Assembly (NCBI RefSeq): GCF_018861905.1
Contig: NZ_JAHLDU010000028.1
Location: forward strand, 1 to 40,464
DNA: 40,464 nucleotides
Source of the DNA: Clostridium sp. DSM 17811
Lineage (GTDB): Bacteria; Bacillota; Clostridia; Clostridiales; Clostridiaceae
Direction of reading: 5' to 3'
A model generated the notes under the pieces. It saw only the letters and a list, made by a program, of their open reading frames with translations. It had not been told where the DNA came from and did not search any database. Shown here in pieces: positions 1-40,464 of the stretch. Both the position numbers and the translations under genes were made by a program. Within the stretch, counting starts at the first letter, position 1. Each line of letters opens with the position of its first letter.

Positions 1-243
1 AGCCCCTCTCATTCCTAAGGCTCCATCCTCTAAATCAGCTGCTATCACTACGGATTTAACAAATTGCCCCCTAGTCATAGCATTAGAAACTACCGCTGCA
101 TTCACAATCCCAAGTTGCTTCATCCTAGCAACCCCCCCCGAATAATCAGCAACAGTAACAGCCGAAGCAAAATTCGAACTAATTGTACTTATAAAGAAAG
201 TAAATATTAAAAAAATACTCATAGTAGCCTTTTTAAATTTCAT
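1..243 (-). CDS. N-terminal part of an S-layer-homology (SLH) surface protein, cut by the window edge
   Basis: The reading frame is open from the ATG at 243 to base 1, giving 81 residues. It starts MKFKKATMSIFLIFTFF, a typical Sec signal peptide ending near NFASA. The mature part, with VARMKQLGIVNAA and MTRGQFVKSVVIAA, resembles the first SLH repeat, which usually binds the cell wall through pyruvylated secondary polymer. A ribosome site AAAGGATGGTG lies just before the ATG. The gene follows the cytidylate-kinase-like gene by only 21 bp, so the two may share a transcript. The protein continues outside the window. The SLH call rests on the pattern of one partial repeat. Confidence 0.7.
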   Translation of the reverse strand, partial: MKFKKATMSIFLIFTFFISTISSNFASAVTVADYSGGVARMKQLGIVNAAVVSNAMTRGQFVKSVVIAADLEDGALGMRGA

Positions 244-264
244 TTTACACCATCCTTTTATTAA

Positions 265-909
265 TTAAGAATTATATAATTCTTTCCTTGAATGAATATA
301 TTCTAAAATAATTTTTTCTGTTTCATCAAGTCCTAGTATGCCTGTATCCAGCGACAGATGGTATTGACAAGCATCTTCAAGCTCATGTCCTGTCATTTCA
401 CGTATATATAAATCTCTCATCTTATCGGTAGACTTTACAAGTTTTAGTGACTCTTGTTCTGATATGTTATTAATTTCTCGAATGCGCGACGCCCGATAAG
501 CACTATCTGCATACAGGAAAATACTTACATGACGAGGATGATTCGCAAGTATATATGAAGACCCACGTCCCAATATCACAGCAGATTTCCCCTTATAAGA
601 TTCTAATATCGCCTCTGCCTCGGCATTAAAAATTTGATGATTAGTCACAGGTTTCGAATCTAGAGCAGCGTATGTGCTTGTATCGATATATGCGAAGTAC
701 TGTAATAAAGAATGCCAAAAGGATGTCGGTTTTTCATCCCCTGCTGTTACCTCTTCAGATGATATGTTTAGTTTTCGTGCAGTCATATCAATAATTTGAT
801 GATCAATATACAGCATATTCAATTTTTCTGCAATTCTCTGACCTAAATATGCTCCTCCACTTCCAAATTTATGGTTGATCGTAATTACGAGTGGTATATC
901 ATTAACCAT
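265..909 (-). CDS. Cytidylate-kinase-like family protein
   Basis: A 214-residue soluble protein of the cytidylate-kinase-like P-loop family. The N-terminus has the glycine-rich loop FGSGGAYLG (about residues 15-23) in place of the true CMP kinase motif. A middle segment ILGRGSSYIL followed by VSIFLYADSAYRASRI matches the family's GR..yiL / vfi.A....R pattern, where the arginines contact phosphates. Members are common in clostridia as accessory genes. The substrate is generally unknown, and some may act as nucleotide kinases. The SD AAGGGGG sits 8-10 bases before the ATG. Family assignment is fairly firm; the substrate cannot be inferred. Confidence 0.8.
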   Translation of the reverse strand: MVNDIPLVITINHKFGSGGAYLGQRIAEKLNMLYIDHQIIDMTARKLNISSEEVTAGDEKPTSFWHSLLQYFAYIDTSTYAALDSKPVTNHQIFNAEAEAILESYKGKSAVILGRGSSYILANHPRHVSIFLYADSAYRASRIREINNISEQESLKLVKSTDKMRDLYIREMTGHELEDACQYHLSLDTGILGLDETEKIILEYIHSRKELYNS

Positions 910-948
910 CTTAAAACCCCCTTAACAATATAATCTACATTTATTTAA

Positions 949-2532
949 TTATTCAAGCATATCTGCCATATGCATTTCTTCTTGCATTGAATCAACACTT
1001 TTTACTTTTGGTAGCTGTTTTTTTTCTCTAAGAAATAGGACTAAAACTATTCCAAAAACTATTGCGAGTGAAGTAACAGCAATCGCATATGTTTGTGCAT
1101 CAATATATGCTTGCCTAGCAAGCCCTCCTGCAATAGCAGTAACTGCTGCTACTTTTGCATTAGCAGCTGAGTAACCTGCATTCATGTAGACACCTGTAAG
1201 TGTTTTCATATAATTTACCGCTACTTGATTAAATGGAGTTATTTCATTTGCTAGTTTTGCATAATTAAAACTATTTCTACTTTGTATTAGTGAAGTCATT
1301 ATCGTTACACTTAGAGATGACGTTACCTGCCTTATGGTATTCGAAAGAGCTGATGCTTTTGCAGTTAGATGTGGTGGTATGCAATTCATACCGGCAGTAT
1401 TAACTGGCATCATACATAATCCCATGCCTACACCACGTATAAGATTAAGCATAGTTATAGTCTCCTTACTCATACCCATACTTAAAAAAGTAAAGTTGTA
1501 GGATGCGATGGCTACGATTATAAGACCAGTAATTGTTAACGCCTTTGCACCAAACTTATCAAAAAGTGCCCCACTTATTGGCATCATAATACCAGATGCT
1601 ATAGCACTGGGAAACATAATCATACCTGTCTCCATTGCTGTAAATCCTCGTACATTTTGCAAAAACAGAGGTAATACATACATCCCACCCATCATAGCTA
1701 ATGTAGTAATTATTGATAACCCTTGACTTATAGAAAAATTTAATTCTTTAAATATTCGTAATTCTAACAATGGATTATCATGTGTAAGTTCATTAATAAC
1801 AAAGAAAACCATACCTAAGCATCCTATTGTTATAAGCATTTGAGTTTCTATATTTGACCAATCTATTGTACCCTCACCTAATACGTATAGTAAACTTACA
1901 AGGCTGATAGATATTGAAATAAAGCCTAGGTAGTCAAAAGATATCTTTGGTTTTTTAGGTCCTTTTTTCATTATGGTACCAGCGAGTATTACTCCTGCTA
2001 TCCCTATAGGTACATTTATGTAAAAAAGTAATCTCCAGCTTGTAGTTTGTAGAAGATAGCCGCCGAGTGTTGGACCGATAGCAGGCGCCACCATAGCAGC
2101 TACCCCCCAAATCCCTAAGGCTTTTCCTCGTTCATTCGGTGGGAACAAACTGAAAACGACAGCCATACCTACAGGCATAATCATACCCCCACCTAGTGCT
2201 TGGATAATTCTAAAAATTATCATTGTATTATTGCTCCAAGCTAAACCACATAAAAATGAGCCAACAGAAAACGTTCCAAGTGCAACCATATATATTTGTT
2301 TAAAATCATATCTCTCCATTAAATAACCTGTAAATGGAATAACTACACCAAGTGCTAAAGTATATGCAGTTAATACCCATTTTATCTTGTCCAAATCTAC
2401 ACCAAACACAGACATTAGAGTAGGGACAGCGATATTTACGATACTGCTATCCAATACAGACATAAAAGTTCCGATTATTACTACAAACAGTACAAGCCAC
2501 CTATTCGAGTTATCATTTCCTTTGTTTTCCAT
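949..2532 (-). CDS. DHA2-family (EmrB/QacA type) MFS drug efflux pump
   Basis: A 527-residue membrane protein with about 14 hydrophobic segments, the size and topology of the DHA2 proton antiporters. Family signatures are visible: LDSSIVNIAVPTLM in TM1 (motif D1) and the motif C-like WGVAAMVAPAIGPTLGGYL in TM5, typical of exporters. It is the last gene of the efflux operon, 14 bp after an EmrA-like adaptor. In diderms such pumps work with an EmrA adaptor; here three adaptors precede one pump. The substrate is unknown, probably lipophilic drugs or toxic metabolites. The ribosome site GAGGAAGTGAT precedes the ATG. Likely controlled by the divergent MarR gene. Confidence 0.92.
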   Translation of the reverse strand: MENKGNDNSNRWLVLFVVIIGTFMSVLDSSIVNIAVPTLMSVFGVDLDKIKWVLTAYTLALGVVIPFTGYLMERYDFKQIYMVALGTFSVGSFLCGLAWSNNTMIIFRIIQALGGGMIMPVGMAVVFSLFPPNERGKALGIWGVAAMVAPAIGPTLGGYLLQTTSWRLLFYINVPIGIAGVILAGTIMKKGPKKPKISFDYLGFISISISLVSLLYVLGEGTIDWSNIETQMLITIGCLGMVFFVINELTHDNPLLELRIFKELNFSISQGLSIITTLAMMGGMYVLPLFLQNVRGFTAMETGMIMFPSAIASGIMMPISGALFDKFGAKALTITGLIIVAIASYNFTFLSMGMSKETITMLNLIRGVGMGLCMMPVNTAGMNCIPPHLTAKASALSNTIRQVTSSLSVTIMTSLIQSRNSFNYAKLANEITPFNQVAVNYMKTLTGVYMNAGYSAANAKVAAVTAIAGGLARQAYIDAQTYAIAVTSLAIVFGIVLVLFLREKKQLPKVKSVDSMQEEMHMADMLE

Positions 2533-2546
2533 ATTATATCACTTCC

Positions 2547-3188
2547 TCACTTTATGTGTATTTTTACAGTAGCGTTAGTACCTGTTAATAAACTAACGTC
2601 ATTTTTATTTAACTCAATTTTTACAGGTATTATTCTTGCAACTTTCGTATAAGTTCCACTAGTAGAACTTTGAGTAATTGCAAAAACAGATTCAGATGCT
2701 TGCCCAATTGATTCTACCCTGCCAATAAATTTTTTATTAACATATTCATCTACTGTTACATCAACTGACTGGCCCGGATGTATTTTATTAATTTTTGTTT
2801 CCTCAATGTTAGCTTTTATATATATTTTTTTTGTATCAACAATCAATGCTAATGTGGTTAATTGGCTTCTTGATACATAATCACCTACATGTGAAACCAC
2901 CTTAACTATTGTCCCACTAATTGGCGCTCTTATATTTGCAGCCGCACTGTTAGCATCTATATATCCTAAAATTTGATCTTTAGATATAAGATCTCCTTCT
3001 CTTACCTTGAATTTTAATAGTTTTCCAGTTTCAAGTGGAGTAACTTTAATAAAGTCACCAGTGATTTTAGCATCATCAGTTGATATATAATAGCTATTTT
3101 CGTACCAATAGTGTATGCCAATATATGCCAAAGCTAAAATAAGCACAACTACAACAGAGGATAATAAAAATTTACGTCTACTCTTCAC
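2547..3188 (-). CDS. Short HlyD/EmrA-type membrane-fusion adaptor (second copy)
   Basis: A 213-residue membrane-anchored adaptor starting at a GTG with the site AAGGTAGGTG upstream. One N-terminal membrane helix (about residues 7-27) is followed by YYISTDDAKITGDFIKVTPL, the usual EmrA/HlyD start. Next come a lipoyl-like half motif (VREGDLISKDQILGYIDA, IRAPISGTIVKVVSHVGDYV) and a beta-barrel domain. The long helical hairpin of true EmrA is absent: the two lipoyl halves are joined directly, so the protein is far shorter than classical EmrA (about 390 residues). It is a clear paralogue of the gene at 4850-5500, with similar sequence end to end. Adjacent to the pump gene, it probably couples to it in the membrane. 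Confidence 0.85.
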   Translation of the reverse strand: MKSRRKFLLSSVVVVLILALAYIGIHYWYENSYYISTDDAKITGDFIKVTPLETGKLLKFKVREGDLISKDQILGYIDANSAAANIRAPISGTIVKVVSHVGDYVSRSQLTTLALIVDTKKIYIKANIEETKINKIHPGQSVDVTVDEYVNKKFIGRVESIGQASESVFAITQSSTSGTYTKVARIIPVKIELNKNDVSLLTGTNATVKIHIK

Positions 3189-3250
3189 TTTTACACCTAC
3201 CTTCTTTGCGTATTTCCTTTAAATACTAGGTTATTTGCTTTAATCCTCTT

Positions 3251-4810
3251 CTAATTTGCTGTCGAAGCATAGGTTTGTGTTAAAATTACTTGATCCCCCG
3301 CAACTAGTCCACTTTTAACTTCTACATATTTATCATTTTTAACTCCGAGTTCCACTTCTGTATGTATTCCTTTATTATCTTTTAATAAAACGTAACTGCT
3401 CCCATTGCCATTTGTTATAGCTCCTATTGGAACATATAAAACATTAGGTTTATTAATCACTTGAACACTAGCATTTGAATTCATTCCACCCTTAAACAAA
3501 TTGAAATTGCTTTTAACCCTAATAGTTACTAAATATGAGGTTACCCCATTTAAAGATGTCCCCTTAGACGCAACGGTCTCAACTTCTCCCTTAACTGGTG
3601 TATTTAAGGTACTTGGAATTGAGTCTGCTGTAATACTTGCCAGTTGCCCTGGAACTATTTTAGCTATATCAATTTCGTCCACAGGTATATCAAATTTCAT
3701 ATTATTTTGGTTTAAAACCTCCGACACTTCAACGCCAGCATTTATAGTATCTCCTACTTGAAAATTCACAGTTGATAACACTCCACTAATAGGTGAAGTT
3801 ATTTTATAATAATCTAGCTGTGAGGTCGCTAAATTTATCTGGTCTTGCGTGGTTTCCATTCCAATATTTGTAGTTTCTTGAGCTCTCACAATAGAATCAT
3901 TTTTCATCTGAACAAGAGATGCCCCAGAATCAACTTTTTGATCTTCTTTAACGGAAATAGCTTGAACAGTCCCCCCTGTTTTGCTAATAACCGCTTGCTT
4001 GTTTATATAATTCATACTAGCAGTGTTCGCGCTACTTACGCTTCCCTTAGATGTTTTAACATCTGCACTAGCAGTCATACCGCCAAGTAGAGCACCTGGA
4101 TTATTCATTACAATTTCTACAGTATATATCTGTCCACCTGAAATCGTTGATGATGGTTGGTTGCTTATATACGATACATTTCCATCTACAGCTTGCGTCA
4201 TCGATGTTATATTTACCTTAGCGGCTTGCCCAATTGATATTTGGCCCACATCTTTTGCATTAAAGGAAAGTAACACCTTAAGCTTTGAAGTATCTGTAAT
4301 CGTAAGAACTACACCACCTGCCGCTACTGTATCACCCACATTTACAGCAATACTTTTCACCTGTCCACTAAATGGTGCACTGATTGATAAGTCTGAAACA
4401 GCTTCTTTACTCGCATCGCCGGTTACCTCACTTTGTTTAAGCCCTTGCTTCACAATATCTACAGAAGTCTTAGCATCTTTATCATCAAGTTCATATATAA
4501 CGTCTCCCGATTTAACTTTGTCTCCCACTTTAAAGTTTACTTTTGTGATTTTGCCACCAACTCTTGAATTAATTTTATTGCTTTTAGTAAAATATATAGG
4601 TCCTGCCCCTTCAACCTGAGTTGTTATATTTCCTTTTTTTACAGTTTCAGTTTTCTGATCAGATGCCTTTGCTGAACTAGCTAATTTACTACTAAACGCT
4701 GTATTCTTTACTATCACGACCACAACAAAAACTACTATTACAACCCCTGCTATTTTTAGGAACTTATTTTTAAGTCCCTTATTTATCATATCTTTTAACT
4801 CAAATTTCAA
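3251..4810 (-). CDS. Large membrane-fusion adaptor (YknX/MacA-like) with duplicated domains
   Basis: A 519-residue adaptor starting at TTG with SD AAGGTGA. One N-terminal membrane helix (about 17-38) anchors an extracytoplasmic part that contains two successive lipoyl/beta-barrel blocks. The first holds VNFKVGDKVKSGDVIYELDD and APFSGQVKSIAVNVGDTV. The second holds SPISGVLSTVNFQVGDTI and ends with the membrane-proximal motif VPIGAITNGNGSSYVLL. Such YknX/MacA-like proteins normally partner an ABC exporter (MacB/YknYZ), but no ABC gene is present here. It lies between two short EmrA-like adaptors in the same operon, suggesting it works with the MFS pump, which would be unusual. Family call firm; partner uncertain. 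Confidence 0.85.
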   Translation of the reverse strand: MKFELKDMINKGLKNKFLKIAGVVIVVFVVVVIVKNTAFSSKLASSAKASDQKTETVKKGNITTQVEGAGPIYFTKSNKINSRVGGKITKVNFKVGDKVKSGDVIYELDDKDAKTSVDIVKQGLKQSEVTGDASKEAVSDLSISAPFSGQVKSIAVNVGDTVAAGGVVLTITDTSKLKVLLSFNAKDVGQISIGQAAKVNITSMTQAVDGNVSYISNQPSSTISGGQIYTVEIVMNNPGALLGGMTASADVKTSKGSVSSANTASMNYINKQAVISKTGGTVQAISVKEDQKVDSGASLVQMKNDSIVRAQETTNIGMETTQDQINLATSQLDYYKITSPISGVLSTVNFQVGDTINAGVEVSEVLNQNNMKFDIPVDEIDIAKIVPGQLASITADSIPSTLNTPVKGEVETVASKGTSLNGVTSYLVTIRVKSNFNLFKGGMNSNASVQVINKPNVLYVPIGAITNGNGSSYVLLKDNKGIHTEVELGVKNDKYVEVKSGLVAGDQVILTQTYASTAN

Positions 4811-4849
4811 TAATATTCACCTTCCAATCATTTAATTAAACTTAAAATT

Positions 4850-5500
4850 TTACTTTATATGAATTTTTACAATTGCATTTGTACCTGGTAATAATTTAGT
4901 ATCAGAATTATTAATTTCAATTTTTACTTGTACTCTTTCTACAACTTTTGTAAATGTACCACTTGTTTGAGCTGGAAGAATTGAAAAAGCATTATTTGAT
5001 GCTTGTGAAATTGAACTCACTTTGCCAGTAAATTTCTTCCCCTTAAATTGATCTATAGATATATCAACTGCTTGGCCTATCTTTACTTTAGCAATATCCG
5101 TTTCATCGATATTAGCAATTAAATAAATTTTATGAGGATCCATTATTAGAGCAAGTGTAGGCGATGTTGCACTTGATTCGTATTCTCCAACGAGTGCACT
5201 TTTCGAAGCAACTATTCCACTAATTGGTGCTCTTATATTAGATGCCGCACCACTATCGACGCCAGCATCTAACCTTCCAATTAGCTGATCCTTAACTACA
5301 TAATCCCCTTCCTTAACATTGAATTCTAAAAGCTTTCCAGAAGTGAGAGGTGTTACTTTTATAAAATCAGCGACTAATTCTACGTTATCCGTTGATAAAT
5401 AGTGGGTATAATTATACCAAAAATGTGCACCTATAGACCCACCCACCACTAGAACTAGGCCCAAACCAACTGTTAATAATACTTTAAATTTACCCTTCAT
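4850..5500 (-). CDS. Short HlyD/EmrA-type membrane-fusion adaptor (first copy)
   Basis: First gene of the efflux operon; 216 residues from the ATG at 5500. That start has GGGTAGGTG at proper spacing; an upstream in-frame GTG at 5509 lies inside that ribosome site and is less likely. An N-terminal membrane helix is followed by HYLSTDNVELVADFIKVTPL, lipoyl-like halves (VKEGDYVVKDQLIGRLDAG, IRAPISGIVASKSALVGEY) and a beta-barrel ending PGTNAIVKIHIK. As in its paralogue at 2547-3188, the coiled-coil hairpin is missing. The leader is short and carries a strong promoter and a probable MarR site. Role inferred: membrane-side adaptor for the MFS pump. Confidence 0.85.
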   Translation of the reverse strand: MKGKFKVLLTVGLGLVLVVGGSIGAHFWYNYTHYLSTDNVELVADFIKVTPLTSGKLLEFNVKEGDYVVKDQLIGRLDAGVDSGAASNIRAPISGIVASKSALVGEYESSATSPTLALIMDPHKIYLIANIDETDIAKVKIGQAVDISIDQFKGKKFTGKVSSISQASNNAFSILPAQTSGTFTKVVERVQVKIEINNSDTKLLPGTNAIVKIHIK

Positions 5501-5552
5501 TTTGTACACCTACCCTCTAAATCTAAATACGTCTTGTTACGACGCGTCATCG

Positions 5553-5705
5553 TGCAACTTATTTTACTCCCACATTATTAAAATGTCAACACGAAATTAC
5601 TTATTTGGTTTTTATTTCTTATTTGCTAATAGTAATCTTTTAGTAGTAATACATACCTTGACTAGATGATTGCAACCTTGTATTATTGATTGTGATGCAA
5701 CTTAT
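5553..5705. promoter_or_regulatory. Two copies of TGCAACTTAT at the divergent efflux/marR promoters
   Basis: The 10-mer TGCAACTTAT occurs at 5553-5562 and 5696-5705. The first overlaps the -10 and start of the efflux promoter. The second overlaps a -10 (TATAAT, 5703-5708) that can serve marR, with TTGTAT at 5678-5683 as -35 (19-base spacer). A weaker third copy, TGCAACCTTGTAT, begins at 5671. One protein binding both would repress the pump operon and itself, as MarR regulators commonly do. The motif is not a clear palindrome, so the assignment as a MarR site is inference. Confidence 0.5.
5561..5589 (-). promoter_or_regulatory. Sigma-A promoter of the efflux operon
   Basis: Read on the minus strand: TTGACA (5584-5589), a 17-base spacer, then TAAAAT (5561-5566). 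This is a near-consensus promoter pointing at the first adaptor gene, with the start of transcription expected around 5553. The motif TGCAACTTAT (5553-5562) overlaps the -10 and start point, the right place for a repressor. Confidence 0.75.
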
Positions 5706-5745
5706 AATTTAAAACTGTACTAATATTAGTTATCAGGAGGAAACA

Positions 5746-6195
5746 ATGATGGATATTAACGATAATGAATTTGTAGAAAAGTTTATTGTAGATAGTGTTC
5801 GTTTAATAAAAAAAACTTCAGACACTTTCACAAAATCAGTAACCTTAAACGGTGGTTTTACAATTCCACAACTAAACGTTATGAGAGAATTAGTTACAGA
5901 AGATGGTTTAAGCCTTAAAGAACTTAGTAAAAGATTAAACTTATCCCATAGTACAGTTTCAGGAATTATCGATAGATTAGAAACTCGTGGAACTGTAATT
6001 CGTAGGCAAGATACTTGTGATGGGCGATTTACACGGATTTTCATGTCAGAAAAAGCAAATAATTATATTAAAAATACAATGAACAAAATGTATACACCAT
6101 TCATTAATGCTATACAAAATGCTTTACCTGAAGAAAAAACAAAGATACTTGAGGGACTTTCAATATTCTGCCGTCTACTTAAAAAATCGAAATAA
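5746..6195 (+). CDS. MarR-family transcriptional regulator
   Basis: A 149-residue winged-helix protein. The recognition helix and wing are seen in LSHSTVSGIIDRLETRGTVI (about residues 66-85), followed by an acidic/arginine wing turn (RRQDTCDGRFTRI), the standard MarR fold. It is divergently placed from the efflux operon and has an AGGAGG site 5 bases before the ATG at 5746 (a second ATG at 5749 is equally possible). By analogy with other MarR-pump pairs it probably represses the pump operon and itself until a ligand binds; the ligand is unknown. A 17-bp terminator hairpin begins right after the stop. Confidence 0.9.
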   Translation: MMDINDNEFVEKFIVDSVRLIKKTSDTFTKSVTLNGGFTIPQLNVMRELVTEDGLSLKELSKRLNLSHSTVSGIIDRLETRGTVIRRQDTCDGRFTRIFMSEKANNYIKNTMNKMYTPFINAIQNALPEEKTKILEGLSIFCRLLKKSK

Positions 6196-6196
6196 T

Positions 6197-6240
6197 AAAG
6201 AGTATAAATTTCTAAAAGAAATTTATACTCTTTATTATTT
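6197..6240. terminator. Bidirectional terminator between marR and the chemoreceptor gene
   Basis: A perfect 17-bp stem, 6197-6213 with 6217-6233, and a 3-base loop, starting 2 bases after the marR stop. A T-rich tail (TTATTATTTT) follows on the plus strand, and an A-rich stretch before it gives a T-rich tail on the minus strand, so it can stop transcription from both convergent genes. Confidence 0.85.
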
Positions 6241-6283
6241 TAGTTCTTATACTTTTGACCTCTACTTGATTTAGCTCTATTAC

Positions 6284-8362
6284 TTATTCAAATTTAAACA
6301 TTTCAAGTTTCCCTTCAAGTTCTTCAATTAATACTATAAGATTATTAGCGTGGTTACTAACTTCTTCTGAGGAAGCAGATTGTTCTTCCATAGAAGCAAC
6401 TATCTGCTCTGTAGAAGCAGAAGTTTCTTGTGCAACTTCTGATATACCATCTATCATTGTAACCACATTATCCTTATCTCCAGTAGTTTTCTTTATGCCT
6501 TGAAGTTCTTCTTTAACCTGGGACAATACCTCATCAATCGAAGAGGTGATCTCTTGCATTGATATATTTATATTTGTTACAGCTTCCTTTTGAATTTGAT
6601 TAATTCCATTGGTTTTATTCATAAATTCAACTGCAGAGCTTGTATCAGTTATTATGCTATCAATAATTTCTTTAATACTTAATGACGAATCTTTAGATTT
6701 TTCAGCAAGTTCCTTTACTTCCTCTGCAACTACTGCAAACCCTTTTCCTGCCTCACCTGCTCTCGCAGCCTCAATAGAAGCATTTAATGATAAAAGATTA
6801 GTTTGCTCTGAAATATCCGCTATAACATTTGTAACTTCTGCTATATTATTTGATTTTTTATTTAATTTGCTAATAATTCCAGAAACCATTCCGAGGGACG
6901 TTTCAAGTTTTGCATATGAACCTTCTAGGGTTCTAACATCATTATTACCTTTGCCAATATCATTTGTAGTCTTATTTAATAAGTTTTCTATTAAATTTGA
7001 TTTATCACTTATTGTTTCAATTTCATGTCCAAGACTTACGATAGCTGTCGCTCCATCCTCAATCTGTTGGGTTTGTCCTTGTGTTCCAGAAGATATCTCT
7101 CCTATAGACTTTGTTACCTCCCCAATTGCTAAACTATTTTGTTTTGATATAGTAATTAAACTACTCGCCGTTTCTTGTACCGCTTTAAATTTTTGGTTTA
7201 ACTCCGAAATTAAAGAGTTTAGATTCCTTGTCATATCATTAAAGTCATTTGATAAATCTTCTAATTCATCGCCTGAGTTTATATCTAATAATATTGTCAA
7301 ATCACCCTTTGCTGTTTTATTAACTACATCTTTAATATGTTTTATACCTTTTACCAATTTATCACTTGTTAGAAAAGCTAATAGAACTACTAGTATCAAT
7401 GTCACAACTAAAACTATAATACTTAACCTAACTAGATAACTTATTTTATTTTTAACTATTGATTCAGGCTTTAATGAAATCATCTTCCAATTTAACCCTT
7501 CTATCGTTGAATAAGATGCATCGTAAGTGGTGCCTGCTATAGTTGCCTTAGTTGTTCCATTCTTATCGCTATAAACCTTATCAGCCCAAGAATATTGTTT
7601 GCTAAAATCTTTTTTATTTGCTAGAATATCTTCAATTCCTTTATCATCATATTTTTCTGAAAAACTTGGAGCTACATTTTTACCCATTTGAGTAAATAGT
7701 GAAGAACTTATTAGAGTTCCCTTGTTATCAAGGAAAATTAATTTATTACTATTTCCTTTTTCAAGGGTTGTCCTAACATCCCCCATTGATGTTAAACTAA
7801 TATCATATCCTAAAGCTCCTATGAATTTCCCATTTTGTTTTACAGGATAAGTAATAGAAATCATCATTTCCTTTGTTCCACCTTTATCCTTGTAAACATC
7901 AAACCATACTATATCCCCTTTTGCTTTTGTATCTTTAAAAGCTTTTAAATCTCGTGCCACGCCTGGATAAGGATTCCAAGGAAATATGTCCATGAATCCT
8001 GTTTTCGCACTAATATAATATGTATCAACAAGAGCTTTATCATTATTCTGTGCATTCCTAAGTATATTTGTTATCATAACATTTTTATCTTTGCCGTTAT
8101 CCACGGTTCCAATTCCACTTGCTACTTCCTTAATAGAAGATTCGTATTTTGATAAATATGTATTTATATTTTGACCTGAACTTTGTGCAATGCTAGAATT
8201 TTGTTCCTCCGTTGAAGTTTTTATTTGTTTATACGAATATGTTATAAAAGTTCCTGCAAGTACACAGGAAGCCACTAGCGTTGTTACACTCATTGATAAT
8301 ATAAATTTCTTTTTTATTGACGTTCTTTTTACTCCTTTTTCTTTTGCTCTTTTTTGTTTCAT
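6284..8362 (-). CDS. Methyl-accepting chemotaxis protein with dCache sensor
   Basis: A 692-residue transmembrane chemoreceptor. A basic cytoplasmic tail (residues 1-17) precedes TM1 (about 18-42). A long extracellular double-Cache-type region (about 45-300, with [19 protein letters not shown]) follows, then TM2 (about 306-330), a HAMP domain, and a long methylation/signalling coiled coil. The conserved hairpin tip is present: [20 protein letters not shown] then [20 protein letters not shown]. dCache domains usually bind small molecules such as amino acids directly; the ligand cannot be read from sequence. No C-terminal CheR-binding pentapeptide is seen. No other chemotaxis genes lie nearby. 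Confidence 0.93.
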
Positions 8363-8633
8363 AAATTTTAGCCCCCTACAATTTTGGGCTATGTTTAAAA
8401 TAATATTAATAATATGAAAATTTCCCCATTAATTTCTTCATCTATTATAATTACATGATTGTAAATTTATACCATGATACTTAGCTTAAACATAACCTGT
8501 TTATTTTGTTTTTCAAACATTTTTTCCAATTATTACATTCAATCCCTTATTGAATATATATCCATCTTAATCATCATATGTTATTATTCATTAATATTAC
8601 TAAGATTTTTAACCATTGTCAAATTTTTATCAG
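8363..8633. other. AT-rich gap upstream of the chemoreceptor gene
   Basis: Holds the chemoreceptor 5' region: on the minus strand a TATAAT (8444-8449) could be its -10, without a convincing -35, and TAGGGGGC is the likely ribosome site. The rest is low-complexity AT sequence. I see no further gene. Confidence 0.4.
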
Positions 8634-8680
8634 AAAAAAGAAGTACAAATTTCCATAAGAAACTTGTACTTCTTTTTTTT
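8634..8680 (-). terminator. Terminator of the small membrane-protein gene
   Basis: Inverted repeat around AAGAAGTACAA / TTGTACTTCTT with a short loop near 8654-8658. Read on the minus strand it begins right at the stop of the gene at 8679-9050 and ends in a run of T. It is A/T-flanked on both sides. Confidence 0.8.
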
Positions 8681-9050
8681 ACTTTTTATTATTCTTAACT
8701 CTGTTTGGTTTAGCCTTAGGCCTCATAACTATATCCTTTTTTTTATCTTTTCCATAACCAGTATTCGTATAATTTGATCTAGAAATGTTTTTTCTTTTCA
8801 TAAATCCTGATAAATCCATAAACCATAAAGCAAAAATAACAAATACTCCTGGTATTACATATTTAGATACAAAGATCGGCATGGTTGGCCAGAAGATTAC
8901 AGGAGCTATAAAAAATACTATAGCTATTGCAAGCACTACCCACTTACTAATTTTTATTTTACTAAGTAAATAAGTTTTTAAAACATAATATATTATAAAA
9001 ACAACAATTGTTAATGCTATCATACTAAGTATTTGCATGGCCATATTCAT
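8679..9050 (-). CDS. Small membrane protein of unknown function
   Basis: A 123-residue protein that I do not recognise as a named family. It has three hydrophobic segments (about residues 5-25, 38-55 and 60-80), including IAPVIFWPTMPIFVSKYVIP. A strongly basic hydrophilic C-terminal tail of about 40 residues rich in Lys/Arg/Asn ends KPNRVKNNKK. The positive tail is expected to be cytoplasmic and could bind nucleic acid or phospholipid, but that is speculation. SD AAAGGTGGG precedes the ATG. It is monocistronic, with its own terminator starting at the stop codon. Confidence 0.75.
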   Translation of the reverse strand: MNMAMQILSMIALTIVVFIIYYVLKTYLLSKIKISKWVVLAIAIVFFIAPVIFWPTMPIFVSKYVIPGVFVIFALWFMDLSGFMKRKNISRSNYTNTGYGKDKKKDIVMRPKAKPNRVKNNKK

Positions 9051-9162
9051 ATTTATCCCACCTTTTCTATAAATGAATGTATATTATACATTATCAAACA
9101 TTTTCTACAATATATCAATAGTTTATGCATTAATTTATATAATTATATTTGTATAATTATGT

Positions 9163-9191
9163 TTGTATTAAAAATAAATTTATGCTAAAAT
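9163..9191 (+). promoter_or_regulatory. Probable promoter of the panBCD operon
   Basis: TTGTAT (9163-9168), 17-base spacer, TAAAAT (9186-9191), preceded by TGC in the extended -10 position. If used, transcription starts near 9198, leaving a leader of about 345 nt before panB. Confidence 0.55.
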
Positions 9192-9198
9192 ATTTTTG

Positions 9199-9544
9199 GG
9201 TAGTATCGATTGCGAACTGCACTTTATTGTTTAACATAAAAAATTTAAATTATTAAATTATCTGCTCATATCTTTATGAATGAGACTGCGCTTCAAGAGT
9301 ATCATCCTCTCAGTTATCTGAGATGTTTTTTAAATTTACTAATTCGAAATATTTCATACTTGTGGTTACAGCTCCTAAGCGAGTTACTTAACCTCTGGTT
9401 TTCTTTTAAATATAAACAATTCAGATGCAATCGCATACTTAATTTACCCTATTTAATTTTACGCAACCCTTGTTTTTCTATATAACAACCAAAAACTATA
9501 AATATTAATTCAAATAATATTTAAAAATGTAGGAGGATTAAAAA
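9199..9544 (+). other. Long untranslated leader before panB
   Basis: No convincing gene. A short open frame at 9276-9485 has no ribosome site and unusual composition. One small hairpin (9308-9313 with 9318-9323, TCTCAG/CTGAGA) is followed by TTTTTT and might act as an attenuator. The block 9276-9440 is less AT-rich than its surroundings. I do not recognise a known riboswitch or T-box in it. Confidence 0.4.
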
Positions 9545-10372
9545 TTGAAAAATTCTGTTTCTACCTTTATGGCTGCAAAAAAAGCAGGTACTAAATTAAC
9601 AATGCTTACAGCTTACGATTATTCAATGGCTAAAATTATTGATGAATGTGGCGTTAATGGTATTTTAGTAGGAGATTCATTAGGTATGGTTTGCCTTGGG
9701 TATAAAGATACCTTAAGTGTCACTATGGATGATATGCTTCATCATACTAAGGCTGTTGTTCGCGGCACTAAAAATGCACTTGTAGTAGGAGACATGCCTT
9801 TTATGTCTTACCAATCATCCTTATATGATGCTATTAAAAACGCTGGACGATTTTTACAAGAAGCGGGAGCATCAGCTATAAAACTAGAAGGTGGAGCTGT
9901 AGTTTGTCCTCAAATTAAAGCAATAGTTGCTGCTCAAATACCTGTTATGGGTCATATTGGGCTAACTCCTCAATCTGTTAATATGTTTGGAGGCTTTAAA
10001 GTCCAAGGAAATAATAGCATAGACGCTAAAAAACTTATTGAAGATGCTAAAAAAATAGAGGATGCAGGTGCATTTGCTATTACACTTGAATGTATACCCG
10101 CAAAACTTGCAGAGCTTATATCAAATGAAGTAAGTATACCAACTATTGGTATTGGTGCTGGTGGTGGCTGTGATGGTCAAATTTTAGTATATCAAGACAT
10201 GCTAAATATGTTTGAAGATTTTAAACCAAAGTTTGTAAAAAGTTTTGCGAATGTAGGTGACCTAATGAGATCTGGATTTAAATCATATATTAAAGAAGTA
10301 AACGAAGGAACTTTTCCGTCCAGTGAACACTGTTTTAAAATAAATGATGAAATTTTAAAAAATTTATATTAA
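9545..10372 (+). CDS. panB: 3-methyl-2-oxobutanoate hydroxymethyltransferase
   Basis: 275 residues, the usual PanB length. It transfers the hydroxymethyl group of methylene-tetrahydrofolate to 2-oxoisovalerate, giving ketopantoate, the first committed step of pantothenate synthesis. Signatures include [17 protein letters not shown], the Mg/substrate-binding [21 protein letters not shown] and the catalytic-glutamate region ITLECIP. The start is TTG with a perfect AGGAGG 8 bases upstream. It leads a panB-panC-panD operon. No ketopantoate reductase (panE) is adjacent. Confidence 0.97.
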
Positions 10373-10383
10373 ATTTATTTAAG

Positions 10384-10438
10384 AAAGGAAGTGTAATAGG
10401 CATTAATAACAATATGGTACTAATGCCTCTAGCAAATG
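10384..10438 (+). promoter_or_regulatory. Displaced ribosome site and hairpin before panC
   Basis: The only good Shine-Dalgarno (AAAGGAAG, 10384-10391) lies 44 bases before the panC ATG. Between them is a hairpin with a perfect 8-bp stem, AGGCATTA (10398-10405) and TAATGCCT (10421-10428), and a 15-base loop. Folding it brings the site to about 13 unpaired bases from the ATG. A TAG stop at 10430 directly before the ATG, in frame, rules out a longer PanC. Confidence 0.5.
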
Positions 10439-11281
10439 AATACTGTAAAAACTATTAACGAAGTTCGCCATCAAGTCAAAACTTGGAAAAAAGAAGGTTA
10501 TAGCATTGCCTTAGTTCCTACTATGGGATCTTTGCACGCGGGCCATGCAAGTTTAATAAGCCGCGCTGCAAAAGAAAACGAGAAAGTTGTGGTAAGTATT
10601 TTTGTAAATCCAATACAATTTGGTCCTAGTGAAGATCTGGATTCTTACCCAAGAGATCTGCATAAGGATGAAATTGTATGTGAGGGTGCTGGAGCTGATT
10701 TAATATTTGCACCAAAAGCCACCGAAATGTATTATAAGGATATAGAAGCAAGTGTGAGTGTTAAAGAACTTGCAACAGGTCTTTGTGGTGCTAAAAGGCC
10801 AAATCATTTCGCTGGAGTATGTACTGTAGTTTCAAAACTCTTTAACATAATTCCTGCAGACAAAGCTTATTTTGGACAAAAAGATGCTCAGCAGTTAGCT
10901 ATAATAAAAAGAATGGTTAGAGACTTAAATTTTGATATAGAAATTATTGGTTGCCCTATTATACGTGAAAAAGATGGACTTGCAAAAAGCTCACGTAATA
11001 TTTATCTATCATCAAAAGAAAGAGGAGCCGCTTTAATTCTAAACAAAAGCTTAACTAAATGTAGAGAAGCCTTGTCAAATGGTGAACGGTCAACAGATAT
11101 TCTAAAAGAAATTATAAAAGCACAAATTAAAACTGAGACTTTGGCAAGGATTGATTATATAGAAATTGTAGATGCTTTGTCCCTTACTGTTATAGGTTTT
11201 GTAAATAAACCTATTCTTATTGCCATAGCCATATATATTGGCAAAACAAGATTAATAGATAATTTTATATATGAAGCTTAA
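10436..11281 (+). CDS. panC: Pantothenate synthetase (pantoate--beta-alanine ligase)
   Basis: 281 residues, normal length. It uses ATP to join pantoate and beta-alanine into pantothenate. The nucleotidyl-transferase motifs are clear: VPTMGSLHAGHASLI (HIGH-type motif), FVNPIQFGPSEDLDSYPR for pantoate, YFGQKDAQQLAII, and the KMSKS-like KDGLAKSSRNIYLS. The ATG at 10436 is fixed by an in-frame TAG just upstream. No ribosome site stands at normal distance; see the hairpin at 10398-10428. It sits between panB (63 bp) and panD (21 bp), all one transcript. Confidence 0.97.
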   Translation: MNTVKTINEVRHQVKTWKKEGYSIALVPTMGSLHAGHASLISRAAKENEKVVVSIFVNPIQFGPSEDLDSYPRDLHKDEIVCEGAGADLIFAPKATEMYYKDIEASVSVKELATGLCGAKRPNHFAGVCTVVSKLFNIIPADKAYFGQKDAQQLAIIKRMVRDLNFDIEIIGCPIIREKDGLAKSSRNIYLSSKERGAALILNKSLTKCREALSNGERSTDILKEIIKAQIKTETLARIDYIEIVDALSLTVIGFVNKPILIAIAIYIGKTRLIDNFIYEA

Positions 11282-11302
11282 TTTATTAAGGAGGGATTAA
11301 AT

Positions 11303-11686
11303 ATGATATTAACTATGTTAAAATCTAAAATACACAGAGCCGTAATCACGCAGGCTAAATTAAATTACGTAGGAAGTATAACAATAGATAAATCACTAAT
11401 GGAAAAATCTAATATTCTAGAATATGAAAAAGTTCAAATCGTAGATATTGATAATGGTAATAGATTTGAGACTTATGTTATTGCAGGGGATGCCGGTAGT
11501 GGAGTTATGTGTATAAATGGAGCTGCTGCTAGATGTGTCCAACCTGGAGATAAAATAATAATTATGACTTTTTGCCAAATAAATGAAGAAGAAGCAAAAA
11601 TAATTAAACCAACAGTAGTATTCGTTGATGAAACAAATGCTGTAATAGAAATAGCTCACTATGAGAAACATGGTCAAATAAAATAA
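11303..11686 (+). CDS. panD: Aspartate 1-decarboxylase
   Basis: 127 residues, made as a proenzyme that makes beta-alanine for PanC. The self-cleavage site is YVGSITID, with Gly24-Ser25; the serine becomes the pyruvoyl cofactor. Other family features are [11 protein letters not shown], the [16 protein letters not shown] loop and the C-terminal [10 protein letters not shown]. The start at 11303 has AAGGAGGG at good spacing; a second ATG at 11315 would match the shorter start seen in many homologues. It completes panBCD, so the host can probably make pantothenate from ketopantoate if it has a reductase elsewhere. Confidence 0.97.
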
Positions 11687-11766
11687 TTTTTTTTAATAAT
11701 GTAATAATTTTTGAGTAATTGTAAACAATAATATCACAATACTTTATTAAAGAGGAGATGTTTACA

Positions 11767-11988
11767 ATGAGAGCATTAGATGGTACTGCACTAGTATTAG
11801 TTATTATAGGAGCTATAAATTGGGGATTAATTGGATTTTTCCGATTTGACCTAGTATCCAGCTTATTTGGTACTGGCTCCGCATTAACAAGAATTATTTT
11901 CGCTCTAGTAGGTTTATGTGGCCTATATGCTTTATCTTTCCTCGGAAGAGACAGAGATAGTAACAGAGACAGAACTGAAGTTAAATAA
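11767..11988 (+). CDS. DUF378-type small membrane protein
   Basis: 73 residues from the ATG at 11767, which has GAGGAG nine bases upstream. An in-frame ATG at 11758 abuts that site and is unlikely. Two membrane helices surround the family motif GAINWGLIGFFRFDLVSSLFG, and the second helix runs FALVGLCGLYALSF. A charged arginine/aspartate tail follows. The family is widespread in Firmicutes with no known function. It is followed by a terminator that overlaps the end of the convergent gene. Confidence 0.85.
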   Translation: MRALDGTALVLVIIGAINWGLIGFFRFDLVSSLFGTGSALTRIIFALVGLCGLYALSFLGRDRDSNRDRTEVK

Positions 11989-12008
11989 TCTCTAAATATA
12001 TCAAAAAT

Positions 12009-12045
12009 ATAAAAGAAGCTGAATTTAAAATTCGGCTTCTTTTAT
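12009..12045. terminator. Bidirectional terminator overlapping the end of the convergent gene
   Basis: Stem of 12009-12024 with 12030-12045 (one G-T pair) and loop around 12025-12029. It is T-rich on both strands. The last codons of the minus-strand gene (AIKEAEF-type end, KEAEF) form one arm and its TAA stop lies in the loop. Confidence 0.8.
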
Positions 12046-12489
12046 ATTCAAATTAAATCTTAACTGTACCAAAGCAAACCTATCTCTAACTCTTATTACA
12101 ATTAAACTTTGTGATTGTTTTTTATTTACATCTTGTATAATCTTAGAATACTTATTATTTAACATCATTATAAAACCACCGGCTTTAGATTGAATTTCAT
12201 ATTCATTAGATTTTTTTACTATAACCAAATTCTCCCATTGATGAGGAGCGTAATTTGTAAACTTCATTTCAAAAATCATTCCTTGTTGCTCAAGTAGTGT
12301 CAGTAAACTATTATAATGATCACTTAGCATATTATTGGTAAACTTTAACCCTTCACTGACACTATTACTATGTTCTAAGAGCTTGCTTTGATCGATTAAT
12401 TGTAGTTCATGTTGTTTTTTTATATCATCTAACTTCTTTATTTTACGATTCACATTCTCTAAGTAATGATTATTATTTTCTTTATCCAT
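12025..12489 (-). CDS. Hypothetical coiled-coil protein
   Basis: 154 residues from the ATG at 12489, chosen because AAGGT lies nine bases upstream. The longer frame from 12510 adds seven residues with no good site. The first half (about residues 10-65) is charged and helical (NVNRKIKKLDDIKKQHELQL), a likely coiled coil. The second half is a mixed alpha/beta domain (FEMKFTNYAPHQWENLVIVK, SLIVIRVRDRFALVQLRF). No signal peptide or membrane helix, so it is cytoplasmic. I do not recognise a family. It is divergent, 59 bp apart, from another small coiled-coil gene. Confidence 0.65.
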   Translation of the reverse strand: MDKENNNHYLENVNRKIKKLDDIKKQHELQLIDQSKLLEHSNSVSEGLKFTNNMLSDHYNSLLTLLEQQGMIFEMKFTNYAPHQWENLVIVKKSNEYEIQSKAGGFIMMLNNKYSKIIQDVNKKQSQSLIVIRVRDRFALVQLRFNLNIKEAEF

Positions 12490-12548
12490 GATTATTACCT
12501 TGCCTTTCATAGTATTCTTTATGTAGAATGTAGTTGAGGTGATTATAC

Positions 12549-12857
12549 ATGAATAAATTTATAGACTTGATTATTTCCCTATTAGAATACATACGTAAAA
12601 ATAGCAAATTATATTTTACATCCTTTTGTAATAAAACATACTTCTTAATCGATAAAAATTTTACTTTAAATAAAATTTACAAACCAATTCTAAAAGAAAA
12701 AACTGATACAAACAAAAGATTACAAGGAGCAATAAACACCGTAAATAGTAAAAATAAAGAAGTTGAAAAAAACATATTAAATTTTAAAAATGAAAATACC
12801 TTACTACAAGAAAAAATATCTATAATTGAAGATCTAATAACAAAAAGGTATGACTAA
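12549..12857 (+). CDS. Hypothetical small coiled-coil protein
   Basis: 102 residues, unrecognised. Good ribosome site (TGAGGTGAT) before the ATG. The N-terminal 40 residues are hydrophobic/aromatic helix (FIDLIISLLEYIRKNSKLYF). The C-terminal half is a Lys/Glu/Asn-rich coiled coil (NSKNKEVEKNILNFKNENTL). It is very AT-rich, with dense AAA/AAT codons. Divergent from the coiled-coil gene at 12025-12489. A complex between the two is possible but purely inferred from their position and similar make-up. Confidence 0.6.
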   Translation: MNKFIDLIISLLEYIRKNSKLYFTSFCNKTYFLIDKNFTLNKIYKPILKEKTDTNKRLQGAINTVNSKNKEVEKNILNFKNENTLLQEKISIIEDLITKRYD

Positions 12858-12870
12858 TTATAATATAAAT

Positions 12871-12908
12871 TAAAAGAAAGAGCTGCGCAGGAGATGATTC
12901 GCAGCTCT
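12871..12908 (-). terminator. Terminator downstream of plsC
   Basis: Perfect 9-bp stem AGAGCTGCG (12879-12887) with CGCAGCTCT (12900-12908). Read on the minus strand it is followed by TTCTTTTAATTT. It is formed by the first copy of the 22-bp repeat and its upstream flank. Confidence 0.6.
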
Positions 12909-12979
12909 GAAAGAGATTATTAACAGCTCCAGAGGAGATGATTTAACAGCTCCTTTGGAGATGGTTAACCGATCTTTTT
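12891..12979. repeat. Four-copy 22-bp degenerate tandem repeat reaching into plsC
   Basis: Units begin GAGAT at 12891, 12913, 12935 and 12958 (spacings 22, 22, 23). The pattern is GAGATgATtTAACAGCTCC plus a few variable bases; the first and last units are the most changed. Each unit pairs with its neighbour: GGAG with CTCC arms give a chain of small hairpins. The last unit contains the plsC stop codon (12965-12967), so the array overlaps the 3' end of that gene. There are no spacers of CRISPR type. Confidence 0.7.
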
Positions 12980-13699
12980 CTCGTTTTCCTTGTTCAAATT
13001 GTTTTGAATTATGTTTTGTACTACATCCGATACATTTGCTTTTTCTTCCTTAGTCATTCCATCAAGATATATAGGTTTACCAAAGATAAGCTTAGCATTT
13101 GCTCCTTTAATTTTGCCATTATTACCTTCCAAGGCCGTATAGGTATCATACAATGTTATAGGAACAATAGGGACTCCTGCTTTTATTGCAAGCCTCATAC
13201 TACCCTTCTTAAATTCTCCCATAGTGTTACTTCTACTTCTAGTTCCTTCTGGAAAAATGAGCATAGAATATCCATTCTTTAAATATTCAACACCTTGTGC
13301 AATATCCTTAAGCGCCTGTCTTGGATTTTCTCTATCCATAAACACACAATGTATTTGTTTCATCCAATAACTCATTATTGGTATCTTAATCATACTTTTT
13401 TTAGCAACAGCTCCCGTAATATTATTCATATTAGACAATATTACTGGTATATCAAGATCACTTTGGTGATTTCCAACAAAAAGGCAAGCCCCCTCTGGAA
13501 TATTTTCTCTCCCACTAACTGTCAAATTCATATTTGCTGCCTTTAGTACAAATTTAGCCCAATTCGTAGCTACCTTAAATAGGTATACCTCTGCTTCTTT
13601 TATAGATTTTTGCCTTTTGATTCTGTTTAATTTGGGTCTCTTTGCGCTTATCCAAATCAAATTGGTAATAAAAAGTATATAAAAATATATAGTTCTCAT
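12965..13699 (-). CDS. plsC: 1-acyl-sn-glycerol-3-phosphate acyltransferase
   Basis: 244 residues, membrane-associated. It acylates lysophosphatidic acid to phosphatidic acid in phospholipid synthesis. It shows motif I NHQSDLD (about residues 77-83, catalytic His and Asp) and motif III FPEGTRSRS (about 149-157), which binds the glycerol phosphate, plus VPIVPITLYDT (motif IV). One N-terminal hydrophobic stretch (YIFYILFITNLIWI-like) anchors it. SD AAAGGAAC before the ATG. Its own promoter lies at 13740-13768, and the gene ends inside the 22-bp repeat array. Confidence 0.93.
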   Translation of the reverse strand: MRTIYFYILFITNLIWISAKRPKLNRIKRQKSIKEAEVYLFKVATNWAKFVLKAANMNLTVSGRENIPEGACLFVGNHQSDLDIPVILSNMNNITGAVAKKSMIKIPIMSYWMKQIHCVFMDRENPRQALKDIAQGVEYLKNGYSMLIFPEGTRSRSNTMGEFKKGSMRLAIKAGVPIVPITLYDTYTALEGNNGKIKGANAKLIFGKPIYLDGMTKEEKANVSDVVQNIIQNNLNKENEKKIG

Positions 13700-13739
13700 A
13701 TATCTGTTCCTTTCATTCTTTAATTTAATTACACGTATA

Positions 13740-13768
13740 ATTATACTAGTTAATAAGGTTTATTTCAA
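13740..13768 (-). promoter_or_regulatory. Sigma-A promoter of plsC
   Basis: Minus strand: TTGAAA (13763-13768), 17-base spacer, TATAAT (13740-13745), about 40 bases before the plsC ATG. Near-consensus. Confidence 0.7.
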
Positions 13769-13850
13769 ATTTCTCGTAAATATTGATATTTATTTATACA
13801 TTTGGGCAACATCATTTATGTAAATAAATATTATGTAGGAGATTACCTTT

Positions 13851-14720
13851 ATGCCCAAAAAAACTTGGTTAAAATATGCACTAATTTGTGTCTCACTCAT
13901 TTTTGTAATTGTATGTACAGCTATAAGCTACAAGTCTTCTATAAAAACTAGCTTAGATTTAGAAAACAATATGGTAACTCATTTTATTGACGTAGGCCAA
14001 GGTGATTGCACACTTATTCAAGTGAATAATAAAAATTTACTAATTGATAGTGGCACAAGTGATTCAAAGCAAAAATTAATTAGGTATTTGAAAAAAAACA
14101 ATATCACAAAACTAGATTATATAGTTGCAACCCACCCCCATGAAGATCATATAGGCGGAATGGCTAGTGTTATTAAAAACTTTGAAATTGGCGAATTTTA
14201 CGCACCCAAAGCAATAACTTCAACTCAAACATTTAATGATATGATCGATGCTCTTCGGGCTAAAAATCTAAAAATAAAAATAGCTACTCCTAATACATCT
14301 TTAAATTTAGGTCCTAATGCCACCTGTTTTATGCTATCCCCAAATAAAACCACCTACGATAATCTAAATAATTACTCTTGCGCTCTAAAGATATCATACA
14401 AAAATTCAATTTATTTATTTACAGGTGATATAGAAACTCAGGCTGAGCAAGAGTTAATAGCTAATGATTACGATCTATCAGCTCAGGTGCTTAAAGTTGC
14501 ACATCATGGTAGTAAAACATCTTCCTCAAAAGAATTTTTAGCTAAAGTGTCACCAAAGATTGCTGTAATAAGCTGTGGCATAAACAATGATTACGGTCAT
14601 CCAAATAGAGAAACCTTAGATAGACTTAAAAGACTAAACACTATTGTCTATAGAACTGACATATCTAAAACTATTGTACTTATAAGTGATGGGACAAAGA
14701 TAAAAAAGCTAGATAACTAG
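13851..14720 (+). CDS. Exported ComEC/Rec2-like metallo-beta-lactamase-fold hydrolase
   Basis: 289 residues. An N-terminal membrane anchor or signal segment (about residues 7-26) is followed by a metallo-beta-lactamase domain like the C-terminal part of ComEC. Motifs are HFIDVGQGDCTLIQ, LIDSG, the metal-binding ATHPHEDHIGG (about 95-103), LFTGDIE and VAHHGSKTSSS. The ComEC channel domains are missing, so this is a stand-alone surface hydrolase rather than a DNA-uptake channel. Such proteins may be nucleases or phosphodiesterases outside the cell; the substrate is not known. Good ribosome site (GTAGGAG). The stop codon lies inside the terminator stem. Confidence 0.88.
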   Translation: MPKKTWLKYALICVSLIFVIVCTAISYKSSIKTSLDLENNMVTHFIDVGQGDCTLIQVNNKNLLIDSGTSDSKQKLIRYLKKNNITKLDYIVATHPHEDHIGGMASVIKNFEIGEFYAPKAITSTQTFNDMIDALRAKNLKIKIATPNTSLNLGPNATCFMLSPNKTTYDNLNNYSCALKISYKNSIYLFTGDIETQAEQELIANDYDLSAQVLKVAHHGSKTSSSKEFLAKVSPKIAVISCGINNDYGHPNRETLDRLKRLNTIVYRTDISKTIVLISDGTKIKKLDN

Positions 14721-14730
14721 CTTTCTTATT
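14705..14730 (+). terminator. Terminator overlapping the stop of the ComEC-like gene
   Basis: Perfect 8-bp stem AAAGCTAG (14705-14712) with CTAGCTTT (14717-14724), ATAA loop, then CTTATTAT. The TAG stop (14718-14720) is in the right arm. Confidence 0.6.
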
Positions 14731-14784
14731 ATACAATAAACAGTTTGCGAAAAACAATGTGGATAACTTTTTTTATAGTTGATA

Positions 14785-14940
14785 TTTAGCACTTTCTTTA
14801 TCTTTTAGTTCGTCATACTGTTAATGAATATTATTATGAATTTCTTAATGGAATTTCACGTTTCAAACTCTTATTTGGTGCCACATAGGAAAAATTCATT
14901 TTAAATTAAAACAGTAAATTTAATTAAACATAACAATTTA
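14785..14940. repeat. Diverged tandem-duplicate unit with a single-arm element remnant
   Basis: This block repeats the layout of 14947-15296. Part S (14785-14830, TTTAGCACTTTCTTT...CGTCATACTGT) matches 14947-14990. A 62-bp single arm of the repeated element (14838-14899) stands where the full element sits in the other copy. A 32-bp exact copy (14902-14933) of the uppP 3' end (15265-15296) follows. The remnant begins GAATTTCTTAATGG and ends TTCAT. The full core and second arm are absent. Confidence 0.75.
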
Positions 14941-14994
14941 TTACGATTTAGCACTTTCTTTTTTGTATTGCGTCATACTGTGAATGAATAACAG

Positions 14995-15229
14995 TATGAA
15001 GTTCTCCGGAAATAGCACCAAATAAGAAGAGCAGAAACATTGAAATTCCATTTAAAATTCTTCTTTTGAAAATATTAAATTCTCGTGAGACTGACTGGAA
15101 GGAAGGCTAGCGAACCGGCGCAAGCCGAATGTGAGTGAAAGAGAATTTAATATTTTCAAAAGATTAGAATTTCTTAATGGAATTTCACGTTTCAAACTCT
15201 TATTTGGTGCTATGCAGGAGAACTTCATA
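14995..15229 (+). repeat. Structured repeat element, full copy 1
   Basis: 235 bp, bounded by TATGAAGTTCTCC on the left and GGAGAACTTCATA on the right. Outer arms are imperfectly complementary (GCACCAAATAAGA.../...TCTTATTTGGTGC). The inner stem is perfect over 21 bp (15064-15084 with 15141-15161). The 56-base tip carries CTAGCGAACCGGC, GCAA, GCCGAATGTGAG; CGGC-GCAA-GCCG is a GNRA-type hairpin. It lies between the convergent ComEC-like gene and uppP. An 8-bp inverted repeat, CATACTGT/ACAGTATG (14974-14981, 14991-14998), overlaps its left end. A minus-strand open frame across it (15052-15237) is judged not to be a gene. Confidence 0.85.
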
Positions 15230-15263
15230 TGTTGCATCTTTTTTATTTTTTTGAACTGCCCTT

Positions 15264-16088
15264 CTAAATTAAAACAGTAAATTTAATTAAACATAATAAT
15301 ACTATACCAACAACTATTCTATAAACAGCAAAAACCCTCATAGGTTTTGTCTTTAAATAAGCAACAAATCTTTCAACTACAAGAAGTGCAACCAAAAATG
15401 CAACTATAAAACCAATAACCAAAGTAATAATTTCTCCACTACTAAAATTCATACCAGTTTTATATAAAGTAAGTGCTGTTGCTCCTACCATAGTTGGTAT
15501 TGCAAGAAAAAATGAAAACTCAGTTGCAGCAATTGTAGAAACGCCACAAATCCAACCTCCCATTATAGTAGATGCTGATCTCGACATTCCTGGCCAAAGT
15601 GCCAAACATTGAAAACATCCTATTTTAAATGATTGTTTAATACTTATTTTCTCTACACTTTTTGTTGTATGCTTATTTCTAAATCTATTTTCAATAATTA
15701 TTAATAGAATTCCGCCAACTATAAGCCCTATAGCCACGGTACCTGGATTAAAAAGATATTCATCTATTTTATCATTTAGAAGAAAACCAAAAACTGCAGC
15801 CGGTATAAATGCAACAATAATATTAGTCCAAAATTTAATTCCTGATGGCTTAAGTTTAAAAAATCCCACAATCGAGTTCCATATTTTACTCCAATATAAA
15901 ACCATAATAGCAAGAATCGCTCCTAATTGAATTACTACCTCAAAACTATTTGCAAACGTGCCTTTAAAATTTATAATATTTCCCACAATGATCATATGCC
16001 CCGTGGAGGAAATAGGAATAAATTCTGTTATTCCTTCGACTACAGCTATTATTATAGCTTTTAAAACCAATATAATGTTTAAATCCAT
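15264..16088 (-). CDS. uppP: Undecaprenyl-diphosphatase
   Basis: 274 residues with about eight membrane segments. It removes a phosphate from undecaprenyl diphosphate to recycle the carrier lipid for peptidoglycan and wall polymers, and gives bacitracin resistance. Signature motifs are EGITEFIPISSTGHMIIV (about residues 19-36, catalytic Glu-rich box) and PGMSRSASTIMGG (about 172-184). SD AAGGGAGC before the ATG. A near-consensus promoter is at 16129-16157. The last 32 bases of the gene are duplicated downstream at 14902-14933. It fits functionally with murT-gatD nearby. Confidence 0.96.
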   Translation of the reverse strand: MDLNIILVLKAIIIAVVEGITEFIPISSTGHMIIVGNIINFKGTFANSFEVVIQLGAILAIMVLYWSKIWNSIVGFFKLKPSGIKFWTNIIVAFIPAAVFGFLLNDKIDEYLFNPGTVAIGLIVGGILLIIIENRFRNKHTTKSVEKISIKQSFKIGCFQCLALWPGMSRSASTIMGGWICGVSTIAATEFSFFLAIPTMVGATALTLYKTGMNFSSGEIITLVIGFIVAFLVALLVVERFVAYLKTKPMRVFAVYRIVVGIVLLCLIKFTVLI

Positions 16089-16128
16089 CTATTGTTTGCT
16101 CCCTTCTAAAAATAATTTGTAATTTTTA

Positions 16129-16157
16129 ATTATAATATATTAACAAATTAAATACAA
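16129..16157 (-). promoter_or_regulatory. Promoter of uppP
   Basis: Minus strand: TTGTAT (16152-16157), 17-base spacer, TATAAT (16129-16134), 40 bases before the start codon. Confidence 0.6.
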
Positions 16158-16181
16158 TTAAATTTTTATTAATATTCTTTT

Positions 16182-17135
16182 TCATAACTTCTCCGTGCTT
16201 GTCCCCTTTGTTCTTATCATATATATTGCACATATTACTAAAACAGTACCAACTATCTGCATAAGTGTTATATGCTCATGTAGTATAAAAAACGATAAAA
16301 TCATAGCAGTTGGTATTTCTAGATTTCCTATTATAGATACCTTAAGCGATCCTATATATTTTATAGCTGCATATAGTAATGTTAAAGGAATAATTTCACA
16401 AAATATGGCAAGTATAGTTGTATATATTAAAAGGTTTTTAGTTATATCACCCCTAAAAACAAATAGAGGGAATTTGTATATCATAAGGCTTATTAGTGAA
16501 AAAAGTGTTGAATAGGCATTAATAGTTAACGGGCCAATTCCCTGTAATTTTTCTTCGCTATAAATATTCATAAATGCATAAAACATTGCACATATTAAAG
16601 CAAATATTACTCCTTTAATCGAATATTTAGGCTGACTTGATAAAATATCAAGAGTTAAAAGGCAACCAAAAAATGCCAAAAACACAGCAAAAACTTTTAT
16701 GTAACTTATTGACCCCTTCTTAAACACCGCTGAATATATGAATACCATTATAGGATATGTATATAGTAATATAGCCACCATTTGAATAGGTAAATAGTTA
16801 TAGGCTGTATAATAAAATACTGTCATAAATGTGTTTCCAACAATTCCAAGTATCGCGAGTCTTAATAATTGCTTTTTTGTTACTTTAAATGACTTTTTAT
16901 TAAAAATATACATGATTACAAACATTAATGGAACAGCTATAATGTACTGCAGTGTGAGTAAACTTATAGCCTCAATTCCAAGACCAGAAGCTAGCTTTAC
17001 AAATAGCCCCGCACTCCCGAATAATACAGCTGAAAAAATCGAATAAATATATCCTTTGCTAAGTAAAATAGTATGATACCCCCAGTACTTAAATCTAATG
17101 TTTTTTGTGCTACCGTTATATTCTAACAAATCCAT
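16182..17135 (-). CDS. EamA-family (DMT) permease
   Basis: Up to 317 residues with ten predicted membrane helices in two EamA repeats, typical of drug/metabolite transporters (for example FSAVLFGSAGLFVKLASGLG at the start of repeat 1 and FALICAMFYAFMNIYSEEKL in repeat 2). Usual members begin 4-8 residues before the first helix. Here a hydrophilic stretch of about 28 residues (LEYNGSTKNIRFKYWGYH) precedes it, and the ATG at 17135 has only a weak site, so the true start may be internal. Substrate unknown, often an amino acid or metabolite exporter. Monocistronic. Confidence 0.85.
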   Translation of the reverse strand: MDLLEYNGSTKNIRFKYWGYHTILLSKGYIYSIFSAVLFGSAGLFVKLASGLGIEAISLLTLQYIIAVPLMFVIMYIFNKKSFKVTKKQLLRLAILGIVGNTFMTVFYYTAYNYLPIQMVAILLYTYPIMVFIYSAVFKKGSISYIKVFAVFLAFFGCLLTLDILSSQPKYSIKGVIFALICAMFYAFMNIYSEEKLQGIGPLTINAYSTLFSLISLMIYKFPLFVFRGDITKNLLIYTTILAIFCEIIPLTLLYAAIKYIGSLKVSIIGNLEIPTAMILSFFILHEHITLMQIVGTVLVICAIYMIRTKGTSTEKL

Positions 17136-17207
17136 ACCTAAAAAGCCACATGATTTAATAATAAGTTAGATTAATATGTTAGACATTTATGTTAGTATGT
17201 TATAAAA

Positions 17208-17235
17208 TTGTATTATCATAAATATAAGGTATAAT
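17208..17235 (+). promoter_or_regulatory. Promoter of murT-gatD
   Basis: TTGTAT (17208-17213), 16-base spacer, TATAAT (17230-17235), about 50 bases before the murT start in an AT-rich divergent gap. Confidence 0.55.
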
Positions 17236-17285
17236 AAAAGTTATGTTAATAATAAAATCTAAATTCATAAGTACAATTAAAGGAT

Positions 17286-18644
17286 GTGTTCAAAATTAAA
17301 ATTCAGTCATTACTCAGTATATTAGTTTCAAAATTTGTTATGACATTATCAAAGTCTATATTTCAAGGCGGCACTAATTTCCCCGGGAAGATCGCCCTAA
17401 AACTTGATAAAAACATTTTGAAAACAATTGCTAATAATTATGAGGTTATACTTATAACCGGTACAAATGGTAAAACCACAACAACAAGCATGATTTATAG
17501 CATTGTAAAAGACAGCAAAAGACCTGTAATTACTAATAATACTGGTGCAAATATGTATACAGGAATTGTTGCATGCTTTATTTCAAATTATTCATTTAAA
17601 AAGTCCACCGAGAGAAAAATTGCTGTTATAGAAGTAGATGAGGCTAATCTTAAATTTGTAACGCAGTATATAACCCCAAAAGTAATTACTATAACAAACC
17701 TTTTTCGGGATCAAATGGACAGATATGGAGAAGTATATACAACTCTAAAGAAAATCCTTGTCGGAATCGAAAAAGTTCCTGAATCAACTCTTGTTCTTAA
17801 TGGAGACGAATCTTTATTTGGAAGCTTAAATCTTACAAATGATGTTATCTACTATGGTTTCGGAACAAAAGTTACTGAAAATAAAATTGTAGATATCAAC
17901 GCAGATGCTAAGTTTTGCACAATCTGCAAATCCCCCTACAGTTATAATTTTATAACCTACAATCATCTTGGGGATTTCTATTGCCCTGGATGTGGATATA
18001 AAAGGCCAGAGCTTACCTACTTCGTAGATAAAGTGATTGATCTAAATACCAGTGGTTCCTCAGTTAATATTAATAATAAAGAATATTACATAAATCAACC
18101 AGGTACATATAATATTTATAATGCTCTCTGCGCATATTCCGTAGCAAAGGTTCTTGAAATTGAAGATAACGTTATAGAGCATTCGCTTAAAACCGTAGCT
18201 AGTAGTTTTGGTAGACAAGAAACTCTAAATATTGATGGCACCGAAGTTAAAATAATATTGGTTAAAAATCCTGCAGGTTATGACGAAGCTGTAAACACTA
18301 TTAATCTTGACAAGCGTAAAATAAACTTATCTCTCATGTTAAATGATAATTATGCAGATGGTAAAGATGTCTCTTGGATTTGGGATGTGAATTTTGAACG
18401 CCTTACCAGTCTTGATGTTAACAAAGTTATGATCTCAGGTATTCGTCTATACGATATGGCAATAAGACTTAAAGTAGCTGGTTTTTCATCAGATACTTTC
18501 CTACTTTGCACGGATGAAGAAACCTTACTTAAAGAAATTAAATCTTGCAATGGTGAAATAGTATATGTGCTCGCAACCTATACTGCAATGATAAATTTAA
18601 GAAAGTTTTTACATACTAAAGGTTACATAAATAAAATTTGGTAA
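17286..18644 (+). CDS. murT: Lipid II isoglutaminyl synthase, MurT subunit
   Basis: 452 residues. With GatD it amidates the D-glutamate of lipid II to D-isoglutamine. It has a Mur-ligase-type P-loop (ITGTNGKTTTTSMIYSI, near residue 60), then a four-cysteine zinc ribbon unique to MurT (CTICKSPY...FYCPGCGYKRPE). The C-terminal DUF1727 domain has the catalytic-aspartate region DNYADGKDVSWIWDVNFE. The start is taken at the GTG at 17286; AAAGGA overlaps it closely, and the N-terminus KIKIQSLLSILVSKFV matches the family, so a few residues of uncertainty remain. The gatD start is 49 bp after the stop, one operon. Confidence 0.95.
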   Translation: MFKIKIQSLLSILVSKFVMTLSKSIFQGGTNFPGKIALKLDKNILKTIANNYEVILITGTNGKTTTTSMIYSIVKDSKRPVITNNTGANMYTGIVACFISNYSFKKSTERKIAVIEVDEANLKFVTQYITPKVITITNLFRDQMDRYGEVYTTLKKILVGIEKVPESTLVLNGDESLFGSLNLTNDVIYYGFGTKVTENKIVDINADAKFCTICKSPYSYNFITYNHLGDFYCPGCGYKRPELTYFVDKVIDLNTSGSSVNINNKEYYINQPGTYNIYNALCAYSVAKVLEIEDNVIEHSLKTVASSFGRQETLNIDGTEVKIILVKNPAGYDEAVNTINLDKRKINLSLMLNDNYADGKDVSWIWDVNFERLTSLDVNKVMISGIRLYDMAIRLKVAGFSSDTFLLCTDEETLLKEIKSCNGEIVYVLATYTAMINLRKFLHTKGYINKIW

Positions 18645-18692
18645 TAACAAAATTATAATATGATAAAAAATCTAATTCAGAAGGTGAATAAT

Positions 18693-19418
18693 ATGGAAAT
18701 TAACATTTGTCATCTATATCCTGATTTATTAAATGTGTATGGGGATGTAGGTAATATTTTAATACTAAAACACAGAGCAGAGCTTCGAGGAATTGGAGTA
18801 AACATTGTTAATATATCTATGGGTGATATTTTTAAAGCAGAAGATTACGATATTGTTTTTTTTGGAGGCGGCCAAGATTACGAACAAACTATAGTTTCTC
18901 CAGATCTAATAACTCTAAAAAAAGCATCAATGGAAGAATATATAGAAAGCGGTAAAGTATTTTTAGCCATTTGCGGTGGATACCAATTGCTTGGGAAATA
19001 TTATACAACACCAAGTGGTGAGCAAGTTGAAGGTCTTGGTATTTTGGATATTTACACACAAAGCGGTGACAAACGTTTTATAGGTAACACAGTAATTCAT
19101 AATGAAACGTTTGATGAAACCTATGTAGGCTTTGAAAACCATTCTGGAAGGACCTATATTAACGATTTATTACCCCTTGGCAAAGTTGAAGTTGGATATG
19201 GTAATAATGGAGAAGACGGTTACGAGGGTTGCGTATATAAAAATACCTTCTGTACTTATTTCCACGGTTCGCTTCTTTCTAAAAATCCTGAACTTGCAGA
19301 CAGATTGCTTTCAATTGCATTAAATAACAAATATGATGAAGTAGCTTTAACTTCTTTAGATGATAGCCTAGAAATTAAAGCTAAAGAATTTATAATAAAA
19401 AGAGAAACTGCTAAATAA
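18693..19418 (+). CDS. gatD: Lipid II isoglutaminyl synthase, glutaminase subunit GatD
   Basis: 241 residues from the ATG at 18693, which has AAGGTG seven bases upstream; the frame is open further up to 18660 without a site. It is a class I (triad) glutamine amidotransferase that supplies ammonia to MurT. Visible are the substrate-side motif HLYPDLLNVYGDVGNI, the oxyanion region FFGGGQDYEQ, the nucleophile cysteine in FLAICGGYQLLGKYY and the catalytic His in YFHGSLLSKNPELAD. The MurT-GatD pair makes amidated peptidoglycan, needed for efficient cross-linking and lysozyme tolerance in other Gram-positives. Confidence 0.95.
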   Translation: MEINICHLYPDLLNVYGDVGNILILKHRAELRGIGVNIVNISMGDIFKAEDYDIVFFGGGQDYEQTIVSPDLITLKKASMEEYIESGKVFLAICGGYQLLGKYYTTPSGEQVEGLGILDIYTQSGDKRFIGNTVIHNETFDETYVGFENHSGRTYINDLLPLGKVEVGYGNNGEDGYEGCVYKNTFCTYFHGSLLSKNPELADRLLSIALNNKYDEVALTSLDDSLEIKAKEFIIKRETAK

Positions 19419-19508
19419 ATAATGGTATAAATGTGCATAATAACTGTTGTATTACTACTCAAACATCATAAATTATATGAAGGTATAAAAGAGCTGAAAG
19501 AATACCGG

Positions 19509-19783
19509 TATGAATTTCTCCGGTATTGGCACCAAATAAGAAGAGCAGAAACATTGAAATCCCATTTAAAATTCTTCTTTTGTAAATAAAAATTCTCGTG
19601 AGACTGCCCAAGCAGTCTAGCGAACCGGCTGTAAGCCGAATGTGAGCACATAACAATTAATAATTGTTATGCCCCCCAGAGAACGACCCAGAGGAGAGAA
19701 TTTTTATTTACAAAAGATTAGAATTTCTTAATGGGATTTCACGTTTCAAACTCTTATTTGGTGCCACGCAGGAGAAATTCATA
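19509..19783 (+). repeat. Structured repeat element, full copy 2
   Basis: 275 bp, bounded by TATGAATTTCTCC and GGAGAAATTCATA. The inner stem is perfect over 20 bp (19578-19597 with 19696-19715), with bases different from copy 1. The tip has hairpin AGACTGC-CCAA-GCAGTCT, then CTAGCGAACCGGC and GCCGAATGTGAGC. A roughly 45-bp insertion relative to copy 1 contains a perfect inverted repeat (19649-19659 with 19661-19671). Also AATACCGG (19501-19508) and CCGGTATT (19520-19527) form an 8-bp hairpin over the left end. It lies between convergent gatD and an XRE-TPR gene. No open frame spans this copy. Confidence 0.85.
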
Positions 19784-19816
19784 GATTGCATTTTTTTATT
19801 TCCAATGGCTGATAAG

Positions 19817-19887
19817 AAGATTAGAATTTCTTAATGAAATTTCACGTTTCAAACTCTTATTTGGTTGATACGCAGGAGAAATTCATA
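19817..19887 (+). repeat. Single-arm remnant of the repeat element
   Basis: 71 bp matching the right arm of copy 2 (AAGATTAGAATTTCTTAATG...CAGGAGAAATTCATA), 33 bp after the end of that copy and in the same direction. Core and left arm are absent. One extra base in GGTTGATACG disrupts the GGTGC box. Confidence 0.75.
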
Positions 19888-19914
19888 GGGTACATTATGC
19901 AAAGTAGTAACTAG

Positions 19915-19958
19915 AAAAAAAGATGTAAGTTTGGATAAATCCCAAATTTACATCTTTT
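19915..19958 (-). terminator. Terminator overlapping the end of the XRE-TPR gene
   Basis: Inverted repeat AAAAAGATGTAA(g)TTTGG / CCAAATTTACATCTTTTT. On the minus strand the EKKM codons and the TAA stop (19948-19950) form the first arm, and the second arm ends in a T run. Confidence 0.75.
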
Positions 19959-21231
19959 TCTCTAATTGTAATGCCAAACTAAAATATTTTATAGAATCAG
20001 CCACATTAGATAGTTTATGGTACATACTCCCCATTTCTAAATAACGAGCATATATATCTTTCTTATTTCCAAACTTTAATAGTGAATCTAAAGATAAATT
20101 CATGTACATCTCTGCACTAGATGCACTCCCTTGTCTATCGAGAATAATAGCTTTATAATAATAGCTTTTTTCTATGAACTTAATATCATCTAAATTAATT
20201 GCATAGTTTAATACTTCATCAGAAATACTCTGTGCAAGCTCAACTACATCATTTTTAATAAGTTTTTCAACACAATTAAGCATAAATTCGACTAGTCCTA
20301 CCTTATCATCTCTAGGATATACGCTTAACCCATGACTTATATACTCAATTGCTTTTTCTTTCATATTACAGTCAAACATGGTTGACCCATAATTGAAAAT
20401 AGCCATTGCCTTATAAGATGACTTATCTTTATATAACTCATAAGACTTTTGCTCATATTTTTGAAAGTCACCATTTTTCATTCTTATAGATAAAATAGCT
20501 AACATATGATATATCTGGGCCGCACGAAGATCTGTATCCACATGTTTAACCAAATCTAGTAACCTTTTTCCTACTTTAAAAGCACGTTCATAATTTTCTA
20601 GCTTAATATTACAAGCAGCCTCATTATACGTTACTGTTATTATTTTTTTATAATTCAAAATCTTACTACTATAAAGTCCCTTTCTAACATTACGATAATA
20701 ACTCGATGCTTGAAGAAAATCTTCTTTTATATACAGATGTCTTGCCATATCTATATAATAAGTTAATTTATTATCCTCTATAGATGTTTTTAAATACAAA
20801 TCATAATACTTTGAAGTAACTGCTTGAGTGTTCTCAAAATCCTTTTCATCTAAGTAAAAATTAAATAACATATGCATTAATTCAATAGCTAAATCATAAT
20901 AATTATATTTTTCAGCTACCTCCAAATTATAGGATACATTAGTTTTGTAATCCTCATCCTTAATAGCTATATTATCCTCATTTTTTACATTCACCTTTAA
21001 TATTTCAATATTTTCCTTAACTTGCTCAAATACATTCTCATTTAGATATCCGAGATCTATGTCTAATTCCTTACTGATTAATTCTAATACCCAGGGCTCT
21101 GCTATAACTTTATTATTTTCTATACAGCTCATTTTAGATACTGATATTTTGTCATCACATATCTCTTTTAATGTATATCCTTTATATATTCTACTTCTTT
21201 TTATTTTTTCTCCAGTTGATAATATTTTCAT
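19948..21231 (-). CDS. XRE-family regulator with TPR repeats (first of a tandem pair)
   Basis: 427 residues from the ATG at 21231, chosen because GGTGAT lies at good spacing. Two more in-frame starts just upstream (GTG 21240, ATG 21237) overlap that site. The N-terminal helix-turn-helix is GEKIKRSRIYKGYTLKEICD...SKMSCIENNK. The rest (about residues 75-427) is helical with TPR-like repeats (AKEAIEYISHGLSVYP-type units). The architecture resembles RRNPP peptide-sensing regulators. The recognition half of the HTH diverges from its neighbour. I found no small secreted peptide gene next to it. Its targets are unknown. Confidence 0.8.
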   Translation of the reverse strand: MKILSTGEKIKRSRIYKGYTLKEICDDKISVSKMSCIENNKVIAEPWVLELISKELDIDLGYLNENVFEQVKENIEILKVNVKNEDNIAIKDEDYKTNVSYNLEVAEKYNYYDLAIELMHMLFNFYLDEKDFENTQAVTSKYYDLYLKTSIEDNKLTYYIDMARHLYIKEDFLQASSYYRNVRKGLYSSKILNYKKIITVTYNEAACNIKLENYERAFKVGKRLLDLVKHVDTDLRAAQIYHMLAILSIRMKNGDFQKYEQKSYELYKDKSSYKAMAIFNYGSTMFDCNMKEKAIEYISHGLSVYPRDDKVGLVEFMLNCVEKLIKNDVVELAQSISDEVLNYAINLDDIKFIEKSYYYKAIILDRQGSASSAEMYMNLSLDSLLKFGNKKDIYARYLEMGSMYHKLSNVADSIKYFSLALQLEKKM

Positions 21232-21242
21232 TGTCATCACCT

Positions 21243-21284
21243 ATCCATAAATCGTATAATTAATTTGTAAAATTGTCCATAAAT
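21243..21284. promoter_or_regulatory. Direct repeat TCCATAAAT between the two XRE-TPR genes
   Basis: TCCATAAAT occurs at 21244-21252 and 21276-21284, 32 bp apart (about three helical turns), in the 56-bp gap before the first XRE-TPR gene. It could be an operator for one of the regulators. Nothing more direct supports that. Confidence 0.35.
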
Positions 21285-21287
21285 AGT

Positions 21288-22586
21288 TTACTTTATTACT
21301 CCTAATTTTTTAAACAACTCTACACCTTCATTTAAATATTTAGCCGCATCTATACTTCTGCCACCATCAACATAAAACTTCCCAATCATTATAGATATTT
21401 CAGCCGCTTCCTTTAGTTTATCTTGCTCTTTTACAAATCTTAGTGCTTGAAGTAATGTGTTTTCAGCTTCATTCTTATTATCTTCTAATAAATCGACTCT
21501 ATATTTTAATAAGTAATACTTAAATAGTGCTTTATTATTACCATCTTCTATATAATCTAGTATATGGTTTAAAGCTTCTTTAGCTTTACTTACTGACTTA
21601 AGCTTAATATAATTTTCACAAATATTAGCTAACGTGTCTATTAATTTTAAGTCCCTAGTATTTTGTCTAATCTCCTTAGCCTTATTTAGGTGTATAAATG
21701 ATTCTTCCATATTTTCAAATTCATAAAACAATCTTCCTAAATTATTTTCTATCTCCGATACATAAGTCAAATTATTAATTTCTTTAAATATTTTCAAAGT
21801 AACCTTCGAGTATTTTATAGCGTTTTTAATATCACCTTTTTTATTATATCCATCCGCGAGTAACAGGAGTGAATTAGCATACTCATTTTTACTATTTATT
21901 TGATTGAATTTTTCCTTAGCTAAATATGAATATTTTATAGCATTTTCAATGTTTTCTAATTTAAAATAAGTATAACCTATATAATAATATATTTCGCCTA
22001 GTAAAAAATCATTTCCCATTTGATTGTCTATAAAAACTTTTTCAGCTTGCTTAAAATAACTAGAGGCTGACTGATATCCCATCATCTTAAGGGTTATTTT
22101 CCCAAGTTTTAATAAAGTTTCAATTATTTCTTCATAAGAATTGTTTTTAATAAAGATTATATTTGCAGAAAGAAAAAACTGTTGAGCTGACGCAATGTCT
22201 TGCTGCTCTATATATATATCGCCTCTTAAAGATAAATTCCTAGCTCCTTGATATTCTAATTTATATTTTTCACAGTAATATATAGATTTATCGATGTTTT
22301 GCTCTGCCTGCAATAAATCACTATTCAGAATCTGAGCCTCAGCAATATTTTGGTAGAACAAGCATATTTTTTCAGCTTGTGTTTCCTCCGACTCCATTAG
22401 ATATTCAACAGTTGTATTTAAATCATTTGCCAAATATTCTAATAAATCCATACTTGGATTGGATTTACCGGATTCTACTAAACTAATTTGACCTGGAGTT
22501 ATTCTACTACCCGCAAGGTCTTTTAATGTCATGTTAAGCTCTTTTCTTTTCCTCTTTATCTTTTCTCCCATAGATAATATTTCCAT
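21288..22586 (-). CDS. XRE-family regulator with TPR repeats (second of a tandem pair)
   Basis: 432 residues from the ATG at 22586 (GGAAGAG upstream; a GTG at 22592 overlaps the site). The HTH is GEKIKRKRKELNMTLKDLAG with the recognition helix TPGQISLVESGKSNPS, a textbook XRE motif. The remainder is a row of TPR units (for example GEIYYYIGYTYFKLENIENA and ESFIHLNKAKEIR), ending KYLNEGVELFKKLG. It shares its start motif (M-ILS-GEKIKR) and length with the next gene downstream, so the pair arose by old duplication. Probably an RRNPP-like sensor-regulator; ligand and targets unknown. Confidence 0.83.
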   Translation of the reverse strand: MEILSMGEKIKRKRKELNMTLKDLAGSRITPGQISLVESGKSNPSMDLLEYLANDLNTTVEYLMESEETQAEKICLFYQNIAEAQILNSDLLQAEQNIDKSIYYCEKYKLEYQGARNLSLRGDIYIEQQDIASAQQFFLSANIIFIKNNSYEEIIETLLKLGKITLKMMGYQSASSYFKQAEKVFIDNQMGNDFLLGEIYYYIGYTYFKLENIENAIKYSYLAKEKFNQINSKNEYANSLLLLADGYNKKGDIKNAIKYSKVTLKIFKEINNLTYVSEIENNLGRLFYEFENMEESFIHLNKAKEIRQNTRDLKLIDTLANICENYIKLKSVSKAKEALNHILDYIEDGNNKALFKYYLLKYRVDLLEDNKNEAENTLLQALRFVKEQDKLKEAAEISIMIGKFYVDGGRSIDAAKYLNEGVELFKKLGVIK

Positions 22587-22726
22587 AATCACTCTTCCTT
22601 TACAACATGGTAATATAATAGTATTAATTTATACAAATCGACAATTTAATTCAATTATAACATAGTTCACCTATAATATTGTAAATATATGAATAGATTT
22701 TGAATTTATGCTAAAAAAATTAAAAA

Positions 22727-22760
22727 CTCCAAACCATGTGTTTATTAACATAGTTTGGAG
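22727..22760 (-). terminator. Terminator of the YtxH-like gene
   Basis: Stem CTCCAAAC(c)ATG / CAT(a)GTTTGGAG, 22727-22760, followed on the minus strand by TTTTTAATTTTTTT. It starts 16 bases after the stop of the gene at 22776-22952. Confidence 0.8.
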
Positions 22761-22775
22761 CCTTTTAAACCATAA

Positions 22776-22952
22776 TTATAAAATATGATCCTTGATGTTA
22801 TCATACATGTCTCCTGCCATATTCATTACCATTTTGCCTGTTTTTTTAGCTCTTCTTCTTGTGTTTCTGTCCATATTAGGAATTAACATCATACCTGCAG
22901 CTACGCCAATTATCGCACCTGCTGTAATTGTTGATATAAATTTATTTTGCAT
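22776..22952 (-). CDS. YtxH-like small membrane protein
   Basis: 58 residues, MQNKFISTITAGAIIGVAAG at the start, then MMLIPNMDRNTRRRAKKTGK and a helical amphipathic tail. A single glycine/alanine-rich membrane segment followed by an Arg/Lys patch is the YtxH-type layout, common as general-stress proteins in Firmicutes. SD GAAGGGATG lies about 9 bases before the ATG, and the gene has its own terminator. The short frame on the opposite strand here is a shadow. Function unknown. Confidence 0.75.
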   Translation of the reverse strand: MQNKFISTITAGAIIGVAAGMMLIPNMDRNTRRRAKKTGKMVMNMAGDMYDNIKDHIL

Positions 22953-23103
22953 AAATTACACATCCCTTCTTTATTTATTTATTTATTCCTTATAGGATGT
23001 GCATTTTTTAATTGATTAATGTGCTTTTTTGAAAATTAATAAATAAATCTAATAGTAAAAATAAAAATTTAGTTCATAATACTTTCGCCAAACTATAAAG
23101 TTT

Positions 23104-25170
23104 TTATGAATAAACATCTGACAGTTCTATTTTTATATTTTCATCATGACCTCTCACATTACTACTATAGATCATATTTTCATGAAGTACCTTCTCCTTG
23201 GGAAGTCTTACTGTAAATTTGCTTCCCTTCCCAAATTCACTTTCAACATATATACTACCACCATGCAATTCAACAATTGACTTAACTAAACTAAGGCCAA
23301 TACCCGTACCCTCTGCATTTCTTGATAACGACTTATCTACCTGTCTAAACCTGTCAAATATGATATCCAAATGCTCCTCTTCAATGCCAATTCCGTTATC
23401 TTTAACTGATATTTCAACAAATTTATTTTCATTCTTAACATAAACTAATATTTCATCACCTTTATCTGAAAATTTTATAGCATTTGATATAAGATTTAAA
23501 ACTATTCTCTCTATTTTTTCTATATCACACGCAATAATATTTTCCTCAAGGTCCGTGTCAAAAACAATGTTTAATCCCTTACTCTCAGTAAGATTAGTTA
23601 AAGACACCACAATTTCTTCTACAATTTCAACTATATTATTATTTGATAAATTCAGTTTATAAAACCCTGCTTCTATTTTTGATAAATCAACTATATTATT
23701 AATAATTTTGGATAATCTATAAGAATTTTGCTTAATTGATTCTATATATTTAATAATAGAATCTTTTTTATCATCAAGAGAGCCATTCATACAATACATG
23801 TTAAATAACTGAGCTGTTGCAAATATAACATTTAATGGTGTTTTAAGCTCATGTGATATATTAACAAGGAATTCCCCCTGTAGTTTTAATGCTTTTTCCA
23901 TAACTATATTAGATTTAATTTCAGGAGTAACATCTATTATTAGAATTAATATTTCACGTATTTTCCCATTTACTTCAAATACTGGTTCAAATATAATGTT
24001 CCAATATACTTGGTTTCCATTTAAGGTTAAGGCTTTTTTATTTAAATACTTAATCTTCTTATCCTTCAAAACTTCATCTAAACACTTATAGTATTCACTA
24101 TTTTTAAAGTTTTCAAACAAATCTTCTATTTTATAACCCTTTATTTGAAGGATTGATTTAATCCTTGGCATAATCGATTCAATAATACCAAAAGCTTTTC
24201 TATTAATATCCACAATTTTAAAATCTTGATATGATAATCGAACTACAGGTAAATCAAAAGTATTTACCATTCTATTTAAGAATTCATAACGGCCTCTTGT
24301 AATTTCCTCATGCTTAAAATAGTCTGTCATATCTCTACTACAAAGAACTCCTAAGATAAATTTCCCATTGCTATCATAAATAGGGGTACCATTAACATCT
24401 ATTTGTAATGTCTTACTTGGGGACTTAACTATCATTCTCATATTTTTAAATTCTTCGCCCCTCATAACTCTATGTGCTGGAATATCTTCGTAATCAATTT
24501 TCTTCCCACTAGTATCATAAAACTCAGAAGCATTATACCCATCACTTATATTGTCCAAACTATTGTAAGAAGAGAGAAACAATTCCCTTGATGTTTTATT
24601 TACTAATATGTATTTTCCTTTATCATCGAAAATAGCAATAGAATCAGCTATATTTTCTATGATAGCCTCTAATTCCTTTTTCTGCTGCTCTATTTCTCTT
24701 GATTGGTTTATTGTTTCTGTAATATCGTGAAAACAAGATACTATTATAGTTAAATCACCATTTGCATTGTAAATAGGAGTTGAACTAATTTCTGCAAAGT
24801 ATTCTTTATTAGGGTGGCATACAAAAATCTTAACATTCTTTGATTTTTCACCTCTTAATGCTCTAACTGATGGAAAATCTTTATAAGGCACCTGGTTACC
24901 TAGAATATCGAAAACTTCAATATTCTTAAAAGCATCAGCTATATTAATTCCTATATCTGATTTATAAATAAGCCTCCTTGCTTCCGAATTTACCATTATA
25001 AAATCGCCCTTATTATTAGCAAACATTACTCCCTCAGATAAATTTTCAATAATACTAAGTAACTGAGTATTTTGCTCCTCTATCTTCTGATTTCGCTTCC
25101 TAAGCTTCTGGTTTTGATCGAAGATAATCTTATAACGTTGCTCAATACTTAAATTTTCGAAATTTTCCAA
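23104..25170 (-). CDS. Soluble PAS-domain sensor histidine kinase, no adjacent response regulator
   Basis: 688 residues starting at TTG with GAGGTGA. No membrane helices, so it is a cytoplasmic sensor. After an N-terminal coiled coil there are three PAS-like domains (about 38-150, 165-280, 300-415; TPIYNANGDLTIIVSCFHDI and GTPIYDSNGKFILGVLCSRD mark two ends). Then come HisKA with H440 in FLVNISHELKTPLNVIF and an HATPase with DNGIGIEEEHLDIIFDRF and GTGIGLSLVKSIVELHGG. It is an orphan kinase; in clostridia such kinases may feed Spo0A, but that is family knowledge, not shown here. It sits 22 bp after the RNase H gene, so the two are probably co-transcribed. Confidence 0.93.
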   Translation of the reverse strand: MENFENLSIEQRYKIIFDQNQKLRKRNQKIEEQNTQLLSIIENLSEGVMFANNKGDFIMVNSEARRLIYKSDIGINIADAFKNIEVFDILGNQVPYKDFPSVRALRGEKSKNVKIFVCHPNKEYFAEISSTPIYNANGDLTIIVSCFHDITETINQSREIEQQKKELEAIIENIADSIAIFDDKGKYILVNKTSRELFLSSYNSLDNISDGYNASEFYDTSGKKIDYEDIPAHRVMRGEEFKNMRMIVKSPSKTLQIDVNGTPIYDSNGKFILGVLCSRDMTDYFKHEEITRGRYEFLNRMVNTFDLPVVRLSYQDFKIVDINRKAFGIIESIMPRIKSILQIKGYKIEDLFENFKNSEYYKCLDEVLKDKKIKYLNKKALTLNGNQVYWNIIFEPVFEVNGKIREILILIIDVTPEIKSNIVMEKALKLQGEFLVNISHELKTPLNVIFATAQLFNMYCMNGSLDDKKDSIIKYIESIKQNSYRLSKIINNIVDLSKIEAGFYKLNLSNNNIVEIVEEIVVSLTNLTESKGLNIVFDTDLEENIIACDIEKIERIVLNLISNAIKFSDKGDEILVYVKNENKFVEISVKDNGIGIEEEHLDIIFDRFRQVDKSLSRNAEGTGIGLSLVKSIVELHGGSIYVESEFGKGSKFTVRLPKEKVLHENMIYSSNVRGHDENIKIELSDVYS

Positions 25171-25192
25171 TATATCACCTCAATAATTTATA

Positions 25193-26140
25193 TTACTTTA
25201 TATTATTCGTTTTTAATAGATAAATAATAAAGTTTGTTTTTTCATCACTACTTAGGTTTGAAAGCAAACTTTCTATTTCTCTTTTGTTAATTGCATACTC
25301 ATGAATAATCTCACTAAATGAATATGTTTTATTTTGCTTTTCATTGCATTTTTCTTTAATACTTGAACCCTTAATAGTATTAGGCTCTTTAACAATTATA
25401 TTAGCCTCTCCCTTTGGTGCTATTAAGCGAATTTCGTCCTTTACTACCTCGCTTGCTACATTTATAGTGTTACATGCTAGCCACTTTTCCACAACCTTAT
25501 CTGATTTTATTCCGAGGCGTTCCTTACATTTCTCATCAACAAGTTCATTAAACAAATCTCCAGTATGACTATCTACTTTAACAAATATAACCTCGAGTCC
25601 ACTCTTCATAATTTCTTGCATTTCCCTATAATACTGCTTTGATGATTCCTCTTTTCTATCCCAGAACCCCGTAGCATGATAACAAATCCCTATATAATCA
25701 TGAAATATTACTACTTTCTTTTCTCCCATGCTTTGTGCATACTGACATCCTTTTACTGCACCTTCTAGTTCCCCTGCAATTTGTCTTATATTTTTAGTAG
25801 AATCACTATTCCCTTTGCCACTCTCTATATGAAGAACTACATCATCCCGAACTGCTACCATTCCATAAGAATACTCCATAGTTTGTGAATTATAACTTCC
25901 ATCCACATAAATATGAAGGATATCTTTTGGATAATTATTATCTATTTTATCTAAAATAATAGGATCACCATTTAAAAACTTTTCAGCTTCATTTTTATCC
26001 TCAAAGCTCTTATATTTAGCACCTTTTACTCCTTTTACATATTTTAAGCACTCTGCCCAAGTACCAACTATTATATTTTCCATTTTTTCATTAGTATTAG
26101 AATTAAATCCTTCCTTTATAGCATAAACTTTTTTACCCAT
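25193..26140 (-). CDS. RNase H with N-terminal hybrid-binding domain and a C-terminal extension
   Basis: 315 residues. Residues 3-57 (KKVYAIKEGFN...VKGVKGAKYKSFEDKNEAEK) form the viroplasmin-type RNA-DNA hybrid-binding domain found in RNase H1. Residues 75-210 are the RNase H fold with the four acidic metal ligands in place: D80 (HIYVDGSYN), E124 (AGELEGAVK), D148 (IFHDYIGI) and D202 (LVDEKCKE). It removes RNA from RNA-DNA hybrids. The last 95 residues are an extra, low-complexity linker plus a helical end (YSFSEIIHEYAINKREIESL) that I do not recognise. Good SD (AAAGGAGAAC). Confidence 0.92.
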   Translation of the reverse strand: MGKKVYAIKEGFNSNTNEKMENIIVGTWAECLKYVKGVKGAKYKSFEDKNEAEKFLNGDPIILDKIDNNYPKDILHIYVDGSYNSQTMEYSYGMVAVRDDVVLHIESGKGNSDSTKNIRQIAGELEGAVKGCQYAQSMGEKKVVIFHDYIGICYHATGFWDRKEESSKQYYREMQEIMKSGLEVIFVKVDSHTGDLFNELVDEKCKERLGIKSDKVVEKWLACNTINVASEVVKDEIRLIAPKGEANIIVKEPNTIKGSSIKEKCNEKQNKTYSFSEIIHEYAINKREIESLLSNLSSDEKTNFIIYLLKTNNIK

Positions 26141-26432
26141 TCTTTATGTTCTCCTTTTTTAAAGCTATTCTATAATTTAAACCTCTAAGTATTATGTAAT
26201 ACCCCTCTAATTCTATCATAAATAAAGTATACAATAAATAATAAGATTAATAATTCATTTTTTACAATATTTACATTTCCATAATCTATTAGGTTCGATG
26301 GACAAGGCCTCAGAATAATATTATAATAACCCTTACAAGTCTAGATTGTAAAAGTTTAGTTTCACATATTATGTTTATTTTGCAAATTAAAATATAAGAT
26401 ATATTAGTATAAAAATAATTCTGCTTTATTAG
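26141..26432. other. Intergenic region between the divergent RNase H and ftsH genes
   Basis: AT-rich, with a slightly less AT-rich stretch at 26291-26345 (GGTTCGATGGACAAGGCCTC). Weak promoter-like matches face both ways (TTGCAA near 26378 for ftsH). No gene, known riboswitch or repeat-element copy is seen. Confidence 0.35.
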
Positions 26433-26493
26433 AAAGGATGGTGAATGAAGCGGATTCTACGGCTACTCTAAAGTAAAGTAGAACTCTTGCTTC
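26433..26493 (+). promoter_or_regulatory. Possible leader peptide and hairpin in the ftsH 5' region
   Basis: AAAGGA (26433-26438) is the only good ribosome site before ftsH, but it lies 61 bases from the ftsH ATG. It is ideally placed (6 bases) for an 8-codon frame, ATG 26445 to TAA 26471, encoding MKRILRLL. An alternative is a 12-codon frame from 26438 to 26476. A hairpin pairs GAAGC (26447-26451) with GCTTC (26489-26493) and TTCTAC (26455-26460) with GTAGAA (26478-26483), ending 6 bases before the ftsH ATG. This fits translation attenuation or a hairpin that bridges site and start. Confidence 0.4.
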
Positions 26494-26499
26494 GATTTT

Positions 26500-28278
26500 A
26501 TGAATAAAATTAAAAATAAGTATATTTTGCTTCCTATTATTACTGCAGTTTTATCATTAGTACTCCTCGTTTTTGTAAGTAGTACCTTTAAAGTATCTTC
26601 AACTAAACTATATACTAATTTTCTTAAAGATGTTTCGCTAAATACTATTTCCACAGTATACGTAACAACCTCTCCTAAAATTCAAGTTAAACTTAAAGAT
26701 GGAACTATTTACGAAACTGACAATCCAAGAACTAACAATTTCAAAGAAGGTTTATTAAAGGATGGTATAAATGTTTCTGAGCAAGCTTTAACTAGTCCAT
26801 TAGAAGTTGCATCCATATCTGGTTTTGTAATTTCTCTTATAGTACTTGGATTTATGTGCTTTAAACCTGCAAGGAGAAAAACAAAAGGCATGTTCTCAGC
26901 TAGCAACCTTGACGTTACAGCCGTTTCGGATATAGGCTTTAACTTTGAAAATGTAGCCGGTAATGAAGAAGCTAAAGATAGTGTACAAGACGTAGTTGAT
27001 TTCCTTAAAAACCCCGAAAAATATTCTGCTTATGGAGCTAGAATGCCAAGAGGTGTAATTTTATATGGAGATCCAGGAACAGGTAAAACCCTTCTTGCAA
27101 AAGCGGTAGCTGGAGAGGCAAATGTACCTTTCTACGCAGTTTCTGGTTCTGATTTTGTTCAGATATATGTAGGGGTTGGTGCTGGAAGAATCAGAAGCTT
27201 ATTTAAGAAAGCAAGAAGTCATGGAAGAGCAGTTATCTTTATTGATGAGATTGATGCTATTGGCAAAAAAAGAGATAATGGAACTGGTGGTGGTTCTGAT
27301 GAGAAAGATCAGACACTTAATGCTCTACTAACTGAGATGTCTGGCTTTAATGAGTCAGAGGGCATAATTATAATTGCAGCAACTAACAGGCTTGATATGC
27401 TTGACGAAGCACTACTTCGTCCTGGTCGTTTTGATAGACATATTGAAGTAACTCTTCCTGATGTATCTGCAAGAGAAAAGATTTTAAAACTTCATCTAAA
27501 AAACAAACCTATTAAGGATATAGACTACAGCGAATGGGCACATAAAACTTCATACTTTTCAGGTGCAAAGCTAGAAAATTTAGCTAATGAAGCAGCCATC
27601 ATTGCTTGTAAAGACAATTCTACATTCATTGAAAATGAACATTTAGATAAAGCTTATTCGATAATGCTAGCAGGTTATGAAAAAGTTGATAGAGATTATA
27701 TTAAAGAGGATGATAGAAAAATAACTGCATTCCATGAAGCTGGACATGCTTTAATTTCACTTAAGATGTTACCAAAAGACAAGGTATCTAAAGTAACTAT
27801 AATTCCAACTACCAAAGGTGCTGGCGGTTATACTTTAAGTATCCCCGAAGATAAACTATATCAAAACAAAGATTATATAAAGAAAAAAATAATGGTACTA
27901 CTCGGTGGCAGGGCTGCTGAAGAGATTATTTTTGGTAGGGACCATGTAACCACTGGTGCATATAGCGATTTGCAAAGAAGTACTCAGCTTATAACAAACA
28001 TGATAACAGAATACGGAATGGGTGAATCCTTAGGTCTACTTACTATGGCTAAATTAAAAGAATCAGGTTTCACAAATCAAGAACAAGTATTCTCGGAATG
28101 TAAAAATTTAATTTCGCAGTTATATGATGAAGTTATAAACATACTAACAACTGAAAAAGAATCTCTAAAAAGTATCACTAGTTTATTAATTAAAAAAGAA
28201 ACTATAGATCATGAAGATTTAATAAGTATTATAAATAAAGATGCGATCTATGATTGTCTCCTGCATAGCACCAAATAA
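26500..28278 (+). CDS. ftsH: ATP-dependent zinc metalloprotease FtsH, 3' end supplied by a repeat element
   Basis: 592 residues, a membrane-anchored AAA+ protease that degrades misfolded membrane and regulatory proteins. TM1 is residues 8-28 and TM2 about 101-121, with a short outer domain between. Motifs: Walker A GDPGTGKT (190-197), pore YVGVGAGR, Walker B AVIFIDE (244-250), second region of homology AATNRLDMLDEALLRPGRFD, zinc site HEAGH (412-416) and the third ligand in TTGAYSDLQRS. The last nine residues and the TAA stop come from repeat element copy 3. The start has no near ribosome site; see 26433-26493. Shorter than many FtsH proteins (about 600-660), so it may be a second paralogue. 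Confidence 0.95.
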   Translation: MNKIKNKYILLPIITAVLSLVLLVFVSSTFKVSSTKLYTNFLKDVSLNTISTVYVTTSPKIQVKLKDGTIYETDNPRTNNFKEGLLKDGINVSEQALTSPLEVASISGFVISLIVLGFMCFKPARRKTKGMFSASNLDVTAVSDIGFNFENVAGNEEAKDSVQDVVDFLKNPEKYSAYGARMPRGVILYGDPGTGKTLLAKAVAGEANVPFYAVSGSDFVQIYVGVGAGRIRSLFKKARSHGRAVIFIDEIDAIGKKRDNGTGGGSDEKDQTLNALLTEMSGFNESEGIIIIAATNRLDMLDEALLRPGRFDRHIEVTLPDVSAREKILKLHLKNKPIKDIDYSEWAHKTSYFSGAKLENLANEAAIIACKDNSTFIENEHLDKAYSIMLAGYEKVDRDYIKEDDRKITAFHEAGHALISLKMLPKDKVSKVTIIPTTKGAGGYTLSIPEDKLYQNKDYIKKKIMVLLGGRAAEEIIFGRDHVTTGAYSDLQRSTQLITNMITEYGMGESLGLLTMAKLKESGFTNQEQVFSECKNLISQLYDEVINILTTEKESLKSITSLLIKKETIDHEDLISIINKDAIYDCLLHSTK

Positions 28279-28486
28279 GAGGTTGAAACGTGAAATTCCA
28301 TTAAGAAATTCTAATCTTTTGCAAATAGAAAATCCTCTAGCGCTCACATTCGGCGTGCAACGCCGGTTCGCTAGCCTTCCTTCCAGTCAGGCTCACGAGA
28401 ATTTTATATTTACAAAAGAAGAATTTTAAATGGAATTTCAATGTTTCTGCCCTTCTTATTTGGTATCACTTCCGGAGAAATTCATA
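28249..28486 (-). repeat. Structured repeat element, full copy 3, in reverse orientation over the ftsH end
   Basis: 238 bp. In the orientation of copies 1 and 2 it runs on the minus strand. The inner stem is 28317-28337 with 28397-28417 (18 of 21 pairs). Core motifs are conserved (CTAGCGAACCGGC, GCCGAATGTGAGC), with a longer hairpin CGGCGT-TGC-ACGCCG. The tip hairpin has AGCCT/AGGCT where copy 2 has AGACT/AGTCT. The arm next to ftsH contains the last codons of that gene, and similarity to the flanks of copies 1 and 2 extends back to about 28231. An open frame (28241-28429) across it is not considered a gene. Confidence 0.85.
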
Positions 28487-28531
28487 TTATATCACATTTA
28501 CACTAAGATATAATTGCACAAAATGTTATTT

Positions 28532-28590
28532 AAGGCACATTCAAGTGTATAAGGAGCAAAACATGCTTCTTATTAATTTGAATGTGCCTT
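28532..28590. terminator. Bidirectional terminator between ftsH and the rhomboid gene
   Basis: Long hairpin: AAGGCACATTCAA (28532-28544) pairs perfectly with TTGAATGTGCCTT (28578-28590). An inner ATAAGGAGC/GCTTCTTAT arm (one mismatch) extends it. TTTTAA follows on the plus strand, and AAATAA on the minus side is T-rich when read there. Confidence 0.8.
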
Positions 28591-28602
28591 TTAACTGTTG
28601 TG

Positions 28603-29604
28603 TTACTCTTTAGTTTTATAATTTACAAGAAATGCTACAAGCATTCCTCCAATAAGTCCACCTACATGAGCAAAATTATCAATACCCGGCATCGTAGCTC
28701 CTATAAATATATTTATAAATATAACGGATAAAATATTTTTTATAAAAGCACTTCCAGTCTTTTCTTTAGATGTAATTGCAAATATAAGCACTGCTCCGAG
28801 TAATCCAAAGATTGCACCGGAGGCACCAATTGAAACACTTGTTGAAAATATATAACTGAATATAGATGCGCATATTCCAGAAATAAAATAAATAGCAAGA
28901 TATTTTATTTTTCCGTAAACACTCTCAACCATAGGACCTATAGCATAAAGTGAATACATATTAACCGCTACATGTACAATCCCACCATGCAAAAACATAC
29001 AAGTAACAAGCCTATAATACTGACCTTGATTTATTAAATCATTAACCTTTGCACCAAGTAAAACTAGAACATTAGTATCACTATTTAATATGCTACCATT
29101 TGCCATATAACTCAGGTATGCAGTAATACCATACATTATAACGTTTATAGCTATAATTATTATGGTTATCCACGGTTTGTCTTGTAAATTTATTTTCTCT
29201 GCCCTACTGCGTAAATTGTTATTATTCATAATTGAAACTAAGTCATTCACTACCTCTAACTTTACATTTTGAGAATAATTCACTTTTTTTTCTGATACAT
29301 TAACCTTTATTAATGGTTTTTGTAATAAATTATTTATTTCGAGGATTTTACCAGATTCATCGCTACTTAATTCACCCTCAGATAACAGTATATATATATT
29401 GTTCTTATCTGCTGGAATATCATATTGTGTTAATTGATTTAAACTTCTAGGAGTCGTAAATATTATTCGGTAATCAAAACCGCTTATATTCTTGCTCACC
29501 GTCCATAGCTTTGAATTATTATTTTTACTTGTTATATCTTCTAATAAATATCCATGCTGCGTTGTCATACCATTTATAATGATCTTTATATTTTTTTCTA
29601 ACAT
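28603..29604 (-). CDS. Rhomboid-family intramembrane serine protease
   Basis: 333 residues. The C-terminal half (about 145-330) has six or seven membrane helices with the rhomboid catalytic serine in GASGAIFGLLGAVL and the catalytic histidine in FAHVGGLIGGMLV. HGGIVHVAVNMYSLYAIGP is the conserved loop/helix with the stabilising His and Asn. The N-terminal 145 residues are a soluble domain of alternating strands (IIFTTPRSLNQLTQYDIPAD, NIYILLSEGELSSD), as in other clostridial rhomboids. Substrates unknown. SD TTAGGAGAAT. It lies 27 bp after the HD-GYP gene. Confidence 0.93.
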   Translation of the reverse strand: MLEKNIKIIINGMTTQHGYLLEDITSKNNNSKLWTVSKNISGFDYRIIFTTPRSLNQLTQYDIPADKNNIYILLSEGELSSDESGKILEINNLLQKPLIKVNVSEKKVNYSQNVKLEVVNDLVSIMNNNNLRSRAEKINLQDKPWITIIIIAINVIMYGITAYLSYMANGSILNSDTNVLVLLGAKVNDLINQGQYYRLVTCMFLHGGIVHVAVNMYSLYAIGPMVESVYGKIKYLAIYFISGICASIFSYIFSTSVSIGASGAIFGLLGAVLIFAITSKEKTGSAFIKNILSVIFINIFIGATMPGIDNFAHVGGLIGGMLVAFLVNYKTKE

Positions 29605-29631
29605 ATTATTCTCCTAATCAAATAGATATTT

Positions 29632-30690
29632 TTACATTATTGATTCCACAATAACATTATGATGCTTAAGCAAATCTATTTCATAAAATTTAATAGGTAG
29701 CCGTGTTTCACTCTCATATAGTACCCTTAATATAGGCCTATCAGGGAAATTTTTATTTTGCTTAATTACATATCCTTCAACACCATTTGATAACTTTAAA
29801 CAAACTCCTAATGGAAACACTGAAAAAGTTTTTTTGAAATCTTTTACTACTTCCTCATCAAATGCATTTCCAGCGCCTGCGAGTATTAGCTCATAAGCAT
29901 CACTAGGGTTAAATTTTTTTCTATAACATCTATCATTACTTACAGAATCATAAACGTCACAAATACCAATTATCTTTGCAAATTTAGAAATTTGATTTTT
30001 AGTAAGTCCATAAGGATATCCCTTGCCATCAACTCTCTCGTGGTGGTGTTCCACTGCTTTTAAAACCCTATTTGTCATACTAAAATTTTGCATCAAAATT
30101 TCTTTCCCATATATAGGATGGTTTTTTATTTCTTCAAACTCTTCCTTTGTTAGTTTACCAGGTTTCGTTATAATATTTTTGTTTATTTTAGTCTTACCAA
30201 TATCATGAAGAATTGCACCAATGCTTAATTCTTTCAATTCACCTTGTGAAAGCTTCATTGTAATACCAAGAAAAATTGCCATAATTCCAGTATCTATAGA
30301 GTGAAGATAGGTATAGTTATCAAATGTTTGAATATCGTACAAACCTTTATTAACATCACCCATCTCAATAATATAATTAACTAAGTCTTCCACAACCGAT
30401 AAGGAATTTTTAGTTCCTACTGCATCCCCTTCAGTTACATTTTTCATTATGGTAGACATATTTTTCATAGTTAATTCCTTTAACCTGCATAACCTCTCAT
30501 CTTCTACAGGTACATCATCTAGCCTTGAATCTTCTACATAAATATAAAAAACGCCTAATTTTTTAAGTTTAACAATATATCTTTTTGTCAATTTAACTCC
30601 AGATCTTAAAAGTATACTTCCATCATTAGTTACTATGTTTTTACCTAATATTTCGTTTACCTTTACCCTACTAATAAACTCAAGTCTCAT
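29632..30690 (-). CDS. HD-GYP domain protein, probable cyclic-di-GMP phosphodiesterase
   Basis: 352 residues from the ATG at 30690 (AGAGGTGA site). An in-frame start at 30717 lies inside a stable hairpin and has no site. An N-terminal domain of about 100 residues precedes the HD-GYP domain. Signatures: ILHDIGKTKINKN (HD), HPIYGKEIL and HHERVDGKGYPYGL (GYP), then AKIIGICDVYDSVSNDRCYR. The family hydrolyses c-di-GMP with a two-iron or similar metal site. All key metal residues are present by eye. No receiver or GGDEF domain. Two hairpins with interchangeable arms lie upstream. Confidence 0.92.
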   Translation of the reverse strand: MRLEFISRVKVNEILGKNIVTNDGSILLRSGVKLTKRYIVKLKKLGVFYIYVEDSRLDDVPVEDERLCRLKELTMKNMSTIMKNVTEGDAVGTKNSLSVVEDLVNYIIEMGDVNKGLYDIQTFDNYTYLHSIDTGIMAIFLGITMKLSQGELKELSIGAILHDIGKTKINKNIITKPGKLTKEEFEEIKNHPIYGKEILMQNFSMTNRVLKAVEHHHERVDGKGYPYGLTKNQISKFAKIIGICDVYDSVSNDRCYRKKFNPSDAYELILAGAGNAFDEEVVKDFKKTFSVFPLGVCLKLSNGVEGYVIKQNKNFPDRPILRVLYESETRLPIKFYEIDLLKHHNVIVESIM

Positions 30691-30713
30691 GGTCACCTCT
30701 AATTGTTTTTTAG

Positions 30714-30813
30714 TCATCGCTTGTGGAAATACATATCCACAAGCGATGATTAAACTTCCAGCTTAAGTATCTAAGTTATTTTGGAGAGTCATCGAAAAGT
30801 TAGCGATGACTCT
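30714..30813 (-). promoter_or_regulatory. Two perfect hairpins with interchangeable arms before the HD-GYP gene
   Basis: Hairpin A is 30714-30727 with 30736-30749 (14 bp, 8-base loop). Hairpin B is AGAGTCATCG (30785-30794) with CGATGACTCT (30804-30813). GTCATCGC (30713-30720) can also pair with GCGATGAC (30803-30810), and TCATCG of B with CGATGA of A, so the two folds exclude each other. No T run follows either on the minus strand, so neither is an ordinary terminator. Confidence 0.55.
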
Positions 30814-31210
30814 ATTTGTATTCTTCTTCTTTTCCTTTGATCCTTATAAAAACTTCTCTAAGTTCTTGCTTTATTAGCTCACATATTTCAATTAATGATT
30901 CGCGAACCACCATATGCTCATCAGAATATTTGAACTTAACTAGCCATGTTGGGTTATACTCATCATCTATAGGCTCAATAATATATCCTTTAGATCTAAA
31001 TACATCTTCGTTAAAGCAATCATAAATTGCTGAAAATTGCCATTCCTCCACATCATCATGCGTATCAAAAGTTAAATTAATTAAATCTCCGCAGTAATTT
31101 AATTTTGTTACAAACTCTGCGCCCTGCGATGTTTCATAACTTCCAATCTCACGAACAAATTGATTAGTTTCTTTATCTACTTCCATTAATACCAATGAAG
31201 AAAATTGCAT
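30812..31210 (-). CDS. Small conserved clostridial protein (possibly DUF6762)
   Basis: 132 residues from the ATG at 31210, which has GAGAGGGTGG upstream; the frame extends to GTG 31219 inside that site. Acidic, soluble, with FSSLVLMEVDKETNQFVREI and LTFDTHDDVEEWQFSAIYDC, and the end IRIKGKEEEY. I recall similar small proteins beside fur and pepD-like genes in clostridia, perhaps the family DUF6762, but that name is from memory. No known catalytic motif. It follows the fur gene by 15 bp. Function unknown. Confidence 0.8.
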   Translation of the reverse strand: MQFSSLVLMEVDKETNQFVREIGSYETSQGAEFVTKLNYCGDLINLTFDTHDDVEEWQFSAIYDCFNEDVFRSKGYIIEPIDDEYNPTWLVKFKYSDEHMVVRESLIEICELIKQELREVFIRIKGKEEEYK

Positions 31211-31225
31211 AAAACCCACCCTCTC

Positions 31226-31633
31226 TTATTTTTTGCAGTCCTTACAAATACCTTTTAAATAAACATGACTTTCTGTAAGTGTTATTCCTGTCTTAGCCTT
31301 TATTTGCTCTTCTATTTGAGGTATAGGGCAATCTATAACCATTTTTTTATGACATAAATCACATTCAATTATATGTTTGTGTGAATTATTATTTATAATA
31401 TAGTTATACATATTGTTTCCCAAATCAAATTTATTAACAATTTTTTTACTCTCTAGCAAATCTAAGGTTCTATAAACCGTTGATAAATCTATTTTAATGT
31501 CTTCTTTTTTAAGTAAATCATATATAAGATTTGCGTTTATTGCATCTGAGCTTTCGAGTATAATTTCAAGTATACTTTTTCTTGCTTTAGTAACCCTAAT
31601 ATTATTATCTTTTAAATATGAAATTCCATTCAT
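31226..31633 (-). CDS. Fur-family transcriptional regulator
   Basis: 135 residues: N-terminal winged helix with DLSTVYRTLDLLESKKIVNK, hinge, then the dimer/metal domain HKHIIECDLCHKKMVIDCPI and a second CxxC at the end (GICKDCKK). The two CxxC pairs make the structural zinc site of Fur/Zur/PerR proteins. The regulatory ligands (HKH and E, H in LTESHVYLKG) are present, so it is a complete sensor, with the metal (iron, zinc, or peroxide sensing) undecided. SD AAGGTGATG. It sits in the mntP-pepD operon, so a manganese/zinc-linked role is reasonable but not shown. Confidence 0.9.
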   Translation of the reverse strand: MNGISYLKDNNIRVTKARKSILEIILESSDAINANLIYDLLKKEDIKIDLSTVYRTLDLLESKKIVNKFDLGNNMYNYIINNNSHKHIIECDLCHKKMVIDCPIPQIEEQIKAKTGITLTESHVYLKGICKDCKK

Positions 31634-31651
31634 CTACATCACCTTACTACA

Positions 31652-33112
31652 TTATTTTATTTCTTTTAATACTGCTAATAAGTAATTCCACATTCTATCT
31701 GTTGATGAGATACTTAGATGTTCTTTTGATGTGTGCACATCATACATATTAGGTCCAAAAGATATTTGATCAATATTACCCTCAAACTTTTTACTAAATA
31801 ACCCACACTCAAGTCCTGCATGTATAGCTGCTATTTCAGGTTTCTTGCCAAATAAATCCTTATAAACATTTTCAAATACTGTTTTTATTTTGGAGTTAGC
31901 ATCATATTGCCACTCTGGATAATCAGATTCAAATTCAATAGTTGCTCCCACCATTTCTGCAAGCACTATAGTTTCATCACATATTAATTTCTTTAAAGAT
32001 GCAACCGAGCTCCTTATTGCAGAGTCAAATACTAAATAATCATCCTCCGTTGTAAGAACGCCTATATTTGTTGAACTTTGTACTAACCCTTTTATATCGA
32101 GGCTCATGCTTTTAACTCCATTTGGAATTAAGAAAAGTACTTGAAGTGCTTTTGTAGCAGTCTCCTCTGAAAATATTTTACGTGAATTATCTTCTAATAT
32201 TTCAATAGATAAATTAACATCTGGATCAACAGTATTTAATTCATTTTTAAATATAGAATTCCACAAAGCTAATTTCTGATTAACTATTACTTTATCATCT
32301 TCTCTAAATAATATAACAGCATCAGCACTTCTTGGAATTGCGTTATTTTTAGCTCCTCCACTTATAGAATTTATTTTGAAATCTATAGCTGATTTTAAAT
32401 CCATTAAAAAACGTCCCATGATTTTGTTAGCGTTACCTCTTTCTTTATCTATTTCCATTCCAGAGTGACCGCCTTTTAAATCCCTTAATTTTATAAGACA
32501 ATTTACAAAGCTTTTATCTGACTCTTCCCAAATTATAGGAAGTTTTATTTTTTCCCTTACTCCACCGGCGCAACTTACTAAAAGTTTTCCTTCTTCTTCT
32601 GAATCTATATTAATTAATACTCTTCCCTCTAAGTCCTTAGGGTCTAGCGCCTCGGCTCCAACCATGCCTACCTCTTCACCAGTAGTTACTAATAACTCAA
32701 TTGGTGGATGAGGAATATCTGTAGAATCTAGAACTGCAAGACTCATTGCTACTGCAATACCATCGTCAGCTCCAAGTGTAGTACCATTAGCATGTAAAAA
32801 GTCACCCTCCACAATAAATTCAATAGGATCCTTTAAGAAATCATGTTTTGAATGAAGTTCTTTTTCACAGACCATATCCATATGCCCTTGAATTATTATC
32901 TTTGGCGCATTTTCATATCCTGGCGTTCCTGGTTTCTTAATAATTATATTTAATGAAGCATCCTGAGTAACTTTCAAATTATGTTCTTTTGCAAAGTTTA
33001 CCAAAAAGTCACTTACTCCCTTTTCGTTACCAGAACCTCTTGGAACCTGGTTCATCTCTTTAAAATATTTAAATGCTTTAAATGAATTTAACTCTTTTAA
33101 TTTTTCTAACAT
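31652..33112 (-). CDS. pepD: Aminoacyl-histidine dipeptidase (M20 peptidase)
   Basis: 486 residues from the ATG at 33112 (AGAAAGGATG site); the ATG at 33121 lies in the site itself. M20 metallopeptidase of the PepD family, cutting dipeptides such as Xaa-His. Metal and catalytic motifs: IIQGHMDMVCEKE, TLGADDGIAVA, VTTGEEVGMVGA and IHAGLECGLF, with the lid domain between. Cytoplasmic. It lies between mntP (28 bp upstream) and fur (18 bp downstream), a likely operon, perhaps because the enzyme needs Mn or Zn. Confidence 0.94.
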   Translation of the reverse strand: MLEKLKELNSFKAFKYFKEMNQVPRGSGNEKGVSDFLVNFAKEHNLKVTQDASLNIIIKKPGTPGYENAPKIIIQGHMDMVCEKELHSKHDFLKDPIEFIVEGDFLHANGTTLGADDGIAVAMSLAVLDSTDIPHPPIELLVTTGEEVGMVGAEALDPKDLEGRVLINIDSEEEGKLLVSCAGGVREKIKLPIIWEESDKSFVNCLIKLRDLKGGHSGMEIDKERGNANKIMGRFLMDLKSAIDFKINSISGGAKNNAIPRSADAVILFREDDKVIVNQKLALWNSIFKNELNTVDPDVNLSIEILEDNSRKIFSEETATKALQVLFLIPNGVKSMSLDIKGLVQSSTNIGVLTTEDDYLVFDSAIRSSVASLKKLICDETIVLAEMVGATIEFESDYPEWQYDANSKIKTVFENVYKDLFGKKPEIAAIHAGLECGLFSKKFEGNIDQISFGPNMYDVHTSKEHLSISSTDRMWNYLLAVLKEIK

Positions 33113-33140
33113 ATTTATCATCCTTTCTTGTGAAATGTCA

Positions 33141-33683
33141 TTAAAAAAACATCATTTTTAGTCCAAAAAATACTAAGATTATTCCTCCAATATAGTCTGC
33201 ATATTTTCCTATAATATCTATCTTTTTTAGATATTTGGAAATTATAAAGGCTATTATTACCATTATAAAAGTTACTGCTCCTATGATTAATGTATCTTCT
33301 AATAATATAACCTTTGTTATATTATTTAATACTGTAAATCCTACCACCATAGCATCTATACTAACAGAGATTCCTAAAATAAAATACATCTTAGGTTTAA
33401 GTAGTGGACACTTACCTTGATTATCAATTCCTTCTTTAATCATAATAACTCCAACTAACGCTATAATTATACCGCCAATAATACTTGGCATTGAAGCTAT
33501 ATATGTATTAAAAAGGAATCCCGCATAAGCTCCAATATACGATAATAAAAATTGAAATAAAGCAAACGAAATTGTAAAACCTACCTTATTTGAGAATTTA
33601 GTTTGATTGTTTAATCCTATGCATAAAGCTACTCCAAAAGCATCTAAAGATAGAGCTAAAGCAATCATAAATAATGGGTACAT
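33141..33683 (-). CDS. mntP: MntP-like manganese efflux pump
   Basis: 180 residues from the ATG at 33683 (AAAGGGGG upstream; an in-frame GTG at 33698 falls in that site). Six membrane helices, with the MntP signature aspartates in [17 protein letters not shown] and the second-repeat [14 protein letters not shown]. The family exports Mn(II). It is first in the operon, with a very good promoter at 33759-33787, and divergent from corA. Upstream there is no yybP-ykoY manganese riboswitch, which often precedes this family. Confidence 0.88.
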
Positions 33684-33758
33684 AGCCAGCTTCCCCACCC
33701 CCTTTAATAATAATTCATTCTAATTTTGCTAATTTCTGTGTATAACTTTCCATATACC

Positions 33759-33787
33759 ATTATCAATTATTCAGGCTTTCTTGTCAA
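33759..33787 (-). promoter_or_regulatory. Sigma-A promoter of mntP-pepD-fur
   Basis: Minus strand: TTGACA (33782-33787), 17-base spacer, GATAAT (33759-33764). Near-consensus, about 75 bases before the mntP ATG. Confidence 0.75.
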
Positions 33788-33827
33788 CTAAGATTTAACA
33801 CTATAAAAAGTATTGTTTAACCGCTGC

Positions 33828-33857
33828 TTGTATATACTGACTTTTATAGACTATAAT
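33828..33857 (+). promoter_or_regulatory. Promoter of corA
   Basis: TTGTAT (33828-33833), 18-base spacer, TATAAT (33852-33857), about 30 bases before the start codon. Confidence 0.65.
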
Positions 33858-33887
33858 ATAAAGGTATTTACACTAGGAGGAGTTATA

Positions 33888-34823
33888 ATGCTTTCAATAT
33901 ACAGCAATGCAGAAAATAAGCAACTTACAAAGCTAGAAAATATAGAACCTGGTTGTTGGATTAATATGATAGATCCATCAGATGAAGAATTAATATTTGT
34001 TTCAAAAAACACTAATGCACCTATGGATTTTTTAAGAGCCGCTTTAGATGAAGAAGAAACCTCCCGTATTGACATAGAGGATTGTACATTAATTATCTTG
34101 GACATTCCATTTACTGATGTTGACGATAATTCCTTAACCTACGATACTTACCCTATCGCTGTGATCCAAACAGACAAAGTAATAATTACGGTTTGTTTAA
34201 AAAACAGTAAAGTATTATCGGATTTTGGCGATGGAAAAATTAGCTCTTTTTTTACATATAAGCGTCAAAGATTTATGCTTCAAGTCCTATATCGGATTGC
34301 AAGATACTATTTAATATACCTAAGGCAGATTGATAAAAAAAGCTACATAGTTGAAAAACAACTACATAAATCTTTAAGAAATAAAGAACTTCTTCAATTA
34401 TTGGCTCTAGAAAAATCACTTGTATATTTTTCTACTTCATTAAAAGGAAATGAAATCACCTTAGAAAAAATGCTTAAATTAGATATTCTTCAACAATATG
34501 AGGAAGATAAAGATGTCCTCGAGGATGTTATCATTGAAAACAAACAAGCTATAGAAATGTGTTCTACTTATACTGATATTTTAAAAGGTACCATGGATGC
34601 CTACTCTTCTGTTATATCAAATAAACTAAATATCGTAATGAAATTTCTTGCTGCCATTACAATAGTTATGGCTATTCCAAATTTAGTTTCCGGACTATTT
34701 GGTATGAATGTAGGCGGAATACCCTATGGTAACAACGCCAGCGGTTTCTTGTACGTGTTTACATTTATTGTTGTTTTAGTTATCTCTTCCATTTATATCT
34801 TAAATAAGAAAGATATGTTTTAA
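33888..34823 (+). CDS. corA: CorA-family magnesium/divalent cation channel
   Basis: 311 residues from the ATG at 33888, with AGGAGG at ideal distance; the frame is open upstream but without a site. The long N-terminal cytoplasmic funnel domain and stalk helix end in two membrane helices. The pore motif FGMNVGG (GMN) is conserved at the membrane entrance, followed by a second helix and the basic end NKKDMF. Transports Mg(II) or related ions inward. Divergent from the Mn exporter mntP, giving a small metal-handling cluster with fur. Confidence 0.93.
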   Translation: MLSIYSNAENKQLTKLENIEPGCWINMIDPSDEELIFVSKNTNAPMDFLRAALDEEETSRIDIEDCTLIILDIPFTDVDDNSLTYDTYPIAVIQTDKVIITVCLKNSKVLSDFGDGKISSFFTYKRQRFMLQVLYRIARYYLIYLRQIDKKSYIVEKQLHKSLRNKELLQLLALEKSLVYFSTSLKGNEITLEKMLKLDILQQYEEDKDVLEDVIIENKQAIEMCSTYTDILKGTMDAYSSVISNKLNIVMKFLAAITIVMAIPNLVSGLFGMNVGGIPYGNNASGFLYVFTFIVVLVISSIYILNKKDMF

Positions 34824-34841
34824 AAATTGAAACTAAAACAG

Positions 34842-34872
34842 TTCACCACTCGTATTATATATGAGTAGTGAA
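34842..34872 (+). terminator. Weak terminator-like hairpin after corA
   Basis: TTCACCACTC (34842-34851) with GAGTAGTGAA (34863-34872), one C-A mismatch, short T tail (TTTACAT). Modest support. Confidence 0.35.
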
Positions 34873-34948
34873 TTTACATATAGATTCACATTATTTAGAC
34901 TTCGTATTTTGTGTATAAAAACTTTTTAATGATAGGAGGAATCTACTT

Positions 34949-35332
34949 ATGAGAAGAAGAAAAATTCTATATGCTGCGCTATTTATAGCTGCACTATCCA
35001 CCATATCTGCTTCAAACACTTATGGAGCTACTACAGCAATGCCAAGTGGTACTGTAGTAATTGGATCAAATGCTTTTTCACTTGACTACGCTAATGATGC
35101 TAAAAACGAAAATGAAATTTCCAGCGCAATAGTAGCCGGTGGTGATGTATATGTTAAAACTTATAATAATACATGGGTTAATAATTCTACCTCTGTAACT
35201 ATAAATGCTAACATACTTCCTAGCGTAACTTATAAAAGCTCTACTGGTATAGAAAGTAGTTTTGCAGCTGGAGATGCCTCTTCAGATACACCTGCTGTCA
35301 CAGATCCACTACAGATAATTAGCATAGAATAA
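34949..35332 (+). CDS. Small exported protein of unknown function
   Basis: 127 residues with a classical signal peptide (RRRKILYAALFIAALSTISA, cleavage likely after NTYGA). The mature part of about 100 residues is rich in Ser/Thr/Asn/Ala (YVKTYNNTWVNNSTSVTINA) and has no cysteine or anchor motif. A secreted or wall-associated protein; I do not recognise a family. Excellent ribosome site (ATAGGAGGA). It lies at the edge of the SLAP surface-protein cluster, on the opposite strand. Confidence 0.8.
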   Translation: MRRRKILYAALFIAALSTISASNTYGATTAMPSGTVVIGSNAFSLDYANDAKNENEISSAIVAGGDVYVKTYNNTWVNNSTSVTINANILPSVTYKSSTGIESSFAAGDASSDTPAVTDPLQIISIE

Positions 35333-35369
35333 ATTTTATTTTTAAAAATTTGAAAAAGCACGATTTGTA

Positions 35370-35396
35370 AAATAGCAATTTGTAAAATTGCTATTT
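35370..35396 (+). terminator. Terminator after the small exported protein
   Basis: Perfect 12-bp stem AAATAGCAATTT (35370-35381) with AAATTGCTATTT (35385-35396), loop GTA. There is no long T run after it, so termination strength is uncertain. Confidence 0.5.
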
Positions 35397-35444
35397 AAAA
35401 AGCGAGTAACGTTTCACAAAATAGTTGACCCCTATATATTGATA

Positions 35445-35493
35445 TAAATAAAGATAAGAGATAGTTTCTAAAACTATCTCTTATCTTTATTTA
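35445..35493. terminator. Very strong hairpin terminator before the SLAP operon end
   Basis: Perfect 23-bp stem, 35445-35467 with 35471-35493, 3-base loop, T-rich on both sides. It lies 22 bp past the stop of the minus-strand gene at 35516 and can act in both directions. Confidence 0.8.
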
Positions 35494-35515
35494 TAAATTC
35501 TTTTATTTTATGATT

Positions 35516-35911
35516 TTATTTAACTGCTTCTCCCTTTTTTAGTTGTAAATCTACTGAGTAAGCTACCTTATCTGATTTTAGAAGTTTAACTACCACTTTA
35601 TCATTCTCTTTTCTAATTGGAAAAGCTGTAGTAGCTTTACCTATTACTGCTATTGGATTTATAACTTTTCCATTATAATAGATCTGGTATTTTGTAACAT
35701 CCTTATATTGTTTCTTTCCTGCATCTGATAGAGTTACATTTACTACACATCCAAAAGAAGCTTTTCTTACTGTTGCCGTAATTGGTGCTGATGGATCTAT
35801 TTTACTCGACTTACTTTTCGCATAAAATATACCTGAAATAGCTAGTATAATTACTATAACCGCAACTATACCTATTGTCTTTTTATTAATTTTATTTTCC
35901 ATTATTATCAT
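35516..35911 (-). CDS. Membrane-anchored protein of the SLAP operon (short paralogue)
   Basis: 131 residues; an ATG at 35902 is a plausible alternative to that at 35911. One N-terminal membrane helix (about residues 12-30), then an outer domain of about 95 residues: ITATVRKASFGCVVNVTLSD, YQIYYNGKVINPIAV, TTAFPIRKENDKVVVKLL. The domain is the same as in the C-terminal part of the next gene upstream (35937-36593), with matching ASFG/ANFG and TT.FP....... VVVK blocks. Unrecognised family. It is third in a three-gene operon led by the SLAP protein, so a surface-layer role is likely but inferred. Confidence 0.78.
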   Translation of the reverse strand: MIIMENKINKKTIGIVAVIVIILAISGIFYAKSKSSKIDPSAPITATVRKASFGCVVNVTLSDAGKKQYKDVTKYQIYYNGKVINPIAVIGKATTAFPIRKENDKVVVKLLKSDKVAYSVDLQLKKGEAVK

Positions 35912-35936
35912 TCACTCCTATTATTATATTATTTTT

Positions 35937-36593
35937 TTATCTGATACTTAATTTTATATTTAATTCCTTAATAACCTTCTTATTTTGGTCTAAAAACTTT
36001 ACTACCACCTCGGTTCCAGCCTCCTGAGCTGGGAAAAGGGTAGTTTTACCTTTTGAAATACTCTCTAATGCTGATATATTCTTATTTCCAATAGAGAATT
36101 GATAATATTTATAACTACTAAATTTTTTATTATCCTTAACTATCTCTGCCGTAGATCCAAAATTTGCAGCTTTAATAAATACTACAAGTCCATCTTTACT
36201 ACTTTTTACCTTTATATTTTCATCTTTCACTTGTGCCGCTGTTAGAGGTTTTTCTTGTGCTGCTATTTTAGCATTTTGTTGTATTAATAATATGGTTTGT
36301 TTTTGCTGAGCTGTTTGAGCTTTACCTTTATTTGTAATATCTTTATTAGCTACACTTGCTTTATTTTCCCCTGATTTTACTACACCAGTTTTAGAATTGT
36401 CTATTGTGGAATTAGCCTTTGATTTTTTTACAGCATCCTTATTTAGCTCTATATCCGCAGACTTTTTATTTTTAATACTAGCAGCATCTTTATCAACTTT
36501 TGATTTATGAAGTAATAACACTAAAGATACTATTAATACTATACTTACAAGCAATGAAATTATTATATTACGTTTTTTTCTATCGATTTTCAT
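35937..36593 (-). CDS. Membrane-anchored protein of the SLAP operon (long paralogue)
   Basis: 218 residues. A membrane anchor (IIISLLVSIVLIVSLVLLLH) is followed by a Lys/Ala/Asn-rich linker of about 90 residues (KNKKSADIELNKDAVKKSKA) that may cross the wall. The final domain of about 85 residues (DGLVVFIKAANFGSTAEIVK, YQFSIGNKNISALESI, TTLFPAQEAGTEVVVKFLDQ) is homologous to that of the gene at 35516-35911. SD GAGGAGG. Between the SLAP gene (16 bp) and its paralogue (25 bp). Function not known. Confidence 0.78.
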   Translation of the reverse strand: MKIDRKKRNIIISLLVSIVLIVSLVLLLHKSKVDKDAASIKNKKSADIELNKDAVKKSKANSTIDNSKTGVVKSGENKASVANKDITNKGKAQTAQQKQTILLIQQNAKIAAQEKPLTAAQVKDENIKVKSSKDGLVVFIKAANFGSTAEIVKDNKKFSSYKYYQFSIGNKNISALESISKGKTTLFPAQEAGTEVVVKFLDQNKKVIKELNIKLSIR

Positions 36594-36609
36594 TTCTTAT
36601 CCTCCTCTA

Positions 36610-37452
36610 CTACATTCTGAAATACACTTTACAGTTGTTTATATCGGCATCCTTATTAACAATATAATCTTCTGTTATAGTAAAATCATAAATTTTTGCC
36701 TTATGAGGATTTACATTTACATTTTCGATGTCAAATACTCCTCCAGCCACTATTTCTCCGTCCTCATCCTTAATCACTATTGGTAATGTTTCTAATTTCA
36801 CAATTGTATCACACCCATTACGAATCATAAAAACTATAGAAATAGAATCATCCACACACCTTAAAGTTTTAAACACCTCAATATTAACATCCCCAGCCTT
36901 TATTAAAGGTAACTTATTTAAGAATTTTGTAAAAGTACCTTCTAACTCATGGTGGTCATCACCTGGGAATCCTTCAAATTTAGTCTTTACCGTATTTACT
37001 GTGCTAACAGATTTTCCAAACTGTATTTTCCAATCATCATTTGTAATAACATCAACAAGCAGGTTTATTTTATCAAAATAAACCTTATATGGTCTTGCAC
37101 AAAATGGTGGCAATATACCAAAATCCTTCATATCCATGGTCTGGCTTGCAAGTATATCATCGTTTTTATTCACAATAAGTAATGGTACTTTATGAAAATT
37201 AATCTGCTTAGATGATCCATTTCTTATATAAACACTAACTTCAATTTTATCTTCCATATCAAAAGTGTATATACCATTAATACATACTTGTCCATCTTCA
37301 AGTGGTGGTAATTCATTTAACTCTTCCATTATAAGTTCTTTCTGAAAGTCTGACATAACCCCTTTGTCATATTCATTAAGATGAAGTACTATGTTTACCG
37401 CCTCTTTCTCTAGTATAGTATTGCTTTCTATTAAATTATCATTACTTATCAT
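36610..37452 (-). CDS. SLAP-domain protein
   Basis: 280 residues, no signal peptide or membrane helix seen. Two copies of the SLAP-type domain. The first is CINGIYTFDMEDKIEVSVYI with RNGSSKQINFHKVPLLIV and ILPPFCARPYKVYF. The second is NIEVFKTLRCVDDSISIVFM with RNGCDTIVKLETLPIVIK, VAGGVFDIENVNVNPHKA and the end YDFTI. SLAP repeats occur in proteins of the accessory-Sec S-layer system of Bacillus and relatives, and in clostridia. No secA2 is in the window. SD AGGAGG. It leads a three-gene operon with two anchored proteins. Confidence 0.82.
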   Translation of the reverse strand: MISNDNLIESNTILEKEAVNIVLHLNEYDKGVMSDFQKELIMEELNELPPLEDGQVCINGIYTFDMEDKIEVSVYIRNGSSKQINFHKVPLLIVNKNDDILASQTMDMKDFGILPPFCARPYKVYFDKINLLVDVITNDDWKIQFGKSVSTVNTVKTKFEGFPGDDHHELEGTFTKFLNKLPLIKAGDVNIEVFKTLRCVDDSISIVFMIRNGCDTIVKLETLPIVIKDEDGEIVAGGVFDIENVNVNPHKAKIYDFTITEDYIVNKDADINNCKVYFRM

Positions 37453-37489
37453 CCCAAATTCCTCCTAGTAGGTTCTTTTCCTATTCTTT

Positions 37490-37571
37490 GTAGTTTAAAT
37501 CGCTCCTAATTATACCATATAATTTAAAATCACTTGATAAATATTCTTTATACTTGTCCACTTTAAACTAC
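37490..37571 (-). promoter_or_regulatory. SLAP operon promoter flanked by a 10-bp inverted repeat
   Basis: Minus strand: extended -10 TGGTATAAT with TATAAT at 37509-37514 and no clear -35. GTAGTTTAAA (37490-37499) and its complement TTTAAACTAC (37562-37571) lie on either side, about 62 bp apart, one near the start point and one about 47 bp upstream of the -10. This could allow DNA looping by a regulator. Confidence 0.5.
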
Positions 37572-37670
37572 GTTAAACCTTAGAAATAGTTGCACCTCAT
37601 TTTTTAAATAACCCCAAAACGCTTAGAAAAAGTTTTGCAACTTCAATACTTTTAAAATATATATTGTAAA

Positions 37671-37712
37671 TAAAAGAGAAACCGCCCAATTAGATTGGAC
37701 ACTCTCTCTTTC
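37671..37712 (-). terminator. Terminator of the second chemoreceptor gene
   Basis: On the minus strand a stem GTCCAAT-CTA-ATTGGGC, extended by AAAGAGA.../...TCTCTTT arms, ends in TTTTATTT. The rest of the 310-bp gap 37453-37762 is the SLAP promoter region and AT-rich filler. Confidence 0.7.
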
Positions 37713-37762
37713 TATTTGAATTATATTATAGTGCCTCCTGCTTTATAGTAACGGCCTATTTT

Positions 37763-39388
37763 TTATATTTTAAATTTTTCTACACTTTCAGATAAACTTT
37801 GTGCCATACCTGCAAGAGTTTCTGCTGTTGCGGTCATCTCTTCTGAAAATGCCGTCTGCTGCTGCGTTGTAGCTGAAATTTCCTCAGCGGAGGCTGCTAC
37901 TTCTTCTGAAACACTTGCTACTGATTCTACTTTTTCCACCACATAGTTTTTAGACTTAACTGCGGATTCTAATGCATAATTTACATTTTGAATTTGAGGA
38001 GTTATAAGCTTAACTTCATCCAATATATCCTTAAATGAAGCAACTGTACTCTCCACTGTAACAACCTGCTCTTCAATTTTATTAGTTACGAGGTCAGCTT
38101 TACTTGAGACTTCCTTTGTATCCTTAGTAACGGTGCTTACAAGCTCCATAATTCCATTTGAGGAAGATGAAACTTGTTCTGCAAGTTTTCTTATCTCATC
38201 TGCAACTACCGCAAATCCTTTTCCTGATTCGCCAGCCCTAGCAGCTTCTATGGAAGCATTAAGTGCGAGCAGATTAGTTTGTCCAGCAACATTATTTATA
38301 ACCTCTGTAATATCTGTAATTTTCTCTACGCTAACATTCAACAATAGAAGTTTTTCTGTAACATATTTAAATCCCTGTCTTATATCTTCCACAGAGCTTA
38401 CAAGGTCTTCTATTCTTAATGATCCTATATCCGCAGCCCCTTTAATTTTACTACTTCCTACTGAAACCATTTGAGCATTTTCATTTATAGTATCAAATGT
38501 TTTTGTAAATTCTTCAAGCAATGTAACTGATTCAATAAGATTTTGACTTTGTTTTGTAGCACCATCTGCAACTCCTCCTACAGCTCTCGTGATTTCCATG
38601 CTGGATGATGCAACTTCTTCACTAGAAGCAGAAAGAGTCTGAGAAACACCATTTAAGTCACTCGTGGTACTCTTTATACTTCCAATCATCTCTCTAAGTG
38701 TTTCTAAAGTTTTATTCATAGCTTTAGCTAAAACACCAACTTCATCCTTAGCTTCAACTTTCAAAATAGCGGTAAAATCACCCTGTGAAATTGTTTCTAA
38801 TGCTGAAACTACATTTTTAATAGGTTTTGTAATTTTAGAAGAAAAAAAGTATGCAAATATTAATATTAGAATTAAACTTATAACAAATAATAATCCTATT
38901 TTCTTTATAATATTAAGGACAATATATTGTAAATCTTGAGTATTAATTGTAATTGATGAAACCCCAATAATTTTACCATCCTTCAATTGTGGAACAACAG
39001 TAGTAGAGCCTTTATATTCTTTATTTATATAATCCTTAGTATTCCCATCCTTAAGTGCTTCTAATTCTTTTGCATTCCCTGATTTCCCTATTTGACTACT
39101 GTCGCTATTTATAACCATTTTTCCATTTAAATCTATGTATTGAAAATTTGTAATGCTAGGTTGTGCCTTACATATTTCCTCCATATAAGACTGAGTATCC
39201 GTTATATTATAATTAGATTTTTCTAAACTCATATTTGCTTGTCCTATAATTATTTTACTATCTGATTTGATCTGATCATTGAGCATGCTACCCATATTTA
39301 CAGCTATTAAAGCAAACATAGTTACCATACTTATAATCGCTACTGACATAAAACCTGCTGTTACCTTCTTTCTAAGGGAATTAAACAC
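37763..39388 (-). CDS. Methyl-accepting chemotaxis protein with small Cache-like sensor
   Basis: 541 residues starting at GTG with AAAGGAGATGG. TM1 (about 10-32), an outer domain of about 135 residues with Cache-like sequence ([40 protein letters not shown]), TM2 (about 168-190), HAMP, then the signalling coiled coil with tip [20 protein letters not shown]. It differs from the receptor at 6284-8362 in its sensor, which is half the size. Ligand unknown. No C-terminal pentapeptide. Promoter at 39423-39451. Confidence 0.93.
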
Positions 39389-39422
39389 TTATACCATCTC
39401 CTTTATTATGACTCTCGATTTT

Positions 39423-39451
39423 ATTATCTTATGTGACGAAAAAAATGTCGA
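39423..39451 (-). promoter_or_regulatory. Promoter of the second chemoreceptor gene
   Basis: Minus strand: TCGACA (39446-39451), 17-base spacer, GATAAT (39423-39428). Sigma-A type; no sigma-28 consensus is seen. Confidence 0.55.
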
Positions 39452-39491
39452 TATTTTTTATTTTTTGAACTTATAAGTAATAATATGAATA

Positions 39492-39531
39492 AATAAGGTA
39501 AAATTGCTATTTAAAACAATCCTACCTTATT
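39492..39531 (-). terminator. Terminator of the C-terminal surface-protein gene
   Basis: AATAAGGTA (39492-39500) pairs perfectly with TACCTTATT (39523-39531), with an inner ATTG/CAAT pair, 25 bases past the stop at 39556 on the minus strand. TTATTCATATTATT follows. Confidence 0.7.
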
Positions 39532-39555
39532 CTATATTACACTTTTATTAAATTT

Positions 39556-40464
39556 TTAATGAATATCAACTATAGTACCATCAATACCCAAAACTAATGT
39601 TTTAAATTCATCTACTTTAACCTCGGTTAAAAAGCTGTCTATACTACCATCATAATTGTTAAGTCTCGCTTTATTGAAATACTTACTAAATGTATAGTTT
39701 ACGTTATCAATAGTTACTCCTGTTGGATTAAGTATATCTGGTGTAACTGCTTTAATTGTTCCAACTTTAACTTTATCATATACATAAACAAATGTATTTT
39801 TATTCCATATATCTGATACAAAATAAACTACATCATAAGCATTTAAATCAGTTTCTTGTATATTTGCATTTCTATAAATATAATTATACTTTATATTCTT
39901 AAACTGATTTATAAGTTTAACGTTATCAGCTTTATATACCTGAGGTTCGCCAAAATTTGCATCAACTATAACAGCATAATCATATCCTACATTATCGCTT
40001 TTTTTTGTTAAAATAATTGAAGAATACGCTCTCACAGCTTTGGCTGCAACTTCGTAATCCACAGATACTCCATGATAGTAATATAAAGAAGCTTTTGGAA
40101 GTGTCATAGTTTTATCTGTACCAGCATCATCCGTATAAGCTATTAAAGAGCTTGCTACACTAGTTACAGAGTATTTTTCTGTAGAATTTTCTTTTCTATC
40201 AATTTTAGTAATCATATTGTCACTAACATATAACTGGTATTTAACACCGATTTCTAGAGGAGCTAATCCATCCTTTACGGTTAAAGTCCCTTTATCCGTA
40301 ATAACTTGATTATCAGCTAACTTGTCTGAAGTCTTAAGATTTCCAAGTATCAGATATTCTCCCATACTACCAATTTTCTGTTCTATGCTTTTTATACCAA
40401 CTACCTTGCCATCATGTCCTAACATTACAGATACCAAATCTCCTGTTTTAAAAGAAGAAAGGTT
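39556..40464 (-). CDS. C-terminal part of a second clostridial surface protein, cut by the window edge
   Basis: The frame is open to base 40464, so the gene begins outside the window; a TTG at 40437 is internal. About 302 residues are visible, with repeated beta-strand motifs ending in hydrophobic-acidic turns (SVMLGHDGKVVGIKS near the start, TLVLGIDGTIVDIH at the end). They also include VTPDILNPTGVTIDNVNYTF and YDYAVIVDANFGEPQVYKAD. The xLGxDGxxVxI signature is typical of large clostridial S-layer-homology proteins with repeated C-terminal domains. It may be a relative of the SLH gene at 1-243, though the overlap needed to tell is outside the window. No SLH repeat is seen in this part. Confidence 0.7.
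   Translation of the reverse strand, partial: NLSSFKTGDLVSVMLGHDGKVVGIKSIEQKIGSMGEYLILGNLKTSDKLADNQVITDKGTLTVKDGLAPLEIGVKYQLYVSDNMITKIDRKENSTEKYSVTSVASSLIAYTDDAGTDKTMTLPKASLYYYHGVSVDYEVAAKAVRAYSSIILTKKSDNVGYDYAVIVDANFGEPQVYKADNVKLINQFKNIKYNYIYRNANIQETDLNAYDVVYFVSDIWNKNTFVYVYDKVKVGTIKAVTPDILNPTGVTIDNVNYTFSKYFNKARLNNYDGSIDSFLTEVKVDEFKTLVLGIDGTIVDIH

Follow-up and report, generated by a model that had tools for sequence, protein, structure and literature searches.

The window, that is, the whole 40,464-nt stretch of DNA that was analysed, contains three full copies of a hairpin element and two arm remnants, all at the positions at which an earlier sequence-only reading had placed them. The features are as follows:

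14838..14899, + strand: right-arm remnant (blastn, query 169-234)
14995..15229, + strand: copy A, full hairpin element (blastn and fold)
15071..15155, + strand: core of copy A, three-way junction (covariance model, 84.0 bits; included in core alignment A1)
19509..19783, + strand: copy B, full hairpin element with an extra module (blastn and fold)
19584..19666, + strand: core of copy B, three-way junction (covariance model, 50.2 bits)
19649..19695, + strand: optional module of copy B, an AT-rich hairpin plus CCCCCAGAGAACGACCCAGAGG
19817..19887, + strand: right-arm remnant, 3' of copy B (blastn, query 166-235)
28249..28486, − strand: copy C, full hairpin element (blastn and fold)
28323..28410, − strand: core of copy C, three-way junction (covariance model, 84.0 bits)

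The ORF at 26500-28278, which, judged by eye, we take to be ftsH-like, extends with its 3' end into copy C. The remnant at 14838-14899 has an 8-bp direct repeat, GAATTTCT, at its join. The core boxes described previously are found in all three full copies, on the − strand in copy C, and the outer ends TATGAA(g/t)TTCTCC are shared as described apart from the window-left end of copy C, which reads TATGATTGTCTCC. As had also been claimed, each full copy folds into a single long hairpin, with energies of −107.8 (copy A, z = −14.3), −120.3 (copy B, z = −15.3) and −94.6 kcal/mol (copy C, z = −9.1); for each, none of 200 shuffled sequences folded as well.

Copy number and placement

The suggestion that the element would be far more numerous genome-wide holds. 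In the genome from which the window derives, at least 60 blastn matches to copy A (best E after self, 5.7e-88) and at least 32 structured copies from a covariance model search were found, both counts being lower bounds because only part of the candidates was scored (40 of 110 and 150 of 1809, respectively). The covariance model search, which had been proposed for the host and for other Clostridium genomes, located the family in both, including all 16 congeners searched, and 115 of 133 core matches were kept as the family set. Copy number together with core covariation rules out chance or ordinary terminators as the identity of these repeats. The consensus of the window family, built from the 93 of 115 elements that have no insert, runs AAAAAAGTATG...CATACTTTTTT. 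The placement of the copies is polar: 90 of 114 have the stop codon of a convergent ORF no more than ~60 bp from their right end. Sister elements of genome G020, from another genus, likewise have a fixed orientation at gene ends in 12 of 13 cases (the comparison took in 16 of the 17 copies there), and G029, G076, G402 and G239 show little or no polarity.

The core RNA and its relation to TwoAYGGAY

The core of the element is a conserved three-way junction with compensatory changes. Across 20 aligned cores, 16 of 28 base pairs have both sides changed, a level reached by none of 500 shuffles, and covariation is also observed among four copies that adjoin one gene in different records. The P3 stem contains a tandem G.A step (GCGAAC/GTGAGC, columns 43-48 and 70-75 of alignment A1), the flanking pairs of which are kept in 98.8% of the cells of this alignment.

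These features are shared with the TwoAYGGAY RNA (RF01731; gathering cut-off, 43 bits), which was first described in 2010 and whose function is still called unknown in the available text of a 2014 motif study. Copy A matches a sibling in its own genome, C1:409613-409801 (blastn, E 8.1e-43, 80%), and this sibling scores 61.3 bits against RF01731; the own-genome siblings together score 52.5, 61.3, 65.5 and 70.2 bits. Eight RF01731 matches were obtained in seven of the eight sibling loci tested, and a separate scan gave two matches in the own genome. Sister elements in the other genus score 39.9-45.5 bits in G020 and 50.5 bits in G018. Linked through the siblings, the apex of the family is thus shown, at the level of sequence and model score, to be homologous to TwoAYGGAY. 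The earlier view that the elements belong to no named family fails for the core because the siblings exceed the RF01731 cut-off, an outcome of the kind named beforehand as a refutation; in the Rfam comparison that had been proposed, the siblings match and copies A, B and C give no match at E<=10. The window copies are diverged and have drifted too far for Rfam to call, and a scan of the window alone returned just the pan motif and chance matches. A match is likewise absent from 3 of 16 genus genomes, and a stricter RF01731 scan of Clostridia genomes gave none for the own genome. In this stricter scan, matches occur in at least 35 of 391 Clostridia genomes, and 26 of these 35 have two or more although at most seven candidates were scored per genome. 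The family resembles TwoAYGGAY in the three-way junction, in the tandem G.A pairs and, in most genus copies, in two GGA loops, whereas the window copies no longer have GGA in the loop of P3 and score too low to be detected, and the RNA here is the tip of a 260-bp, apparently mobile hairpin.

The GGA loops raise a rival explanation, in which the main function would be that of a CsrA-titrating small RNA: two apical GGA loops would bind CsrA dimers, and the copies would act as a dispersed sponge. CsrA binding by TwoAYGGAY is a published hypothesis, with a motif match in the literature (PMC4333381, in the text available). Both loops have GGA in 64 of 96 distinct cores across the genus (96 of 115 rows were kept, the others being unparsed or identical), and of 22 genomes examined for csrA, 20 have it. 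In G015, which gave no csrA match, P3 GGA is present in two of eight copies, whereas the other genomes have it in 62 of 88 (Fisher p 0.015); this value is not independent evidence because G015 is one lineage. Against a sponge, P3 GGA is absent from copies A, B and C and P2 GGA from copy B, 32 of 96 cores lack GGA in at least one loop, and csrA is also present in five of six same-family genomes that have no element. As an account of main function, it is a possibility that we consider somewhat doubtful.

Evidence on the mobility of the family and of related elements

In two other genomes, TwoAYGGAY elements are MITEs with target duplications. The G029 element, 285 bp long, is the MITE of an IS1182-family IS, and an 18-32-bp palindrome, a whole terminator-like hairpin, is directly duplicated at its flanks in 14 of 20 copies. 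Its ends are nearly identical to those of an IS whose gene product scores 484 bits as an IS1182 transposase (cut-off, 270), so an autonomous partner with the same ends is present; the comparison covers the left end of this IS because IS copies break contigs. The G076 element has different ends from that of G029 and 8-10-bp target duplications (n=7), which are exact in four cases and have 1-2 mismatches in three. IS1182 copies of congeners also have duplicated palindromes, of 24-48 bp, at eight of nine loci, the ninth having no left end. These congener IS1182 genes were rejected as partners of the window family because their ends differ, and IS1182 gives weak matches at most in the own genome (best E 5.4e-7). 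The G029 element shares IS1182-type ends at duplicated palindromes with this group; the window family differs in its ends, TATGAAATTTCTCC, in having no duplication and in its marked polarity.

The window family is short, has no long ORF of its own, carries terminal inverted repeats and is dispersed, as MITEs are. The empty sites that had been suggested as a check were found: the element is missing from site B in seven of eight distant congeners and from site C in all seven comparable ones, and close relatives have partial pieces. Together with the G029 and G076 MITEs, these vacant sites lend indirect support to the description of the repeats as MITE-like. The accompanying check for target duplications gave the opposite outcome: both ends were located in 56 of the 115 copies, and these have no target duplication and no excess at lengths of 1-10. 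A further comparison kept 76 of the 115, the remainder having no ends found. No IS with window-family ends was recognised in contigs C1, C9 and C28 (795 kb of 5.19 Mb, 15%). Among 66 end-like matches there (57 for a reversed-pattern control), 32 have no arm behind them, and none of these, judged by eye, resembles an IS end. Based on the lack of target duplication and of a partner IS in these 795 kb, the window family looks older than the G029 and G076 elements. The papers on TwoAYGGAY that were consulted have, in the text available, nothing on mobility, and among the titles and abstracts listed on Clostridium MITEs, palindromes, structured RNA, IS1182 with MITEs, and MITEs with Rfam, none links TwoAYGGAY to transposons.

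REP/BIME-type repeats are intergenic, multi-copy hairpins at gene 3' ends, a description that also fits the window family, although the latter is larger and has a branched, covarying core. The copies could accordingly be host-retained terminators or small RNA genes of this kind, kept at gene ends by selection, with recombination rather than transposition as the means of multiplication. Polarity relative to the neighbouring gene, compensatory changes between the copies that four records have at one shared site, the adjoining of the same gene by copies in six records and the lack of target duplications agree with such retention. However, sites are empty or partly filled between relatives, the TwoAYGGAY relatives in G029 and G076 are clearly MITEs, and the occurrence of internal deletions and of half copies in tandem points to weak constraint. 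Covariation of the arms may also stem from template-switch correction, which can produce it in imperfect palindromes. Retention of this kind is judged unlikely. A retroposon-like element that enters terminators in a polar fashion, in the manner of group IIC introns, would suit the fixed orientation in the window family and G020 and the variable left or internal deletions of G020 copies, but is very improbable given the long terminal inverted repeats, the DDE transposase used by a relative, and the common left end of the compared G020 copies, which have internal deletions instead of 5' truncation.

Proposed origin and role

The repeats are probably genus-wide, ~260-bp palindromic, non-coding, MITE-like elements that have a diverged TwoAYGGAY apex and are sited at terminators. 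A trans-acting transposase is proposed to have moved these elements; it would target the hairpin of intrinsic terminators directly behind stop codons, and the element would replace this hairpin without duplication, in the manner published for IS1272, a member of the IS1182 family. In the available text on IS1272, stem-loop-replacing transposition targets hairpins, several of which are terminators, and leaves no target duplication (PMC5678879, PMC4923244), as in the route proposed here; a pathway of whole-stem-loop duplication is also drawn (PMC5678879) and matches G029. Unlike IS1272, the window family has no transposase tied to it, and this enzyme may have been lost or may not yet have been recognised. 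A target that is a palindrome leaves the polarity unexplained. The solo arms would be slippage deletions of the hairpin. The present-day role of the copies is probably that of giant terminators working in both directions, and those with GGA in both apical loops are candidates for CsrA binding as well.

More tentatively, and with less confidence than in the MITE-like origin, TwoAYGGAY might be, rather than a fixed RNA gene, the travelling tip of hairpin MITEs, captured by several unrelated types of ends and transposases, with copies doubling as terminators and, where GGA loops survive, as CsrA sponges. Three such types would be distinguished: IS1182 ends with whole-terminator duplication, 8-10-bp duplications, and a polar, terminator-replacing type in cold-living Clostridium and G020. 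If true, carriage as transposon cargo would explain the patchy, multi-copy distribution of TwoAYGGAY, and it predicts mobile gene-end copies able to terminate transcription and perhaps to titrate CsrA. Finally, one chromosome arm holds the clustered copies in three of four near-closed genomes, and this clustering, together with the polarity, provides further testable puzzles.

Copies in the window and in other genomes

The hairpin family is real and widespread, and its core, the hairpin apex, is already catalogued in Rfam. Three full copies and two pieces, as claimed by the sequence-only reading, are present in the window:

14838-14899, remnant consisting of a right arm
14995-15229 (+), full copy A
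19509-19783 (+), full copy B
19817-19887, remnant consisting of a right arm
28249-28486 (-), full copy C

The hairpin folding of copies A, B and C lies far beyond chance (z of -14.3, -15.3 and -9.1). In the remnant at 14838-14899, the left end TATGAATTTCT is fused straight to the right-arm text TAATGG, and the deletion is bordered by an 8-bp repeat, GAATTTCT, a pattern expected of slippage across a hairpin. An identical join is found at the orthologous site of genome G004. By eye, flank, element and flank are duplicated imperfectly in tandem at 14780-15300, the first unit being without the inside of its hairpin. The last codons of an ORF at 26500-28278, ftsH-like by eye, are supplied by copy C: its stop at 28278 lies 30 bp inside the copy. 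In most of the matches from congeners, DNA similarity ends near 28232; it does not do so in G001, which shares copy C. A pan motif (RF01749, 53.2 bits) at 9197-9292 precedes an ORF that looks panB-like by eye.

The expectation of a genome-wide number larger than the window's five was borne out. A blastn search of the window's own genome (5.19 Mb in 98 contigs) with copy A gives at least 60 matches (40 of 110 candidates scored), and R1, a covariance model built from 20 cores, gives at least 32 (150 of 1809 candidates scored); both counts are lower bounds because part of the candidates was scored. Across 40 genomes searched, R1 matches the own genome, all 16 congeners (6 to 28 matches each) and, outside the genus but in the same family, G018 (1 match) and G020 (17); the remaining 21 gave no match. 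The exact core pattern occurs in 38 stretches of named genomes, from Clostridium lacusfryxellense, frigoris, tagluense, algoriphilum and bowmanii, strains CF012 and CS001, and a few MAGs. These hosts are mostly cold-living clostridia.

Position on the chromosome was also compared, with dnaA as zero, and in 3 of 4 near-closed genomes the copies cluster on one arm. A region that was defined from G004 only, spanning chromosome fractions -0.197 to -0.066 and 14/15 of the G004 matches, holds 11/17 matches in G006, 12/19 in G001 and 3/9 in G015 (binomial p of 1e-6, 5e-7 and 0.10, respectively), relative to 3/23 (G001) and 1/20 (G015) for control IS copies. The scan statistic gives p values of 0 (G004), 0 (G006), 0.0002 (G001) and 0.32 (G015) from 5000 simulations each; the clustered copies are not independent events across genomes because some sites, such as that of copy C in G001, are inherited in common.

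Identity and structure of the core

The core is homologous to TwoAYGGAY (RF01731, cut-off 43 bits). All six sister elements scanned (five from G020, one from G018) match this model, three of them at or above the cut-off. Among eight own-genome or congeneric loci, seven contain eight matches of 52.5-70.2 bits, every one above the cut-off, and one (L068) contains none. A scan of 24 genomes returned matches in 14, comprising 13/16 of the genus and G029, a member of another family of the same order; 0/14 control genomes has a match. A faster scan found matches in 35/391 Clostridia and overlooks members, since the own genome gave none. For copies A, B and C, even individual searches at E<=10 give no RF01731 match; the three represent a form with another short loop in place of the GGA-bearing P3 loop. 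The link from copy A to RF01731 runs via a sibling at C1:409613-409801 of the own genome, with which copy A aligns (E 8.1e-43) and which scores 61.3 bits. The earlier impression of a family without a name thus fails for the core, reached via siblings, although the window copies lack a match of their own.

In the core, the long arm P1 meets hairpins P2 and P3 in a three-way junction, and P3 has a tandem G.A step. Both sides are changed in 16/28 pairs, 95.7% of cells pair, and none of five measures was reached in any of 500 shuffles. In four copies adjoining one gene (lysA-like by eye) in four records, 99.1% of cells are paired and 7 pairs are changed on both sides, a value as high in 2/500 shuffles; further pair types are no better than shuffles (262/500). 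These paired changes could result either from selection or from the correction of palindromes by template switching. Across 93 elements, conservation extends beyond the core: it is 0.91-0.96 in two inner arm blocks, 0.84-0.92 in the core blocks and 0.42-0.70 at the outer ends. An optional module, an AT-rich hairpin with CCCCCAAAGAACGACCCAGAGG, is present in copy B and several other copies. The AT-rich hairpin AACAATTAATAATTGTT, found inside some elements, also occurs on own-genome contigs C1 and C9 with no core nearby, and is possibly a separate small repeat. A further repeated hairpin, with TTTGAGCGAAGCGAGTTT, was seen in two loci (L015:1985-2019 and the left flank of L100), and contigs C1 and C9 contain 5 sequences that nearly match it.

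TwoAYGGAY has been proposed, from motif matches, to sequester CsrA (PMC4333381). GGA is found in both apical loops of 64/96 distinct cores and in P2 of 81/96. csrA is present in 20/22 genomes tested, and also in 5/6 same-family genomes without the element. In G015, which has no csrA match, P3 carries GGA in 2/8 copies versus 62/88 elsewhere, which is no more than suggestive of a CsrA role. The window copies lack GGA in P3 and would probably bind CsrA poorly.

Mobility of related elements

The MITE nature of the family is well supported through its relatives. G029 has 35 RF01731 matches, and a unit of 285 bp, its ends being CAGATTGT.../...ACAGTCTG, is common to the twenty copies examined. Around this unit, a whole 18-32 bp palindrome of terminator type is directly duplicated in 14/20 copies; altered duplicates are seen by eye in 4/20, and in 2/20 a hairpin is present at just one side. 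With up to 1 mismatch allowed, the G029 genome contains the end motif 95 times and its reversed control once. It is also the left end, the only end seen, of an IS encoding an IS1182-family transposase (NF033551, 484 bits, cut-off 270), and a palindrome adjoins this end in 4/5 IS loci. A remnant of about 48 bp (L260) has both IS1182-type ends with no hairpin between.

IS1182 copies in the window genome's congeners G001, G006 and G015 are likewise flanked by direct, terminator-like copies of 24-48 bp palindromes in 8/9 loci (L289, L290, L291, L299, L300, L306, L315 and L318), two of which are neighbours with one common palindrome; the ninth is without a left end. This duplication matches a possible pathway, drawn in PMC5678879, in which the whole stem-loop is duplicated. 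IS1272 itself differs, in that it replaces or partly deletes the stem-loop (PMC4923244).

The TwoAYGGAY element of G076, also 285 bp long, is a different one: its ends are CT(T/G)CGATTCGTAATAT, and its duplications of 8-10 bp are exact in 4/7 copies and have 1-2 mismatches in 3/7. A third end type may exist in G402, where 4/7 elements match it at both ends with no more than 5 mismatches. Elements whose ends differ thus carry a common RNA core. The left part of a G020 sister element of about 930 bp (L186) contains another long hairpin, also non-coding, and the element has no open frame longer than 64 aa.

Insertion sites and polarity of the window family

For the window copies themselves, the evidence of MITE nature is indirect. 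Among 8 more distant congeners, the site of copy B is an element-free gap of 37-103 bp in 7 and other sequence in the eighth; the site of copy C is 110-298 bp without the element in 7 and missing in one; and the site of copy A is readable in 5, one of which holds 2.6 kb (length only). In close relatives, the window sites hold a full copy or pieces, which are a lone right arm, a lone left arm or left halves in tandem. The MITE-like character proposed earlier is therefore favored by the relatives' mobility and the element-free sites of copies B and C; against it, no target duplication was found among 56 window-family copies, and a search of 795 kb of the own genome recognised no partner IS.

The family is also polar. 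With ORFs called mechanically at a minimum of 90 aa, 114 distinct copies have an ORF on their right; that ORF is antisense in 100 (p 3.5e-17, shared ancestry ignored), and its stop codon lies -53 to +60 bp from the approximate right end in 90. On contigs C1, C9 and C28, the right neighbour is antisense in 23/26 copies, and element-bearing gaps are 13 convergent, 13 tandem and 0 divergent versus a background of 72, 283 and 82. The same polarity is observed in G020 (12/13 with a right-hand ORF) and is weak or absent in G029 (12/20), G076 (3/7), G402 (1/6) and G239 (4/6). The position of the window family fits an insertion that replaces a terminator hairpin, a reading that does not account for the polarity. 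Finally, the family consensus consists of an A-tract, hairpin and T-tract (AAAAAAGTATG...CATACTTTTTT), and T5 occurs within 30 bp on the right side in 30/76 versus 7/76 on the left, which together give the element the look of a giant terminator.
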